Shown piece by piece: positions 1-64,000 of a stretch of 64,000 bases of DNA. Each line of letters begins with the position of its first letter. The first letter of the stretch is position 1. The stretch is taken from NCBI GenBank assembly GCA_016795155.1, contig JAEUIE010000032.1:1-64000 (forward strand). The letters are read 5' to 3'. The notes below the pieces were generated by a model that saw only the letters and a program-made list of their open reading frames with translations, was not told the DNA's origin and searched no databases. A program made the translations under genes and the position numbers. The stretch comes from Planctomycetia bacterium (GTDB taxonomy: Bacteria > Planctomycetota > Planctomycetia > Gemmatales > HRBIN36).

Positions 1-40
1 TTAACGTGGCTAATGACGTGCCTTCCTTGGCACCACGCAA

Positions 41-106
41 AGCCTGATCTCCTGATGTGTTGTGTTGCTGTTCGCAAACTACAACGTAACCTCTTGAGAT
101 CAGGCT
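41..106. repeat. 11-bp inverted repeat downstream of the Tad operon
   Basis: AGCCTGATCTC at 41-51 is the exact reverse complement of GAGATCAGGCT at 96-106, with 44 nt between the arms. It lies just past the 3' end of the minus-strand pilus operon. It has no T-run, so it is not a typical intrinsic terminator. It may be a processed 3' hairpin or a chance repeat. No gene is visible in 1-175. Confidence 0.35.
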
Positions 107-175
107 GTTTAGATCAACTTAATTACCGGATGGCCTCTACACGCAAACCGTGGCACCCGATTCGGTAAACACAAG

Positions 176-949
176 CTATTGTCCCTGCTGTTGAATTTGC
201 TGAATGTTAGCAGGCTGATCCAATTGTGCCATGAATTGTTGAGCCTGGGTATTGGTGGGATTCTGCTGCAGGGCGAAACCGGCGTACTGCCTGGAGCGTT
301 CTGAATCGCCAACGTGTTTGGCCATTTGTGCCATCTGCAATGCAGCCTCGCTGGGGTTCATGATCTTGCTGAAATACTGATACCCTTCTTCGTACCGACC
401 TGCTCGAGCGAGCGTGAAGCCATAGTTCATGGCATAGGTTCGATTATTGGGATCGAGTTCCGCTGCACGTTTCATGGCATTCAGACTCAAATCAAATTGT
501 TTGACGCGAGCAAAGAACAAACCAGCTTCATGGCAGGCGGCGGCATCAGTGCTGTCTTTGCCGGTAACATTCTGCATAGCCTGGCTGAAGTGCTGAGACG
601 CACTTTGAGCATTACCTTCGAATTCTTCAACGCGGGCCAGTCCTGCAATCGCTGCTGGCCAGCCTGGCTTCAATCGCAGTGCCTGGGTATAGGCCTGCTT
701 GGCACGCCAGCTCTTATCTCGCTGTTCGGTGACATCGGTGGCTGATTTCGCCAGTGTTTCATACATTTTGCCGGCTTCGAGGCAGGTTTCCGGTTTCGGT
801 TGCTTGACCGTCACCGGTTCATCTTTCTTGAATTGTTCAGCATTGGGGCCGGAATACTTCAGCATCTCTTCGGATGTCATGGGTTCGGTAACCATGCAGC
901 CGGACAGTGTACTGGCCAGAACGGCCAAGCAAATGAAGTGCGTGCGCAT
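176..949 (-). CDS. TadD-like TPR lipoprotein of the Tad pilus locus
   Basis: The product is a 257-residue lipoprotein. It starts at the ATG at 949 because the signal peptide begins there and ends in a lipobox with Cys18 (LSGC). The rest is a run of tetratricopeptide repeats, with A-L-x-L-x-P units at about residues 75-110 and 130-235, and a Gln-rich C-terminus. TadD-type TPR lipoproteins are needed for Tad pilus secretin assembly. The position as last gene of the pilus cluster, on the same strand, supports that role. The family assignment rests on architecture and context; TPR sequence alone is not specific. Confidence 0.75.
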   Translation of the reverse strand: MRTHFICLAVLASTLSGCMVTEPMTSEEMLKYSGPNAEQFKKDEPVTVKQPKPETCLEAGKMYETLAKSATDVTEQRDKSWRAKQAYTQALRLKPGWPAAIAGLARVEEFEGNAQSASQHFSQAMQNVTGKDSTDAAACHEAGLFFARVKQFDLSLNAMKRAAELDPNNRTYAMNYGFTLARAGRYEEGYQYFSKIMNPSEAALQMAQMAKHVGDSERSRQYAGFALQQNPTNTQAQQFMAQLDQPANIQQIQQQGQ

Positions 950-1035
950 CCCTGCTTCCCCCAGAGCCACGTGAAACGGTTCATCATGAACCTGTCAGGA
1001 GGATCCCCATCCTGCCTGATTTCTGCCACGGTTGA

Positions 1036-2433
1036 TTAGAACTCAGCAATGAATGTCGTTGCTGCTTCCGAAATCAACTGAGTGGTCAGTTTCACGGGTT
1101 GTCGTTTAAATCGGCAAATGGACTGCACAATCTCCAACAAATCTCGACAATCGCTCGCACGAGGATTACGGCCTCGATTGTAATAGCGTTCATATAGGTA
1201 ATCGATCGCTTCAGGGCAGGTGTTCATACCCAGACGCTTGCAGTTGGCTACAAAGATTTTTTCGTAGGTTTCCCGCGTTGGTGCATTGATGCCTACCTTG
1301 TGACGAATACGTCGCAGGAACGCATCATCGACCAGGTCTTTCGGATCGAGATTGGTCGAGAAAATGATCAACTGTTCAAATGGAATTTCAATCTTCTTGC
1401 CTGATGCCAGGGTCAGATAATCATGGCGGTTTTCCAGGGGAACAATCCAGCGATTGAGTAGTTCACGGGGGCTAACGAGTTGTCGCCCGAAATCGTCAAT
1501 CAGGAATACGCCACCGTTTGACTTCAGATGCAACGGTGCCTGGTAGAAATTGGCCTCGGCAGAATAACGCAAATCCAGCATGCTCAAGTTCAATTCACCA
1601 CCGGTTACAATAACTGGACGGCGGACACGCACCCATCGGGAATCAACAGCATTGGTATTCAGCAGGCGGCGAATAGTGGCTTCGTTGTCGTCCAAACGTT
1701 CATCACCACGGTCTTCCACCACCTGATGTACGGTTGGATCAAATACGGTAACGACATGCCCTTCGCTCTGGAAAGCATAAGGCACATAGATTTCACCACC
1801 GCAGCGATTCATGAAGTCGCCAATGCTGTTGGCAACCGCTGTTTTTCCATTGCCTGGAGGGCCATAGATAAAAATGGATCGACCGCTGACTACAGCAGGG
1901 CCAATAGCCAGGAATAACTCATCAGGAATGACCAGGTGTGAAAAACACGACTTCAGTGTATCGGGAATACAGTGAATGCCCGTAACCGCCTGTCGATAAG
2001 TCTGCTCAACATAATCTTCAAGAGGCACCGGGCAGGGACCAACGTAGGCACAAGTTCGGAATGCAGCCTTGGCACGATCACGCCCCTGATCGGTGAGGTT
2101 AAAGCGGTAAGAAACCTGCCCGATCAGATCACCGCCAGCCACTTCGATGCAATGCTGTTGCTTCAGGAAATTGATTGATTCTTCCAGCACTTTGAAGGGG
2201 AGGCACAATGAACGAGCCAAGTCCAGTCCCAGCATGGTGCCTCGAGTGAGCAGCATTCGGAGAATCATGTCATTAAGCAAGGCAGCATTCAGTCCAGCTT
2301 CCTTCAAGTTTTCAGGCGAAGAAGGAGCTTCCGGCATGTTGGAAATATCCCAGTCCAGCATGCCACTGGTGCGGGATGCCAGAGCAGAAAGTGAACTGCG
2401 ACTGAGACTGGGTGAAGAAGGTGTTGATTTCAT
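1036..2433 (-). CDS. Winged-helix AAA+ ATPase embedded in the Tad pilus cluster
   Basis: This 465-residue cytoplasmic protein has a Ser-rich N-terminus, a helical winged-helix-like segment at about 45-120, and an AAA+ module. The Walker A is GPPGNGKT at 191-198, the Walker B is VFLIDD at 309-314, and a sensor-1 Asn lies in FSTNLDP at about 358-364. The C-terminal lid extends to the end. It resembles MoxR/AAA-type chaperone ATPases rather than the secretion ATPase CpaF, which is encoded separately in the same operon. It lies 42 bp after a small membrane-protein gene on the same strand. I infer a role in remodelling or regulating the pilus machine; the substrate is unknown. This is not a standard Tad component in Proteobacteria. 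Confidence 0.75.
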   Translation of the reverse strand: MKSTPSSPSLSRSSLSALASRTSGMLDWDISNMPEAPSSPENLKEAGLNAALLNDMILRMLLTRGTMLGLDLARSLCLPFKVLEESINFLKQQHCIEVAGGDLIGQVSYRFNLTDQGRDRAKAAFRTCAYVGPCPVPLEDYVEQTYRQAVTGIHCIPDTLKSCFSHLVIPDELFLAIGPAVVSGRSIFIYGPPGNGKTAVANSIGDFMNRCGGEIYVPYAFQSEGHVVTVFDPTVHQVVEDRGDERLDDNEATIRRLLNTNAVDSRWVRVRRPVIVTGGELNLSMLDLRYSAEANFYQAPLHLKSNGGVFLIDDFGRQLVSPRELLNRWIVPLENRHDYLTLASGKKIEIPFEQLIIFSTNLDPKDLVDDAFLRRIRHKVGINAPTRETYEKIFVANCKRLGMNTCPEAIDYLYERYYNRGRNPRASDCRDLLEIVQSICRFKRQPVKLTTQLISEAATTFIAEF

Positions 2434-2475
2434 TACGCGCGTCCTGGGGAAGATCGTGTTTCGATGTTTACGCGG

Positions 2476-2760
2476 TTATCCGCGGGGTTTAATGCGGACA
2501 ATGATGTATAAGCCAACCAGCATGAAGAAAAGCCAGAGTTGAACCAGTCGTCCGCGATCCCAGCCTATGCTGCGAATCCACGAAACGGTTTCTTCCCACC
2601 ATCGTGGGGCGGCAAATAGTGGAAAAGGTGGTTCTTGACAGAAAACACATTCATCTGCTGGAGATAATGTCGAAGAGGATGAATCAGCGAAGACTGGGAA
2701 TATGCAGCCTAATGTCAGCAGCAGTGAGAAACAACATCTATAAGCAATTAGATTCATCAT
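2476..2760 (-). CDS. Small membrane protein of the Tad cluster
   Basis: The chosen ATG (2760) gives 94 residues with an N-terminal signal peptide ending near VFA-D. A short periplasmic stretch follows with a CxxC pair (ECVFC) and many aromatic residues (PRWWEETVSWIRSIGW). One C-terminal transmembrane helix (LVQLWLFFMLVGLYIIV) ends in basic RIKPRG. A longer reading from 2844 would begin in low-complexity sequence inside the neighbouring gene and is rejected. It sits between the lipoprotein and the AAA ATPase genes, spaced 58 and 42 bp. I do not recognise a family. The location suggests a membrane partner of the pilus apparatus or of the ATPase. Confidence 0.6.
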   Translation of the reverse strand: MMNLIAYRCCFSLLLTLGCIFPVFADSSSSTLSPADECVFCQEPPFPLFAAPRWWEETVSWIRSIGWDRGRLVQLWLFFMLVGLYIIVRIKPRG

Positions 2761-2818
2761 TAATAATCCCTCACAGCCAAACCGAGCGGCTGTGAGGGAG
2801 GTTGAATTCACGCAACGA

Positions 2819-3406
2819 TTAGTTGCCACCACCACCACCACCACCGGTATCCTGGAAGCCAGGAATCATGAAGTAGCCGCGGGAAGTGCCTCGGATATTG
2901 CGGATAGAAGCATTACCTTCGGCTCCGCTGATACCAAGCTTGGCCGGATTGCTGACCACAACATTGAATGCAACGTCAGGTCGTTCCATCTTGAGGAACT
3001 TTTCAATCTCCAGCTTACGTTTGGTATTGAGATCGTCGCGCTTGCTCGCATACTCCTCAGGCTTCTTGTAATCCAGATCGTACGAGTTCTGTGCGGTCTG
3101 GAGATAGATCACCGTCTCCGGTGCCGGGCGACGGTTGGCTAATCGTTGCAGGTGAGCAATGCCACCTGGGTTCAGTGTTTCTGATGCTGGATTGAAGTGA
3201 TGAACATACAGAGTTTGTTCATAGATCAATCCGTTTTGTATCTGCGCCTGGCGAATGTCGTTTATCGCTTCACGCGCCTTGCAATTATATCGTTCCGGAT
3301 AGCATGGATCCACGATTTCGTGGAAGGTTCCATAACATCCTGTCAGGGAGAGCACGCCCACAAGAGCACCTGCCCAACCCGCCCTGGTTAATACGCTTCG
3401 TCGCAT
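2819..3406 (-). CDS. Tad-cluster lipoprotein with oligo-Gly tail
   Basis: This is a lipoprotein of about 195 residues. From the ATG at 3406 (GGAGG about 11 nt upstream; a second ATG at 3415 is also possible) a signal peptide runs to a lipobox Cys in LSLTGC. The mature protein is rich in polar residues. It has a central segment resembling a divergent OmpA/CpaD-type periplasmic fold (VIYLQTAQNSYDL, then a K/E-rich helix) and ends in seven consecutive glycines plus Asn. Its position directly after tadC suggests a CpaD-like outer-membrane pilus lipoprotein, but similarity to CpaD cannot be shown by eye. Confidence 0.6.
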   Translation of the reverse strand: MRRSVLTRAGWAGALVGVLSLTGCYGTFHEIVDPCYPERYNCKAREAINDIRQAQIQNGLIYEQTLYVHHFNPASETLNPGGIAHLQRLANRRPAPETVIYLQTAQNSYDLDYKKPEEYASKRDDLNTKRKLEIEKFLKMERPDVAFNVVVSNPAKLGISGAEGNASIRNIRGTSRGYFMIPGFQDTGGGGGGGN

Positions 3407-3534
3407 GGTGGTCATTCCCTCCTTGACCTGTTCCAAGCCTCAAGCGGATGTCCTTTTCCGCTCCATGGAGGTTGGTATGGTGTTCCCCGATCTCTCCACC
3501 ACCACCGCTAGTATCGTCCCCCGTGAAGGTCTCG

Positions 3535-4518
3535 CTAGAGATTCTTCTGGACTTGTATAGCTGCAGGCCCTGCCAATACCACGAAGATACCCGGGAAGAT
3601 GAACAGGACCAGCGGGAAGATCAACTTCACCGCAGTCTTGGCCGCTTTCTCTTCTGCGATCTGGCGCCTTCGTACCCGCATGGAATCTGATTGTACTCGC
3701 AAAGCCTGCCCCACGCTGGAGCCAAACCGGTCGGCTTGCACCAGAATCGCAGCCAGGCTTTTCATATCATCCACGCCGGTACGGACCCCCAGGTCGTGCA
3801 ACACGTCCCGGCGGGTACGGCCCATCTGCAGTTGGAAGTTCGCGATGTTGAACTCCTCTACAATAATCGGCGCATGCTCCCTCATTTCTTCGCAAACTTT
3901 CCGCATTGCCGCATCTAATCCTAGTCCCGATTCGACGCAAACTACCATCAGATCAAGTACATCCGGCAAAGTAAGAAAAATACTCTCTTGCCTTTTACTT
4001 CGAAGATACATCAGTACGAAAGAGGGACCAAACAACCCAATCAGCAAAGTCAGCAGGATGGAAACCGGTGCATTCTGGATTGCTGCATAAAAATTTAATA
4101 TATCTCCGTCCGGCGCATTCATGGGAAGTATGATGAACAACAAGACGATGGCAGCAATCGAGATTGAAAGCGTTCGGATTCCCATAAACACTTTCGGAGC
4201 ATTTTCTGATCGGAAACCAGCCATCGCTAGTTCCTGTCTCAGTTTCGATTGTTCCATCTCGGTACGAGGCATCATGGGTTTGGCAAAGGCCATCGCCTTG
4301 TCAATGATGCTCTGCATCTTTCGGTCGACGGAACCAGTACTGCCTTTGGCTGCCAGGTCGAGGTCCATCATGGACTGAGTCCTGCCCAGCTTGGCCAGAC
4401 GGTCTTCCGCCTTGGTATTTCGGGAGGATAGCACTGTCAGCAACAGCCAGATTCCGGCGAACATGGCACCGAAGGCCAGGAATGGCAGGATATCCTTGAT
4501 TTCAATAATGGCGAACAC
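3535..4518 (-). CDS. tadC: TadC-like pilus assembly inner-membrane protein
   Basis: The 327-residue protein has an N-terminal transmembrane helix, a cytoplasmic stretch, two further membrane helices near 110-170, a type II secretion F domain (core LPDVLDLMVVCVESGLGLDAA) and C-terminal helices (FPLVLFIFPGIFVVLAGP). TadB and TadC form the inner-membrane platform that couples the CpaF ATPase to pilin extrusion. It follows tadB by 42 bp on the same strand. The length fits the family. Assignment as TadC rather than TadB follows gene order and the C-terminal membrane signature. Confidence 0.88.
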   Translation of the reverse strand: MFAIIEIKDILPFLAFGAMFAGIWLLLTVLSSRNTKAEDRLAKLGRTQSMMDLDLAAKGSTGSVDRKMQSIIDKAMAFAKPMMPRTEMEQSKLRQELAMAGFRSENAPKVFMGIRTLSISIAAIVLLFIILPMNAPDGDILNFYAAIQNAPVSILLTLLIGLFGPSFVLMYLRSKRQESIFLTLPDVLDLMVVCVESGLGLDAAMRKVCEEMREHAPIIVEEFNIANFQLQMGRTRRDVLHDLGVRTGVDDMKSLAAILVQADRFGSSVGQALRVQSDSMRVRRRQIAEEKAAKTAVKLIFPLVLFIFPGIFVVLAGPAAIQVQKNL

Positions 4519-4560
4519 TTCAAAGCTCCACGTTAGACCCTGGGGACAGTCAAACGGCCA

Positions 4561-5547
4561 TTAGACCTTAATGTTGACAATTTTGCGAATGACAATCGCT
4601 CCCAATACCTGCATGATTAATGCATACAGGCTCCATTTTCTGCCTGTCTCATCAGTCCAGAGCACGGCAGCATAATCGTAATTCAGATGGATGATCATCA
4701 GCAACATGACGAAGGGTAATGCCATCAGCACAGTACCCGAAAGTCGGCCTTCACCTGTCAGGGCCTGTACCTGGCCCCAGATTCGGAACCGTTCGCGTAT
4801 GACATAGCTGATCTTGTCGAGGATTTCAGCCAGGTCGCCACCGGTCTGCCTTTGAATGATGACGCTGGTGACAAAGAAATTAAGGTCTAGACTGGGAACT
4901 CGTTCGGCCATGGCTTTGAGGGCGTCATCGACAGTCACACCCAGGTTTTGTTCTTCATAAACTCGGCCAAACTCCGTCGAAATTGGGGGAGGCATTTCTT
5001 CGGCAATGATCTGCAGGCCTGAAATTAAACTCTGTCCTGCCCGTAAAGCTCTGGCCAGCAGTTCCAGAGCATCTGGCATCTGAGCAGTAAATTTCTTCAG
5101 GCGTTTTTTCCGCTTCTGCATCACCACGTACCAGGGAATTGCTCCCATGATTAAGCCGGGAATCACAAACAGAGGGAAAGGTACCTGCATGGCAAAACTG
5201 GCACCAGAACCCAGCAGAATGAGCAATAGCGACAGCGACATAAATGCGCTGGGGCGTATATTCATTTCCGCCTGCTGGAAGTACTTTTCAATCGAGGGTA
5301 TCTTCGGGAGCAACTGCTCCATCAACGATTCTTTATCACTGGCAAGGGCCGCATCCTTCCAGATTTCAACGGAAGCTTGCATGCTCCGGCTCATGCCAGG
5401 CTGGCTTCCACCATCGCGGGTGAACAGTTCCAATCGCTGTTCCTGCATGGAACGACGGCTGGACATCAGGCTGCCAATGCCGAGAAACAGCCCTCCCACA
5501 CCAAGAAATGCCAGGACAGGCACAATGATCAACCAGAGATTTTCCAT
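4561..5547 (-). CDS. tadB: TadB-like pilus assembly inner-membrane protein
   Basis: This is a 328-residue type II secretion F-family protein, starting at MENLW. It has a membrane helix at the N-terminus, a pair of helices around residues 105-145, the diagnostic F-domain (PDALELLARALRAGQSL, then QRQTGGDLAEILDKIS) and terminal hydrophobic helices. It acts with TadC as the platform of the Tad/Flp pilus. It lies 112 bp after cpaF and 42 bp before tadC, all on the minus strand, consistent with one operon. Confidence 0.88.
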   Translation of the reverse strand: MENLWLIIVPVLAFLGVGGLFLGIGSLMSSRRSMQEQRLELFTRDGGSQPGMSRSMQASVEIWKDAALASDKESLMEQLLPKIPSIEKYFQQAEMNIRPSAFMSLSLLLILLGSGASFAMQVPFPLFVIPGLIMGAIPWYVVMQKRKKRLKKFTAQMPDALELLARALRAGQSLISGLQIIAEEMPPPISTEFGRVYEEQNLGVTVDDALKAMAERVPSLDLNFFVTSVIIQRQTGGDLAEILDKISYVIRERFRIWGQVQALTGEGRLSGTVLMALPFVMLLMIIHLNYDYAAVLWTDETGRKWSLYALIMQVLGAIVIRKIVNIKV

Positions 5548-5659
5548 TTTTCGGGCTTCCAAACACCTTCAGCAGCATGATTGGTGAGAAACACCACGGG
5601 CAATTCAACTGCTGACGGTTAACCATAGCTTGCCAAATGCCTGCGAGCAAACTCAGGCA

Positions 5660-7153
5660 CTAATCCCTCAGCAATACACGTTCTTGGAACAGGTTCGATG
5701 GCAGCTTGATGCCTGCTGCTTCCAGTTTGGGTACGAATGTCGGCCTCACGCCGGAACATTCAAATTGACCAAAGGCTCGACCATTCTGATCGATGCCAAG
5801 TTGTCTGAATCGGAAAACTTCCTGCATCACAATAATGTCTTGTTCCATACCCACTATTTCCGTGATACTGGTAACTTTACGGGGGCCACCCTGAAGACGG
5901 TTAGCCTGGATAATAATATCCACTGAGGAAGCAATCTGCTGCCGCATGGCTTTGATTGGAAGTTCAAATCCTGACATCATTACCATGGTTTCCAGACGTG
6001 CCAGGCCGTCACGAGGTGTATTGGCATGCAACGTAGTCATGGATCCATTGTGACCGGTGTTCATGGCCTGAAGCATATCGAGAGCCTCGCCACCACGACA
6101 TTCACCGATGATAATACGCTCCGGTCGCATACGCAATGCATTACGCACCAAATCCCGGGCATTGATCTGCCCTTTTCCTTCAATGTTTGGCGGCCTGGTT
6201 TCCAGTCGCACCACGTGATCCTGCTGTAATTGTAATTCAGCTGCATCTTCAATGGTAATGACACGTTCGTGGCCGGGAATGAAACTCGATAACGTATTGA
6301 GCAGCGTAGTTTTACCGCAACCAGTACCTCCGGAAATCACGACATTCAACCGTGCCTTGATGGCAGCTTCCATTAAGATCGCCATTTCCTTGGTAAACGC
6401 ATTGAAATTCAGAAGATCATCCAGTTTCAGAGGATTGGAACCGAATCGGCGAATGGAAACCGTTGGACCATCGAGTGCCAGCGGTGGAATAATCACATTC
6501 ACACGGGACCCATCAGGCAGACGTGCATCGCAAAGCGGTGAAGTCTCATCAACACGACGGCCTACTTTGGAAACAATACGATCGATAATCTGCATCAGGT
6601 GAGGATTATCGCGGAAACGCACATCGGTTTTTTCCATTTTGCCGCGGCGCTCAACATAAATCTTCTGTGGACCGTTGATCATAATATCCGAGATCGTCGG
6701 GTCTTTGAGCAGAATTTCAAGCGGACCGAAGCCAAAGGTTTCATCGAGAACCTCATCCACCAGCCGCTCACGTTCCATGCGGTTGAGTAATGGGTTTTCC
6801 GTATCGCACAGACGCTCAACCACCAGACGGATTTCACGGCGCAGGACATCATCCTTCAGTTCGCTGACACGAGACAGATCAAGCTTTTCCACCAGCTTGG
6901 AATGGATGACGCGTTTGAGTTCATCGAAGCTTTTGCCCGACCTGCCATCCGCGCCAACTTGCGAAGCAGGCATGGCGGAATTAGGTGGAGGGAGGGAAGG
7001 AATTCCGGAGAAGGTGGGACGTTGCAGCGAAGGAAGTCCTGCTCCGGAATTACCCATTCCCGGTATGGACGGACGAACCAGTCCGGGAAGCGAGGGAGCG
7101 CCACCAGCGGGATTCAGGCCAGGTAGTCCACGAGGGGGTGGTACGCGAGACAT
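5660..7153 (-). CDS. cpaF: CpaF/TadA secretion ATPase
   Basis: The product is a 497-residue hexameric secretion ATPase that powers Tad pilus assembly. The first 70 residues are a Pro/Gly-rich low-complexity leader unusual for the family. Then come the N-terminal domain (about 75-230) and the RecA-like core: Walker A GGTGCGKT at 275-282, Asp box TIEDAAEL at about 300, Walker B with [11 protein letters not shown] at about 346-356, and His box GSMTTLHAN at about 370. All catalytic motifs look intact. It is 39 bp downstream of cpaE and followed by tadB. Confidence 0.95.
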
Positions 7154-7192
7154 AGTTGGGCGATCTCCTGCATGCGTTCCGATAACGCGAAC

Positions 7193-8410
7193 TTACTTTT
7201 TGGCACCAAAGAAGCTGAACGCTGATTTCTTCTTGGGTTCCGGCACCGGTTCAGAACCTACGCCGGTAGTCAGCACGCGCGCTAATTCCATTAAATCCAT
7301 GCATGGTTTTGATTTGGGGGCAAACTGGATCAATGGTTTGCCTTCATTTCGTGCACCCATCAATGCTTTGCTGTCATTGGCCACTTGCCAGAAAATGCTA
7401 GAGCCCATGAATTCTTCAGCTTTATGCTTGCTGATCATCTGGTCTTCAGCACCAACACGATTGATGATAATACGGATTTTCTCATACAACCCTTCCACTG
7501 CCTTAAAAGTAGGCAGCAGGCGAGTGATATTGTGAATGCTCGAAAGCTCCAATTGCCCGGTCATCAGGATGATGTCAGCGATACGCATTGCTGCAACATC
7601 GGTCGGCCTGAAACTCTTCGACAAATCAACAATGACGTGTGAGAAAGTAGAACGCATCAGGCTGAGCAGTCGCAATACATGCTCTTCATGAATCAGTCCC
7701 AGGTCATCCAGGTTTTCCGGGTGAGGCAGCACCATCAGTCCGCTGGAATGCTGGAACAGCACACCTTTCAGAAACTTCTGATCAACTTCGTTAATATTGG
7801 TGGCAAGATCGGACAAAGTGTAAGTTGGTCTGAAATCAAGCAGGATACTTGTATCACCCAGGGCCAGATCAAGATCTACCAGAACCACTTTGTTTTCGGG
7901 AAGTGAAGCGAGGCAACAGCCGAGATTGACTGCTAACGAAGTAGTGCCGATGCCGCCACGCGAGCCTGCGACAGCAATGATCACACCACCAGCACCGGTT
8001 GCGCCAGCCGATTGATTCTCACCACCAGGACCAGTTGCAGGCCCCTTGATGCGGTCAAGAACAGTCAGAAGGTCTTCTAGTTGCAGGGGCAGCGCAAGAA
8101 ATTCCTTCGCACCTGAACGCAAAGTCTGCAGAATGAAAGGGCCATCTGTACGGCTACTAACCGCCAGGATGTTGGTTTGCGGAAATTCCATCGAGAGTTG
8201 CTGGATCAGATGCAGCGCACGACTCGGGTCACTGTCCAGCGTAATGATCGCCAAGTCAGGACGATACTGGTCGATCACATCGCGAAAGAATTCATATCGA
8301 TTCGATTCTGCCTCCAGGTAAATGGATTCAACACCCAGCAGCAAATTGCGCAGTGGTTCGCGCGTTGCATTATTAGGGTCGCAGATCGCAAGTCGCCGAG
8401 TTTCCATCAT
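7193..8410 (-). CDS. cpaE: CpaE/TadZ localisation ATPase with altered Walker A
   Basis: The 405-residue protein has an atypical receiver-like N-terminal domain (about 6-122) and a MinD/ParA-type ATPase domain from about 143. CpaE/TadZ proteins position the Tad machine at a pole. The deviant Walker A reads GSRGGIGTTS at 149-158, so the usual lysines of KGGxGKT are Arg and Thr. ATP binding may therefore be weak or lost, as reported for some TadZ proteins. It is the first gene of the minus-strand pilus cluster. The 251 bp upstream (8411-8661) hold no gene and probably contain the operon promoter. Confidence 0.88.
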   Translation of the reverse strand: MMETRRLAICDPNNATREPLRNLLLGVESIYLEAESNRYEFFRDVIDQYRPDLAIITLDSDPSRALHLIQQLSMEFPQTNILAVSSRTDGPFILQTLRSGAKEFLALPLQLEDLLTVLDRIKGPATGPGGENQSAGATGAGGVIIAVAGSRGGIGTTSLAVNLGCCLASLPENKVVLVDLDLALGDTSILLDFRPTYTLSDLATNINEVDQKFLKGVLFQHSSGLMVLPHPENLDDLGLIHEEHVLRLLSLMRSTFSHVIVDLSKSFRPTDVAAMRIADIILMTGQLELSSIHNITRLLPTFKAVEGLYEKIRIIINRVGAEDQMISKHKAEEFMGSSIFWQVANDSKALMGARNEGKPLIQFAPKSKPCMDLMELARVLTTGVGSEPVPEPKKKSAFSFFGAKK

Positions 8411-8661
8411 ATCGAGCTAATCCGCCGAGTCTTCTTCGTCTTGGGCAGGGACGCTTCCGTACGGCATCCAACAAACCTGATTTTACAGGCTTGCAAACCA
8501 CTCTAGCATGTAAATTCTGCACTTTGCCAGACTTTTCAAGAATCCTGCACAAACATTTCCAGATTCATTGACAAAATAATCGGGCTTCGAAATTGAGAAT
8601 TGGATGCGATTTTTATGCTTCAACATGAAGTTTTGAAAGGAATTTATCCAACTAAAAGCAC

Positions 8662-9315
8662 TTACGATGGCAGATTCAGTTCGATCAGTTGCCAAAGGCT
8701 TGGATCTTCTGCGTACGGAAATTCAGGACCTAAACTCAACGTCTGTTCCCCCAGTTCGCTATCCCGCACAGCATAGAAGAAACCAAATTCCCTGTTAAGC
8801 TCAGGATCAAATCCATTCAATGCTTCACGTGGGACATAACACTCAAGCCGGTAACCATCCTTAAAGTGATGTTTGCGAACCTGCAGCACTTCAGGAGAAC
8901 TAAGTGGTGCATCAGCCAGGGCACGATGAATTTTCGTCTGGCCAGCGCTCGGCAATTCACCCTCTCCGCCAGGCAGAAAATAAAAATGATGACAATGCCT
9001 GCTCGCACGATGGCTCTCGCGGGTACTGCGTGTATCAATCCACAGTGAAATACCATCACTGGTTCGATATTTACCTGGATCGACTCGGACAGGACGGTCT
9101 TTGCCTTTGACACGTAGTTCAAAACCCATTCCATTTTCATTCCAGCCTATACGGATTTCGGCGAACCCTGGCTTTTCCGTCAATCGCAATGAATCCGGAA
9201 TGGTGCAGGTCTTGCTTAATCCTAGGAGGTCTTCACCTTTTTTGATTGGCATCTCTTTGACATACAGACAAGGGTAGCAGAAGCGAAAGAGAAAACTTGG
9301 CGGAATATGTGACAT
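8662..9315 (-). CDS. CBM9-like carbohydrate-binding domain protein
   Basis: This is a 217-residue protein without a signal peptide. Its single domain resembles the family-9 carbohydrate-binding-like fold found in many planctomycete proteins, with strand patterns such as AEIRIGWNENGMGFELRVKG, GISLWIDTRSTRESHRA and YRLECYVPREALNGF, and the closing FGFFYAVRDSELG. A His-rich loop (RASRHCHHFYFLP) sits mid-domain. It stands alone, divergent from folP (81 bp). The ligand cannot be predicted and the protein may be structural rather than sugar-binding. Confidence 0.65.
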   Translation of the reverse strand: MSHIPPSFLFRFCYPCLYVKEMPIKKGEDLLGLSKTCTIPDSLRLTEKPGFAEIRIGWNENGMGFELRVKGKDRPVRVDPGKYRTSDGISLWIDTRSTRESHRASRHCHHFYFLPGGEGELPSAGQTKIHRALADAPLSSPEVLQVRKHHFKDGYRLECYVPREALNGFDPELNREFGFFYAVRDSELGEQTLSLGPEFPYAEDPSLWQLIELNLPS

Positions 9316-9396
9316 GGAGAATACTCGAATTTCTTCCTTGTCTAAAGCAGAGTTCTACTGTTTTATGAACTGCTGTGAAACTAATCAGGTGAACAC

Positions 9397-10239
9397 ATGC
9401 AAACCTGGCAACTGCCCGAACGACAGATTGAGTTTGGCCCTGTGCCGCTGATCATGGGAATCGTTAACGCTACTCCCGACAGTTTCTCCGATGGTGGAAA
9501 GTACAACCCGGTTGAACATGCGTTGCAACTGGTTGCCGATGGCGCTGACATTCTTGACATTGGTGGTGAATCAACCAGGCCTGGTGCCTCTCCAGTCAGC
9601 GAGGCGGATGAACTCCAACGAGTCATTCACGTCATAGAAAAACTGGCTACACAGGTAAAGGTGCCACTTTCAATTGATACTACCAAGGCTGTGGTAGCAC
9701 GCGAAGCCCTGGCAGCCGGAGCCAGCATCATCAATGATATCTCTGCTCTGGAAGCTGATCCGGCAATGGTGCAAATCGCTGTTGATTCTCGTGCTGCGAT
9801 TATTGCGATGCATCGAAAGGGCACACCACAAACGATGCAGGTTGATCCTCACTATAACGATGTTGTCGCAGAGGTCAGGCAGTACCTGAAATTGAGGTTG
9901 TTAGACTTGGCATCTAGTGGTATAGCCCAAAACAGGATAGTTCTCGATCCAGGCATTGGCTTTGGCAAACGCACGCAGCATAACCTGCAGTTGCTTGGTC
10001 ATCTGGATGAGTTGCTGTCGCTGGGCAGCCCCATTTGCCTGGGAGTTTCCCGCAAAGGGTTCATCAATCGAATCCTCGAACGGGAAGGCCATGCTGAGGT
10101 GGGAGACTTTGGTACCGTTGGTGTCATGCTCCACGCCTATGCTCACGGCTGGATGCAGATTGCACGCGTGCATCAGGTTCGCGGATTGAAAGATGCTTTC
10201 ACACTGTTTGCAGCACTCGACGAGGCTGGAAAAAGTTGA
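9397..10239 (+). CDS. folP: Dihydropteroate synthase
   Basis: The enzyme condenses p-aminobenzoate with dihydropterin pyrophosphate in folate synthesis. The 280 residues match the usual length. Signatures are intact: MGIVNATPDSFSDGG near residue 21, the GGESTRPGA loop, SIDTTKAVVA, and the C-terminal DPGIGFGKR and GVSRKGFI motifs. It is followed after 66 bp by cdaA on the same strand, an arrangement also seen in other bacterial phyla, so the three genes 9397-12139 may be cotranscribed. Confidence 0.96.
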   Translation: MQTWQLPERQIEFGPVPLIMGIVNATPDSFSDGGKYNPVEHALQLVADGADILDIGGESTRPGASPVSEADELQRVIHVIEKLATQVKVPLSIDTTKAVVAREALAAGASIINDISALEADPAMVQIAVDSRAAIIAMHRKGTPQTMQVDPHYNDVVAEVRQYLKLRLLDLASSGIAQNRIVLDPGIGFGKRTQHNLQLLGHLDELLSLGSPICLGVSRKGFINRILEREGHAEVGDFGTVGVMLHAYAHGWMQIARVHQVRGLKDAFTLFAALDEAGKS

Positions 10240-10305
10240 GTCTCCAGACAGTGGCACAACAGTTCTTACCACGGATGGTTCGAACGTGAAACCAGGATCA
10301 ACGGA

Positions 10306-11112
10306 ATGATCGAGCGGTTCTTTCAGATATATCAGGCACTCGGCATTCGCGATCTGGTCGAAATCAGTCTGCTGGCGCTCTTCATCTATATGCTGTTGCG
10401 ATTTATCGGTGCCACACGTGGTACAGGTATGGTACGTGGCCTGGGCATTGTGGTAGCCATTGGCGTGTTTGGTGTTCAGGTCATCATTGCTAGCTTCGAT
10501 TTGACTGAACTCAACAAGATTCTTGATTATATTCTGGCATCAGCCTTCATTGGCATCATCGTCATCTTTCAGCCCGAACTGCGCAGTGGATTATTTACCC
10601 TGGGCCGCTATCGGCTGTTCAGATGGTTCAATTCCGCGGAAGAGAGCCGGGAACCGTTTGTTGACAAGTTGGCGAATGCTGCGGTTGAGCTCTCCAAGGA
10701 ATGCATCGGCGCGCTGGTAGTTCTTCAGCGTGAAGCGAGCTTGCAGCCTTACATACAAACGGGCGAGGAACTCGACTGCCAGGTGAGTGAAGGCCTGCTG
10801 ATTTCGTTATTTCAGAAAAACAGCCCACTCCACGATGGTGCAGTAATCCTCGCACATAACCGTCTGGCTGCTGCTGCCTGTCAGTTGCCACTGGCTGAGG
10901 CGCCGCAGGGGGCCAGTGCGTATGGCATGAGGCATCGAGCAGCGTTGGGTATCACTGAAGAAACTGATGCTGTTGTCGTTATTGTCAGTGAGGAAACAGG
11001 CCGGATTTCCCTTGCTTATGGCGGGCAACTGGAAACAGTTTCCCGCGACATGCTTGCCAGGCGACTGGTGGCTGCCTTACAGGGGCAGGTGAAACTAAGG
11101 GCTGCGGCTTGA
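10306..11112 (+). CDS. cdaA: Diadenylate cyclase CdaA (c-di-AMP synthase)
   Basis: This membrane-bound DAC enzyme makes cyclic di-AMP from two ATP. The 268 residues contain three N-terminal membrane helices (about 15-80) and a DisA_N catalytic domain with the two hallmark motifs, DGA (SPLHDGAVIL) and RHRAA (GMRHRAALGI). The order folP-cdaA-YbbR is typical. The adjacent YbbR-domain gene starts 13 bp downstream and encodes the likely extracytoplasmic regulator. No c-di-AMP riboswitch or phosphodiesterase is seen in the window. Confidence 0.94.
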   Translation: MIERFFQIYQALGIRDLVEISLLALFIYMLLRFIGATRGTGMVRGLGIVVAIGVFGVQVIIASFDLTELNKILDYILASAFIGIIVIFQPELRSGLFTLGRYRLFRWFNSAEESREPFVDKLANAAVELSKECIGALVVLQREASLQPYIQTGEELDCQVSEGLLISLFQKNSPLHDGAVILAHNRLAAAACQLPLAEAPQGASAYGMRHRAALGITEETDAVVVIVSEETGRISLAYGGQLETVSRDMLARRLVAALQGQVKLRAAA

Positions 11113-11125
11113 GAAAGCGCTAATC

Positions 11126-12139
11126 ATGTTCGATCGATTTATCATGACTCCGATTATCGCCCTGGGCCTGGCATTCCTGGTCTGGGTCTACATTCGCAGT
11201 CGAGATCAGGAAGTGCAGTCGTACCAGATTCCCGTGGAAGTCTCACTCGATCCGCAGCATCAGGATCGGTACAGCTTTGTGAGCAAACTCGACAACCTGA
11301 CGGTTCGCGTGAAGTTTTTCGGCTTACCCAGCCGTTTGCGTGAAGTGAAGGAACTCGCGGAGGCTCGGTCGCTGGTGCTTCGTCGCATTGTCCGCGTTCC
11401 AACCGAAATTGATCAACGGCAAGACGATGAGTACACGGAGACGTTTCAGTTGGATGCCGCATCCTTATCCCTTCCACTGGGTGTGCATGCGGATATCAAT
11501 CCTGTGGAAGGACGATTACAGGTCAAACTGCAACGCATGATGGAACGCACCGTGGGATTGCTTCCCATGGTGACAACTGGCAGTGAACAATATGTTGTCG
11601 AAAACATTCGTCTGGAACCAGCTACCGTTAAGGTATTTGGCCCTAAGAGTGTGGTTGATCAACTGACGCAGTTGTCTTTGGAAACCTGGCAACCACGATT
11701 ACCAGGTGGTTTGACCATGACGGAAGAAGATGTTGCTGGCACCATTCGGCTGCCTACCAGGATCAAGCAGGATCTCGTTCGCATCACGCCTGATAAAGTT
11801 GAAATCAAAGCCAGGCTGAAGCCGGCGCTGCGTGTTTATGAACTCACCGATGTACCTATCTCGTTCCTGTGCCCGGCAAACTTTCCCTATCGACCTTTGT
11901 TCACTGCTGATCGGCAGGGGACCATTCCAGTGTTGAAAATCCGCGGGCCTCTTAATCGCAGTCCGGAAGTAAGAGCCTACATCGATCTCTCCACGCGGCC
12001 TAACTTGAAGCCGGGACAATATCCAGACGAAGTCATTCTGATCGACTTGCCCAATGGGTACTATCTCGCCCAGGATCCACCCAGGCTTTCAGCATTCAAG
12101 CTGGAACTGCTCGAATCCTCAAGGGGCATAGGGCCCTGA
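11126..12139 (+). CDS. YbbR-domain (CdaR-like) protein
   Basis: The 337-residue protein has one N-terminal membrane helix (PIIALGLAFLVWVYI) followed by several YbbR-type beta domains outside the membrane, recognisable from repeated units such as VKVFGPKSVVDQLTQLSLE and VEIKARLKPALRVYEL. In Firmicutes the homologue CdaR binds and modulates CdaA. The immediate downstream position (13 bp) supports the same pairing here. Its stop TGA abuts the stop of the convergent subtilase gene. Confidence 0.85.
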   Translation: MFDRFIMTPIIALGLAFLVWVYIRSRDQEVQSYQIPVEVSLDPQHQDRYSFVSKLDNLTVRVKFFGLPSRLREVKELAEARSLVLRRIVRVPTEIDQRQDDEYTETFQLDAASLSLPLGVHADINPVEGRLQVKLQRMMERTVGLLPMVTTGSEQYVVENIRLEPATVKVFGPKSVVDQLTQLSLETWQPRLPGGLTMTEEDVAGTIRLPTRIKQDLVRITPDKVEIKARLKPALRVYELTDVPISFLCPANFPYRPLFTADRQGTIPVLKIRGPLNRSPEVRAYIDLSTRPNLKPGQYPDEVILIDLPNGYYLAQDPPRLSAFKLELLESSRGIGP

Positions 12140-14476
12140 TCATAACTGTTGTCTCAGCACTTGCAGCGAATGCTGCAACTCAGCCTTCCATGCCCTGAGC
12201 AGTTGTTGCTGTTGTTGCTGGAGTTTACTCTTTGGCAACGGTGTTGCTTTCAGCAGTGGGCTACCTGGTTCCTGAATCAGAGCGATGGCACCCTGGCTCA
12301 CAACAGGCTTGGCCACACTTGGCTTTTGTGCAGTCTGACGAACTTTCTGCAACAATCCCTGTACCAGATCCGTTGAGTTTGTTCGAGTGGGTGAATTCAG
12401 GCTGCTCGAACCAGCGTTGCCTGAAAACGTAATTGACCAGTTATGTAACGTGCCTGAATCGCCTTTGACTTTATCTTCGATGATCAGATACCAGGTGCCC
12501 AGTGTGGTTTGTCCTTGCAAAGCCGTGAGCGATTGCTCAGGACGGAATGAACCTGCAAACAACCCAGTACCCTGCAGAATCGACTTGGTTGCTGATGAAT
12601 CAAAGATCGTGTTGTTGTAACCTTTGCCACCGCCACCTCGACGGTTAGCCAGCAGGATTTCAGTACCCTGTGGCGAACACAGCTTGATCACCAGGTCTGA
12701 CATCCAGCCGTGCGAGACATTGATCTGTACCTGCACTGCACCAACCAGTGAAGCATCAGGCACTGTTAGCGGATACTGATTATTGCTGTAATCAATAATG
12801 GAGCCAGGCATGTTAGCGCCTGAGTATTGATTCGTGGCAGTGTAATTGACCGAACCACCATAGTAATCGCCTGGCACTTCGCCATTGCTGCCGTTGTTGT
12901 TCTGGTTCAGTGTATTACCAGCCTGATCCAGAATGCCAATACCTAGGGTGATGGCATAGTTGCCCGTCTGCGATTGTGGTGCAAAGAGTACATCGAATTG
13001 CGTCGTGCTGCCATTCACTGCCTGGATACCGGTTGGTGTGATGCTTCCACCAGGGCCGTTCAGTTGAACAATATCAGTCAAATCAAAAGTATTCGCAGCT
13101 ATCGGCTCACTGAAACTGACACGGATTCCATTCAGGCGATTATTGCCGGTGATCGCTGCAATGCCCGTCACTCGTGCCCCTTGAGTATCTGCAGGTGGTG
13201 GTGGGCCAGGGTCAGGCGGAGTGGTGGGTGTAAGAGCCTTGCCCAGGTTCAATCTTCCACCGGGTATCTTGGTGATGGTCGAAAGTTTATCTGCAGTGCT
13301 GACAACCTGTTGAATCACCTGGTTGGCTGACCAGTTCGGGTTCATATCGCGAACCAATGCGATGGCACCGGTTACAAACGGCGTCGCCATCGAGGTGCCA
13401 CTGAGATAACCATAGCGATTCCCAGGCAACGTGCTGTAAATGCTGGCTCCTGGAGCTGCGATATCCACCGTCGTGCCAAAATTCGACCAACTGGCTAAAC
13501 GATTCGTGCTGTCGAGACCTGCCACTGCAACCACATTGTCGAGATTGTAACTGGCGGGATAAACCTTGCTGGTATCAATGTTCTTGCCTGAATTTCCCGC
13601 TGCTGCGACATAGATATGTCCAGCAAGTCCGGCATTACGAATGCCCGCTTCTAACATCGAATCATAGACGGATGAAGTCCACGAATTATTGGAAATCGTT
13701 GCACCCATCTGCACGGCATAATTCAAAGCACGCAGTGCATTGCTCGTCGAACCACGTCCTGAATTATCCAGGAACCGCAGTGCCATGATTTGTACATTCC
13801 AGTTCACGCCCACCACGCCGGTGCCATTGTTACCAGCGGCTCCAATGATGCCAGCGACATGGGTGCCATGTCCATGTCCATCCATCGGGTTGCCATTGTT
13901 GCTGACGAAGTTGTATCCAAAGACATCGTCGACGAAACCATTGCCATCATCATCGACGCCGTTGCCAGCTATTTCATTGGTGTTTCGCCACATGTTGCCT
14001 GCAAGATCGGGATGATTGTAATCCACTCCCGTATCAATCACTGCAACGATGGTATGGCCCGAACCGGTGCTGATATCCCATGCTGCGGGACCATTGATGG
14101 AAGCAGTCGAGCTAACATACGCCCATTGGTTGTTGTAAAGCGAATCATTGGGCAGGGCATCAGCCTGGAAGATGTAATCAGGCTGAACTGCTTGAACTAG
14201 CGCACTGGCACTGTAGGCATCGAGAGCATCACTCAGGGTATACCCAGCGTTCACTTCAACTTCATACAGCCCAGGCACCAGGCTCAGTGAACTGGCCAGA
14301 GTAGTGCCGGGCAATGCCTGAGGTAACGCATCAGGTTTGAACTGCACCAGCAGATGATCGGGCCGATAATCGCTGGCCGCCAGGTTGGCCAGCAGGCTCG
14401 CATCAGGTTGCAATCGGTCTTCCAGAACCTCGACATAGAGCCGCTGTGAAAGCGAAACTTGACGTGGCGTTCGCAT
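12140..14476 (-). CDS. Secreted subtilisin-family (S8) protease with P-domain
   Basis: This is a 778-residue exported protease. It opens with a basic stretch and VEVLEDRLQPDA, a variant of the planctomycete LEPR-type N-terminal motif. A propeptide-like region spans about 40-100. The S8 catalytic domain has Asp148 (VIDTGVD), His203 (HGHGTHVAG) and Ser362 (SGTSMATP) with the oxyanion Asn in AAAGNSG. A Pro-rich linker (about 415-430) leads to an Ig-like segment and a proprotein-convertase P-domain (about 555-690), then a Gln-rich tail. P-domains usually aid folding or substrate binding. All triad residues are present, so it should be active. Confidence 0.92.
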   Translation of the reverse strand: MRTPRQVSLSQRLYVEVLEDRLQPDASLLANLAASDYRPDHLLVQFKPDALPQALPGTTLASSLSLVPGLYEVEVNAGYTLSDALDAYSASALVQAVQPDYIFQADALPNDSLYNNQWAYVSSTASINGPAAWDISTGSGHTIVAVIDTGVDYNHPDLAGNMWRNTNEIAGNGVDDDGNGFVDDVFGYNFVSNNGNPMDGHGHGTHVAGIIGAAGNNGTGVVGVNWNVQIMALRFLDNSGRGSTSNALRALNYAVQMGATISNNSWTSSVYDSMLEAGIRNAGLAGHIYVAAAGNSGKNIDTSKVYPASYNLDNVVAVAGLDSTNRLASWSNFGTTVDIAAPGASIYSTLPGNRYGYLSGTSMATPFVTGAIALVRDMNPNWSANQVIQQVVSTADKLSTITKIPGGRLNLGKALTPTTPPDPGPPPPADTQGARVTGIAAITGNNRLNGIRVSFSEPIAANTFDLTDIVQLNGPGGSITPTGIQAVNGSTTQFDVLFAPQSQTGNYAITLGIGILDQAGNTLNQNNNGSNGEVPGDYYGGSVNYTATNQYSGANMPGSIIDYSNNQYPLTVPDASLVGAVQVQINVSHGWMSDLVIKLCSPQGTEILLANRRGGGGKGYNNTIFDSSATKSILQGTGLFAGSFRPEQSLTALQGQTTLGTWYLIIEDKVKGDSGTLHNWSITFSGNAGSSSLNSPTRTNSTDLVQGLLQKVRQTAQKPSVAKPVVSQGAIALIQEPGSPLLKATPLPKSKLQQQQQQLLRAWKAELQHSLQVLRQQL

Positions 14477-14810
14477 GCCCGTCTCCCTGATTCATCAAGA
14501 TGGTTGAACAGGGGAGCATTGCACGCATGTGTAATCATGGCCAACGACTAAGCCGCAAATAACACCCTTTCGGCTTATGCCGAAGTTGCATCCTAGGGAA
14601 CATGACAGTATGAAGCGTCACGCAAGGCCTGCGGATTGAGTTTGTGCTGTGGAGAATGTGGAATAGGCTGAGCGGTCCACAAAAGAAATGACGGGAAGCG
14701 GGAATTTGGGTTCAAGTCTTCATGGTACTTTGCAGCATCTCACCTTTCATCCCATATCTATCTGCTGTACGATAGCAGGGCTTTACTGCCCGCCACGGAT
14801 GGAGTTGATC
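14477..14810. other. Intergenic region between divergent genes
   Basis: These 334 bp separate the subtilase start from the PEP-CTERM gene start and must carry both promoters. I see one small hairpin (TTCGGC/GCCGAA around 14570-14585) and no convincing gene or consensus promoter. A GGAG six nucleotides before 14811 serves as ribosome-binding site for the plus-strand gene. Confidence 0.4.
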
Positions 14811-15680
14811 ATGATTCGGAAGAATTCACGCCTTGCTACGCTTCAGCTTTTCATCTGCGTTTCAAGTCTGACGGCCCAATCAGAACCTACTGTCACAGTA
14901 TTTCCAACGCTGGCACCCAATGTCTTTGGCTCGCCTTCCTTTTCGCCATGGGAAAGTAATTCTCTCAGTGCTTTACAGAGTGGGGCCACCACCGCGGGTG
15001 ATCCATCGATACCCAGCTATTACGAACAGATTGCCAACGGTGCAGTAATCCCGGCGTGGCTGGCGTCCGATTTTCCAAGCTGGAAGCTACAGGCGAATCC
15101 CGGTGCAGTCTTCGGACCTGCCTTTGCCAGTGAGTTGGGAAACCGTCTTTATTTCAACCTGCACATTGTGGGCAACGGTACCGAATTCAGCTTGTCGCAG
15201 GTCAGTTTCCAGGCAACCAGTTCCGATCCAGGCAACTTCCTGGGGTTCAGCGTTGCCGCTGGCACTTACAACTACAGTAATGCCTTTGTGGGGCTGAACT
15301 ATGGCCCTGATAATACCAAAGGTACTGGTGATGATTTCTTCGTTACCAGCGGACTGAACACACAATTGGTAGATGAACTGTTTGCCCGAGGTTCAGGCAA
15401 TGCTCCAACCGTGCTGTCCAGCGATCCGGGCGTAACCGATGATGAAAGAATCAGCAATGCGCTTGCTGGCCTGCCCAGCTCATTTATCTTCCAAGGCGAC
15501 TATCTGCTCAGTACCAGTGGTGGCGATGTCAATGGGAGCGCGTTTGTGGTGGTCAGTGTGCCAGAACCATCAACGGTAATCATGGCATGCGTAGGAGGTG
15601 CCGGGCTGGTATTAGTAGGCATGAAGCTAAAGAAACGACGACGACGGAAGATGAGAGCTGCAAAGACCAGTCAGGCATAG
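14811..15680 (+). CDS. PEP-CTERM sorting-domain secreted protein
   Basis: The 289-residue exported protein starts at the ATG at 14811, preceded by GGAG at 6-nt spacing. The signal peptide ends near SSLTAQ. The body is Gly/Ser/Asn-rich beta structure without a family I recognise. The C-terminus is a textbook PEP-CTERM tripartite signal: VPEPST, a hydrophobic helix, then a Lys/Arg cluster (KLKKRRRRK). Such proteins are cleaved and anchored or released by an exosortase, which is not encoded here. Function unknown. Confidence 0.85.
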   Translation: MIRKNSRLATLQLFICVSSLTAQSEPTVTVFPTLAPNVFGSPSFSPWESNSLSALQSGATTAGDPSIPSYYEQIANGAVIPAWLASDFPSWKLQANPGAVFGPAFASELGNRLYFNLHIVGNGTEFSLSQVSFQATSSDPGNFLGFSVAAGTYNYSNAFVGLNYGPDNTKGTGDDFFVTSGLNTQLVDELFARGSGNAPTVLSSDPGVTDDERISNALAGLPSSFIFQGDYLLSTSGGDVNGSAFVVVSVPEPSTVIMACVGGAGLVLVGMKLKKRRRRKMRAAKTSQA

Positions 15681-15747
15681 TCATGAAAACAAGCCGGGCT
15701 GCATCGGCAGACCGGCTTGGGGCGAATTTCAAATTGTAAGCAGTCGA

Positions 15748-15969
15748 TTACTGCAAACCGCCGTGAATACGTTCTGGAGTCAAGTGGCTTGGCTGGTCGA
15801 TCATCCAGAAGCGACGCCACTCCAGACGAGCCTGGCGTAAGTCTTCTGACTGATTCAACAGCTCCTGCATGCGGAGATTGGGATCTGATGAATACATGTT
15901 CAGAGGGACACAGCCTGTGCCACTGGCTACTACACACCCGAGCATGGCTGCGATAATGAGCCGACGCAT
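15748..15969 (-). CDS. Small lipoprotein, 73 residues
   Basis: The short ORF has a clear lipoprotein signal (MRRLIIAAMLGCVVASGTGC, lipobox Cys20). The mature part is about 53 residues, rich in Arg, Gln and Leu (LRMQELLNQSEDLRQARLEWRRFW), probably one amphipathic helix. No known family is recognised. It ends 67 bp past the convergent PEP-CTERM gene and stands alone. Confidence 0.6.
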   Translation of the reverse strand: MRRLIIAAMLGCVVASGTGCVPLNMYSSDPNLRMQELLNQSEDLRQARLEWRRFWMIDQPSHLTPERIHGGLQ

Positions 15970-16112
15970 GTCCTGAATCCCCCTCGACGTAGGTCAATAA
16001 TGAAGCAATTGCTCCATCATGTACTGGAGTGAGTATCGGATGTAGTGGTTACGGGACTTGAGTCGTACTGTAACGATCAGCAAAAGAATAGCGATTTGGC
16101 GGATAGTAACAA

Positions 16113-16493
16113 TTACAATGCCGGGGTTTTGGCTGTTTCAATGCTGGTTGAAGCTTCAGGGGCTTCGTCCTCATCATCGGTGTCGCCAGGCCGCAAGGGC
16201 GGTGCATCAGTGATTTTGTGAACCAGTTCTTCCATTCGCTTGCCGGGCTTAAAGGTCACAACATTCTTTGGTGGTACATCAACACGTTCACCAGTACGCG
16301 GGTTCCTGGCTTTGCGGGCTGCCCGCTGTTTTACTTCAAAAACACCAAAATTTCGCAGTTCTATTCGGTGGTCTTCACTGGAAATGAGAGTATCGATGAT
16401 GGCATCAAATGTCAGTTGGACAATTTCCTTGGTCTTGAGTTGTGTCAGACCGAGCAGATCAGCAATATCCTTGACGATCTCTTTTTTGGTCAC
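16113..16493 (-). CDS. HU/IHF-family DNA-binding protein with acidic tail
   Basis: This nucleoid-associated protein has 126 residues from a GTG start at 16493. The start is chosen because AAGGAG lies about six bases upstream and the family begins with [10 protein letters not shown]. The HU core ends near residue 92 and contains the DNA-binding arm [19 protein letters not shown] and the FKPGK motif. An additional tail of about 34 residues is acidic and Pro/Ala/Thr-rich ([13 protein letters not shown]). Extended HU proteins occur in planctomycetes, but usually with basic tails, so an acidic tail is noteworthy. Confidence 0.88.
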
Positions 16494-16747
16494 GTGCTGC
16501 TCCTTGTCGCTGAACACAACCTTGGAAACACCAAGCAGTGTGAATTGATGAAAGTCTAGTAACATCAATAACTAATGTCAATCATTGTTCTGAGGCAGAG
16601 TGGTACTTACGGCGATTAATCATCTTTGAAGATGACATAAAAATCATCAAATGCACGATATTTCTGCCATTGCAGCAGCGAGTTTGGCCTATAACAGTGG
16701 TATATGTCAGCCCTGTTGCTTCTCTTCATTGTCTACAGCATCAAGTC

Positions 16748-17755
16748 ATGAAAAACGTCGTTATTACCGGGGGTTGCGGGTTTATCGGTTCCAACCTGAT
16801 TCGCTGGCTGCTCGAACACCGTAAAGATTGGAACATCATCAACTTAGATAAACTCACGTATGCAGGTAATCTGGAGAATCTTGCGGGGATCAGCTCCACT
16901 CGCTACCAGTTTGTGCATGGCGACATTACTGATAAGGCCTGTGTGCAACGGGTGATTCAGCCTGGAACGCACTATATCATGCATCTGGCGGCAGAGAGCC
17001 ACGTAGACCGTAGCATCATGGATGCCGGGCCGTTCATCAATACGAACGTCGTGGGTACCCAGGTGCTGCTCGATGTTAGCCGGGCTGCAGGTGTGCAGCG
17101 ATACGTTCAGGTTTCAACCGATGAAGTGTATGGCAGCCTTGGTGCCACGGGCCTGTTTACGGAAGAAACGCCGCTCAGCCCCAATAGTCCCTACTCAGCA
17201 AGCAAGGCATCTGCAGACCTGCTGGTTCGCAGCTACCACCATACCTATGACATGGATGCAGTTACCACCCGATGTTCCAACAACTATGGCCCATATCAGT
17301 TTCCTGAGAAATTGATTCCGCTGTTTGTTTCCAATTTGATGAACGACCAGCAGGTGCCTGTTTATGGGGATGGTCAGCAGGTACGCGACTGGATTCACGT
17401 GGAAGATCATTGCCGGGGCATTGTTGCAGCGTGTGAAAAAGGTAAAGCTGGCGAAGTGTATAACTTTGGCGGCGAAGCGGAACGTACCAACATGCAACTG
17501 ACACGTCGGCTGCTGGAGATTTTGAAGAAGCCCGATTCGCTGATCAAGTATGTTGCAGATCGCCCTGGGCATGATCGCCGTTATGCGATTGATTGCACCA
17601 AGGCCAAGAAAGAACTAGGCTGGAAACCTGAAGTTACATTTGAAGATGGCCTGGCGCGCACGGTTGAGTGGTATCAGCAAAATGCCTCGTGGGTGGAACG
17701 CATTCGCAGCGGTGCGTACCGGGAGTATTATCTGAAGCAATATGGCGGAAGATAG
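16748..17755 (+). CDS. rfbB: dTDP-glucose 4,6-dehydratase
   Basis: The enzyme converts dTDP-glucose to the 4-keto-6-deoxy sugar used for rhamnose and other surface sugars. From MKNVVITGG the protein has 335 residues. It shows the short-chain dehydrogenase signature GGCGFIGSN, HLAAESHVDRSI, the STDEVYG motif with the catalytic Asp-Glu pair, YSASKASAD (Tyr/Lys) and NNYGPYQFPEKLIP. No other rml gene is adjacent. A longer upstream reading from 16670 lacks family similarity. Confidence 0.94.
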   Translation: MKNVVITGGCGFIGSNLIRWLLEHRKDWNIINLDKLTYAGNLENLAGISSTRYQFVHGDITDKACVQRVIQPGTHYIMHLAAESHVDRSIMDAGPFINTNVVGTQVLLDVSRAAGVQRYVQVSTDEVYGSLGATGLFTEETPLSPNSPYSASKASADLLVRSYHHTYDMDAVTTRCSNNYGPYQFPEKLIPLFVSNLMNDQQVPVYGDGQQVRDWIHVEDHCRGIVAACEKGKAGEVYNFGGEAERTNMQLTRRLLEILKKPDSLIKYVADRPGHDRRYAIDCTKAKKELGWKPEVTFEDGLARTVEWYQQNASWVERIRSGAYREYYLKQYGGR

Positions 17756-17787
17756 GGGCAGGGGACATCAATGAGGCAGGAGCAAAT

Positions 17788-18270
17788 CTACTTCTTGATA
17801 TGGGTTGGTTTATTGCGCAAACTGATATAGTAAGTCAGCGACAGAGTCAGAAAGCCCGCGACGCCAAGCCAACGCATCGGCCCTATGGCAAAGATCACCG
17901 CAGCGTTAAACCACATGAACAAGAAGAAAAGATGCAGTGACAAAGTAATCCATTGGCTGCGATGCAGATAACTTTGCGGCCTGATCGACCACCAAATGGC
18001 ATCCAGCAGCCAGAGTGCCAGCAACAGATAGTTCAGATAGATACCTTTGCCCACGCCGCCTTGTTTTTTGGTAGCCTGCCAGGCAGCATCATGCGACCAG
18101 CGATGCACCAGATGAAATGCCAATGTAACATGGATGGCAAAGACTAAGGCGGCAAAGTTCCATAGCAAGCGTGCCCATGGCCAAGCTTTGCCATACAGTT
18201 GCATCAATATCGAAGAACAGTAGAACACGAAACTGAGCCAGGCTGTCCCACGTACCAGTAATTCGTCCAT
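17788..18270 (-). CDS. Four-helix membrane protein of unknown function
   Basis: The 160-residue protein has about four transmembrane helices (about 10-25, 33-55, 80-95, 105-145). It contains paired histidines and tryptophans (LAFHLVHRWSHDAAW, WLLDAIWWSIRPQSYLHRSQW) that could bind metal or haem, although this is speculative. Its ATG overlaps the polA stop (TAATG), so it is translationally coupled to polA. No family is recognised. Confidence 0.65.
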   Translation of the reverse strand: MDELLVRGTAWLSFVFYCSSILMQLYGKAWPWARLLWNFAALVFAIHVTLAFHLVHRWSHDAAWQATKKQGGVGKGIYLNYLLLALWLLDAIWWSIRPQSYLHRSQWITLSLHLFFLFMWFNAAVIFAIGPMRWLGVAGFLTLSLTYYISLRNKPTHIKK

Positions 18271-21035
18271 TAATCGGTTTCCAACCAGTTCGGGCCGATA
18301 CTGGCATCCACCTCGACTGGCACATCCAACGGCATGGCGTGAATCATCTCATGTACGACCAGTTCTTTGACATGGTCGAGCACTCCATTTTCGGCTTCCA
18401 GCACCAGTTCATCGTGAATCTGGAGCAAGATGTATGCAGGCAATGCTTCCTTCTTCAATCGGCTATGGATGTTCAGCATGGCAAATTTCATCAGATCAGC
18501 TGCTGAACCTTGGATGACAGTGTTGATGGCTTCCCGTTCGGGCTGGTTACGGTTCTTGTAACTTGAGTTGGCACGGATGCCGGTGATCTCGCGGCGTCGC
18601 CCAGCCAGCGTGGTGACAAAACCATTCTGCCTGGCATCGGTGAGTACCTTATCCTGAAAACTGACGACGCCGGGGTACTTGGCAAAGTAGCTGTCAATGA
18701 AATCGGTTGCCTCTTCGCGTGAGATGCCCAAGGTGTTGGAAAGACCGTATGGACTCAGCCCGTAGAGTACGCCGAAGTTCACCACCTTGGCGACACGACG
18801 TTGTTCAGAAGTAACCTGTTCTTCTGGAACGCCAAACACCTGTCCCGCTACGAAAGAGTGAATATCCTTGCGGTCCTGAAAGGCCTGTTTCAGGGCAAAA
18901 TCCTGCGATAGATGTGCAAAGACCCGCAGTTCAATCTGTGAGTAATCGGCCGTGATCAGTTGGCACCCGGGACTGGAGATGAAAGCCTTGCGAATCTGCC
19001 TGCCCTGGTCTGTTCGCATCGGAATGTTCTGCAGATTGGGATTGCTGCTGCTGAGCCTTCCGGTAGCAGCCACTGTTTGATTAAACAGGCAATGCAGCCG
19101 CTGGGTATTGCTGTCGACCTGAGCAGGTAAGGCATCAAGATAAGTTCCCTTGAGCTTGGTAAGTTGCCGATAGGCAATCATGCAGCGAGGCAATTCATGC
19201 CCCTGGGCAGCGAGTTCTTCCAGCACCTCCTGACTGGTGGAAGCCTCACCCGTTTGGGCAGTTTTCTTTCCCTGAGGCAGCTTGAGTTCGCTGAACATTA
19301 CTTCGCGCAGCTGCAGAGGCGAATCGATATTGAACTTTCTGCCTGCCAATTGATAAATCTGTTCCTGCAGTTGCTGAATTTGCTGACTGAATTCCTGCGA
19401 AAGATTCTTGAGCAATTGGACATCGAGGCATACGCCCCGCTCTTCCATGTCCATAAGGACAGATACCAGCGGAATTTCCAGATCGCGATACACCGGCATC
19501 AACTGTTTCTGCTCCATCTCTTTTTCGAGCAGTTCACACAGGCGTAAGGCAATATCTACTTCTTCCGCTGCATAGGGTATGACATCGGCAGTGCTGATGC
19601 TGCTGAGTGGTTTCTGTTGTTTGCCTTCACCGAGAATGTTTGACCACGGAGCAGGATCGTGATCGAGATGTCGACGTGAAAGATCAGCCAGGTGGTGAGT
19701 GCGCTCACCAGCCGAAAGCAGATAGCTGGCGAGCATGGGATCGCCTGCAACGCCCTGTACTTGTATGCCACGAGCGAGCAGTACTGCCAGGTCAAACTTG
19801 ATGTTATAATTCAGCTTCTGTACTTCGGAATTTTCCAGAATCGGCTTCAGCTTCTTGAGCACATCTGGCTCATCAAGATGTTTCTGCTTTTCGGGCGATA
19901 TCAGCGGCAGGTAAGCTGCTTCGCCTGCTTTCCAGGTAATGGAGATGCCGACTATTTCGGTCTGCCTGGGGTTGCTGCTGGTGGTAAGTAAATCGATAGC
20001 TACCCTGTTTTGCTGCCTCAGTTCAGTCATGAAGCTGGTGAGCCTGGGCGGCGTGTCGATCAGTTGATAATTACTCTCCCAGGATTTCTCCTCCAGGAAC
20101 AGGCCTTGCGGATCGATGTTGACTACCTGATCATCGTCATCGCCCATGTCGAAGAGCATGCGTTGCTTTTTAACTTTCGCCATCTTCTTCGCGACTTCGG
20201 CACGAAGCTCGACGGCATGCCTGTTGAAACCCTGCTCCGCATAAAACGCCAAAAGTGCCTTGGCGTCAGGTTCCTGCAGTTTCCAATGATCCCATTCGAT
20301 CTGCAGATTGACATGAGTATCGAGTTTTACCAGTTTTCGGGAAAGTTCCAGAACATTCTTATGTTGCTCCAGGTTCTCTTTTATTTTGCTTTTCTTCATG
20401 GCAGGCAGAGCAGCGAAAATGCCCTGCACGGTCTGATGCTCCTGCAATAGCTTGGCTGCCGTTTTCACGCCAATGCCCGGTATGCCCGGCACATTATCGA
20501 CGCTGTCACCGGTCAGGGAGAGAAGATCAATAACCTGTTCCGGTGTGATGCCCCAGTCATCCATCAGTTCCTTTTTGCCAAACATCATATCCTTGCGGGC
20601 GTTGTAAAGAAAAACCTTGTCGGTAATCAATTGCCTGCAATCCTTGTCACTGGTGCAGATAGCGACTTCGAAGCCTTTTTCAGCAAATGCTACCGCCAGA
20701 GTTGCCAACACATCATCTGCTTCAAAACCACTGACTTCGACTGCTGGAATACGCATGGCTTTGAGCAGCTGCTTGATACCCTGCAGTTGGCCATAAAGGT
20801 CCTGAGGCATGGGAGTGCGATGAGCTTTGTATTCATCATAAAGATGATCGCGAAAAGTGGGGCCGGGCGGATCGAACACGCAGATGAGGTAGTCCGGGTT
20901 CCGCTTCCGCAACCGGTTCAAATCGTTAGCAAAGCCATAAATGGCATTGGTGGGTTGACCAGCCGGGCCAGTCATCATCGGCACCGCATGAAAGACCTGA
21001 TAGATCAGGGAATGAGAATCAATGAGGTAGACCAA
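18270..21035 (-). CDS. polA: DNA polymerase I, proofreading motif altered
   Basis: This 921-residue PolA has three modules: a 5' nuclease (about 1-290, with acidic motifs FEADD and CTSDKDC), a DEDDy 3'-5' exonuclease (about 325-520) and the polymerase domain (about 540-921; TADYSQIELR, RRVAKVVNFGVLYGLSPYG, QIHDELVLE). In exonuclease motif I the usual D-x-E is Asp348-Leu-Leu350, so the catalytic Glu is missing, while the N-x-x-x-D and Y-x-x-x-D motifs seem present. Polymerase residues look intact. The gene acts in repair and Okazaki fragment processing. Confidence 0.95.
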   Translation of the reverse strand: MVYLIDSHSLIYQVFHAVPMMTGPAGQPTNAIYGFANDLNRLRKRNPDYLICVFDPPGPTFRDHLYDEYKAHRTPMPQDLYGQLQGIKQLLKAMRIPAVEVSGFEADDVLATLAVAFAEKGFEVAICTSDKDCRQLITDKVFLYNARKDMMFGKKELMDDWGITPEQVIDLLSLTGDSVDNVPGIPGIGVKTAAKLLQEHQTVQGIFAALPAMKKSKIKENLEQHKNVLELSRKLVKLDTHVNLQIEWDHWKLQEPDAKALLAFYAEQGFNRHAVELRAEVAKKMAKVKKQRMLFDMGDDDDQVVNIDPQGLFLEEKSWESNYQLIDTPPRLTSFMTELRQQNRVAIDLLTTSSNPRQTEIVGISITWKAGEAAYLPLISPEKQKHLDEPDVLKKLKPILENSEVQKLNYNIKFDLAVLLARGIQVQGVAGDPMLASYLLSAGERTHHLADLSRRHLDHDPAPWSNILGEGKQQKPLSSISTADVIPYAAEEVDIALRLCELLEKEMEQKQLMPVYRDLEIPLVSVLMDMEERGVCLDVQLLKNLSQEFSQQIQQLQEQIYQLAGRKFNIDSPLQLREVMFSELKLPQGKKTAQTGEASTSQEVLEELAAQGHELPRCMIAYRQLTKLKGTYLDALPAQVDSNTQRLHCLFNQTVAATGRLSSSNPNLQNIPMRTDQGRQIRKAFISSPGCQLITADYSQIELRVFAHLSQDFALKQAFQDRKDIHSFVAGQVFGVPEEQVTSEQRRVAKVVNFGVLYGLSPYGLSNTLGISREEATDFIDSYFAKYPGVVSFQDKVLTDARQNGFVTTLAGRRREITGIRANSSYKNRNQPEREAINTVIQGSAADLMKFAMLNIHSRLKKEALPAYILLQIHDELVLEAENGVLDHVKELVVHEMIHAMPLDVPVEVDASIGPNWLETD

Positions 21036-21165
21036 GTGCTATCCTTGCTGGCAAAGCAGTCAGATTTGTTATCAGAAACCCTTCATCATCAGATTTTATA
21101 TGGGAGATTCTCTCGACATAGAGTCAGAAGCTGGTCAGAATAAAACCATCTTTGGAGTTAAATTG

Positions 21166-22110
21166 ATGAAACGCCTGCAACCGCGTGCCGCATTTACTCT
21201 CATCGAACTGCTCGTAGTCATTGCGATTATCAGCCTGCTGATGGCCCTGCTGTTACCCGCCATTCAAAAGGTACGTGCCGCTGCTGACAAGATGCTATGT
21301 GCCAGCAACATGAGACAACAGGGGATTGCTCTGCATCATTTCCATAACGACTATAACGTATTTCCTGCATCGGGATGGACCAAGGCGGGTCCGGGCAATC
21401 CTGCTGGCAAATATGTTGGCTGGCGGGCTGTGCTCACTCCATACATCGAACAGGATAATATCCGCAAACAGTACGATCTCAATGTACATTGGTGGCAAAA
21501 CCCCAACCTGACGCTGGCGGCTACTCCCATCAAAATTTATCTGTGCCCCTCAACTCCTGTCCGTGCCGTAGTCACGAGCGCGGTAGCTAAATCACCACGA
21601 CCTGCCCTTACCTTTACGTTACCACCAGAACCAACCGATTATGAAGCCATCATGGGCGTGCAGGCCAGCATCAACCCCGCCTTGTATGGCACCGCGAGTG
21701 CCAATCGCTCGGTGATGTTCCGCGATTCAGCAATCCCACTGCCTCGCATTTACGATGGCAGCCACACGACAATCATCGTAGTGGAATGTGCAGCCCGCCC
21801 ATTAACTTACCGAGGCAGAGTTCAACGAGCTGACATTCCCAATGATCAAGGAATTTGCTGGGCAGACAGCGAAGGTGCATTCAGCCTGGATGGCGCCAAC
21901 GAAGATGGTTCATTGACCGGTCAAGGCCCCGTGCTTACTCCGAAAGCCATCAATGCCACCAACTACAACGAGCCCTACAGCTTCCATACACAGGGTGCCA
22001 ACTTTCTATTCGCTGATGGTCACGTTCAGTTTCTGAATGAACGAATCAACCTGGAAGTGTTTGCTGCCCTTTGCACCCGGCAGGCTGGGGAAGTCTCGGT
22101 GCTCGATTAA
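21166..22110 (+). CDS. DUF1559 protein with prepilin-type N-terminus
   Basis: The 314-residue protein starts at MKRLQPRAAFTLIELLVVIAII, a type IV pilin/pseudopilin leader with Phe+1 and Glu5, followed by a long hydrophobic helix. The remainder matches the DUF1559 domain that is hugely expanded in planctomycetes, including the typical C-terminal phrase TQGANFLFADGHVQFL. Its function is unknown, but the leader implies processing by a prepilin peptidase. It is divergent from polA and its stop overlaps the PHP gene stop by four bases. Confidence 0.93.
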   Translation: MKRLQPRAAFTLIELLVVIAIISLLMALLLPAIQKVRAAADKMLCASNMRQQGIALHHFHNDYNVFPASGWTKAGPGNPAGKYVGWRAVLTPYIEQDNIRKQYDLNVHWWQNPNLTLAATPIKIYLCPSTPVRAVVTSAVAKSPRPALTFTLPPEPTDYEAIMGVQASINPALYGTASANRSVMFRDSAIPLPRIYDGSHTTIIVVECAARPLTYRGRVQRADIPNDQGICWADSEGAFSLDGANEDGSLTGQGPVLTPKAINATNYNEPYSFHTQGANFLFADGHVQFLNERINLEVFAALCTRQAGEVSVLD

Positions 22111-22763
22111 TTCGTCTCTTCCCAGACGTCCTCGCTGGCAAAGTACCTCGCTCGCGCTTCCACCTGGCCATTACGCAGTGCTTCCAGAAGATCAGTCTGG
22201 TCGCGGATGGCATGGGGAAAGACCGAATAACAATTCGCCACTTTTTCAATGACATGGGCATCACTATTGCCCAGCGCTGCCCACGGAGCAGGATGATCGC
22301 TCCAGCAAGCCCTGGCTTTCGTTCGGCAATGATCATCCATGTTGGATGACATCACCTCCAGGCCGTCAAGCAATGGTTCCTGGTTCATGATGGAATCGAA
22401 ATCCTGCCCCCAGCGATAAGGGTGGGCAGCAAACACCGCACCACCCTGGGCATGTACTTCCCGACAAAGATCTTTCAATGGAATGCCTTTCGGCAATCTC
22501 ATTGGATCGTACACGCCGTAACAGAGAAAGTGTCCTTCCGCAGCAGAAACTTCAATGCCTGCATAGACTTGAACCAGCGGTGTGGCAGCACGAAGTTCAT
22601 CAAGTTCAGCTTCTGTCCACAGCCAGTCATGTTCGGTAATGACAACGCCGGTGAGTCCCAGTTCGCCTGCACGACGTACCAGCGCAAAGGGATTGATGAC
22701 ACTGTCGGGTGAGTGCCGACTGGTGTGCACATGCATATCAAAAGCAACAAGCGGCTTGCTCAA
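22107..22763 (-). CDS. PHP-domain phosphoesterase family protein
   Basis: This 218-residue PHP protein opens with the metal-binding motif DMHVHTSRHSPDS. Further conserved metal ligands are in VVITEHDW, GIEVSAAEGHF, AAHPYRWG and GNSDAH. PHP proteins hydrolyse phosphoesters (histidinol phosphate, nucleotides or unknown substrates). The size matches stand-alone PHP enzymes. The substrate cannot be inferred from its neighbours. It is followed by no same-strand partner. Confidence 0.85.
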   Translation of the reverse strand: MSKPLVAFDMHVHTSRHSPDSVINPFALVRRAGELGLTGVVITEHDWLWTEAELDELRAATPLVQVYAGIEVSAAEGHFLCYGVYDPMRLPKGIPLKDLCREVHAQGGAVFAAHPYRWGQDFDSIMNQEPLLDGLEVMSSNMDDHCRTKARACWSDHPAPWAALGNSDAHVIEKVANCYSVFPHAIRDQTDLLEALRNGQVEARARYFASEDVWEETN

Positions 22764-22814
22764 GGAGTGGAGCCCGGAAAGGGACTTGTTATCAGTTTCG
22801 CAACTACTTCATTA

Positions 22815-23408
22815 TTATGAATTCGCAATGGGCTGACGTACCAGAAGTGGTGGCATTACTTTTTCCACATCACTGACAGATTTATGCTGGCAGTAGTAAC
22901 GTCGGGCCTCCTGCAAAAACCGGAGTACCTGGGGCAGTTGCCAATCGGCATATGTCCACGGACGTGGTTCAAACTGGCGATCATGGTAACGCAGCGTTAC
23001 TTCAGCAAAGATGCCGCCATGCAGATAGATGCGATGGGCCTGATCCTTGGTGGTAGCCAGCATGAACTTGCCGAGCGTGAGAAATCCGGGATCGAGGTTG
23101 AGAGGCCGTTCGATGTCGAATTGCCTGGATTGCTGAATCTCGCGTTCCATCTCGATGGTTTTACGCTTGATGGCAGCAAGCTGGTCAGGTTCATGCAACG
23201 AATGAAACGCCCAGTATCGCTTGAGTAAATCAGTACCCATCGTTGGGGCGTAATAGTCCGTTTGTCGAAATTCTATGGTAGGACCACTCACCGCAACTGT
23301 GCCGAATGCCTGGATCAGCCTGGGCTCAATGGCATCCAGCAATTCGCGGTGCTTGCTGAATCCCGCAATTACCAGCATGACAGGTTCTATACGACCGAGG
23401 GTTTGCAT
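22815..23408 (-). CDS. DUF4416 family protein
   Basis: The 197-residue protein fits DUF4416: N-terminal VMLVIAGFSKHRELLDAIEP, the conserved TDYYAPTMGTDLLKRYWAF, and LNLDPGFLTLGKFMLATTKDQAHRIYL with a late YRQxxFEPRPWTYADW-like segment. The domain is widespread in Planctomycetes and Deltaproteobacteria and has no known function. It lies 51 bp upstream of the PHP gene on the same strand and is probably cotranscribed with it. Confidence 0.85.
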   Translation of the reverse strand: MQTLGRIEPVMLVIAGFSKHRELLDAIEPRLIQAFGTVAVSGPTIEFRQTDYYAPTMGTDLLKRYWAFHSLHEPDQLAAIKRKTIEMEREIQQSRQFDIERPLNLDPGFLTLGKFMLATTKDQAHRIYLHGGIFAEVTLRYHDRQFEPRPWTYADWQLPQVLRFLQEARRYYCQHKSVSDVEKVMPPLLVRQPIANS

Positions 23409-23465
23409 AATTCAATAGTGGTTAAGTAGCTAAGCAAAGAGAAAAGAAACAGAATTCTCTATATT

Positions 23466-23491
23466 CTAGCTACTTGCTACTAGCTACTTGC
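23466..23491. repeat. Tandem 12-mer repeat upstream of the dehydrogenase gene
   Basis: CTAGCTACTTGC occurs at 23466-23477 and again at 23480-23491. The inverse AAGTAGCTA lies about 40 bp earlier, so alternative hairpins are possible. It is in the 144-bp region between the divergent DUF4416 and nucleotide-sugar dehydrogenase genes, and may be an operator or slippage repeat. Confidence 0.4.
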
Positions 23492-23552
23492 TTCCATCAG
23501 TATCATACGAGAGCAACTTGAGAATCAATGTGGGAAAGTGGTAGAACGCTAC

Positions 23553-24890
23553 ATGAATGAATCAGCGCAGAATCCGCACGCTCAACAGCTTCAAACCAGA
23601 ATTGATAGCCGCCAGGCTCTGGTTGGTATCATCGGGCTCGGTTACGTGGGACTGCCTTTAGCCCAGGCATTTACCACGGGAGGATACCGCGTACTGGGCT
23701 TCGATATTGATACTCGCAAAGTGGAGAAGATCGCCCGGGGTGAAAGCTACATCGGCCACATCAATAATGACACCATCGCTGACATGGTGAAGAAAGGATT
23801 CTCCGCAACTACTGATTTCTCCCGCCTCCAAGAAGCAGACGCGGTGCTCATCTGTGTTCCCACGCCGTTAACCGCTGCCCGCGAGCCCGATTTGACTTAC
23901 GTGGAAAACTCGGCAATAGCCATTGCAGATACGTTACGCCCCGGCCAACTGATTGTACTGGAAAGTACCACCTACCCCGGCACCACCCGCCGGGTGGTTT
24001 GCCCCATCCTTGAACAAGCTGGACTCAAATGCGGAAAGGATTTCTTCCTTGCTTTCAGCCCGGAACGCGAAGACCCAGGCAACAAGAGTTTCTCGGCTCC
24101 CACCATCCCCAAGGTGGTCGGTGGCATTGATGCCATCAGTGGCCAACTCGCCAACCTGCTCTATTCGCATGCCGTCAAGAAAACGGTACCCGTCAGCAGT
24201 GCGGAAATTGCTGAAGCGAGCAAGATTCTGGAGAACACCTACCGTGCTGTGAACATTGCTTTGGTAAATGAACTGAAAATGCTCTACGACCGCATGGGCA
24301 TTGATGTGTGGGAGGTGATTGAAGCAGCCAAAACCAAACCATTTGGCTACCAGGCGTTTTACCCCGGTCCTGGTCTGGGTGGACACTGTATCCCTATCGA
24401 TCCGTTCTACCTGACCTGGGTAGCCCGCGAGTATGGCTTATCCACCAGGTTCATCGAACTGGCTGGCGAAATCAACACCAGCATGCCTCACTATGTCATC
24501 GAGCGGCTAGGCAACGCACTGAACGACCGCACCAAGCCCATCCGCAGCAGCAGGATTCTGATGCTCGGCATGGCTTACAAGAAAGACATCGACGATCCGC
24601 GTGAATCGCCTGGCTTCGAGATTATGGAACTGCTGCTCCAGAAAGGCGCACAGGTCAGTTACAACGATCCGCATATTCCCGACCTGCCATCCATGCGGCA
24701 CTATCCGGGCTTGAAGATGAAGAGTACTCCTTTGTCTGCAGAGATGTTGCGTAGTCAGGATGCCGTCTTGATTGTCACCGATCATAGTGCATACGACTGG
24801 AACATGATTGTCGAACATGCCTCACTGGTCATTGATACCCGCAATGCGTGCAAGGATGTGAAGAGCCGCGAGAATATCATCAAGGCTTAG
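23553..24890 (+). CDS. UDP-sugar (UDP-GlcNAc/ManNAc-type) 6-dehydrogenase
   Basis: This NAD-dependent enzyme oxidises a UDP-sugar to a uronic acid for surface polysaccharide. From ATG 23553 it has 445 residues: Rossmann motif GIIGLGYVGLPLA, middle domain with VLESTTYPGTT and FSPEREDPGN, catalytic Cys in GGHCIPIDPFYL, and a C-terminal UDP-binding domain (ILMLGMAYKKDIDDPRESP). These features fit the WbpA/WecC group. The exact substrate cannot be told. Its last 11 bases overlap the convergent neighbour. Confidence 0.9.
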   Translation: MNESAQNPHAQQLQTRIDSRQALVGIIGLGYVGLPLAQAFTTGGYRVLGFDIDTRKVEKIARGESYIGHINNDTIADMVKKGFSATTDFSRLQEADAVLICVPTPLTAAREPDLTYVENSAIAIADTLRPGQLIVLESTTYPGTTRRVVCPILEQAGLKCGKDFFLAFSPEREDPGNKSFSAPTIPKVVGGIDAISGQLANLLYSHAVKKTVPVSSAEIAEASKILENTYRAVNIALVNELKMLYDRMGIDVWEVIEAAKTKPFGYQAFYPGPGLGGHCIPIDPFYLTWVAREYGLSTRFIELAGEINTSMPHYVIERLGNALNDRTKPIRSSRILMLGMAYKKDIDDPRESPGFEIMELLLQKGAQVSYNDPHIPDLPSMRHYPGLKMKSTPLSAEMLRSQDAVLIVTDHSAYDWNMIVEHASLVIDTRNACKDVKSRENIIKA

Positions 24891-25407
24891 GTGCCTCCAT
24901 GATCCGGTTCTTCATCCGCGCCGACTGCACCGAAAGCAGCTTGTATGAATCTACCGTAAACTGTTTGCTTTTTTCGTGCTCCGTTTTGAGCGAATCCTTT
25001 TCCTGATAACTGGTAATGGTATAGTTCAGGAACTCGCCCTGTCGCTCGTAAGTGACATGGAGAAGTGATTGTCCGGTTTTGAACAGGCAGAACAGTTTGT
25101 TGTCGATCAATGTCATTTTCATCCGTATGCCCGACTTTTCATCGAGTTCGAACTGTCCATCAGGCATGGAGACCATTTCATAAGGTCGAACGCTTTTCTT
25201 GTCTCCGTCACCATAAGTAATGTGCCAGGTGAAACGAGTAGCATCGGGCAATGGCTTGATCGAAATGGAAATGGGCACTTCGTTTTTCGGTTTGCTTGGC
25301 GATTGGATTATCAGAGTGCCTTGCCAGTAACCATGCCATTTTGAAAGAAGTGATTCCGGTGCTGTGGGGAGCAGTAAGCCGACAGCAATGAGCAGTGATG
25401 CAGACAT
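24880..25407 (-). CDS. Secreted protein of unknown function
   Basis: The protein has 175 residues from ATG 25407, selected because GAGG lies five bases upstream and the signal peptide begins there (MSASLLIAVGLLLPTAPES). The mature part is a beta-rich single domain (WHGYWQGTLIIQSP, ISISIKPLPDATRFTWHITYG), reminiscent of lipocalin-like ligand-binding folds in planctomycete exported proteins. No named family is recognised. Confidence 0.6.
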   Translation of the reverse strand: MSASLLIAVGLLLPTAPESLLSKWHGYWQGTLIIQSPSKPKNEVPISISIKPLPDATRFTWHITYGDGDKKSVRPYEMVSMPDGQFELDEKSGIRMKMTLIDNKLFCLFKTGQSLLHVTYERQGEFLNYTITSYQEKDSLKTEHEKSKQFTVDSYKLLSVQSARMKNRIMEAPKP

Positions 25408-25596
25408 GGCAACCTCGATCATGAATTTGAAATGAAACAACTGACAGGACAGTTGCACAATTCCTATGCTTTATAAGTACCAACGCATTGTAAGTCTTGC
25501 CGGTCGGGTGCCACGGTTTGCGTGTACTCACGCTAACCATGCCCATTCACGGCATAGTTACGTTGCGGGTTTTCTTGACAAGCAAAGGAACCCTGC

Positions 25597-26904
25597 ATGC
25601 GAATAGCCTCGATTACTGCCGGTGCGGGTGGCATGTATTGCGGTTCGTGCATGAAGGACAATGCATTGGCGATTGCTCTCAATGCCCTGGGTCATGATTG
25701 CCTGCTGATTCCATGCTACACACCCATTCGGTTGGATGAGCCGACCGCGAGTAATTCGCCAGTTTTCCTCAGCGGATTGACCATGTTTCTGCAACAGCAG
25801 TACGGCTGGGTACGAAACATCCCCCGCTTTGTTGCCCGCTGGCTGTCGTCTCCCTGGCTGCTTCACAAGGTCAGTGGCAGTGCCGTAAAAATCAATGCCA
25901 GTGACCTGGCACCCATGACACTGTCAGTGCTCAGAGGCATGGAAGGCAATCAGCGTTCCGAAGTAGCGCGTCTGTGCGACTGGCTGGAACGGGAAGTAAA
26001 GCCTGAAGTCATCCTCATGTCAAATGTATTATTATCCGGCATCATGCCTGAATTAAAACGCAGGCTGAATGTACCCATCGTAACGACACTGCAGGGTGAC
26101 GATATTTTTCTGGAAGAGTTGCCAGTAGAATCCAGGCAGGAAGCGATTGAATTGATTCGTAGCAACTGTGCGTTGGCATCGGGTCATATTGCCACCAGTC
26201 GATATTATGCTGACTTCATGGCGGGCTACCTGGGTCTGCCTCGTGAACTGATTCATGTGGTTTACCCAGGCATCGAGATACAGCACTTCCATGCACCAGA
26301 CGAGCCACGCAAGACGGAGAACAGTGTACTCACCATCGGCTACCTGGCCCGCATTGCTCCGGAGAAGGGGTTTCACGTACTGATCGATGCCTTGTGCAAA
26401 TTACAGGCAATGCCCCATGTCCCTGCCTGGCGCTTCCAAGCGGCTGGCTATTGCGCCGGGTATCGCAAGGATTATCTCGAAGAGAACCGAAAGAAAGCAG
26501 AACAAGCAGGATGGGGCAACCGATTTGACTACATTGGCGAACCGGATCGAATGGATAAAGTCCGCTTTCTCAATCAACTGGATGTCTTCTCGGTGCCAAC
26601 GACGTATCAGGAACCCAAGGGGCTATATCTGCTCGAGGCCTGGGCGTGCGGCGTGCCGGTGGTGCAACCAGCTCATGGTTCATTTCCCGAATTGATCCAG
26701 GCAACTTCAGGCGGAGTGCTGGTGCCTCAGGGCGATACCACGGCGCTGGCTGAGCAGATCGCGTTGCTACTTCGCAATACCGCAGAGCGGCATCGCATGG
26801 GGCAAGCGGCCAGACAGGTGGTAAGAAAACAGTTTTCATCCCAGGCGATGGCACAGGCAACTGTTGAGGTGTTGAACCGGGTGGTGGTTCGGGAGAATAG
26901 ATAA
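25597..26904 (+). CDS. GT4-family glycosyltransferase
   Basis: This 435-residue GT-B glycosyltransferase begins MRIASITAGAGGMYCGSCMKDN, a donor-domain start with a distinctive GGMYCGSC. The C-terminal Rossmann half has the GT4 hallmarks IGYLARIAPEKGFHVLI and EPKGLYLLEAWACGVPVV (E-x7-E). Likely role is assembly of an extracellular polysaccharide or glycoconjugate, consistent with the nucleotide-sugar dehydrogenase upstream on the same strand. The acceptor is unknown. Confidence 0.87.
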   Translation: MRIASITAGAGGMYCGSCMKDNALAIALNALGHDCLLIPCYTPIRLDEPTASNSPVFLSGLTMFLQQQYGWVRNIPRFVARWLSSPWLLHKVSGSAVKINASDLAPMTLSVLRGMEGNQRSEVARLCDWLEREVKPEVILMSNVLLSGIMPELKRRLNVPIVTTLQGDDIFLEELPVESRQEAIELIRSNCALASGHIATSRYYADFMAGYLGLPRELIHVVYPGIEIQHFHAPDEPRKTENSVLTIGYLARIAPEKGFHVLIDALCKLQAMPHVPAWRFQAAGYCAGYRKDYLEENRKKAEQAGWGNRFDYIGEPDRMDKVRFLNQLDVFSVPTTYQEPKGLYLLEAWACGVPVVQPAHGSFPELIQATSGGVLVPQGDTTALAEQIALLLRNTAERHRMGQAARQVVRKQFSSQAMAQATVEVLNRVVVRENR

Positions 26905-27032
26905 GTTCAGGTCTGATTCGCCCCACGAGTCCACCTTGCGTCATTTTTCCATTCCGTATATGAATTGACGCAGGATTATGGCTTGCCGGTGTCCTCACTC
27001 TCATCTTGCCTACTCAAACTGCCTGGTCAGCG

Positions 27033-27038
27033 TATAAT
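27033..27038 (+). promoter_or_regulatory. Possible -10 element upstream of clpC
   Basis: TATAAT at 27033-27038 lies 62 bp before the clpC start. There is no good -35 at 17-bp spacing; TTGCCT at 27006 is 21 bp away. This is therefore a tentative sigma70-type -10 box only. Confidence 0.3.
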
Positions 27039-27099
27039 CTCCTAGTGTTATTGAGTTGCATCACAAGCAACTCTGCGTTTGCAAGGGGATCTATAAACC

Positions 27100-29685
27100 A
27101 TGTACGAGCGTTTTACCGACCGTGCTCGAAAAGTAATGCAGCTTGCCAATCAGGAAGCCCAGCGCTTCAATCATGAATACATCGGCACCGAACACATCCT
27201 GCTCGGACTCGTCAAGGAAGGCTCAGGCGTCGCTGCCAATGTCCTCAAGAACCTCGACGTTGATCTTCGCAAGATTCGCCTGGAAGTCGAAAAGCTAGTC
27301 CAGTCCGGCCCCGATATGGTGACGATGGGCAAGCTGCCTCAGACACCACGGGCCAAGAAGGTTATCGAATATGCCATCGAAGAGGCTCGCAACCTCAGCC
27401 ATAATTATGTAGGCACCGAACACCTGCTGCTCGGCCTGCTTCGTGAAGACGAAGGCGTCGCTGCCCAGGTGCTTCGCAACCTTGGCCTCAAGCTTGAAGA
27501 CGTCCGTGAAGAAGTGCTTAATCTGCTTGGCCACAACCTCGAAGGCAACGGCGAATCGGGTGAGACCGCTGGCGCCGGCGTTGGCTCAGGCAGTGGTTCG
27601 GGAGGCGGATCAGGCAAAGGCAAACAAAGCCGCTCCAAGACCCCGGCACTCGATAGTTTTGGCCGCGACCTGACCGAACTAGCCCGTCAAACCAAACTCG
27701 ATCCCGTGATCGGTCGCTCAAACGAAATCGAACGTGTTATCCAGGTGCTCAGCCGACGTACCAAGAACAATCCCGTTCTCCTCGGTGAAGCAGGTGTTGG
27801 CAAAACGGCCATCGTCGAAGGCCTGGCCCAGATGATCATCGAAGGCAACGTGCCCGAACTGCTGCGTGACCGCCGTATTGTCGTCCTTGACTTGGCCATG
27901 ATGGTAGCAGGCACCAAGTATCGTGGCCAGTTCGAAGAACGTATCAAAGCCGTCATGAACGAAGTGCGACGTGCCAAGAACACGATTCTCTTTATTGATG
28001 AGCTTCACACCCTGGTTGGTGCTGGCGGCGCTGAAGGCGCCATCGATGCCAGCAACGTGCTGAAGCCTGCTTTGGCTCGTGGCGAAATCCAGTGCATCGG
28101 CGCTACCACGCTCGATGAGTTCCGCAAATACATCGAAAAGGACGGCGCTCTGGAACGCCGCTTCCAGCAGATCATCGTCAATCCGCCGAGCAAGAAGGAA
28201 GCGGTTGAGATTCTGAAAGGTCTCCGCGACCGCTATGAATCACATCACCGCGTGCAGATCACTGACAAGGCTCTGGAAGCTGCAGTTGAACTATCTGATC
28301 GGTATATCACAGGCCGCTGCCTGCCCGATAAGGCCATCGATGTGATTGACGAAGCGGGTGCCCGTATTCGCCTGAAGGCGACTACTCGTCCGCCAGATTT
28401 GAAGGACATTGATTCCGATATCGAACGGCTCAATGCCGAGAAGGAAGCCGCCGTTGCTGAGCAGGACTTCGAGAAAGCCGCTCAATTGCGCGATCAAGCA
28501 GACAAGATCAAGAAGAAGAAGGAACAGATCACCAAGGAATGGCGAGAGAAAGCCAAGGAAGTGGATGGCGTGGTAGATGAGGAAGTCATTGCCGAGGTCG
28601 TCAGCAAGATGACCGGCGTGCCTCTCAAACGTCTCAGCGACGAAGAGACCAGCCGTCTCCTCAAGATGGAAGACGAGATCAAAAAGCGAGTTATTTCGCA
28701 GAGCGAAGCCATCGAGCGTATCAGTCGCGCGATTCGCCGCAGCCGGTCCGGCATCAAGGATCCTAAGCGTCCCATCGGCACCTTCATCTTCGCTGGCCCT
28801 ACCGGTGTGGGTAAAACGCTGCTCGCCAAGCGTATCGCCGAGTTCATGTTTGGCAACGAGGAAGCCCTCGTTACCATCGACATGTCCGAATACATGGAAA
28901 AGCACAACGTCAGCCGTCTGATCGGCGCTCCGCCAGGCTTCGTCGGTTACGAAGAAGGCGGCCAGCTTACCGAGAAGATTCGCCGACGCCCTTACAGTGT
29001 GGTGCTGCTTGATGAAATTGAAAAGGCCCACCCCGATGTCTGGAACATGCTGCTCCAGATCATGGAAGAAGGCCGCCTGACTGACAGCTTTGGCCGAGTC
29101 GTTGATTTCAGAAACACCATTCTGATCATGACGACCAATGCCGGTGCTGAGGAAGTCACCAACAAGGCTGTATTCGGTCTGCATAAGAAGGACGAGAACT
29201 CTAACTACGAGAAGATGAAGGAAACGCTGAAGTCGGCTCTCGACCGCTACTTCCGCCCTGAGTTCCTGAATCGTCTTGACGATATCATCGTCTTCCGCCA
29301 GCTAACCAGGGAAGATCTGCAGAAGATCGTCGATATCGAACTGGAGAAGGTCTATAAGAGGCTGCTGGAAAAGGGCCTGACGCTGACCCTAAGCCCAGAA
29401 GCACGCGAGTACCTCATCGAGAAGGGCTTCAACGTCGAGTTCGGTGCCCGGCCTTTGCGTCGTGCCATCGAACATCTTCTTGAAGACCCGCTTTCGGAAG
29501 ATATCCTCCGCGGAACCTTCCATGGCTACGATATCATTCGTGCCGAACTGGTCTCCGGCGAAGGCGCTTCAACCGAGAAGAAGATTACCTTCGTGCCCAG
29601 CAAGAAGGAACCGGTGGAAGTGGAGCCAGCCAGAGAAGAAGTCAAGGAAGACAAGCTGACCGGCGCAAGCAGCGGTTCCAATTAA
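27100..29685 (+). CDS. clpC: ClpC-type AAA+ unfoldase
   Basis: This 861-residue Hsp100 unfoldase feeds proteins to ClpP. It has two N-terminal Clp repeats (1-145), a Gly/Ser-rich linker (about 150-185), AAA1 with Walker A GEAGVGKT at 229-236 and Walker [10 protein letters not shown], a UVR-containing middle region ([20 protein letters not shown]), AAA2 with GPTGVGKT and [13 protein letters not shown], and a C-terminal D2-small domain ([20 protein letters not shown]). A Lys/Glu-rich tail follows. A strong terminator sits directly downstream. No clpP or mcsA/B is in the window. Confidence 0.96.
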
Positions 29686-29711
29686 TCTTGAAGCCTGATG
29701 CAGGAACAAAT

Positions 29712-29746
29712 AAAAGAGCATGGAGATTATCCTCCATGCTCTTTTT
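29712..29746 (+). terminator. Intrinsic terminator of clpC
   Basis: A perfect 14-bp stem (29712-29725 with 29732-29745, core GAGCATGGAG/CTCCATGCTC) has a 6-nt loop, and its 3' arm runs directly into a T-run (TTTTT). It lies 27 bp after the clpC stop. It argues against initiation at the ATG inside its stem at 29720. Confidence 0.9.
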
Positions 29747-29758
29747 CCCTTTTGCGGA

Positions 29759-30505
29759 GTGCCACCCACGAATCCGTTCATCTCCATCAACAACCTGACC
29801 AAGCGGTTCGATGGTAAAACCATCCTGAACGATGTTTCACTCCGGGTGAAGAAAGGGCAGACCGTTTGCCTGCTGGGCCCTTCAGGCGGGGGTAAGTCGA
29901 CGCTGCTCCGCTGTGTTAACGGTCTGAATACCTTCGATACTGGCAACATCACTATTGGTACACACCAACTGCAAGCTAATCAGTCGGGTGCACTCGATGC
30001 GGTTCGCCGTACAGTCGGCATGGTCTTTCAGGACTTCCGCCTGTTCCCTCATATGACAGCTTTGGAAAATGTGATGGAAGCGCCGTGTCGCGTGCTGAAT
30101 ACTCATGCGAAAGAAGCCCGGCAACGTGCCGAACAACTGCTCAGCGATGTCGGCCTGGCCGATCGCATGCAGCATTGGCCACATCAGCTTTCCGGCGGAC
30201 AGCAGCAGCGGGTCGCCATCGCCCGGGCTTTGGCCATGAACCCCGAAGCGCTTCTTTGTGATGAAATCACCAGCGCACTCGATCCGGAACGCAAGCACGA
30301 TGTGCTCGATGTCCTGGAAAAATTACAACACCGTGGACTGACTATTCTGATGGTTACTCACGAAATGGGCTTCGCTCGCAAAGCGGCTGATCATGTAGTC
30401 ATCCTTGCTGATGGCAAGAACATAGAAGAAGGCTCGCCTGCCGAGGTCATCGACCGCCCGCAACACGAACGGACTAAACAATTCTTCGCTAAAGTGCTAG
30501 GGTAA
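29759..30505 (+). CDS. Orphan polar-amino-acid-type ABC transporter ATPase
   Basis: This is an ABC ATPase of about 248 residues of the GlnQ/HisP type: Walker A GPSGGGKST, Q-loop MVFQDFRLFPHM, signature LSGGQQQRVAIARAL, Walker B ALLCDEITSALDP and H-switch VTHEMGFARKAADHVV. The start is uncertain: GTG 29759 is preferred because the only upstream ATG (29720) lies in the clpC terminator stem, but no good ribosome-binding site precedes the GTG. No permease or binding protein is adjacent, so substrate and partner are unknown. Confidence 0.85.
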   Translation: MPPTNPFISINNLTKRFDGKTILNDVSLRVKKGQTVCLLGPSGGGKSTLLRCVNGLNTFDTGNITIGTHQLQANQSGALDAVRRTVGMVFQDFRLFPHMTALENVMEAPCRVLNTHAKEARQRAEQLLSDVGLADRMQHWPHQLSGGQQQRVAIARALAMNPEALLCDEITSALDPERKHDVLDVLEKLQHRGLTILMVTHEMGFARKAADHVVILADGKNIEEGSPAEVIDRPQHERTKQFFAKVLG

Positions 30506-30510
30506 CGCAG

Positions 30511-30538
30511 AAGCCCACGAACTGCAGTTCGTGGGCTT
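30511..30538. repeat. Perfect 28-bp palindrome between convergent genes
   Basis: The arms AAGCCCACGAACTG and CAGTTCGTGGGCTT (30511-30524 and 30525-30538) are perfectly complementary with no spacer. It sits between the ABC ATPase and the convergent mscL gene. It may act as a bidirectional terminator or be a REP-like element. T-richness on either side is weak. Confidence 0.7.
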
Positions 30539-30560
30539 GTTAAAGATAAAAAATGATCAG

Positions 30561-31004
30561 TTACGATTTTGCCTGTGCTTTCAATAAATCACGAATCTCC
30601 GTCAGCAATTCCTGATCCTTAGTCGGCGGCGGCGGTGCAGCAGCCTCTGCTTTCTTGGTTTTCATCACCCAGCCCAGGAATTTCACCACAAACAGGAACA
30701 GTGCCAAGGCTACAATCAGGAAACTGATCACGTCACCTATGAACAATCCATACGGGATGGTCTTTTCGCCGATGGTCAAGTCCCACTTTTCATAACTCTT
30801 GTCGCCCGGCATCACCAAGCTGATGAGAGGCATCAGCAGGTTTTTGACAAGCGAATCGATGATCTTGCCGAACGCTGCTCCGATCACCACGCCCACAGCC
30901 AGGTCGATGACGTTGCCTTTGAACGCAAATGCTTTGAATTCATCAAAGAGAGAAAAGGCTTTGCCGGCTCCACCGGTACCCAGCGATTTGATCTTATCCA
31001 TCAT
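30561..31004 (-). CDS. mscL: Large-conductance mechanosensitive channel MscL
   Basis: This 147-residue MscL opens under membrane tension to release solutes. It shows the N-terminal amphipathic helix (LFDEFKAFAFKGNVIDLAVGVVIGAAFGKI), TM1, a periplasmic loop, TM2 (ISFLIVALALFLFVVK) and a cytoplasmic helix with a Pro-rich linker (AAAPPPPTKDQELLTEIRDLLKAQ). GAGGAG sits 8 nt before the chosen ATG. It follows glyA on the same strand (66 bp). Confidence 0.96.
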   Translation of the reverse strand: MMDKIKSLGTGGAGKAFSLFDEFKAFAFKGNVIDLAVGVVIGAAFGKIIDSLVKNLLMPLISLVMPGDKSYEKWDLTIGEKTIPYGLFIGDVISFLIVALALFLFVVKFLGWVMKTKKAEAAAPPPPTKDQELLTEIRDLLKAQAKS

Positions 31005-31070
31005 GGCGTCAACTCCTCATGTGAAATGATGTGGGAGTATAGCCTTGTTGACACGATCAGGTCAATCGCA

Positions 31071-32315
31071 TCACGGATAGAACGGAGCAGGGAAGTGATG
31101 GCCCAGTTCCACCACCTGGCGGTGAATATCTTTGCGGATCTTTTCATCATCGGGTGCAGACAGCACAGCCGATATCCAGTCAGCAATGCGTTCCATCTCA
31201 TGCTGCTGCATGCCCCGTGTCGTGAGGGCAGGGGTGCCAATGCGAATACCTGATGGATCGAGCGGCGGGCGTGGATCATATGGAATCAGGTTCTTATTTA
31301 CCGTGATGCCTGCATGATCGAGCGACTGCTCAGCAATCTTGCCCGTTACGCCGCCATACGTGGTGACATCGACCAGCATGAGATGGTTGTCGGTGCCGTC
31401 AGAAATAATTTTGAAGCCATGCTTCTTCAGCCGTTCACACATGGCCTGGGCATTGGCAATCACCTGCTTGGCATAAGCTGTGAAATCCAGTTGTAGAGCT
31501 TCGCCGAACGATACACTCTTGGCAGCAATCACGTGCATCAACGGTCCACCCTGTACACCCGGGAACACCGCGGAGTTGATTTTCTTTTCCCATTCGGGGG
31601 TGGTCAGAATCATGCCGCCTCGTGGGCCTCGCAAGGTCTTGTGCGTAGTGGTAGTGACGAAATCAGCGTAAGGCACCGGATCAGGATGCACTTTGGCTGC
31701 CACCAGCCCCGCGATGTGGGCCATGTCAACCATCATCAATGCGCCTGCTTCCTTGGCAATGCTCTGAAACTTGGGGAAATCAAAATGCCGTGAATAGGCG
31801 CTGGCACCAGCGATGATCAATTTCGGCTGATGTTCCTTTGCCAGCCGGGCCACCTGATCCATATCGATGCGATGCGTCGTCTGATCAACACCATAATGAA
31901 CCACTTTGAAATATTTGCCGGAGAAGTTGAGCTTCATGCCGTGTGTCAGGTGTCCGCCATGGGCCAAATCGAGCCCCATGATGGTATCGCCAGGCTTCAG
32001 TGCTGCCAGGAATACCGCCATGTTTGCCTGAGCACCCGAGTGAGGCTGCACATTCACACACTGGGCACCAAACAGATTCTTCGCACGATCAATCGCGAGT
32101 TGTTCTACCTTGTCAACATGCTCGCAGCCGCCGTAGTAACGTTTACCTGGGTAGCCTTCCGCATATTTGTTGGTAAGCACGGTGCCCTGAGCCGCCATCA
32201 CTGCCGAGGAGGTGTAGTTCTCCGAAGCGATCAGTTCCAGCCCTTCTTGTTGCCGACGCTGCTCGCCTGCAATCGCCTGCCAGACTTCGGGATCGTGCTG
32301 CGTGATGGGGTTCAT
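31071..32315 (-). CDS. glyA: Serine hydroxymethyltransferase
   Basis: The enzyme interconverts serine and glycine with tetrahydrofolate and supplies one-carbon units. From ATG 32315 it has 414 residues, the normal length. The PLP-lysine motif is [13 protein letters not shown], with [17 protein letters not shown] and [16 protein letters not shown]-type substrate loops present. Upstream in-frame sequence to 32441 is not conserved and overlaps the divergent MOSC gene region. No glycine riboswitch is visible. Confidence 0.96.
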
Positions 32316-32408
32316 GATACTGTCCTGCTCAAGTGGAGATATCGCGGTGTTACAGAGTGCTCTATCGCATACAATACGAGAGCAAGAAGCGAAGAACAGG
32401 AGAAACCG

Positions 32409-32879
32409 ATGAACTGGCAAGGCAGAGTGGTAGCGATCCATATTGGCGAGAAAAGTCAGCCGCTAAAGGCTGTTAATCAGGTGGAAGCCCAGGCAGGTAC
32501 CGGTTTGGTGGGCGACCGGTACGGTACCGGGGCAGGGACCTTCTCCACCAAAAAAGGCCCTGACCGCGAAATCACACTGATCGAAGAGGAAGCCCTGAAA
32601 GCTGTCGGACAAGAATATCAGGTCGAGATAACCTCAGCCGATGCTCGTCGTAATGTCACCACGCAAGGCGTACCGCTCAATCATCTCGTAGGCAAAACCT
32701 TCAAGATGGGCAACGTTGTCCTGAAAGGCATCCGCCTGTGCGAACCCTGCGGCCACCTCGAAAAATTGCTGAACAAAGGCGATATCAAAGACATGCTCCG
32801 CCATCGCGGCGGCCTCCGTGCCCAAATCCTCGAAAGCGGCACCATCCACCAGGGCGATACTGTCGAACCCCTCTCCTGA
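32409..32879 (+). CDS. MOSC-domain protein
   Basis: The 156-residue protein is a stand-alone MOSC domain, related to the C-terminal domain of molybdenum cofactor sulfurase. Typical features are [45 protein letters not shown], and a conserved Cys in [12 protein letters not shown] that binds persulfide sulfur. The start at 32409 is chosen because the longer upstream reading runs antisense through glyA. It probably handles sulfur transfer to a metallo-enzyme; the partner is unknown. Confidence 0.9.
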
Positions 32880-32937
32880 TTTATCTACTTGCCACTTCTA
32901 AGCTGGCTTATGAAGATGAGTGAGAGCAATACATTTA

Positions 32938-32962
32938 GCCCCCGGCTCTTCAAGCCGGGGGC
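32938..32962. repeat. GC-rich REP-like hairpin
   Basis: GCCCCCGGCT and AGCCGGGGGC form a perfect 10-bp stem around a 5-nt loop (CTTCA). It lies between the MOSC gene and the cupin gene. No T-run follows, so it is more likely a REP-like repeat than a terminator. Confidence 0.65.
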
Positions 32963-32998
32963 GTGTTCACGCGAAATCAAAAATCAGGACTCTGAATC

Positions 32999-34207
32999 AT
33001 GGCATCAGCAGCAGACGTTAAGCAAATCCTCGAAGCCGGCGAAGGCATTGTCCGCCTCGCTCCCACCTGGGTGCCCCGCTCGTTCCTCACCCCTGGCCGC
33101 CGTTTGAAGCTGCATCCCGCTGACATCTACGCCCTCGGCGCCCACCGCGGCGGCATCGACGAACGCTGGTTCTCCAGCACCACTCCCGCCGCCAACGAAG
33201 GCGCTCCACCCGACGAAGGCTTGTCCTACATCGTTCAAGATGGCAAACGCCTCTTCACCCTGAAGGAGGCCATCGCCCTCGAAGGCAAACGCTTCATCGG
33301 CGAAGCGATGTGGAACAAGTACCAGCGCTGGCCCGTCTACAGCAAGTTCTTCGACAATATGGGCCCGATCCCTCACCACATGCACCAGAACGACGAGCAA
33401 GCAGCCCTCGTCGGTCAGCAAGGCAAGCCCGAATCGTACTACTTCCCCCCGCAGATGAACTCCATCGGCAACAACTTCCCCTACACCTTCATGGGCCTGG
33501 AGCCAGGCACCACCAAAGAAGACATCCGCCGCTGCCTGGAGAACTGGAACCAGGGCGACAATGGCATCCTCAACTTCAGCAAAGCCTACCGCCTGCAGCC
33601 CGGCACCGGCTGGCTCATCCCCCCCTGCGTCCTCCACGCCCCCGGCTCGCTCGTCACCTACGAACCCCAATGGGGCTCCGACGTCTTCGGCATGTACCAA
33701 AGCATGGTCGAAGGAAGAGTGGTGCCTTGGAGCCTGTTGGTGAAGGATGTGCCGCCCGCCAAACATAAAGACCTCGACTACCTCGTCGAACAACTCGACT
33801 GGGAGAAGAACGTCGATCCCAACTTCAAGAAGAACAACTACCTCGAACCCATCCCCGACGGCGACACAGCTTCAAGTGGCTACGTCGACAAATGGATCGT
33901 CTATGGCAAAGTGAACGGCAAAGAACTCTTCAGCGCGAAAGAACTTACCATCAACCCCGGCGTAAGAGTGACTATCAAAGACAATGGCTGCTACGGCCTG
34001 GTAGCAGTGCAGGGCAGCGGCCTGATTGGTTCGTTGTCGTTACAAACCCCCGCCATGATCCGCTTCGGCGAACTCACCGAAGACGAAGTCTTCGTCACCG
34101 CTGATAGAGCGAAAGCCGGCGTCACCTACTTCAACAACGGCAGCGAACCACTGGTGACGCTACGTTACTATGGGCCGGATGTGAACCCTAACATGCCACG
34201 GGGGTAA
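32999..34207 (+). CDS. Phosphomannose-isomerase-like cupin protein
   Basis: The 402-residue protein resembles class I mannose-6-phosphate isomerases: metal-ligand pattern PIPHHMHQNDEQAA (His), KPESYYF (Glu) and LIPPCVLHAPGS (His), a split cupin with a helical insert between, and a second beta half from about residue 300. The N-terminal 100 residues (IDERWFSSTTPA) suggest a planctomycete subfamily. Codon use is strongly C-ending and the gene is GC-rich compared with the next gene, which fits high expression or transfer. Substrate uncertain, probably a sugar phosphate. Confidence 0.65.
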   Translation: MASAADVKQILEAGEGIVRLAPTWVPRSFLTPGRRLKLHPADIYALGAHRGGIDERWFSSTTPAANEGAPPDEGLSYIVQDGKRLFTLKEAIALEGKRFIGEAMWNKYQRWPVYSKFFDNMGPIPHHMHQNDEQAALVGQQGKPESYYFPPQMNSIGNNFPYTFMGLEPGTTKEDIRRCLENWNQGDNGILNFSKAYRLQPGTGWLIPPCVLHAPGSLVTYEPQWGSDVFGMYQSMVEGRVVPWSLLVKDVPPAKHKDLDYLVEQLDWEKNVDPNFKKNNYLEPIPDGDTASSGYVDKWIVYGKVNGKELFSAKELTINPGVRVTIKDNGCYGLVAVQGSGLIGSLSLQTPAMIRFGELTEDEVFVTADRAKAGVTYFNNGSEPLVTLRYYGPDVNPNMPRG

Positions 34208-34219
34208 TTAGGGGGATGC

Positions 34220-35152
34220 ATGAACTATCAAGGAAATGCCAACCTTCTCTTTCGTTGGGGAGATACTTTAGAAAGAGCAATCCTGGCTGAAGCAGACTCC
34301 GATCCTCAACTCAAGTCTAGTCTGCTTCAAGTAGTTGATGTCTATGCGGATTTATGGGCAAGGCACATATTGCCTAGAAGAAACCCTATAGATCTTACTC
34401 GACTAGATAACTTGCATAGTGATTGGACGAGCTTTGCTGCAAGTCACTACACGGCATTTATCAAGTTTCATCTGACATGTTGCAAGGTCCGGACGATTTC
34501 TCAATGCGGCACGGATGCTCAACAGGGTTCCATCAATGCGGAATTGTTGCTCGATTTGCATGATGCAATTGCAAGCTTCTGGCAACACTGCGGCGCAGTC
34601 ATCGACAACCTTGCTCAGTGCTTCGACAATTGTCCTGTCTTCAATTACAAGCCCGGCCAAGGAATGCAAGCAATACGAAGTGATTATCCGCTGTTGGACT
34701 TTGCTTATAATCGACGGACGCAGAGCATACACTTTTCAATAGTGCCAATCGGTTTTGATGACGGCATGCTCATCTTCAACAAGAATGACTACGCAACATG
34801 TGAAACTTCCTGGATCAGCAAGCCTGCTAACTCGGAGTTGGTTGACAACTACATAGAATCAAAATGGAGCGACATCGTATTTCAACTATTTAGCGTTTGG
34901 AAGAGGTTGCAATCGCAACTTCACGATCGTGATAGCAATCCTCCGAAAGCTCCTGAAGAACTATATGATGAAAAGTATAGAATGAACGATTCTTGTATGT
35001 TTGTTGGCTCTGGATCAGGCTGGAATATTGTTCAGTCTAACTCAACAAGGCACTCAGGTAATACCAGCGCACCATATTGGGTAAGTGGTACACAAGCCAA
35101 CCAACCCCATTTTGCAACTTACCACCAATACTATGGTAGTGGAATGCGATAA
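34220..35152 (+). CDS. Hypothetical protein, lineage-restricted
   Basis: The 310-residue cytoplasmic protein has no signal peptide or membrane helix. It is Ser/Asn/Gln-rich in the C-terminal third (WNIVQSNSTRHSGNTS), with a helical N-terminus. I recognise no family. It begins 12 bp after the cupin stop, but base composition is visibly more A/T-rich than the cupin gene. It is followed by the hairpin cluster and transposase element, so it may be an acquired gene. It is probably real because it is long and uninterrupted. Confidence 0.5.
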   Translation: MNYQGNANLLFRWGDTLERAILAEADSDPQLKSSLLQVVDVYADLWARHILPRRNPIDLTRLDNLHSDWTSFAASHYTAFIKFHLTCCKVRTISQCGTDAQQGSINAELLLDLHDAIASFWQHCGAVIDNLAQCFDNCPVFNYKPGQGMQAIRSDYPLLDFAYNRRTQSIHFSIVPIGFDDGMLIFNKNDYATCETSWISKPANSELVDNYIESKWSDIVFQLFSVWKRLQSQLHDRDSNPPKAPEELYDEKYRMNDSCMFVGSGSGWNIVQSNSTRHSGNTSAPYWVSGTQANQPHFATYHQYYGSGMR

Positions 35153-35168
35153 CCTGCACGCCTGGGTG

Positions 35169-35195
35169 CCATGCCCATCCTCCAGATGGGCATGG
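35169..35195. repeat. CATGCCCA-type REP hairpin 1
   Basis: A perfect 11-bp stem, CCATGCCCATC/GATGGGCATGG, encloses a 5-nt loop. It shares the CATGCCCA core with the hairpin at 35240, suggesting one repeat family. Confidence 0.7.
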
Positions 35196-35239
35196 GAACT
35201 GAGAGCTCAACTCTGACAACGCTCATCCTTCGTAGACCT

Positions 35240-35263
35240 CATGCCCACCTTTGGGTGGGCATG
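35240..35263. repeat. CATGCCCA-type REP hairpin 2
   Basis: CATGCCCACC/GGTGGGCATG form a perfect 10-bp stem with a TTTG loop. It lies 37 bp before the left 94-bp repeat of the transposase element. Confidence 0.7.
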
Positions 35264-35299
35264 GCTGGGTGGCACTGCTTTGAACTTCAATTGTCTGCT

Positions 35300-35393
35300 G
35301 TGGCACTGTTTTGTGTACTCACAAAGCAGTGCGAGACCACGCGAAGCCACCGCGTGACTTGCACTGCACTGGGAGTACCCAGTACAGTGCCAC
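35300..35393 (+). repeat. Left cloverleaf-like 94-bp repeat
   Basis: The 94-bp unit has terminal arms GTGGCACTGT and ACAGTGCCAC (10-bp stem). Three internal hairpins follow: TTGTG-TACT-CACAA, a long arm starting GCAGTGC with an inner CACGCG/CGCGTG stem, and ACTGGG-AGTA-CCCAGT. Together these would make a tRNA-like cloverleaf or cruciform. It matches the right copy at 82 of 94 positions. Confidence 0.85.
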
Positions 35394-35472
35394 GAATCCA
35401 TTGACGAATTCACTTGCTCTAGCAAATCACTTTGCTACCCTCGTGCCATGTTACCCCGACCACTTCAAAACC

Positions 35473-36021
35473 ATGAAGCACTTCGAGATCGAGGGGCACG
35501 CCCACTTCCTCACCTTCTCGAACTATCGTCGCATCCCCATGCTCAGCAAAGAACGAACCTGCCACTGGTTCGTGGATGCCGTCGCCAAAGCTCGTGTCGA
35601 ACAGGAGTTCGATGTATGGGCATGGGTTATCATGCCAGATCATGCCCATATGCTTATTTGGCCTCGTCGCCCCAAGTACAAAATGGGCCCTATCCTGCAA
35701 GCCATCAAGCAACCCATTGCCATTCGCGCGATCGGCCACCTGCGTCGTCATGCACCGAAGTTCCTGAACAAGCTGCGTGTCGTCAACAAGAATCGCACCT
35801 ACCACCGCTTCTGGCAACCGGGCGGCGGCTTCGATGGCAATCAAGTAGAACCCGCAGCCATCCACGAGATCATCGAGTACATCCACAACAATCCCGTACG
35901 TGCCGGGTTGGTAGAAAAAGCGATCGACTGGAAGTACTCCAGCGCCCGTGATTGGGCCGGGTTCCCGAACGTGATTCTGCCCGTGGATCGCACCGTGCCC
36001 ACCTGGCTCAACGGGAGATAA
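35473..36021 (+). CDS. RAYT-family (IS200-like Y1) transposase
   Basis: The product is 182 residues from ATG 35473. It shows the HUH/Y1 signature: His57-Ala-His59 in MPDHAHML, and the candidate catalytic Tyr136 in EIIEYIHNNPVRAGLV, with the RAYT-type conserved tail DWKYSSARD. RAYTs are domesticated relatives of IS200/IS605 transposases that process REP hairpins. The flanking repeats are the likely substrate. The gene appears intact, and the C-terminal end meets the right repeat within 5 bp. Confidence 0.88.
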   Translation: MKHFEIEGHAHFLTFSNYRRIPMLSKERTCHWFVDAVAKARVEQEFDVWAWVIMPDHAHMLIWPRRPKYKMGPILQAIKQPIAIRAIGHLRRHAPKFLNKLRVVNKNRTYHRFWQPGGGFDGNQVEPAAIHEIIEYIHNNPVRAGLVEKAIDWKYSSARDWAGFPNVILPVDRTVPTWLNGR

Positions 36022-36025
36022 TGAT

Positions 36026-36119
36026 GTGGCACTGTTTTGTGTACTCACAAAGCAGTGTAAGACCACGCGATACCTTCGCGCGATCTTCACTGCACTCGGA
36101 GTACCGAGTACAGTGCCAC
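36026..36119 (+). repeat. Right cloverleaf-like 94-bp repeat
   Basis: This copy has the same length and orientation as the left repeat and the same terminal arms. Twelve positions differ. In the last hairpin a G-C pair has become C-G (ACTCGG-AGTA-CCGAGT), and the middle arm keeps its pairing by a one-base shift, so the structure is preserved while sequence changes. Confidence 0.85.
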
Positions 36120-36161
36120 GAACTGTGGCCGTGTTGCGTGTATCCGCAGAACAATCCTTTA

Positions 36162-36446
36162 CTATTTTACCAACCGCCTTGCTCGAAAATCCTTAGCAGC
36201 TACCTCAGTGGCGCCCGCTATCCCATTGGCTCGGGTTTGTGTTTTCCCTGAAGTCCTAGTTGATCCGGGGGATGAAGAACTGAGCGACCAGTTCGTGGAT
36301 CGACTTGGCATGCCACGGAGGTGCCCCACTTCGTGGGTAGCCGTATCGCCCATATTCTTTGATCGCGGAGGAGCTTTACGGTCATCAGCAGCCAGGCAAC
36401 TGACAGAGAAAACGCAAACAGACAGGGTGAAAATGAACTGACGCAT
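36162..36446 (-). CDS. Small secreted protein
   Basis: The 94-residue protein has a signal peptide (MRQFIFTLSVCVFSVSCLAA) and a polar mature region rich in Ser, Thr, Arg and Gly with GMPSRSTNWSLSSSSPGSTRTS. No family is recognised. It lies between the transposase element and the next small secreted-protein gene. The signal peptide supports it as a real gene, but it may be a remnant. Confidence 0.4.
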   Translation of the reverse strand: MRQFIFTLSVCVFSVSCLAADDRKAPPRSKNMGDTATHEVGHLRGMPSRSTNWSLSSSSPGSTRTSGKTQTRANGIAGATEVAAKDFRARRLVK

Positions 36447-36715
36447 GGGATCTACTCGCTTTCATTGGGTATGAACTTGATTGAACCGTTGTGGTTCTTT
36501 CGAGAGCAGGTATCCACGCAAATGAATAGTCTTTCAAAGAAATTGATGTATGTGATCTGACGCTGCCAGGGGATAGCACTACTGGCTACTGTCCAAGATC
36601 GCTCCGGACTTTACTTTCGTTCCACATTTCCTGAAAGATCGTCTCGCACAGCGGATACCTGATGTAGAAGGAACTGATGTATCGGTTCCTCAGAACACCA
36701 ATACGGGAGATACCC

Positions 36716-37012
36716 ATGAACCTGCTCAAGTCGATCCTTACTGGTTTCGTACTCATGTCGCTAACCTCACTGGCTGTAGCCGATGGCCACCGGAAACATC
36801 TGACCAGCCGCAAGCCCACCATCCAGCGGCCAGCCGCGGGCCGCACCGAATCGGTGGATAAGAATGAAAGCTTGATGCTCAGAAAACGTCAGGACAAGGC
36901 CACGCCACTCAAACAGACAGGACAGCAGGCCAAGACGTCTCCCACCAGTCTGAAACCTCCCTCCAGCACCAAGCCAGCTTCAGGTATTATTGCGATACTC
37001 ATCGGCCTATAA
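36716..37012 (+). CDS. Small secreted basic protein
   Basis: The 98-residue product from ATG 36716 has a signal peptide (MNLLKSILTGFVLMSLTSLAVA). A Lys/Arg/Pro/Ser-rich, probably disordered mature region follows, then a short hydrophobic end (GIIAILIGL) that could reinsert into the membrane. No family is recognised. It precedes a run of structured non-coding DNA. Confidence 0.5.
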   Translation: MNLLKSILTGFVLMSLTSLAVADGHRKHLTSRKPTIQRPAAGRTESVDKNESLMLRKRQDKATPLKQTGQQAKTSPTSLKPPSSTKPASGIIAILIGL

Positions 37013-37102
37013 ATAACCTCTTATTGCTTAACAAAACTGTAAACTGTGAAATCATCTGAAACAAGAATCACTTCAACCTTGAATAAATATGTAACGTGCC
37101 AG

Positions 37103-37129
37103 GGAGGTGAATGTCACTCATTCACCTCC
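37103..37129. repeat. Hairpin GGAGGTGAATG, first of three
   Basis: GGAGGTGAATG and CATTCACCTCC form a perfect 11-bp stem with a TCACT loop, 91 bp after the small secreted-protein gene. There is no T-run after it. Confidence 0.6.
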
Positions 37130-37158
37130 GTACGGGGTCTACAACGGTCGCAAGTACT

Positions 37159-37190
37159 CCACGGAAAAGTCGACTACGAAAATTCCGTGG
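37159..37190. repeat. Hairpin CCACGGAA, second of three
   Basis: CCACGGAA and TTCCGTGG form an 8-bp stem around a 16-nt loop. It lies two bases before the next hairpin. Confidence 0.5.
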
Positions 37191-37192
37191 CA

Positions 37193-37215
37193 CAACAATA
37201 TTACTGATATTGTTG
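37193..37215. repeat. Hairpin CAACAATAT, third of three
   Basis: CAACAATAT and ATATTGTTG form a perfect 9-bp stem with a 5-nt loop, about 74 bp before the start of the next gene. Confidence 0.55.
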
Positions 37216-37288
37216 GTTCTTGTTGAATCTCGTCACAAACCGCATCTCCATCGGTATGGGGTTTGCCCGAACTGAAACGAGGTGCTCT

Positions 37289-37819
37289 ATGCATACCACA
37301 ACTGAACCGTTACTGGTGAACTCTATGACCCCGAGTCTGAGGTTTTATCAGAATATTTTGATGTGTATCTTTCTGTTTCTTTCGCTGATCTGTTTCGCGG
37401 GCTGGCTCTTCTGGTGCACTACGACAGATGACATCGAGTTCTCCCGGTTCATGGCATGGTTCTTCCTTGGAATGACCCTTGTTCAATTCTTGATGAGGCT
37501 GAGTTACAACGTCTCTTTCCTGATTGATGGCCACGGGCAGCGGGTAACACGCATCCGCCGACTCATGGGTTGGAAATGGACACGCGAGTTTCCGGCAGCC
37601 AACTACACCGCGGTGCAAATCTATTACGTTGAAGGCAGCGATCTCGATGGGTACTGTCTTCAACTCATCGGGAAAGAGCGACTACGACTGGTCTATACTC
37701 CCACCGAAGATGGATTGGTAGAACTGGCAGAGAAAATTGCAGCCATGTTGAAGTTGCCGTATCAACAGGACCATGGAGAACAGAATCAACTCTCAACCCG
37801 TTGTCAGGGAGATTCATGA
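37289..37819 (+). CDS. Two-helix membrane protein with PH-like cytoplasmic domain
   Basis: The protein has 176 residues from ATG 37289 (GAGG upstream). Two transmembrane helices (about 20-45 and 55-75) are followed by a soluble domain with strand-rich sequence (FLIDGHGQRVTRIRRLMGWKW; AAMLKLPYQQDH). The layout parallels the gene at 46591. No named family is recognised; PH-like is an inference from layout. Confidence 0.55.
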   Translation: MHTTTEPLLVNSMTPSLRFYQNILMCIFLFLSLICFAGWLFWCTTTDDIEFSRFMAWFFLGMTLVQFLMRLSYNVSFLIDGHGQRVTRIRRLMGWKWTREFPAANYTAVQIYYVEGSDLDGYCLQLIGKERLRLVYTPTEDGLVELAEKIAAMLKLPYQQDHGEQNQLSTRCQGDS

Positions 37820-38043
37820 GAATTCCGTGCTAAGTGTAATCGTCGCGAGTCTTCGTGGGATAATAGGAGTACGCCTTCGCCAGGGCATAACTACTGCAGT
37901 AAGTGGTCATGGTTATTTGCCTCTAACATCAATCAAGAATTCCTGAAAGATTCCAACTTCAATCTCCATTTCTTACTGTAGATGCAGTGCTGGGCCAACG
38001 CCAGCTGTGCCTAAATGTATCAGCAAGCTATCGAGAGGTTTTC

Positions 38044-38631
38044 ATGAGTAATGCAACTGTTGTGCCCTCGAAGACGATACAACAGATCGCACATTTTCTG
38101 CAGACCGGGCCCATCCTGCAGAACTTCAACTTTCCCCGGTTGTGCTGGCCCAATGTTGCAGGCTATAAGCCGCGTGATTATGCGGAGATTGGCTCACTGA
38201 TTGCCCAGGGGAAGATCCCCGTTGTGTTGAATGAAGGTGCAATTGACGGGGCCGCTGCGTTTTACCAACTGAAGGCCAACTGTCTGAACCTGACTGCAGC
38301 CACAGCTCCGTTGAACACGCCGCAACACTGGTCCACCATCGTGCATGAAGCAACTCATGCGATCCAGGATATGAAAAAATGGAAGTTAACCTTAGCAGAA
38401 ATGGAAGCTGACGCCCATTTCGCCCAGGCTCTGTTTCTGCACTACAAGGGCAGCCAACTGAGTAGCGGGTACATGCAGAGCTTCGCTCTAGCCGCGAAGG
38501 ATTTCGCCAAGGGAGATATAAGGGAATTCAAGAAGCGTACCAGCGCGATGATTGCCGATGTTGGTACTAAGTACAATGGAAAAGCCGGGTATGATAAACT
38601 CTTCATCAAGAGCCGCAACGATGGTATTTAA
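38044..38631 (+). CDS. Probable zinc metallopeptidase with HEATH motif
   Basis: The 195-residue protein from ATG 38044 contains a gluzincin-like HExxH: His101-Glu102-Ala-Thr-His105 (TIVHEATHAIQD). Further acids follow at Glu119/Glu121 (LAEMEADAHFAQAL), a layout compatible with the third metal ligand. There is no signal peptide. The 200-residue size fits minimal-type metallopeptidases. Peptidase activity is inferred from the motif alone; a helical non-enzymatic role is possible. Confidence 0.55.
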   Translation: MSNATVVPSKTIQQIAHFLQTGPILQNFNFPRLCWPNVAGYKPRDYAEIGSLIAQGKIPVVLNEGAIDGAAAFYQLKANCLNLTAATAPLNTPQHWSTIVHEATHAIQDMKKWKLTLAEMEADAHFAQALFLHYKGSQLSSGYMQSFALAAKDFAKGDIREFKKRTSAMIADVGTKYNGKAGYDKLFIKSRNDGI

Positions 38632-38841
38632 CACCTGTTGCTGGGTAACTGTGGGTTACTGAACTATCTACTGTAGAGATGATGTCTTCCGCGTATCAAT
38701 GGTGGATTGCGGGGAAAGAATATGAGTAGTGTACCTTGCAGAAATTGAACTAATTACAGACGGAGAAACTTCCCTACAGTCTCTTAAGCCTATTACAATC
38801 TCAGCCTTGCATACAATAAGAATATCTTTTAGGCTAAAGAC

Positions 38842-39966
38842 ATGAGTACATCACCCACAGCCGGAAATCGGCTCGCCGTTTCTGCTGCGCCTCCCAAATT
38901 TCCCAAAGACAGCGATTTTCAATCGGTACTCGTTCGCAGAGTACAGGATTACTTTTCCAGCACGGGCAGGTATCAGCGTGACTGCCCGCGAATGTATCTC
39001 AAGACAGCAATCATCCTGGCGACGTTTTTCAGTTCGTATATACTACTCGTCTTTTTTGCTACCAGTTGGTATTTCGTGTTGCCTTTGGCGATTATTCTGA
39101 GCCTGGCTGTTGCTGCCATCGGCTTCAACATTCAGCATGATGCTGGCCATCATGCCTATTCCAATTACGCGTGGATTAACAAAATCATGTCATGGACCAT
39201 GGATATGGTGGGCGGCAGTTCTTACATGTGGCATTGGAAACACGGGGTGTTCCACCACACCTACACCAATATCTCCGGTCATGATACCGATATCGAACTT
39301 GGGTTTCTCGGCAGGCTGTCTCCTCATCAGAAACGTTACAGCTTTCATCGCTGGCAGCAGTACTACCTCTGGCCTCTTTACGGATTTGTCGTATTCAAGT
39401 GGCATCTTTTCGACGATTTTCAGTCTTATATCACTGGTAAGATTGGCGAGAATCGTATTCCACGACCAAAGGGCGGGGATCTGCTCGTTTTTATTATCGG
39501 CAAGTTGGTCTTCTTCTCGCTCGCCTTCATTATCCCCATGTTCTTCTGCACATGGTGGATGGTTCTTCTCTTTTACGGACTGGTGATCGGCATTACAGGG
39601 ATAATTCTGAGCGTGGTATTCCAGTTAGCTCATTGCGATGAGAAAGCGGAATTTCCATTGCCTGCAGGCGATACCGGTCGGATGGAAAATGCATGGGCAG
39701 TGCATCAGGTCTCTACCACTGTTGATTTCGCCCAGCGAAGCCGGGTCCTGACCTGGCTGCTTGGCGGACTGAATTATCAGATTGAACATCATCTTTTTCC
39801 GAGAATCTGTCACACCAATTACCCGGCAATCTCCCGGATTGTGCAACAAGTCTGCCAGGAGTTTGGTTTGCGTTATAACGTGCATACTACCTTCTGGGGC
39901 GCCATGGTCGCGCATTACCACTGGCTCCGACAAATGGGCCGTCCGCAGTTGGCTTTGGCTTCGTAA
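38842..39966 (+). CDS. Membrane fatty-acid desaturase
   Basis: The 374-residue enzyme belongs to the membrane di-iron desaturases. It has three His boxes, HDAGHHAYS (after TM helices at about 50-95), HGVFHHTYTN and QIEHHLFPRICH, plus helices around 175-260. The Q-x-x-HH third box resembles front-end (delta-5/6-type) acyl desaturases, but no cytochrome b5 domain is present, so electrons come from elsewhere. It probably adjusts membrane fluidity. Confidence 0.87.
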   Translation: MSTSPTAGNRLAVSAAPPKFPKDSDFQSVLVRRVQDYFSSTGRYQRDCPRMYLKTAIILATFFSSYILLVFFATSWYFVLPLAIILSLAVAAIGFNIQHDAGHHAYSNYAWINKIMSWTMDMVGGSSYMWHWKHGVFHHTYTNISGHDTDIELGFLGRLSPHQKRYSFHRWQQYYLWPLYGFVVFKWHLFDDFQSYITGKIGENRIPRPKGGDLLVFIIGKLVFFSLAFIIPMFFCTWWMVLLFYGLVIGITGIILSVVFQLAHCDEKAEFPLPAGDTGRMENAWAVHQVSTTVDFAQRSRVLTWLLGGLNYQIEHHLFPRICHTNYPAISRIVQQVCQEFGLRYNVHTTFWGAMVAHYHWLRQMGRPQLALAS

Positions 39967-40068
39967 TTACATGGGGGTTGGAAAAACTGCATTCAATTCT
40001 CTACAGGTACCTTGGTCAAGTATCATGGTCCTGCGGCTGTTCGCTATTAGCGAACCGATTCATCCTTC

Positions 40069-41082
40069 TCAATTCACCACGTTGGTCGCCATCAGGTAGT
40101 AGTTGCCACTGGAAGAAGCATCGTGGCTTCCTCCACTGGGGCATTTACCTTTAGCTGGATTGCCCGCCCAGAACATGCCTTCGCACCGCTTGCACCAGCG
40201 CCAGTTGCCTTCGCCCGCTCCGGTATCCTGTGCCATGAAGTAAATGTTTTTGTCGTGAAAGTCGTGCCCGGCAGGACTACCCGGACACTTGCCCAGAGAC
40301 ATGCCGCCGCCAAACCATAATCCCTGGCAGGTTTTGCACCACTTCCAATTGCGCTGCCCACTTCCTGCATTGATAGCCAGGATGTAGTTTCGTACACCGC
40401 CAGCGGTGTGTCCGCCTCCGGCTGGGCATTTGCCTTTGTTACCATCGCCATTCCAGAATAATCCTTCACAGCGATTGCACCATCTCCAATTCACTTCGCC
40501 ACATAAAGCTGGTGGAACCTTGCGCGTATACCCTGTATCGATGAAGAAACCATACCAGTATTCGTGAGAAATAGAATGTTTCCAACGCTGAAAAGTTGAG
40601 GAAACCTGCATCAGTTTCAATTTCGAAATTTCATCTGGGAAATTCGGATCATACATCCAGATTTCAGGCGACGGGCCATCAGGCAGACAGGCGATGGCAA
40701 TCACATGGTGCCCCTTGGCGATGCCAGTCAGGCAGATGATCGTCGGCCCCTGCATCGTCATCAGGTTATCTAGTTCTTTGATTCGCGGAATGCTCTCCTT
40801 TACCAAGGTGGGAAAGGGCGTCGTGTAGGCTCCCGCAAACTTGTAGAGGGTATTGGCATGGGCGGTCATCTGCCTGTCATAGATGTAACTATGCAGATTG
40901 GTTTCTTCAGCCGGTGGAATGGTATCAACAGGAATCGACATGCCGTAATGAAAGTAATCCATCACGGCATAGGACATACCGCCACACAGCGCTTTGCTGG
41001 AAATCGGGCCGAACGACCAGGTGATATCGTTATTGGAAAAGTGAAAACCATGCTTTTCGGGATAAAGTTGTGTCAGGATCAT
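40069..41082 (-). CDS. Papain-like protein with three zinc-ribbon-like repeats
   Basis: The 337-residue protein has two parts. Residues 1-190 resemble a cysteine-protease-like fold: Cys33 in SKALCGGMSYAV, His125/126 in AKGHHVIAIA and an acidic YDPN near 144-147. Residues 198-334 carry three repeats of about 45 residues, each with NWRWCxxCxGLFW, then GKCP and a histidine. The CxxC...C...H layout suggests zinc ligands or a beta-rich domain. No signal peptide is visible. Function unknown; activity is inferred. Confidence 0.6.
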   Translation of the reverse strand: MILTQLYPEKHGFHFSNNDITWSFGPISSKALCGGMSYAVMDYFHYGMSIPVDTIPPAEETNLHSYIYDRQMTAHANTLYKFAGAYTTPFPTLVKESIPRIKELDNLMTMQGPTIICLTGIAKGHHVIAIACLPDGPSPEIWMYDPNFPDEISKLKLMQVSSTFQRWKHSISHEYWYGFFIDTGYTRKVPPALCGEVNWRWCNRCEGLFWNGDGNKGKCPAGGGHTAGGVRNYILAINAGSGQRNWKWCKTCQGLWFGGGMSLGKCPGSPAGHDFHDKNIYFMAQDTGAGEGNWRWCKRCEGMFWAGNPAKGKCPSGGSHDASSSGNYYLMATNVVN

Positions 41083-41245
41083 GACGGACTTTCCATCAAT
41101 GGATTAATGTCAGGGAATCAGCTTTCAGAAAGCTGTTACCCGCCTAGCACGATCCATTCACAAAAAGGCCGGGAAATTGGATATTATCTATGACGCTGTG
41201 AATAAGCCAAAATGGTACACTGGATTACAGCCATAGGTGTGTATC

Positions 41246-41722
41246 ATGCAGCCAGCAAAGCCGATTTATGTTCTTGAAGATCTCGGTCAGCAGTTGCTGT
41301 GTCGTATTGACTTGGCCAACTTGATCATGCAGGATTTTTGTGCCAGACATGTCGATCTGTTACTGAACCAAAAACCGAATCGATATCTTGTGAATTGTCA
41401 CGAGATTGATAACTTGATGAGCGCTCAGCTTGGCCGATTGATCTGGGTCAACAAGATGGTCAAGGTAGTTGGTGGACAGTTGGAATTGTTTAGAGTAAAC
41501 GAGGACCTAATGCAATTGCTCATGACGACGGGATTGCAACGACAATTACTCATCCATCTCGAAGGAGATGATGATGATTCCACTGGCCTCAATGGTTCAT
41601 CAGTGCCGAGAGGTCCTCGCAATGGGCCGAGATATCTCAGTGAGAAACGCCGATTATTCTCAAAAGTTGACGATGAGCAAGAGTATTATTCGTCTAGTCA
41701 GAATAAAGATAGAAGTGAATAG
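41246..41722 (+). CDS. STAS-domain (anti-anti-sigma-like) protein
   Basis: The 158-residue product from ATG 41246 has a STAS fold: NCHEIDNLMSAQLGRLIWV, LELFRVNEDLMQLLMTTGL and LIHLEG. Residues 110-158 form a disordered Ser/Arg/Asp-rich tail. Typical STAS anti-sigma-factor antagonists are regulated by phosphorylation at a Ser/Thr in the D-x-S/T region. Here the segment has Ser (LMSAQLGR), so regulation is plausible. No kinase or sigma factor is adjacent. Confidence 0.65.
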   Translation: MQPAKPIYVLEDLGQQLLCRIDLANLIMQDFCARHVDLLLNQKPNRYLVNCHEIDNLMSAQLGRLIWVNKMVKVVGGQLELFRVNEDLMQLLMTTGLQRQLLIHLEGDDDDSTGLNGSSVPRGPRNGPRYLSEKRRLFSKVDDEQEYYSSSQNKDRSE

Positions 41723-41785
41723 GAGTTCGATCTGTACTATTTGCATTTTGCAGTCTTTTAAGCTAATAATGCTTTGAGGATAATG

Positions 41786-42148
41786 ATGTACCCTGCAATG
41801 CTAGTTGGATTGATGTTGTTGCTGCCCTTGTCGATTCAAGCTCAGGATCGTGATGGCAAGGATGACATAGTAGGCACCATATGGAGCTATACTATCACTC
41901 ATGGCAGCAAAAAAGATACGGGCCAGTTTCGTGTCTATCTTAAGGAGATATTCAAGGGCAAAGATAAGGTAGGTTATGTTCAACCCAAGGATAATGATGA
42001 AACCACTCTTCATTTCACCGATTACAAGGAATTTAAGGGAACAGCTGTCCTTCGCAAAACGAAACGTTCGCCCTCGACTTGGCAGGGTACTCTCAGTAAG
42101 CAGAATGGCACCAAGTGGGAAATGACAGTGATAGTGAAGGATAAATAG
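41786..42148 (+). CDS. Small secreted protein of unknown function
   Basis: This is a product of about 120 residues. The reading frame also contains a TTG at 41774 and an ATG at 41783, but ATG 41786 is best spaced (5 nt) from GAGGA. The signal peptide ends near SIQAQ. The mature region is a lysine-rich beta domain (GTIWSYTITHGSKKDTGQFRVYLKE; TLHFTDYKEFKGTAVLRKTKR). No family is recognised. Confidence 0.5.
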   Translation: MYPAMLVGLMLLLPLSIQAQDRDGKDDIVGTIWSYTITHGSKKDTGQFRVYLKEIFKGKDKVGYVQPKDNDETTLHFTDYKEFKGTAVLRKTKRSPSTWQGTLSKQNGTKWEMTVIVKDK

Positions 42149-42186
42149 CCTTCGTCGCTAACGACACCTCAGCAATGCTTTCTGCA

Positions 42187-42675
42187 CTAGTTCAGATATG
42201 CATTTACCTGCTCCAACGTAGTTCGATCATCATCGAAGACGGCTTCGAACACCATCTTGCCAAAATAGTACTGTAACACCCCGTAACGCACCCATTGCTC
42301 GTCATCATAACTATCGCCAAACCGGGCAATCATTTCGTCACTTGTGCTGGCTGGTGTGATGACCGTCCCATTGGTTAATCGAAGTTCCGTCGTGGAAGTT
42401 CGGTCCGGATACGGTTTAAAATAGATGTTGACGAAGACAAACTCGCCATCCTCGAACTCCAACTTAAACCCCGGATAAGTAAGATCGACGGTTCGTGGAT
42501 GAATGACGGCTTTGTTGGGCCGACCCAGAAATTCTGCAGATTCCAGCCGGTCGCCAAAGATCAGCGAACCAAACGCCGGGCGGGAAAGATCCAGCACCGG
42601 CGTAGTGGTCATTGGCACTTTGGGCCATGATCGCGTTGGATCAGCAGGGCCAAACAGTTTTTTCAAAAACAACAT
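42187..42675 (-). CDS. Hypothetical cytoplasmic protein
   Basis: The 162-residue protein has no signal peptide. It contains a beta-rich core (AFGSLIFGDRLESAEFLG, FEDGEFVFVNIYF, KMVFEAVFDDDRTTLEQ). No domain is recognised. It lies 31 bp from the secreted-protein gene upstream on the same strand, so the two may be cotranscribed. Confidence 0.55.
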   Translation of the reverse strand: MLFLKKLFGPADPTRSWPKVPMTTTPVLDLSRPAFGSLIFGDRLESAEFLGRPNKAVIHPRTVDLTYPGFKLEFEDGEFVFVNIYFKPYPDRTSTTELRLTNGTVITPASTSDEMIARFGDSYDDEQWVRYGVLQYYFGKMVFEAVFDDDRTTLEQVNAYLN

Positions 42676-42705
42676 GTTCGACTCGGGAATGAGAAAAATT
42701 GGTCT

Positions 42706-43164
42706 TTATGGCATCTTGCCCGTGAACTTCAGATCGACTTCCCAGTTTTTGCCAAAGGCTTTCTGTTCGCCATTGGTTGTCAGTTTGCCGCTGATCTTGC
42801 CATCGGCAATCTTAAAGTCTTTGCATTCAATTTCACCAATGGATTGAAACCCGCCGTCGCCATGAGCTGTATGTGCCACCAGGCAGCCCGTGATTTTACC
42901 ATCTTCTTTCATGGTAATGACCAGTGCATCGCCCAGTCTGCCGAACATGGCAGCCACGTCAGTATCGGATGCCTTGGGTGTCTTCTCGGAAAACATGAGA
43001 ATGAGCCGGCCTTTGCGGTCGTTATCCCCTTTTTTGACGACCAGTGAATTCAGCTTGGCGGCTTTGCCGTTGCCAGTAAACTTGCCATCGATTTTGAAAT
43101 CATCACCAGCCAGTGTTATGCCGGGCAGGCAGAGAAACAGACTGCAAAGCATGAAACGGTACAT
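42706..43164 (-). CDS. Secreted protein of unknown function
   Basis: The product has 152 residues from ATG 43164, with signal peptide MYRFMLCSLFLCLPGITLA. The mature protein contains repeated lysine-rich beta strands (FKIDGKFTGNGKAAKLNSL; EIECKDFKIADGKISGKLT). The two 'KFTGNGKA/KLTTNGEQ' halves suggest an internal duplication. No family is recognised. Confidence 0.55.
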   Translation of the reverse strand: MYRFMLCSLFLCLPGITLAGDDFKIDGKFTGNGKAAKLNSLVVKKGDNDRKGRLILMFSEKTPKASDTDVAAMFGRLGDALVITMKEDGKITGCLVAHTAHGDGGFQSIGEIECKDFKIADGKISGKLTTNGEQKAFGKNWEVDLKFTGKMP

Positions 43165-43269
43165 AGGGATTCCTCGCTTAAGTGAACTATCAATCAACAT
43201 GGTTATGATTATAAGCGAAGTTTGGCCGACATTACCCCGTTGAAAATTCGGTTATTTCCAGAACAGAAC

Positions 43270-43989
43270 TTACTTTCCCTCATCCTTTAATGCTATACGT
43301 ACCGCTTCCAGACAATTCTGGTAATCTGCCTGGTTAAGCTTGATTTCATACTGCTTCCAATGAAACTGTGCAGGCAATTGTTCAGCATCGGTGCCAGTCA
43401 ATTTCGCAGCGATCACGTACCCAGCCAGGAATGTTCCCAGCGGGGTAGGGTGCAGTCCATCGGTGAAGAGTGCCAGTTTAGGTGCATTCTTTTGCACCTC
43501 TTTCAGTGCAATACCTGCAGGGAGAAACAGACCGTTCACTGACTTGGCTGCACTGGCATAGGCTTGCCGCACCTGAGGAAAATACTGCTTGCGGTTCGAC
43601 TCAGGCCAAACCATGAAGAGGCAAACTTTGGCCTTGGTCTGTTTGAAAAACTGTTTCCCTGTCTCCATGTCTTTCATGAATTCCTTCTGGCTGGCCGCCA
43701 GTGAGGAGGGGCCTTGCTGCAGGATGATGTAATCCCACTTACCTTCTACGATGCGTTTGCCAGTTCGAGGCAACTGCCAGTGATCGCCCAGTGAAGCACC
43801 TGGTTCAGTAAAGGCTTCTACAAATGGCTTAGGCTGCTTGAGCGATACGAAAAACTGCTGTACCAGCACAGGCAACTCATTCGTGTAAGTCAGGCTGTTA
43901 CCAATGAACAGAATACGCTTGGGCTGCGATGCTCCCTGCTCGAAGTTTGGGCTAAACAAAAGACACAGCATCAGGATAGAGTAAGACAT
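43270..43989 (-). CDS. SGNH/GDSL-hydrolase-like secreted protein
   Basis: This is a 239-residue SGNH hydrolase. A signal-like N-terminus precedes block I (ILFIGNSLTYTNELP, nucleophile Ser), block III-like DYIILQQGPS and block V-like DGLHPTPLG (Asp and His). The block order fits SGNH esterases or lipases acting on acetylated sugars or lipids. Secretion seems likely although the cleavage site is unclear. Substrate unknown. Confidence 0.7.
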   Translation of the reverse strand: MSYSILMLCLLFSPNFEQGASQPKRILFIGNSLTYTNELPVLVQQFFVSLKQPKPFVEAFTEPGASLGDHWQLPRTGKRIVEGKWDYIILQQGPSSLAASQKEFMKDMETGKQFFKQTKAKVCLFMVWPESNRKQYFPQVRQAYASAAKSVNGLFLPAGIALKEVQKNAPKLALFTDGLHPTPLGTFLAGYVIAAKLTGTDAEQLPAQFHWKQYEIKLNQADYQNCLEAVRIALKDEGK

Positions 43990-44121
43990 GGTTGAAAGGC
44001 ACCTGATAGATGATTAAGTATTCATTTTAACTGAATCTGCAAAAGTAACTATGCTGTGTACCGGCATACATGAATAAATTAATACCGAACTCAATCCCGA
44101 AGCGGCTGTAGAGGAGAAAAT

Positions 44122-44601
44122 GTGAAGTTGCATACCACTCGCAAACCGATTCTATTGGTGTGTCAGGAAGTTCTCCCCGGTTCTGCAGATGAAATAGTCA
44201 ACCAGATACTTGATCTTCAGAACTGGAGCAGTTTCCAGGGTTATGGTCCGCTCCCAGGAATAAAATCCGCTGAGTTCGAAGTGAGAAATCCTGAAATACT
44301 GGGCACAAGAATTCGAGTCGTTAACCGCGATGGTTCTTCTCATGTCGAAACCATCACCGCTTGGCGGCCTGGCAAGCAACTCCAGATGACCATGAACGAG
44401 TTCACGCCTCCATTATCCAAAATGGCGACACATTTTCTGGAGATTTGGGACTTTCAGCCTGTGGAACAAGGTACCCAGGTTACCAGACGTTTTGAACTCT
44501 ACCCCAAAACAACTCTCTCAAGTTGGTCGTTGTGGATGATTTCGTTTCTCCTCAAGCAGGCAGTCAAACGGCACCTTCAGCAACTCAAATCCGGGAAGTG
44601 A
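44122..44601 (+). CDS. SRPBCC-superfamily protein
   Basis: The 159-residue protein starts at a GTG (44122) preceded by GAGGAG. It has the hydrophobic-ligand-binding START-like fold pattern: LPGSADEIVNQILDLQNWSSF, GTRIRVVNRDGSS, ETITAWRPGKQLQM and TQVTRRFELYP. It forms a pair with the next gene (3-bp gap). Ligand unknown. Confidence 0.7.
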   Translation: MKLHTTRKPILLVCQEVLPGSADEIVNQILDLQNWSSFQGYGPLPGIKSAEFEVRNPEILGTRIRVVNRDGSSHVETITAWRPGKQLQMTMNEFTPPLSKMATHFLEIWDFQPVEQGTQVTRRFELYPKTTLSSWSLWMISFLLKQAVKRHLQQLKSGK

Positions 44602-44604
44602 ACT

Positions 44605-45225
44605 ATGTCAAAACAACTCATATCCTGCATTGCAATTCTCGCCTGGTGTGCAATGGTTTCTGCCCAGGATAGACAGCCCAAAAAGCCAACTCATCCGGAA
44701 TTGCAGCAGGAACTCAAGCAACGGGTAAAGCTGGATCAAGACGCCCGCTTTGCGATGATTGAACTATCCAAAAAGCCTCAAAGCGAAAAAACAGATCAGA
44801 TGAAGTTGATTGAAAAAGTAAGCAAGATTGATTCTGAAAACACAGCGTGGCTGAAGGGTATCGTCGATAAGCAAGGCTGGCCTACCATCAGCATGGTAGG
44901 TAGCGATGGTGCACAGGCTGCGTGGCTGCTTGTGCAGCATGCGGATGCCAAGCCAGCTTTCCAGAGGCAATGTCTCGATCTGATGGACAAGCTTCCCAAA
45001 ACGGAAGTGCATGGCAAAAACCTGGCTTACCTGACTGATCGTGTGCTGATTGCTGAAGGCAAAAAACAACGATACGGTACCCAGTTCTCGCAAGTTAACG
45101 GTGAATGGAAACCTCGTCCGATGGAAAATGAAGCTGAGGTGGATAAGAGACGTGCTGAGATAGGCTTATCGACAATGGCAGAATACGTGAAGCAACTGGA
45201 GAAAACGTACGGCTCCAAGAAATAA
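44605..45225 (+). CDS. DUF6624-like secreted protein
   Basis: The 206-residue protein has a signal peptide (MSKQLISCIAILAWCAMVSAQ). Its domain contains the conserved GWPTISMVGSDGAQAAWLLVQHAD and FQRQCLDLMDKLP of the DUF6624 family. It follows the SRPBCC gene with a 3-bp gap, so the pair is probably cotranscribed. Function unknown. Confidence 0.7.
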   Translation: MSKQLISCIAILAWCAMVSAQDRQPKKPTHPELQQELKQRVKLDQDARFAMIELSKKPQSEKTDQMKLIEKVSKIDSENTAWLKGIVDKQGWPTISMVGSDGAQAAWLLVQHADAKPAFQRQCLDLMDKLPKTEVHGKNLAYLTDRVLIAEGKKQRYGTQFSQVNGEWKPRPMENEAEVDKRRAEIGLSTMAEYVKQLEKTYGSKK

Positions 45226-45227
45226 AG

Positions 45228-45788
45228 TTACAGGCTGACCTGCACAGGCTGGCGTTCCAGCGCAGATTCTACTTCAAAGAATGCAGATTCGGAAAAGCCA
45301 AACCATCGTGCCAGCAGATTGCTGGGGAACTGCCGTACCAGGGAATTGGAATCCTTGATGTTGCCGTTGTAGAAACGGCGAGCAGCCTGGATGCGGTTCT
45401 CGGTGTTAGTCAATTCCTTCTGCAGTGCCAGGAACAGTGTACTGGCTTTCAGATCGGGGTAACTTTCTGCAACGGCCAGCACACCCCGCATTGCCTGGGC
45501 CAATTGATTTTCATCACGAGCCTGCTCCGCACGATCGCCATGTGATTGCATCGCCTGCATACGAGCCTGAGTAACCTTTTCGAAAACTTCCTTTTCGTGA
45601 GCAGCATATCCTTTTACTGTGGAGACAAGATTCGGTATCAGGTCATAGCGACGCTTCAGTTCCGTCTCGATGTTGCTCCAGGCATTTTCGATGAGGGTGC
45701 GAAGATTGACCAGTCGATTGTAGGTGGCGATGACATAGACCACGAGGAGTACAACAATAATGCCTGCAACCAGTGCCAGTTGTTCCAA
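45228..45788 (-). CDS. lemA: LemA-family membrane protein
   Basis: This 186-residue LemA protein has one N-terminal membrane helix (ALVAGIIVVLLVVYVIATY), then a helical cytoplasmic/periplasmic domain with the family signature NRLVNLRTLIENAWSNIETELKRRYDLIPNLV. The upstream same-strand gene (13-bp gap) encodes another membrane protein, as LemA genes often pair with a partner of unknown role. It converges with the DUF6624 gene. Confidence 0.92.
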   Translation of the reverse strand: MEQLALVAGIIVVLLVVYVIATYNRLVNLRTLIENAWSNIETELKRRYDLIPNLVSTVKGYAAHEKEVFEKVTQARMQAMQSHGDRAEQARDENQLAQAMRGVLAVAESYPDLKASTLFLALQKELTNTENRIQAARRFYNGNIKDSNSLVRQFPSNLLARWFGFSESAFFEVESALERQPVQVSL

Positions 45789-45801
45789 GAGAGTACTCCT
45801 T

Positions 45802-46458
45802 TTATTCCATCATGTACGCAGGTAGTCTCTTTACGAATCCTAAGGCAGCCTGCCTGATGCTTTCCGCTTCGTGCCTGTCAAATCTCCTGCGTGACGAACG
45901 ATAGAAGAGAATGTGGTTATTGCTCCACTGCAGGGCCAGTGTGCGATCCTGCATGAGAAATTCCATCATGTCGGAATGAATGACATCGTAGGCGAATTTC
46001 TTGTCATCACATCTTACCTGAAACGCCCGATTGAATTCCTCGTACTCGAAGTTGATATCCTCGAACCCAAGAAAGCCCATGATGCGGTCGAGGAAATTCT
46101 CTGCATGGATGACCAGTTGGTGACCGGTAACAGGCGCTTCAAGCATTAACATCGAAAGATGGTGTGTCGACTGGTTCTTCCCGGAACCTGTTTTATAGGT
46201 GTAATCAAAGAGCAACATCTGACGGCTGTCCACCTTGCCTTCAATCAGATTCACGACGCGTCGGCTATGCCCTTGCCGAGTGAAGGGAAACTCCTGACGT
46301 TCAGCGATGAGGTATGGATCACCCGCACGGTAACGAAACCCCCATTCGTCAGCCAGCCCCATCCAGAACTGCATCCGCTTGCGTTCCTGATAGATCGAAG
46401 CTCCAATGATCAGTAAACCGATCATGATGAATGCTATGATGATGACGAAGGGTACCAC
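45802..46458 (-). CDS. Membrane-anchored partner of LemA, unknown function
   Basis: The 218-residue protein has a membrane helix at its N-terminus (VIIIAFIMIGLLIIGAS), and a soluble domain with FRYRAGDPYLIAERQEFPF and FDYTYKTGSGKNQSTHHLS. It lies 13 bp upstream of lemA on the same strand and resembles DUF3137-type proteins in layout (not proven). Its role is not known. Confidence 0.6.
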   Translation of the reverse strand: MVPFVIIIAFIMIGLLIIGASIYQERKRMQFWMGLADEWGFRYRAGDPYLIAERQEFPFTRQGHSRRVVNLIEGKVDSRQMLLFDYTYKTGSGKNQSTHHLSMLMLEAPVTGHQLVIHAENFLDRIMGFLGFEDINFEYEEFNRAFQVRCDDKKFAYDVIHSDMMEFLMQDRTLALQWSNNHILFYRSSRRRFDRHEAESIRQAALGFVKRLPAYMME

Positions 46459-46590
46459 GAATAATCATTCCCTGGCCGCAAGACGATACGCGAAAGATCA
46501 TCCTTTGTATGAAGCTGTTTGTCCAGCGAATTAATTCGAGGTAATAAAGTGTAGACATGCACTGTTGAAGTAATCAAGAACAGAAATCAC

Positions 46591-47115
46591 ATGACATCTC
46601 TCCTCATGGATCATACCCGGCAACTCCAGAAGCGCTGGCTGCTTCAGAATTCTCCTGCAATTCCACTTGGTATTCTCTATGCAGTTACATTGCTTTATTG
46701 TCCGAATGTAACCACGAAACTTGTCATTGGCGTGCTGATTGTCCTGAGCCTGTACGTCGTAATCCGTGGTGCGTTCTTTCGCAGATTCCTGATGGATGAT
46801 AACGATCAACTGGTGATTTGCGAGTACAGCGTTCTGGGCATAGTAAACGTTCATCGAAAACAAGCACCCATCAAGGATGCCGTTGCGGTTACCTACTCAG
46901 TCTGGCATACTCCCTATGGCCACAACGGCATGTCATACCATGCTGCCATCTACCTTCGTTTCAAAGCTGGTAAACCCTGGCGATTCTGTGATCATGCCAA
47001 CTATTCTTTAGATCTGGAATGTGATGAAGTGATGGCGGAGCAGCTTGCCGGTATACTGGGTTTACCTCTCCTGAAAGATAATCACGATCCAGCAAGTAAT
47101 AAGATAAATGGCTGA
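46591..47115 (+). CDS. Two-helix membrane protein with PH-like domain, possible paralogue
   Basis: The 174-residue protein has two membrane helices (about 25-60), then a soluble strand-rich domain (FLMDDNDQLVICEYSVLG; ends LAGILGLPLLKDNHD). The same plan and the LPxxxDxH-like end occur in the gene at 37289. No named family is recognised. It lies 26 bp before the DoxX-like gene. Confidence 0.55.
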   Translation: MTSLLMDHTRQLQKRWLLQNSPAIPLGILYAVTLLYCPNVTTKLVIGVLIVLSLYVVIRGAFFRRFLMDDNDQLVICEYSVLGIVNVHRKQAPIKDAVAVTYSVWHTPYGHNGMSYHAAIYLRFKAGKPWRFCDHANYSLDLECDEVMAEQLAGILGLPLLKDNHDPASNKING

Positions 47116-47141
47116 AATTGCAGCAAAAAGGCAGGCATCAT

Positions 47142-48479
47142 ATGGAACAATTCATCTCGCATCTGCTGCAGTTTCCCCGGCGAGTTTTGCTTTTCTACTG
47201 GCTCTGCTTCATCTTCCCGTTTCCATTTGATCTCGTCGGACTGCCTGTTCAATTGATTGAACCAAATTCACAGCCTGAATGGATGAAGGCATATGCAGAG
47301 TACTATGGCAAAGCCTATTCCTGGATCTATCAAACCAAGAATGAGATTTGCCAGTGGGTAGGGCCAAAAGTATTCGATAAGCCTGTCGTCATTCAGATGA
47401 CAGGCAGTGGCGATACGATGCGCAATTATGTTGGCTGTTTCTGTGCAGCAGTCATCGCAGTCGCCTTGGCTGTCATCTGGTCGATAGTGCTGCTGGTGTT
47501 ACACTTCTTCAACATCAACTGGAATGGCGATCGCTGGCTGCATGGAGTGGTTCGCGTTTTCGTCAGGTTTTTCCTGATACAGATGTTATTTGGATACGGC
47601 TTTGCCAAAGTTTTTCCTTTGCAGTTCCCCCCACCGACCTCGTTCAGATTGAACCAGGCCTTAGGTGATATGTCCCCCATGGGGTTGCTTTGGACTTTTA
47701 TGGGGTTCTCCACGCCTTATCAGATGTTTACTGGTGCAGTGGAAGTGCTGGCTGGTTTGTGTTTAGTGACTCGACGAACCACTACACTTGGTGCTCTGCT
47801 AACCATTGCCGCTATGACCCAGATTTTTGCTTTGAACATGTGCTTTGATGTACCAGTCAAACTTTATTCACTCCATTATCTGATGATGGGTGTTTTCCTG
47901 TTGATTCCCGATATGCCTCGGCTCTTCAAATTACTGGTACTTGGTCGTTCTGTTGAAACAACGCAATTTCAACTATTTTGTAATAACAAATGGTGCTCAC
48001 GCCTGACGCTGATCTTTCGTACCCTGCTCGTCGCAGCGATGCTGTTTGGTCAGATTCAGGTTGGGTATAAGCGGTGGAACGACACCTACGGCGGTGAACC
48101 GCCACCGGTGAAAGGGCGTTGGCAATCGGTGTCGGTGCAACTCGATGGAAAACCTGCCGCTACTGATGACATGTTAAATATTTCATTTCTCGATTTTGCT
48201 GGGAACAATCTCGTCAGAATTACCACAGCCAAGCCACCCATCCTTGCATACCGGATAACCTGGCATCAAGATGAAAAGAAACTGGTGTTAGGCAAATTCA
48301 GTACTCCTACATGGTCTGCCAGTTTTCAGTATCAAATGCCAACTCCAGAACAACTGCAACTGACTGGATCAATGGACGGCAGAAGAATCGATGCATCGTT
48401 CAAATATGTTCCTGAAAAGCCATCACAGTTAATGAATCGAAGCTTTAACTGGATCCAGGAGATGCCATACAACCGCTAG
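47142..48479 (+). CDS. DoxX-like multi-pass membrane protein
   Basis: The product has about 445 residues from ATG 47142. Several membrane helices lie at about 15-35, 95-120, 140-160 and 195-265, with a central DoxX/DoxD-like segment (MFTGAVEVLAGLCLVTRRTTTLGALLTIAAMTQ). The C-terminal 120 residues are a soluble domain outside the membrane (GRWQSVSVQLDGKPA). DoxX proteins often act in redox or stress contexts, but no such partner is present here. Confidence 0.6.
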   Translation: MEQFISHLLQFPRRVLLFYWLCFIFPFPFDLVGLPVQLIEPNSQPEWMKAYAEYYGKAYSWIYQTKNEICQWVGPKVFDKPVVIQMTGSGDTMRNYVGCFCAAVIAVALAVIWSIVLLVLHFFNINWNGDRWLHGVVRVFVRFFLIQMLFGYGFAKVFPLQFPPPTSFRLNQALGDMSPMGLLWTFMGFSTPYQMFTGAVEVLAGLCLVTRRTTTLGALLTIAAMTQIFALNMCFDVPVKLYSLHYLMMGVFLLIPDMPRLFKLLVLGRSVETTQFQLFCNNKWCSRLTLIFRTLLVAAMLFGQIQVGYKRWNDTYGGEPPPVKGRWQSVSVQLDGKPAATDDMLNISFLDFAGNNLVRITTAKPPILAYRITWHQDEKKLVLGKFSTPTWSASFQYQMPTPEQLQLTGSMDGRRIDASFKYVPEKPSQLMNRSFNWIQEMPYNR

Positions 48480-48638
48480 AGGGTAGCTATAAACTATGCA
48501 TGGATCAATGATCTGTTTCGTATGGTCTGCGATTTGCACGAGGGTAAATTGTGCCTCTAAAGGGATGAATCTGTTGCAAACCGAGACATGATTTATTTCC
48601 GAGTTGTGCTATTCTGCCAATTGGGGAGCAAAGAGAAG

Positions 48639-49025
48639 ATGTATCCGCCTCCAACCGAACTCCGTGCACGAACGAAAGCCGCTTCATTACATGCTATAAA
48701 GCTGTATCGCAGTTTGCCTGACCGCGATGAAGCGATGATAGTAGGCAAACGCATGTTCAGAACGGTGACGCGGGCAGGTGCTTATTATCGAGCAGCAGTG
48801 CGATGCCGCAAATTGCGTTCGTATCTCAATCGGTTGGATGGCGCGCTGTATGAATTGGAATTAGCAGCATACTGGCTTGAATTGTTACTCGATGGAGACC
48901 TCGGCCCCCGAACTCCGACCAGTTCACTTCTTACCGAAGTGCATGAACTGATGGCTATTATGGTCAGTTGTAGAAAATCCGCTCGGAAACTGGGTAACAG
49001 ACGAGCCAGCATGTCTAGTTCATGA
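48639..49025 (+). CDS. Four-helix-bundle (TIGR02436-like) protein
   Basis: The 128-residue product from ATG 48639 has the four-helix-bundle pattern seen in 23S-rRNA intervening-sequence and Avd-like proteins: TKAASLHAIKLYRSLP, RTVTRAGAYYRAAVRCRKLRSYLNRLDGAL, ELELAAYWLELL and LLTEVHELMAIMVSCRKSARKL. No rRNA or reverse transcriptase is adjacent. It lies 102 bp upstream of tRNA-Glu. Function unknown. Confidence 0.8.
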   Translation: MYPPPTELRARTKAASLHAIKLYRSLPDRDEAMIVGKRMFRTVTRAGAYYRAAVRCRKLRSYLNRLDGALYELELAAYWLELLLDGDLGPRTPTSSLLTEVHELMAIMVSCRKSARKLGNRRASMSSS

Positions 49026-49126
49026 CTGTATTTCTTTTAATATGACGACCATATCCATGATTCAGAGAACTCGCTCTGAACCTATTGCCAAAAAACGGTG
49101 TCTTGGATAAAACCATCTATCGCGAC

Positions 49127-49199
49127 GGCCCCATCGTCTAGAGGCCTAGGACACAGGATTTTCACTCCTGCAACCGGGGTTCGAATCCCCGTGGGGTCA
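49127..49199 (+). tRNA. tRNA-Glu (UUC anticodon)
   Basis: The 73-nt gene has a 7-bp acceptor stem (GGCCCCA with TGGGGTC, one G-T wobble), D arm GTCTAGAGGCCTAGGAC, anticodon stem CAGGA/TCCTG with loop TTTTCAC (TTC anticodon) and T arm GGGGTTCGAATCCCC. CCA is not encoded. An intrinsic terminator follows at 49244. Confidence 0.97.
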
Positions 49200-49243
49200 C
49201 CTTGTCATCTAGCATTGTCCTGCTTGATGACGTAAGTTCTGGA

Positions 49244-49278
49244 AACGCCTCACCTTCCACAGGTGAGGCGTTTTTTTT
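49244..49278 (+). terminator. Intrinsic terminator after tRNA-Glu
   Basis: A 12-bp stem (AACGCCTCACCT with AGGTGAGGCGTT) with a 5-nt loop is followed by a T-run, 45 bp after the tRNA. It separates the tRNA from the convergent cyclo-ligase gene. Confidence 0.9.
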
Positions 49279-49295
49279 ACATTGAGATGAACCCA

Positions 49296-49904
49296 TCATG
49301 CTCTCTGGTAGATGGTTTTCTCTGTAATGATCTTGCTCATAAAGACATCGTGGGGAGCGACAGGAATTTCGGGAAACAACTGGCATTCAAATGCCAATGC
49401 CACCAGTGGAGTTTCTGGGCGTACATTTTCCAGCAGTTTGTCATAGTAGCCTTTACCATGCCCCATGCGGGCGCAGCGGCGATCAAATGCAACGCCGGGC
49501 ACCATGATCAGATCAATAGATTTCGGATCCACCTGCTTTTCAGGTAGCAGACGCAGTTGTTCTTTGGGCTCCAGAATCTTGTACATGCCTACCGAGAGTT
49601 CATCCATGTTTTCGAGCTTGAACAGTGCCAGTTCCACGGTTTCCGTACACCATGGTATAGCAATCGTTTTGCCTGACTTCAGTGCTTCCGGCAACGACTG
49701 TCTCGTTCGCACTTCACTGCGAACATCAATGTAAAAGAGAACAGTGTTTGCCTTCTGATATTCAGGCAGGTTCATGAAGCTCTGAATGATCTGCTGGCTG
49801 AGTTCATCCTTGTTTTCCTGTGCATTTCGTCGGGCATGTGCTTCTTCGCGAAGCTTTTTCTTCAGTTCTGCGATGTCAGTACTTGCGTTCGTAGTGCTCA
49901 TCAT
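49296..49904 (-). CDS. 5-formyltetrahydrofolate cyclo-ligase
   Basis: The 202-residue enzyme converts 5-formyl-THF to methenyl-THF with ATP. The signature is present in IDLIMVPGVAFDRRCARMGHGKGYYDKLL, with VLFYIDVRSEVRT and the C-terminal HDVFMSKIITE. It relates to the folP and glyA one-carbon genes elsewhere in the window. It has no same-strand partner. Confidence 0.93.
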   Translation of the reverse strand: MMSTTNASTDIAELKKKLREEAHARRNAQENKDELSQQIIQSFMNLPEYQKANTVLFYIDVRSEVRTRQSLPEALKSGKTIAIPWCTETVELALFKLENMDELSVGMYKILEPKEQLRLLPEKQVDPKSIDLIMVPGVAFDRRCARMGHGKGYYDKLLENVRPETPLVALAFECQLFPEIPVAPHDVFMSKIITEKTIYQRA

Positions 49905-50246
49905 GTTGAACTCTGCGGGTCAGGTAAACTGTTCGGCTCATTGTATGGAGCGTTCGAAGGAATCGATGCGGAATCAAAGGTGCTGTTTTTCCTGATATCT
50001 ACGTGTTGGTTTCAGAGAGATTGGCAGTGAGGCCGCAAAGTTTAGCCTGATGCTACAGGTGGAAGGAAATCTGAAGGTTTAAATCGTGTTGTCTGAGAGT
50101 GCAATTGCAATGCAGTTGGCGGAAATCTACTCTTGATACAGAAGCCATTATTCTACTTCCAGATGCTCCAGAAGATGCATCTCGATGAGTTCAAAGGGGG
50201 ACTCATCACACCAAGTAAATGATGAGACTTAACTCAAGAGGTTACC
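49905..50246. other. Intergenic region with possible alternating hairpin
   Basis: This 342-bp divergent region precedes the small lipoprotein gene. GATGAGT (50184-50190) can pair with ACTCATC (50201-50207), which can alternatively pair with the later GATGAG (50221-50226). I see no gene or clear promoter. Confidence 0.35.
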
Positions 50247-50429
50247 ATGAAACGCACCATCTTTATGCTGACACTTTCAGCAGTGATACTCTCGCTGACG
50301 GGTTGTCAGGCCTGCAAGAACTTGTTTGGCATGGATCGCCGTTGCGATTCTCCGCCGCCACAGTACTATCAGCCACAACCAGTGATGAACTATGCCCCGG
50401 CGCCGGGTACCTGCAATTCTCCGAAATAA
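50247..50429 (+). CDS. Small lipoprotein, 60 residues
   Basis: The lipoprotein signal MKRTIFMLTLSAVILSLTGC (lipobox Cys20) precedes a 40-residue Cys/Pro/Gln-rich mature peptide (YYQPQPVMNYAPAPGT). AAGAGG is a ribosome-binding site six bases before ATG. A strong hairpin follows. Function unknown; lineage-restricted lipoprotein. Confidence 0.65.
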   Translation: MKRTIFMLTLSAVILSLTGCQACKNLFGMDRRCDSPPPQYYQPQPVMNYAPAPGTCNSPK

Positions 50430-50446
50430 GCAATCAAGAAATACTA

Positions 50447-50473
50447 ACATCGCTCTGAAAGTCAGAGCGATGT
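50447..50473. terminator. Hairpin between convergent genes
   Basis: ACATCGCTCTGA and TCAGAGCGATGT form a perfect 12-bp stem with a 3-nt AAG loop, between the lipoprotein and the convergent surface-protein gene. T-runs are weak, so a bidirectional terminator is likely but not certain. Confidence 0.65.
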
Positions 50474-50496
50474 GGTGATTTGGTTTCTTAAATTGA

Positions 50497-51612
50497 CTAG
50501 ATCAGGGCTGGCATCCAGAGAATCGTGTCGAGATTCTGTGCACTCACATCATGAGTCAGTATGCCACTGTTCGCGCCACTGCCGCCATCCACATCTACAT
50601 CGGCCAGTAACTGGAATACTACATCACTGACTTGGAAAGTCAGCATGTCGTCTCCTGCATTACCCTGCTGGACGACACTTATTTGCCCTGTGCTTTCTGC
50701 CGTTGCAGTTGCCGTAAAGGTTAATTCATCGGCACCGTTATTACCCCACGCACGGGCGTTGACTCGACCATTTACAGCACCAAAGACCCCCTGATTCAAC
50801 ACATCGTTGCCGTTACCGCCACGGAATATCAGATCAACCAGAGCGCGATCAGCGATATCACCATGGATGCTGACATCGATGAAATCATCGCCTTGATGAC
50901 CGCTAACATTGACGTAGACGCTGGCGCGTTCATCAATTAGATATTGGTTCGTCAGGGTGAAACTATCGTTGCCATCACCCAAATTAGTTGTGACATGTAC
51001 CGTATTTGAGGCAGACACTTCACCGAGTACAAAATCTACGCGATCATCGCCTGCACCGCCTTCGATGGTGATATGCAGCTTGTCTTCAATTCGTGAATGA
51101 ACAGGCATAGGATCGATAGCTATTCCACCATCATTATTCAGAAGTTCCGGATGTGCGAGGTAGAAAAGATAACGATCCCGTTTGTTGGTGAATTCAGGGA
51201 TTTCAACGCCCCCGGCAAAACCAGGGTTTGCGGTATCAATTCGAATGGTATCATTGCCACCATTTCCATTGACAAATATCTTCTTGCCGTAGATCAGGTT
51301 AGTACCTTCAGCAAGGGTATAGGAAAATTTGTCGTCTCCCTGTCCGAGGTCCACCACTATCTTCTTGATGGAAGAAGAAGTGAAAGATCGTGATGCCAGG
51401 TTGGAAACAGCAGCGCCTTCCACTTTGGAGAGTACTGCCGTGGAGATTTCAAGCGTGTTGGCATCATCATTCTGAACGATGTCAATTGTGTCCCAGTTTT
51501 TGGAACCGGTAATTTTGAGAGTCTGGCCGCCATCAATCAAGCTGTAGGTGACGGTTGGTACATCGCGAGCTTCAAGCGTTTCAATGCCAGGACGAAATGA
51601 ACGACGCAGCAT
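50497..51612 (-). CDS. Surface protein with LEAR-type N-terminal motif
   Basis: The 371-residue protein from ATG 51612 begins with a basic stretch and IETLEARDVPT, the planctomycete LEPR/LEAR-type motif shared with other exported proteins. The rest is Asn/Gly/Asp-rich repeated beta structure (GQGDDKFSYTL, GNGGNDTIRIDT, GGAGDDRVDFVLG, GDGNDSFTL), reminiscent of calcium-binding RTX-like GGxGxD repeats. Probably exported and structural. Confidence 0.65.
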   Translation of the reverse strand: MLRRSFRPGIETLEARDVPTVTYSLIDGGQTLKITGSKNWDTIDIVQNDDANTLEISTAVLSKVEGAAVSNLASRSFTSSSIKKIVVDLGQGDDKFSYTLAEGTNLIYGKKIFVNGNGGNDTIRIDTANPGFAGGVEIPEFTNKRDRYLFYLAHPELLNNDGGIAIDPMPVHSRIEDKLHITIEGGAGDDRVDFVLGEVSASNTVHVTTNLGDGNDSFTLTNQYLIDERASVYVNVSGHQGDDFIDVSIHGDIADRALVDLIFRGGNGNDVLNQGVFGAVNGRVNARAWGNNGADELTFTATATAESTGQISVVQQGNAGDDMLTFQVSDVVFQLLADVDVDGGSGANSGILTHDVSAQNLDTILWMPALI

Positions 51613-51792
51613 AGTTGACCTTCCTTGGTTCCCCGATAATGCGAGCATCCTGCTCACAAACTTTAGGGCGATGCGTAGTCTTTAGATCGGCAAAAGAACA
51701 CCACAACCTTTAACGTATTTCTTCGATTTTGAGGTTCTGTCATCAGTGAAATTCCACATGTTGATTACAGGTAGCCTTGCATCAGCGATAAC

Positions 51793-51821
51793 TTGACAGA
51801 ATGAACTGATCACGATAAATG
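51793..51821 (+). promoter_or_regulatory. Possible sigma70-type promoter
   Basis: TTGACA (51793-51798), a 16-bp spacer and ATAAAT (51815-51820) sit 25 bp before the start at 51846. The -35 box is consensus and the -10 box is a good variant. Confidence 0.45.
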
Positions 51822-51845
51822 GCTGTTTTTGGATTGAGGCACACC

Positions 51846-52880
51846 ATGAAAAACTGGTTCATTATTCTGATTATATTTTTCGCTGCCGATAACTGCTTTT
51901 CACAGCAAGTACTTCTTCAAACTCCTGAAAAAGTACAGACAGGTGCTGGTACTTCACTCGATGTTCCACAGGAATCTTTTCTTAAGCCTGTATTTAACAG
52001 TACACAACAGCAGACGATTCCTACTGCACCAGGAACAGTGACTGAAGAAACTACCACCATTGATCGTTTCTATCAGGATGATTTGCTGCACTATTCCTGG
52101 ATTGATTTTGGTGATTTGCCAGGGTTGAGGATTCATCGCCTGGAAATGACCAATGCCTGGGCTGATTTCCGTTCGACTCACTTTTTTCAGCGACCCATCT
52201 GTGATAATTGTCATCGGTTCAATTCGGGGATCAGTTTTGCGGTGCAATGGTGGCATGAAAACTATCAACCGGAAACTGCACCGGCAGATACATCTTTGCC
52301 GCCGGTGCTCTACGATTTGTATCTCGACTTTGGCTGGCGTCCTGCGATTACTCCCGTCTGGGCGTTAGACCTGGCTGTCTCGCCGGGGTTGTCTACCGAT
52401 TTCCGTATTACTCCTCCAGATGGCTTTCGACTCAAAGGACACGCTATCTCGCTACATGACATGTTGCCTACATTGCGGGCTGTGGCAGGTGTCTGGTATT
52501 TGAATCGTAACACAACCAAACTGCTTCCAGTAGTTGGTTTTGCCTGGCAGGCAACGTGTGCAACTCGTATGGAAGCCATTTTTCCGCAGCCCCGGATTAT
52601 ACATACACTGGGCTGCTGGCGGGGCACGACATGGGAAGTGACTCTCGGCGCAGAATTCGGCGGCAACGGCTGGGCATTCAAGAATGAAGATAATCAACGT
52701 GAAACGATTGATTATCGCGATTACCGAGCCTTGGTTGGTCTGGCATGGAATGGTAAGCGAGGCCAGGGAGTGCTTCAAGCAGGATATGTATTTGAGCGTG
52801 AATTACGGTATGGAGTGCATAACACTGACAATTTTGACCCAGGCAATGCCTGGATGATCCGTGTGGGTTGGGACTATTGA
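51846..52880 (+). CDS. Exported protein, possible outer-membrane beta-barrel
   Basis: The 344-residue product from ATG 51846 has a signal peptide (MKNWFIILIIFFAADNCFS) and long amphipathic strands rich in aromatics (LYDLYLDFGWRPAITPVWALDLAVSPGLSTDFRITPP). The terminal strand ends in Trp-Asp-Tyr. This profile suggests an outer-membrane barrel-like protein; no family is recognised. Its last 78 bases overlap the convergent glycosyltransferase gene. Confidence 0.5.
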   Translation: MKNWFIILIIFFAADNCFSQQVLLQTPEKVQTGAGTSLDVPQESFLKPVFNSTQQQTIPTAPGTVTEETTTIDRFYQDDLLHYSWIDFGDLPGLRIHRLEMTNAWADFRSTHFFQRPICDNCHRFNSGISFAVQWWHENYQPETAPADTSLPPVLYDLYLDFGWRPAITPVWALDLAVSPGLSTDFRITPPDGFRLKGHAISLHDMLPTLRAVAGVWYLNRNTTKLLPVVGFAWQATCATRMEAIFPQPRIIHTLGCWRGTTWEVTLGAEFGGNGWAFKNEDNQRETIDYRDYRALVGLAWNGKRGQGVLQAGYVFERELRYGVHNTDNFDPGNAWMIRVGWDY

Positions 52881-54401
52881 TTTTTGCGAAATCATCGGTG
52901 GCTGGTTCACCAGAAGGACCAGTGGTAAATCATGCTTGCCATTATCATTCTCCAGCGTACTTAGCAGTGGATGCAATTCTCCTTCCGGCAGCATGGTCAG
53001 GCATTCTTTGGCATATCGTTCAGGCATGACCACATAAATTGGTGGCTTTCTGGTTGCCCACCAGCCGAGATTCTCCCATTCCCAAATGCGTTCAGCAGGT
53101 TTTCCCAATTCCCACGCCAGATAATGTGAATCGATTCGAAATAGTATGACCTGACCAGGTGATGGAACATGGTTTCTTACTTTCCTGGCAAATTCACTGA
53201 GGCTTCTTTCTGGCTCCCAGGATGGGATGATCCATTGGACATAGGTGAACCATCCGGTGACCGTCATCGCAATCAGAATCGTACCAGTCCAGATGGCTGC
53301 ATGTTGTCGTGCAGGATTCCATTGACGTAACCATTGATCGATGCAGACACCAATGAGGATAGCGAGCCCTGGATAAGCGGGCAGAAGATAATCAGCTCGC
53401 TTATATTGCATGCAACTGAGAAAAATCAGAATGGAGAGAAACCATGCCAGTCCGGTAATTGCCCAGCGGGAAGTGAGCTTGCGTTGGATCAATGCAGTGA
53501 CACAAACGGGCAACAATAATCCCCACGGAGCAGTATCCAGCCAGATGCGTAGGAGGTAATACCACCAGGGATGCAGGTGGCCATCAAGTTGTTCATCACC
53601 ACCAAGTCCTCGTTGTACGTTGTGTTTGATAACAAACTCTTCGAGAAATTTACCAGCAGTTTCCTGATTGACCCACCAGGCCCAGGGGAGTACCAGAATA
53701 ACGATCAGTGGGATTCCCCAAAAAACGGAGAAGACCAGCGAACGAAAGTTAATGCCCGTATGTGTCGAAGGATATGCAATTCGATTTGCCAGCGTCTGCG
53801 CAACAAAACAGCTAACAATAACCAGGCCAACCAGTACTAGAGCAATTGGTCCTTTCAGCATGATTCCTGCTGTCAGTGAAAGGTATCCTAGTGCATACCA
53901 ATAGTTCCTGCTGTATCCAATTGATTGCATGCCACAATAGAAACTGACCAGACACCAGGTGATGGCAGCAGTCAGAGGCATGTCAATCCGACCAACCCGG
54001 CTCATCCACGTGAAGTGAACCATGGTCCACAGGCAGATCATGCTGAGCCAGGCAGCTCGCTCCATGCCGGATTTCTTCAGCAACAAATATACAGCCAGAC
54101 CTGTCAATACTGAGCCAAGTGCTGCAGGCAACCTGACTGCCCAAGCATCCACACCGTGTTGCATCCAGCCAAAACATGCTGTGAGCCAGTAATATAGAGG
54201 TGGCTTCTGCAGTTCCGGCCTGCCATCGAACAAACGTGGAAGCCGCCAATCACAACCATCGAGAATGCTTTGCGCATCCTGTGCTGCACGAGCTTCGTGA
54301 CTACTCCACAACTCCCGGTCGCCGAGTTTGTAGAACGTCAGCAGGAAGACCAGAGCCAACGTGCCGATGAAAAGACCAGTTTTGTTTCTTAAGCTGCCCA
54401 C
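52803..54401 (-). CDS. GT39/ArnT-like membrane glycosyltransferase
   Basis: The 532-residue protein is a GT-C fold glycosyltransferase with around 10-12 membrane helices. The loop after TM1 (ELWSSHEARAAQDAQSI) carries the acidic residues typical of PMT/ArnT families, followed by LQKPPLYYWL and RLPAALGSVLTGL. Such enzymes transfer a sugar from a polyprenyl-phosphate donor to lipid A or protein. Its start overlaps the end of the ABC exporter gene by 13 bases, so the two are coupled. Confidence 0.83.
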   Translation of the reverse strand: MGSLRNKTGLFIGTLALVFLLTFYKLGDRELWSSHEARAAQDAQSILDGCDWRLPRLFDGRPELQKPPLYYWLTACFGWMQHGVDAWAVRLPAALGSVLTGLAVYLLLKKSGMERAAWLSMICLWTMVHFTWMSRVGRIDMPLTAAITWCLVSFYCGMQSIGYSRNYWYALGYLSLTAGIMLKGPIALVLVGLVIVSCFVAQTLANRIAYPSTHTGINFRSLVFSVFWGIPLIVILVLPWAWWVNQETAGKFLEEFVIKHNVQRGLGGDEQLDGHLHPWWYYLLRIWLDTAPWGLLLPVCVTALIQRKLTSRWAITGLAWFLSILIFLSCMQYKRADYLLPAYPGLAILIGVCIDQWLRQWNPARQHAAIWTGTILIAMTVTGWFTYVQWIIPSWEPERSLSEFARKVRNHVPSPGQVILFRIDSHYLAWELGKPAERIWEWENLGWWATRKPPIYVVMPERYAKECLTMLPEGELHPLLSTLENDNGKHDLPLVLLVNQPPMISQKSIVPTHTDHPGIAWVKIVSVMHSIP

Positions 54402-56410
54402 CGTGTTCCCAATGCATCATGCAGGCGTTGATACGCTTCGGATGTTCGGAGCAAAGCTTCATGCGTGCCTGTAGCTTCTATGCAACCGTCGTGCATCACA
54501 ATGATGCGATCAGCAATTTTAAGCGAACTGGCACGATGCGTTATCAGGAAGGTTGTGCGACCTTTGGTGAAGTGCTCCAGAGCATCGTGGATAACCTGTT
54601 CGCTTTCCGCATCGGCAGCACTGGTAGCTTCGTCCAGAATCAGAATGGCTGGATCACGCAGAATGGCCCGTGCCAGTGCAATACGCTGTCGCTGTCCTCC
54701 TGATAGGTTGTTCCCCATTTCGCCCACACGTGTTTCATAACCCTTGGATAGTCTGGAAATGAACTCGTGAGCGTGGGCCTTACGTGCAGCTACTTCAATC
54801 TCTTCATCAGTTACGCCGAAGGTGCCGTAGGCAATATTGGCTTTGATAGTGTCATCAAAGAGTACAGTATGCTGTGTGACATAGCCCAGCTGCTTGCGCA
54901 GGCTTTTCAGTCGCACATTTCGGATGTTCATGCCATCAATGTGAATGGTGCCATAATCAGGGTCATAAAACCTGCTGAGCAGACTCATCAGAGTGCTCTT
55001 TCCACAGCCATTTCTGCCAACGATGGCAACTGTTTCACCATGCTGAATGCTCAAATTGACATGATTAAGCACAGGTCGATCGGGTGAATAGCCAAAACAG
55101 ACATCGTGGAAATCAATACTCTGCTGATGACGTGGTAGCCGTAACCCCTTCAGATTAGGATCAACCTGAGGCTGGCGATCCATGATTTCGTAAATGCGAT
55201 CTGCCGCTGCACAAGCAGCCTGCACTTTACTGAATACGCTCGATAATTTTCTCAGCGGATCAGCGGTGGCAACCAGCATCAGATAGAGTGACAATAGGCT
55301 GGATGCTTCCAATTGATTGTTCATCACCTGCTGATTAAAAATACGCTCCTGGCCGCTCAGCACCAGATAGGTACCCATGGTCAAAGCGCCGCAAACGGCA
55401 ATGACAGCAAGAAATTCCATGATCGGGTCAGTAGCTGATTCAAACCTGACGACTTTCATGGCCTTCTTCATGAAGTCTTTTCCGCCGCGGTGTAACCGTC
55501 GCCTTTCGTGTTGTTCAGCGGTGAAAGCTTTGACGACCTGAATGCCTTGAATGCCTTCCTGAATGATTTTGACAATACTGGCCATGCTGGCAAAGACTTT
55601 CTTGCTAGCAAGGCGCAGAGTTTTTCCCACCCAACTCATGAAGAAAACAGCAATAGGCACCAGGATGAGGAAAATGAGCGTCAGCCGCCAACTGATAGTG
55701 CATGCCAGGATGATGCAGACCAGGGCTTTGAGTGGCTCCACAATCATCTTGCCACCCAGCGTTCTGATGCCACTGCCCAGTGTTTCAGAGTCAGTGGTGA
55801 AACGGGACATGATGTTCGCAGCACCTTCCTGATTGAACTGGCGAACATCCTGCCTGAGTACCTGGCGATAGAGTCTGTTCCGTACATCAAACACAGTTTG
55901 ATAAACAAAGTTGGCTACCAATGTCTCTTGAAGAAAATCAAACACACCTTTGAGTGCGACAGCAACAAGGACAATGCCAAAGATCCACAACATGACTTCA
56001 AAGGGATCGGCGGGACAGTAGCGGTCAACATACCGCTTGATCACGAAGTTCCAGTAGTTCGATTTTTCTGTGGCAGCCAGCTTGTCCTGAGCTCGAGCGA
56101 TTTCACGCGTAACAGTTGCCAGTTTCTTGTCACGCTCGCCATTTTGTGGTTGGTTAAGAAGTTTATTTTGCTCATTCTGGTTTCCAGCCAGGATTTTTTT
56201 GGTCTCTTCAATGTCTTTGTCATTTTGATCAATCTGTTCGGCAATCCATTGTTGCGGTGTTTTTTTCTCGGTAAGGATTTTCAGGAACGGATAAATGGCA
56301 GTGAAATTGGCGCCCCATAAGAGGGCTACCATGACTGCACAAAAGAGCGATGCAGCAAACTGCCAGCGATAGGGCCAGGCGAAACGTAAAGCGCGAAAGA
56401 AGTTATGCAT
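54389..56410 (-). CDS. MsbA-like ABC exporter with coiled-coil insert
   Basis: This 673-residue fused half-transporter has six membrane helices and one ABC domain: Walker A GRNGCGKST, signature LSGGQRQRIALARAIL, Walker B AILILDEATSAAD and H-loop TFLITHRASS. Between TM1 and TM2, residues 50-116 form a Lys/Glu/Gln-rich probable coiled coil not found in ordinary MsbA. It is likely to flip a lipid or glycolipid, consistent with the coupled GT39 gene. Confidence 0.9.
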   Translation of the reverse strand: MHNFFRALRFAWPYRWQFAASLFCAVMVALLWGANFTAIYPFLKILTEKKTPQQWIAEQIDQNDKDIEETKKILAGNQNEQNKLLNQPQNGERDKKLATVTREIARAQDKLAATEKSNYWNFVIKRYVDRYCPADPFEVMLWIFGIVLVAVALKGVFDFLQETLVANFVYQTVFDVRNRLYRQVLRQDVRQFNQEGAANIMSRFTTDSETLGSGIRTLGGKMIVEPLKALVCIILACTISWRLTLIFLILVPIAVFFMSWVGKTLRLASKKVFASMASIVKIIQEGIQGIQVVKAFTAEQHERRRLHRGGKDFMKKAMKVVRFESATDPIMEFLAVIAVCGALTMGTYLVLSGQERIFNQQVMNNQLEASSLLSLYLMLVATADPLRKLSSVFSKVQAACAAADRIYEIMDRQPQVDPNLKGLRLPRHQQSIDFHDVCFGYSPDRPVLNHVNLSIQHGETVAIVGRNGCGKSTLMSLLSRFYDPDYGTIHIDGMNIRNVRLKSLRKQLGYVTQHTVLFDDTIKANIAYGTFGVTDEEIEVAARKAHAHEFISRLSKGYETRVGEMGNNLSGGQRQRIALARAILRDPAILILDEATSAADAESEQVIHDALEHFTKGRTTFLITHRASSLKIADRIIVMHDGCIEATGTHEALLRTSEAYQRLHDALGTRWAA

Positions 56411-56662
56411 GCGGCCTTCCCTGGCAAAAATGCATGGATGAGTCTAAAGATGTAACAAAATGTGAGAAATGGGGCAAGCTGAGCCATTGTGTTCACGCCA
56501 AAAATAGGCAAGGTGGGCTAAGTTTGTGGGTCATATTATCCCCTGCCAAATATGTCCATATTTCAGTACATTTGATGCTTGAAGTCTATTTCATGAGAGA
56601 TATACTAAAAGCCGTCTGGTAACCAATTTCTCACTCCTCTCTGTCAGAATCGCAGGTGAGTT

Positions 56663-56848
56663 ATGGGTTTGACAGCCATGTTGGAATTGGATCTGATCGA
56701 AGAGTTGAAGTTACGCCGTTGGGCCAGGGAACATTATGTCCCCCGCGGCCAGCGAGAACGTAACTGGCATCCAGTTGTGCTGGATGAAATGGAAAAGAAG
56801 GATCGTGATTTGTCGCAGGGCATCATCAGCTATGCTTCGCTGGCATAA
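56663..56848 (+). CDS. Small conserved-looking protein, 61 residues
   Basis: The ATG is preceded by GCAGGTGAG. The 61-residue, charged sequence (ELKLRRWAREHYVPRGQRERNWHPVVLDEMEKKDRD) has no signal peptide and no known domain. A strong terminator follows the stop by 28 bp, which supports a real short gene. Confidence 0.55.
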   Translation: MGLTAMLELDLIEELKLRRWAREHYVPRGQRERNWHPVVLDEMEKKDRDLSQGIISYASLA

Positions 56849-56875
56849 GCGATCAAGATGATCTACCAGCTTACT

Positions 56876-56905
56876 ACGCCTGGATAATTCCAGGCGTTGT
56901 TTTTT
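56876..56905 (+). terminator. Intrinsic terminator after the small ORF
   Basis: ACGCCTGG and CCAGGCGT form an 8-bp stem with a 6-nt loop, followed by TGTTTTTT. Confidence 0.8.
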
Positions 56906-57129
56906 AGTACCGATCTAATATCTGATTGGCTCTTCTGTCATCTGCCTATTTTCACCAGAATCGCAGTAGGAGTAGACAAAATCACTCACGAGGGGTATAT
57001 CATTGCATGAATCCTGTGTTTCTTCCATAAAGATGCACAAGACTTCCCGTCAGGGAAAAATATCATGAAGGATGCAAGCTGAAGTGTTTGCCTCGCCTTG
57101 CAACCACTTTGAAACAGAGGAGTAAATTC

Positions 57130-57384
57130 ATGGCCGACACGAACATCGAGTCGCGGGTCATTGAGATCGTCAGCGAACAGATGGGCGTCAGTAAAGACCA
57201 GGTCAAACGCGAAACCGAATTCCAGAAAGATCTCAACGCTGATTCACTCGACGTTGTCGAACTCGTCATGGAACTCGAAGAAGAGTTTGAAATCAACATT
57301 CCCGAAGATTCACAGGATAAAATCAAAACCGTGGGTGCTGCCATTGATTTCATCGAAGCAGAACTCAAAAAGAAACCTGAATAG
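57130..57384 (+). CDS. acpP: Acyl carrier protein
   Basis: The 84-residue product begins at ATG 57130 with GAGGAG upstream. The phosphopantetheine Ser lies in DLNADSLDVVELVMELEEEF. Length and acidic composition fit ACP. It precedes fabF by 81 bp with a terminator-like hairpin between. Confidence 0.96.
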   Translation: MADTNIESRVIEIVSEQMGVSKDQVKRETEFQKDLNADSLDVVELVMELEEEFEINIPEDSQDKIKTVGAAIDFIEAELKKKPE

Positions 57385-57409
57385 TGGTGTTTGAATTGAA
57401 ACTTCGGAG

Positions 57410-57442
57410 GCAGCGGAGCACAGGTGCTTCCGCTGCTTTTTT
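57410..57442 (+). terminator. Terminator-like hairpin between acpP and fabF
   Basis: GCAGCGG (57410-57416) pairs with CCGCTGC (57430-57436); the stem extends inward with one bulge to a 4-nt loop and is followed by six T's (57437-57442). It lies 25 bp after acpP and 23 bp before fabF, so it may attenuate read-through. Confidence 0.7.
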
Positions 57443-57465
57443 GTAATCTCTCCCGAGAGCGAATC

Positions 57466-58749
57466 ATGTCACGACGACGCGTTGTCATCACTGGTTTAGG
57501 AACCATCAATCCACTGGGCCGATCTGTACCGGAATTCTGGGGCAATCTCCTGGAAGAAAAAAGCGGTATTCGTCCCTGGACTCTATTCGATGTCAAGGAC
57601 TACAAGGTCAAGTTTGGTGGGGAAATCCATCAGTATCAGCCTAACCCGCAGTTGATTGACAAGCGTCTGCAGCGGCGTATGGATCGCTACTCACAGTTCG
57701 CCCTCGAAGCTGCATATGAAGCCATCGTCGATAGCGGATTGCCATTAAAGAAACTGGACGACAAGGAATCCGAACAAGCCTACCACATTGATGGCTACGA
57801 ACCCTTCCGAATGGGTGTCATCATGGGTAGCGGTATCGGTGGCCTCAACGAGTATGAAGACCAGCATGAAATTCTGCTGACTAAAGGGCCTACGCGTGTC
57901 AGCCCGTTTGTCATTCCCAAGCTGATGGTCAATTCTGCTGCAGGGCAGATCAGCATCTATTTCGGCATGCGTGGCCAGAACTTCGCCATCGCTACAGCTT
58001 GTGCATCAGCAGCTAATGCAATGGGTAGTGCAATCCGTTCCATTCAGTATGATGATGCCGATCTGATTATCTCTGGTGGCAGTGAAGCAGCTATGACCCG
58101 CATGGGCTTATCAGGGTTTATTCAGTGCATGGCGCTCTCGAACAGAAATGATGCACCACAAAAAGCCTGCCGACCCTGGGACAAGGATCGCGATGGCTTT
58201 GTCATCGCAGAAGGCGCTGGCATGATCGTTCTGGAAGAGTACGAACATGCCAAGAAACGTGGCGCTCGCATCTATGCTGAGATTGCAGGGTACGGCGCTA
58301 CTGGCGATGCCTTCAATATCACTGCACCATGTCCCGATGGCAGTGGGGCAGCCAAGGCAATCGAACTGGCATTGAAAGATGCCAAGTTGAATCCTACCGA
58401 TGTCAATTACATCAACGCCCACGCCACCAGCACTCCCTTGGGCGACCTTGGAGAAACCTTGGCAATCAAAACAGTGTTGGGGCAACATGCCTACAAGGTT
58501 CCCGTCAATGCTACCAAGAGCATGACCGGCCATACGCTTGGCGCCAGTGGCGGCTTAGCTGCTATCGTTTGTGCCAAGTCAATCCAGACCGGCAAAATAC
58601 ATGGTACTATCAATCTGGATAGCCCCAGTGAAGGCTGCGATCTCGATTATGTTCCAAACCATGCCCGCGATCACAAGGTGAAGGTAGCAGTCCTGAACAG
58701 TTTCGGCTTCGGCGGACACAACGCCTGCCTGGTCATCAAGGCGGTTTAA
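57466..58749 (+). CDS. fabF: Beta-ketoacyl-ACP synthase II (FabF)
   Basis: This 427-residue condensing enzyme has the Cys-His-His triad: Cys179 in ATACASAANA, His in NAHATSTPLGD and His in KSMTGHTLGAS, plus the conserved VAVLNSFGFGGHN end. It elongates fatty acids from malonyl-ACP. The start at 57466 is MSRRRVVITGLG; the longer frame back to 57424 includes the terminator hairpin. Residues about 101-112 carry a small acidic insert (ESEQAYHIDGYE). Confidence 0.95.
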   Translation: MSRRRVVITGLGTINPLGRSVPEFWGNLLEEKSGIRPWTLFDVKDYKVKFGGEIHQYQPNPQLIDKRLQRRMDRYSQFALEAAYEAIVDSGLPLKKLDDKESEQAYHIDGYEPFRMGVIMGSGIGGLNEYEDQHEILLTKGPTRVSPFVIPKLMVNSAAGQISIYFGMRGQNFAIATACASAANAMGSAIRSIQYDDADLIISGGSEAAMTRMGLSGFIQCMALSNRNDAPQKACRPWDKDRDGFVIAEGAGMIVLEEYEHAKKRGARIYAEIAGYGATGDAFNITAPCPDGSGAAKAIELALKDAKLNPTDVNYINAHATSTPLGDLGETLAIKTVLGQHAYKVPVNATKSMTGHTLGASGGLAAIVCAKSIQTGKIHGTINLDSPSEGCDLDYVPNHARDHKVKVAVLNSFGFGGHNACLVIKAV

Positions 58750-58751
58750 TC

Positions 58752-59108
58752 ATGACAGCTACGATCGACTGGATGTACCGTAGAAATTTCTGCAGTACCT
58801 GTGAGAAAGCGGAAGATTTCCTGGAACAGCATGGCGTTCAGGTCAAGTCAACTACCGATGCCCGCAAAGAAAAGATGAATCAGGCTGCCTTGCTGGCATT
58901 AGCCAAATCGGTCGATGTTATTCTCACCGTGAAGGGCAAAAATATTCTTCGATTGGATTTGAGGAAAGACAAGCCAGACCTGAAAGCAATCCTGGCATCG
59001 ATGCTGGGGCCAACAGGCAATCTGCGTGCTCCGACATTTCGAAAAGGCAAGACGCTGTTCGTGGGGTTTCAGCCTGAGGGGTATAGTGAAGTTTTGAAAC
59101 TAACATGA
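58752..59108 (+). CDS. ArsC/Spx-like thioredoxin-fold protein
   Basis: The 118-residue protein has an N-terminal CxxC (Cys14-Ser-Thr-Cys17 in NFCSTCEKAEDFL) and the layout of ArsC/Spx thioredoxin-like proteins, with the RAPTFRKGKTLFVGF end. It begins 2 bp after the fabF stop. In Spx the CxxC is a redox sensor; in ArsC it reduces arsenate. Which role applies here is not determined, as the R-loop of ArsC is not evident. Confidence 0.7.
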   Translation: MTATIDWMYRRNFCSTCEKAEDFLEQHGVQVKSTTDARKEKMNQAALLALAKSVDVILTVKGKNILRLDLRKDKPDLKAILASMLGPTGNLRAPTFRKGKTLFVGFQPEGYSEVLKLT

Positions 59109-59206
59109 ATGTGGAATCTCAAGCTTCAATTCTTCCGTATAGAGCTTAGATGGTTTCTTGTGGTAGCTTTCTATAATATCAGCACATTCCAAAGGACACT
59201 CCATAG

Positions 59207-59821
59207 ATGAACGCAGTGCTGCAGGAACGAATTGCTCAATTCCGAAAGATGGCTCAAGACGATCCAGAAAATGAATTGGGGCATTTCAGTCTGGGCAAGG
59301 CGCTCATGGAGGATCAGCAGTTTGTGGAAGCGGCCCAATCGTTTCAAAAAACAGTTGAGTTGAACCAACAGTTTTCGAAAGCCTACCAGTTACTCGGCCA
59401 ATGCCTGATGCATGCAGGGAACCCCGTAGCAGCCGTTCAATATCTGACGCAAGGCTACTCGGTTGCTGATGAGCGAGGCGACAATATCCCCAAGCAGGAA
59501 ATGGGCAACCTGTTAAAGAAACTCGGTGCAGAAATCCCCGCTTCCCAGCGACCAGCTACTTCTCAAGCAGTTGCAGGTGAAGGTGGGTTCGCCTGCCAAA
59601 GACCAGGCTGCATGGCGGGGCCAAGAGCGATGCAACTGCAAAGGCCACCGATGAGTGATGAACTGGGACAACAGGTTTACAACAATATCTGCGCAGCCTG
59701 CTGGCAGGACTGGCTCGGCATGGGCATTAAGGTTATAAACGAAATGCGGCTGGACCTGAGTGATGAAAAAGGCCAGCAGGTGTATGACCAGTATATGCGT
59801 GAATACCTGGGGCTGAGTTAG
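59207..59821 (+). CDS. TPR protein fused to YggX-like Fe(II)-trafficking domain
   Basis: The 204-residue protein has TPR units at about 22-90, a short linker, and a C-terminal domain (about 128-204) matching YggX: FACQRPGCMAG with Cys130 and Cys135, ELGQQVYNNICAACWQDWL, then VINEMRLDLSDEKGQQVYDQYMREYL. YggX proteins protect Fe-S clusters from oxidation. Ordinary YggX has about 90 residues and a single conserved cysteine near its start, so the TPR fusion and CxxxxC pair are distinctive. TATAAT lies 30 bp before the start. Confidence 0.8.
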   Translation: MNAVLQERIAQFRKMAQDDPENELGHFSLGKALMEDQQFVEAAQSFQKTVELNQQFSKAYQLLGQCLMHAGNPVAAVQYLTQGYSVADERGDNIPKQEMGNLLKKLGAEIPASQRPATSQAVAGEGGFACQRPGCMAGPRAMQLQRPPMSDELGQQVYNNICAACWQDWLGMGIKVINEMRLDLSDEKGQQVYDQYMREYLGLS

Positions 59822-59831
59822 CAAGATTGTA

Positions 59832-59855
59832 GTCATCACGCTCCGTCGTGATGAC
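59832..59855. repeat. REP-like hairpin GTCATCACG
   Basis: GTCATCACG and CGTGATGAC form a perfect 9-bp stem with a 6-nt loop (CTCCGT), 11 bp after the TPR-YggX gene. Confidence 0.6.
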
Positions 59856-59913
59856 GAGATGTGCAGATGCAGAACTCAATTCAGTTGATGGATCGAAGTC
59901 ACTCTTTTACGGA

Positions 59914-59934
59914 TCATCACGCGGAGCGTGATGA
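59914..59934. repeat. REP-like hairpin TCATCACGC
   Basis: TCATCACGC and GCGTGATGA form a perfect 9-bp stem with a 3-nt loop, 9 bp before the UbiD-family start. It shares CATCACG with the hairpin at 59832 and sits where the ribosome-binding site would be. Confidence 0.6.
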
Positions 59935-59943
59935 CAACAAACT

Positions 59944-61773
59944 ATGGGCTATCCCACACTGGCTGCCTGTGTCAGCGATCTCGAACGAACTAAGCAACTC
60001 GTTCGTATCGATCATGAAATTGATCCGAATCTGGAGATAGCGGCGATCCATCGTCGGGTCTACCATGCCGGAGGCCCGGCATTGCTCTTCACCAGAGTGA
60101 AGGGTTGTTCCTTTCCTATGCTCAGCAACCTCTTTGGAACATTGGAACGGAGCAGGTTCCTTTTTCGCGATACCATCGAAACGGTCAGAAAACTGGTTGA
60201 GCTGAAAATTGATCCCGCTAACTTCGCGAAAAAACCGTTTCGATACTGGAATGTACCGTTTGCAGCATTGAAGATGCTGCCAAAAAAAGCCTGGCGTTCA
60301 CCGCTACTTGCACATCAGACAACAATCAGTCAGTTGCCTAAGTTAAAGTGCTGGCCTAACGATGGTGGCAGCTTTGTCACACTTCCCCTAGTCTATAGCG
60401 AAGACCCGAACCAGCCCGGCTGGAAGAAATCCAATCTGGGTATGTACCGCGTGCAACTCGATGGCAATGAGTACAAGAAGGATCAGGAAATCGGTCTGCA
60501 CTACCAGATACATCGTGGTATTGGAGTCCATCATGCTGCTGCGATTGCCAAAGGCGAACCACTCAAAGTGAATATCCATATTGGTGGCCCGCCTGCATTG
60601 ATGCTATCCGCGGTAATGCCGTTGCCTGAAGGTTTAAGCGAATTGACATTTGCCGGGGCACTGGGAGGTAGAAGGATTCGACTGGTGCAGGGCATCAATG
60701 GACTGCCTATGCTGGGTGATGCCGACTTTTGTATCAGTGGAGTTGTTGATCCCCATCGCACTTTGCCTGAAGGGCCGTTTGGAGATCATCTCGGCTACTA
60801 TGCCAAGGTTCATGATTTCCCCGTGTTGCAGGTACAGCAGGTCTATCACAAACCTGGAGCTATCTGGCCATTTACCGTAGTAGGCAGGCCGCCTCAGGAA
60901 GATACGAGTTTCGGCGAGTTGATTCATGAAATAACCGGGCCGGTGATTCCATCGGTGTTGCCTGGTGTGAAGGCTGTACATGCGGTGGATGCATCAGGTG
61001 TTCATCCGCTGCTATTGGCGATAGGCAGTGAAAGATATGTGCCCTATGCCAGCCAGCGCAAGCCGCAGGAACTGCTCACCATTGCCAATGCCATTCTGGG
61101 ACAGGGGCAGTTGTCGCTTGCCAAATATTTGTTCGTCGTGGCACAGGAAGACGATCACGAGTTGGACATTCACGATATTGGCAGATTTATGAAGCATGTG
61201 CTGGAACGTGTGGATTGGCGAAAGGACCTGCATTTCCAGACTTGCACCACGATTGATACCCTCGATTATTCTGGAACTGGCTTCAATGAAGGTTCCAAAG
61301 TAGTGATCGCAGCAGCAGGCCAGCCTCGGCGAAGTGTAGCTACTCAGATTCCCGATGGATTACGGCTGCCTGAAGGATTCAAGGAACCGAAAGTTTGTTT
61401 GCCAGGCATTCTGGCAGTGCAAGGGCCGAGATTTGCTGCTGAAGGGAAGCAGGCTGTAGATCGCTTTGTACAAACCTTTGGTTCAGATGCGATACAGGGC
61501 TTCCCCTTGATTTTGTTGGTGGACGACAGTGATTTTTGTTCACGGCACATCAATAACTGGATATGGGTCACCTTCACCCGTTCCAATCCTGCTGCAGATA
61601 TTCATGGCATTGGCGCAACGACAGTCGACAAACACTGGGGCTGCACAGGTTCGCTCATCATTGATGGACGAATCAAACCACACCATGCGGAACCGCTGGA
61701 GGATGATCCAGCAGTTGTCAAGCGAATTGAAAGTCTGGCTGCAACACGTGGACCGCTGCATGGGTTGTATTAA
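59944..61773 (+). CDS. UbiD-family prFMN-dependent decarboxylase
   Basis: This 609-residue UbiD-family protein removes carboxylates from unsaturated or aromatic acids using prenylated FMN. Recognisable segments are PTLAACVSDLERTKQLVRIDHEIDPNLEIA, GPALLFTRVKG, LPEGPFGDHLGYYAK and PVIPSVLPGVKAVHAVDASG. The length is longer than E. coli UbiD (497) and fits planctomycete homologues that may act in menaquinone or aromatic metabolism. No ubiX-like gene is in the window. Its stop overlaps the convergent gene by four bases. Confidence 0.88.
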   Translation: MGYPTLAACVSDLERTKQLVRIDHEIDPNLEIAAIHRRVYHAGGPALLFTRVKGCSFPMLSNLFGTLERSRFLFRDTIETVRKLVELKIDPANFAKKPFRYWNVPFAALKMLPKKAWRSPLLAHQTTISQLPKLKCWPNDGGSFVTLPLVYSEDPNQPGWKKSNLGMYRVQLDGNEYKKDQEIGLHYQIHRGIGVHHAAAIAKGEPLKVNIHIGGPPALMLSAVMPLPEGLSELTFAGALGGRRIRLVQGINGLPMLGDADFCISGVVDPHRTLPEGPFGDHLGYYAKVHDFPVLQVQQVYHKPGAIWPFTVVGRPPQEDTSFGELIHEITGPVIPSVLPGVKAVHAVDASGVHPLLLAIGSERYVPYASQRKPQELLTIANAILGQGQLSLAKYLFVVAQEDDHELDIHDIGRFMKHVLERVDWRKDLHFQTCTTIDTLDYSGTGFNEGSKVVIAAAGQPRRSVATQIPDGLRLPEGFKEPKVCLPGILAVQGPRFAAEGKQAVDRFVQTFGSDAIQGFPLILLVDDSDFCSRHINNWIWVTFTRSNPAADIHGIGATTVDKHWGCTGSLIIDGRIKPHHAEPLEDDPAVVKRIESLAATRGPLHGLY

Positions 61774-62852
61774 CTTAAATGTTTGCGCCTCGAATACCAG
61801 ACAACTACGCACATCAATGCGATGAAGCAAGGCAATAAAATCAATCCTACAAGTATAGCAAATAATGTAATGTAGAAATGGTCTTGGGCTAAGTTCCAGT
61901 TCGTTTGCGAAAAAGGCACGTCATAGACAACATACCGCTTTCCAATGATGAATGAACTGATGTAGTAGATGCCGAATATGCTGAGGAGCGTTGAAGTCCA
62001 AAAAACGGTCCAACTGCTCCGCAGAATGCTGTAAAAGTTCCCTGCCAGAGTTATACCCTTTATCCAGTTACAACGCAGACAAAATAATACAAGCAAGGCG
62101 AAGACAGCAATTACGATGGAATGAGGTATCCTGTCGCTGTGAATTTGTTCTGCCGTCATCTTGTACTGAGTGGTGATAGCCATCGTATCGGCAGGCAATG
62201 AGTCGAAATGTGCTGTGTAAACATTGTTGTCTTTCTGGGTCGGCAAGGTACAGGCGAAATTCCAGCCAGCAGGAACGGTGACAGTCAAATCGAGGCCTTG
62301 AAACGCCTTCCATTCACGGGCGGGGGAAAGAATATAAGCAATCTGCCAATACCGTACTGGGTCAAGATGCTTGACACGAGAAAACGGCACACTGTCGTAA
62401 CCTACAGCAAGGGTATGCCTTCCTTTGGCCAAGCTAACTGTAAAGACGATCCACTCGTTTTCCTTATAGCCATAAGGATCAAGATCTAGCAATTCTCCAG
62501 ACGAAAAACCGGGTGTATAACCAGGAAATTTCCATCGTTTGGGAAGGTTGTCGTCTCGCATATGTTCGACAGTGTAAAAAAGTAATTTGTTATCCAGCAT
62601 ACACTTCACGGAATCAACCTGTTTGCTGCCCGTGATAAATACGAGTTTAACCGTTCTGGCTTCACCAGTTACTAGCAGTTCATAGATTGCTTCGACACGA
62701 ATTGGTTTTTCTTGCATCAAAGGCTGCAAATCGAACGTCAACTTTTCACGGATGATGATAACATCGTGAACACCGTTTAATTCGCGGTTCAAGGTGCCTT
62801 TTCGATAAGATTCGATGTTGCCCTGCAGCTGTGTTTGCCACAGCAAGAACAA
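61770..62852 (-). CDS. Membrane protein of unknown function, start uncertain
   Basis: The protein has about 360 residues from the TTG at 62852. The frame extends further back without ATG or GTG to a tandem TAG TAG (62907-62912) whose first TAG is the stop of the ThuA gene. The upstream in-frame sequence looks like the start of a signal peptide (KGCSEQRLFSCIALFLLWQ). Three membrane helices lie at about 250-270, 285-305 and 325-350. The periplasmic half has beta-rich carbohydrate-type sequence. No family is recognised. Confidence 0.55.
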   Translation of the reverse strand: MFLLWQTQLQGNIESYRKGTLNRELNGVHDVIIIREKLTFDLQPLMQEKPIRVEAIYELLVTGEARTVKLVFITGSKQVDSVKCMLDNKLLFYTVEHMRDDNLPKRWKFPGYTPGFSSGELLDLDPYGYKENEWIVFTVSLAKGRHTLAVGYDSVPFSRVKHLDPVRYWQIAYILSPAREWKAFQGLDLTVTVPAGWNFACTLPTQKDNNVYTAHFDSLPADTMAITTQYKMTAEQIHSDRIPHSIVIAVFALLVLFCLRCNWIKGITLAGNFYSILRSSWTVFWTSTLLSIFGIYYISSFIIGKRYVVYDVPFSQTNWNLAQDHFYITLFAILVGLILLPCFIALMCVVVWYSRRKHLS

Positions 62853-62909
62853 GGCAATGCATGAAAAGAGCCTTTGCTCGGAGCAACCTTTTGAAAAGGA
62901 AATGATCTA

Positions 62910-63869
62910 CTACTTCGGACTCACCAATTCCCCGATCCTCTTTTCATGATTGAACCCAGCAGGAACCGGAAAATCATGATTCAGTTTCAATTCCTCAACC
63001 GTTGGGGTTGTCGATGAGACACCATCAACAGGTACCTCCAGCTTGGAAATCCACGCCAGTGCATTGAGCACCAGTTTGCGATTGTTGTCATCGGCCCAGG
63101 TCCAGTGGAAGTGTCCGCCCGTGAAGCCGAAGCCTCTGCCACCATCAGGCCGTTCTTTCGCCCACACGACAGTCTGCTTTTCCCCACGCTTGACTGCTTC
63201 TCGAACTGCCGGGTTGCCACTATGCGGGCCATCAGGTCGCTTCAGAGTATCATCGGGAGGCAAGGCTGCCAGGATTGAAGTAACTCCCTCCATCTTCTCC
63301 GGGAATCGCATGTGATAATACCATTCATCTTGCGTGTAGTAATCCTTCACGCCCCGAGTAATGGGATGTGCCTTGGCTAATTCAACATTACGCAATCGCC
63401 AGTGCGGGTTTACCGACCAGTGCATTTCAAAATAACCGCCAATCCAGTCGAGGAATTCTGAACCGGAAACTTCCTTGGGAACTTCCACGGCGTAGTGCAT
63501 CATGCCGATGCCGACACCTTTTTTCGCCAGGCCATCCAGAAACTTCAAATGAGGATTTGCTGGATGCCCTTTGCCTCCATCGCTGTAAATACAGATGGCA
63601 TCCGCATCGTTCAGCACATTGGAATCCTTCGGCCAGCCATCGAAAATAATGGAGGTTTCCAATTGGCCGGGGAATGCTTCATCCAGCCGCTTCTTGAGCA
63701 GGATGCAGCCGGCACGGAAAGAATGCTCGCCATAGCCATGACTTTTCTTACCAGCGATGAGATACAGTTTTTTGGCTTTGGAGATTCCCAGAGTTGTTGC
63801 TGGAGTGGGCTGGCACCAGGAGTAACTGCCCACAGCTATCACGATGAAAAACGATGCGAACTGCCACAT
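62910..63869 (-). CDS. ThuA-domain secreted protein
   Basis: The 319-residue protein has a signal peptide (MWQFASFFIVIAVGSYSWC) and a ThuA-like glutamine-amidotransferase-type fold: KLYLIAGKKSHGYGEHSFRAGCILL, DADAICIYSDGGKGHP, GMMHYAVEVP and FGFTGGHFHWTWADD. ThuA proteins belong to trehalose and other sugar-use loci and are abundant in planctomycetes, probably as sugar-processing proteins. It is likely cotranscribed with the downstream membrane protein. Confidence 0.9.
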   Translation of the reverse strand: MWQFASFFIVIAVGSYSWCQPTPATTLGISKAKKLYLIAGKKSHGYGEHSFRAGCILLKKRLDEAFPGQLETSIIFDGWPKDSNVLNDADAICIYSDGGKGHPANPHLKFLDGLAKKGVGIGMMHYAVEVPKEVSGSEFLDWIGGYFEMHWSVNPHWRLRNVELAKAHPITRGVKDYYTQDEWYYHMRFPEKMEGVTSILAALPPDDTLKRPDGPHSGNPAVREAVKRGEKQTVVWAKERPDGGRGFGFTGGHFHWTWADDNNRKLVLNALAWISKLEVPVDGVSSTTPTVEELKLNHDFPVPAGFNHEKRIGELVSPK

Positions 63870-64000
63870 GTTGGCGATCCTTAAAGCGATAATTCAGGTT
63901 GATTAAGATTATCCAACTGGTTTGGTATTGCAAGCAATTAACCATCAGCATCATTCAGGAACCAGCATACTGCCCGTCATGGGGATCGTCAGCATTTTTA

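Follow-up and report, generated by a model that had tools for sequence, protein, structure and literature searches.

The closest described relatives of the locus reported here are the REPINs, defined as inverted doublets of REP sequences, in which compensatory changes were noted (Bertels and Rainey, 2011; PMC3116915). In its Fig. S11 legend, that study sets a long hairpin against a 'clover' fold of the REPIN, and names the clover as the probable target of RAYT recognition. In a later study, RAYT genes are described as flanked by REP monomers or dimers, with mention of REP heterodimers and of REPs in the PVC group (Di Nocera, 2013; PMC3733652). GT[AG]G feet and the motifs of RAYT subclasses are given in a 2018 survey, which also reports that REPtrons do not transpose as a unit (PMC6006769). 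Single-stranded REPs are reported to be cleaved, the foot acting as a guide (PMC8266576).

In this report we focus on one RAYT gene of a Planctomycetia bacterium (assembly GCA_016795155.1), located in a stretch of 64,000 nucleotides from contig JAEUIE010000032.1, hereafter the window. The locus is very probably a REPtron, that is, a single-copy RAYT between two REPINs of its own repeat family. The RAYT (TnpA_REP) is a domesticated transposase of the HUH/Y1 type, and REPINs are a form of selfish DNA. The RAYT/REPIN kind as such is known, and the clover fold was proposed in 2011; new are the lineage-specific REPIN families, documented here with their RAYTs in a planctomycete.

The RAYT gene and its flanking repeats

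A repeat search of the window uncovers a 101-nt direct repeat at 35296 and 36022 (87% identical, spacing 726). When the whole genome is searched with the 94-mer by BLAST, the second copy is recovered over its full 94 nt (87%, E 6e-27), which rules out a chance repeat. A first-pass annotation of this DNA had described two 94-nt repeats in the same orientation on either side of a RAYT gene, and the coordinates, the identity and the match of the gene to its family model all confirm this description.

Each half of a unit consists of a GTGG foot and a full hairpin, GCACTG..GTACTC..CAGTGC, and the second half is inverted relative to the first. This makes the unit a REP pair (REPIN), with a linker of about 28 nt between its two inverted REPs. 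The short arms (GCACTG/CAGTGC/GCACTG/CAGTGC) are one sequence in alternating orientation, which the first-pass annotation overlooked, and two independent REP hairpins are thus an equally possible fold. The most fitting reading of each unit is a REPIN or head-to-head REP dimer, after which the features are named:

35269–35282, + strand: possible REP-foot fragment GTGGCACTGCTTTG, with one mismatch, which may be a decayed REP (sequence match)
35300–35393, + strand: left REPIN (head-to-head REP dimer), 94 nt (direct repeat; genome BLAST; covariance-model matches on both halves)
35300–35332, + strand: REP 1 of the left REPIN, GTGG foot and hairpin GCACTGTTTTGTG-TACT-CACAAAGCAGTGC (covariance model R1, 53.5 bits, E 4.6e-11)
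35333–35360, no strand: linker of the left REPIN, with a 6-bp hairpin CACGCG/CGCGTG that is not conserved among other copies (alignment, folding)
35361–35393, − strand: REP 2 of the left REPIN, inverted (covariance model R1, 52.6 bits)
35473–36021, + strand: RAYT / TnpA_REP gene, 182 aa, motifs DHAH (HUH), FWQ and YIHNNP (NF047646, 91.1 bits; PF01797; 4ER8, E 6e-6; translation)
36026–36119, + strand: right REPIN, 94 nt, 5 nt past the end of the RAYT stop codon (direct repeat, BLAST, covariance model)
36026–36058, + strand: REP 1 of the right REPIN (covariance model R1, 49.4 bits)
36087–36119, − strand: REP 2 of the right REPIN, inverted (covariance model R1, 49.3 bits)

As in described REPs, a GT[AG]G foot lies 5' of a palindrome of 20–50 nt that is present in multiple genomic copies, and the copies inspected look intergenic. 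As in described REPINs, the inverted pair with its short spacer recurs, in eleven units of the family found in the window (family 1) and in 23 full units of a second family treated below. The premise that known REP units are simple hairpins, single or paired, fails to set this unit apart, because the unit is itself a paired REP and a 'clover' fold of such pairs had already been proposed in the legend cited above (PMC3116915).

The gene passes the curated RAYT model of NCBIfam (NF047646, REP_Tyr_transpos; cut-off 80 bits) and carries the Pfam domain Y1_Tnp. The match to E. coli TnpA_REP (4ER8) is weak, and the regions of the HUH motif (HAH) and of the tyrosine (Y136) align in it, as they also do with relatives. 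The motif set DHAH/WQ/YIHNNP is an exact match to none of the subclass rows published in the 2018 survey (PMC6006769). About 80 nt separate the left repeat from the ATG at 35473. A longer TTG frame in the list of open reading frames crosses that repeat; since the similarity to relatives sets in near the ATG, the TTG is probably not the real start. Other RAYTs of the genome are at most 44% identical to this one, and REPs are found on both sides of it by repeat search and covariance model alike.

Direct repeats at both ends and an IS200-like transposase between them would also suit a composite insertion sequence, in which the whole 820-bp block of unit, RAYT and unit moves as one. This RAYT is present in only one copy, however, on which ground a composite transposon was rejected; moreover, full repeats occur without a RAYT, and REPtrons, according to the 2018 survey cited above, do not transpose as a unit (PMC6006769). 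Such an element is thus very unlikely. As part of a REPtron, and by analogy with other RAYTs, the protein would bind and cleave the single-stranded REP hairpin with GTGG as a guide, and could spread REPINs in trans through the genome. Each REP comprises the GTGG tetranucleotide and, after it, a hairpin that is often imperfect, with a GCACTG stem, a variable upper stem and a loop of the GTACTC type.

Copies, covariation and fold

The first-pass annotation had proposed a search of the genome for copies of the unit that lack the RAYT gene, and such copies exist. They include four further close full REPINs, none of which has a RAYT between its REPs; more divergent full REPINs are located on C22, C50 and C27, and single REPs occur as well (for example C31:7067). 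In total, family 1 comprises about 30 REPs in the 68-contig assembly, few for a REP family (tens rather than hundreds). The pattern of foot and arms has 20 exact matches in the genome, vs none for a reversed-pattern control, and a covariance model of the single REP has 31 matches in this genome and one across 20 relatives, none of which belongs to the same genus. PSD1 is matched 30 times in the planctomycete-like host genome and in none of 14 control genomes, and the named relatives of the RAYT are nearly all Planctomycetota; the proposal of a RAYT/REP system in a planctomycete is borne out. A separate observation is a 'double foot' hairpin at C31:5500-5535, whose two ends carry GTGG and CCAC; it resembles a REPIN from which the centre has been lost.

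Among 17 REPs, 94.5% of the cells of the REP hairpin are paired, compared to 80.9% after shuffling, and 25 cells carry double changes where 8.9 are expected, a count reached in 0 of 500 shuffles; at six pairs both sides have changed. This signal rests on the freely varying upper stem, because the foot and lower arms are largely fixed by the search key. For the tips, only the 17-REP alignment was used, because in the alignment of nine full units MAFFT mis-places the tips of the short ones. For the outer, inner and middle stems of the cloverleaf, these nine units show no excess of pairing (88.0% vs 88.4% shuffled) and no covariation signal (score 0.097 vs 0.107 in shuffles), and compensatory change in outer stem and central arm is no more frequent there than in shuffles. 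Most pairs of the outer stem, and many of the arm pairs, are invariant and therefore uninformative on covariation.

The middle arm varies among the nine units and is often broken. Of these nine, the two window units alone have a clearly folded linker (z −4.7 and −2.5; −0.6 to 1.2 in the other seven); the linker hairpin has z below −1.5 in 2 of 9 family 1 units and 4 of 23 family 2 units. The conserved element is the REP hairpin, seen as the side hairpins of the cloverleaf, and not the outer stem or central hairpin. The expectation that an alignment of copies would reveal covariation therefore holds for the side (REP) hairpins and fails for the outer, inner and middle stems, and the copies do not support the idea that covariation maintains a four-stem unit, the middle hairpin being clearly stable in just 2 of 9. 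Two differences between the window copies on which that idea had been built are nonetheless real, namely the change of G-C to C-G in the third hairpin (CTGGG..CCCAG to CTCGG..CCGAG) and the one-base shift of the middle arm.

The cloverleaf foldability of each copy, also put forward in the first-pass annotation, agrees with our calculations: with DNA parameters, both window units reach their energy minimum in a cloverleaf whose outer stem of 10 bp encloses two side hairpins and a central arm. The cloverleaf is predicted to lie below the two-hairpin form by a mean of 4.4 kcal/mol in family 1 and 2.8 kcal/mol in family 2, an approximate gap since the energy of two hairpins is the sum of separately folded pieces, and it has the lower energy in 20 of 22 family 1 strands and 33 of 46 family 2 strands. 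By these estimates the two forms are close enough in energy to be alternatives; the cloverleaf is energetically plausible in DNA, and would be available to any inverted REP pair.

These energies speak for the whole 94-nt cloverleaf, a four-way junction, as the form that the transposase recognises, as distinct from the REP hairpins. So does the arm pair 10:91, which co-changes (T-A in 5 units, C-G in 3), and in units of the T type a T.G mismatch that remains in each REP hairpin is absent from the cloverleaf. The co-change can, however, also be expected if both REPs of a unit share a subtype, and a mismatch or bulge in the stem is described as normal, and indeed required, in the REPs of E. coli (PMC8266576). 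Furthermore, single REPs occur with their hairpin kept, and the stems particular to the cloverleaf lack covariation above shuffles. We therefore regard recognition of the whole cloverleaf as unlikely.

Alternatively, the repeats could act mainly as RNA or transcript elements (an mRNA end, a terminator or a regulator of the RAYT) and not as transposase substrates. The right unit directly follows the RAYT stop, the left one precedes the start, and the fold is strong as RNA too; on the other hand, copies are found at many loci without this RAYT, and the units match no Rfam family and carry no terminator-like or promoter site that we could find. Identity with a known structured RNA was dropped, as the best Rfam hit is only a miRNA entry far below the gathering score, and so was the terminator or promoter reading. 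A mainly RNA-based function is quite unlikely, and an RNA role would in any case be compatible with the REPtron reading.

A second REPIN family and other RAYT loci

The covariance model also matched a different repeat, and a search with that repeat identified family 2, with about 25 units of the same design as family 1 (GTGGCAGGG..linker..CCCTGCCAC). Family 2 (GTGGCAGGGTTA...) is more abundant than family 1, occurring at C30:17774-17871 and about 24 other places (L100-L124). Its two tips differ from one another (31.7% Watson-Crick pairing from tip to tip), and each is self-complementary, with compensations within the tip at 14:25 (TA to CG four times, to GC once) and 16:23 (GC to AT twice). 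Because the tips of a unit are unlike each other, the long hairpin pairs poorly. In two units (L120, columns 72:90; L124, columns 12:27) the arms carry double changes; these restore the REP hairpins and weaken cloverleaf stems, and thus argue against the cloverleaf as the recognised form. Stem mismatches are frequent, with T.G in the left REP of 21 of 23 units and C.A in the right REP of 16, and the cloverleaf would remove both.

Since the tips differ within a unit, these repeats offer a natural test of which REPIN fold is recognised by the RAYT, the question raised in 2011. One possible answer is that this lineage evolved differing self-complementary tips, so that the long hairpin is disfavoured and clover DNA, a four-way junction, would be both the lowest-energy form and what the RAYT really acts on; we consider it improbable. 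As to a cognate RAYT of family 2, the family's arms are absent from the flanks of the host-genome RAYTs examined, and either the family is an orphan or the assembly lacks its RAYT.

The host genome carries further RAYT-like genes, and those on C22, C44, C5 and C23 each adjoin hairpin repeats of their own (read by eye); several RAYTs here therefore seem to have their own repeat family. The RAYT at C23:57890 (L015) is bordered on either side by inverted pairs, about 135 nt in size and with GTAG feet, a layout like that of the window locus around a different RAYT, and the RAYT at C5:109991 (L013) adjoins arrays of GTGGGACACGAT..CCCAC repeats, seemingly a further REPIN family. Just upstream of the window locus, 35168-35193 and 35240-35263 are hairpins of another REP type, CCATGCCCACC..GGTGGGCATGG, which also flanks the RAYT at C22:103266 (L062), a gene with a TGA within its frame. 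Finally, a RAYT-like gene at C14:51898 (L016) has a long terminal inverted repeat, GAGCC.GGAACGTTAGTGACCGGAG, and resembles the TIR-type elements as they are described in PMC3733652.

Beyond the host, an alignment-based scan of public genomes yielded 80 loci with RAYT homologues, nearly all in Planctomycetota (a single-protein scan yielded none). The flanks of 41 homologues contain 43 hairpins with GTGG or GTAG feet, vs 3.7 expected from dinucleotide shuffles, mostly facing inward from both sides, and complete REPINs adjoin the RAYT at L140, L141, L145, L150, L169 and L176. GTGG-footed hairpins beside RAYTs are thereby documented across Planctomycetota, where the papers cited here mention REPs only briefly.

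Comparison with known systems

The units most closely resemble the REPINs of Pseudomonas fluorescens SBW25, as described in PMC3116915: both consist of inverted REPs with a spacer, are found genome-wide with a cognate RAYT nearby and show compensatory changes. Both also have two alternative folds including a 'clover', a likeness drawn from the figure legend alone. In contrast to SBW25, the planctomycete units have another sequence, unlike tips, a poor long hairpin and tens of copies instead of hundreds.

With the head-to-head heterodimers of GTAG REPs, as portrayed in PMC3733652, they share dimers of REPs that differ in stem or loop and a RAYT flanked by monomers or dimers; the foot here is GTGG, as in most GTAG-20 elements of Opitutus terrae (PMC3733652). 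With TnpA_REP and the REP/BIME elements of E. coli (4ER8), the locus shares the HUH/Tyr core, a foot tetranucleotide and an interrupted stem. It differs from them in its GTGG instead of GTAG foot, in the motifs WQ and YIHNNP compared to WE and YIHYNP of that subclass, and in the weak sequence match of the two proteins.
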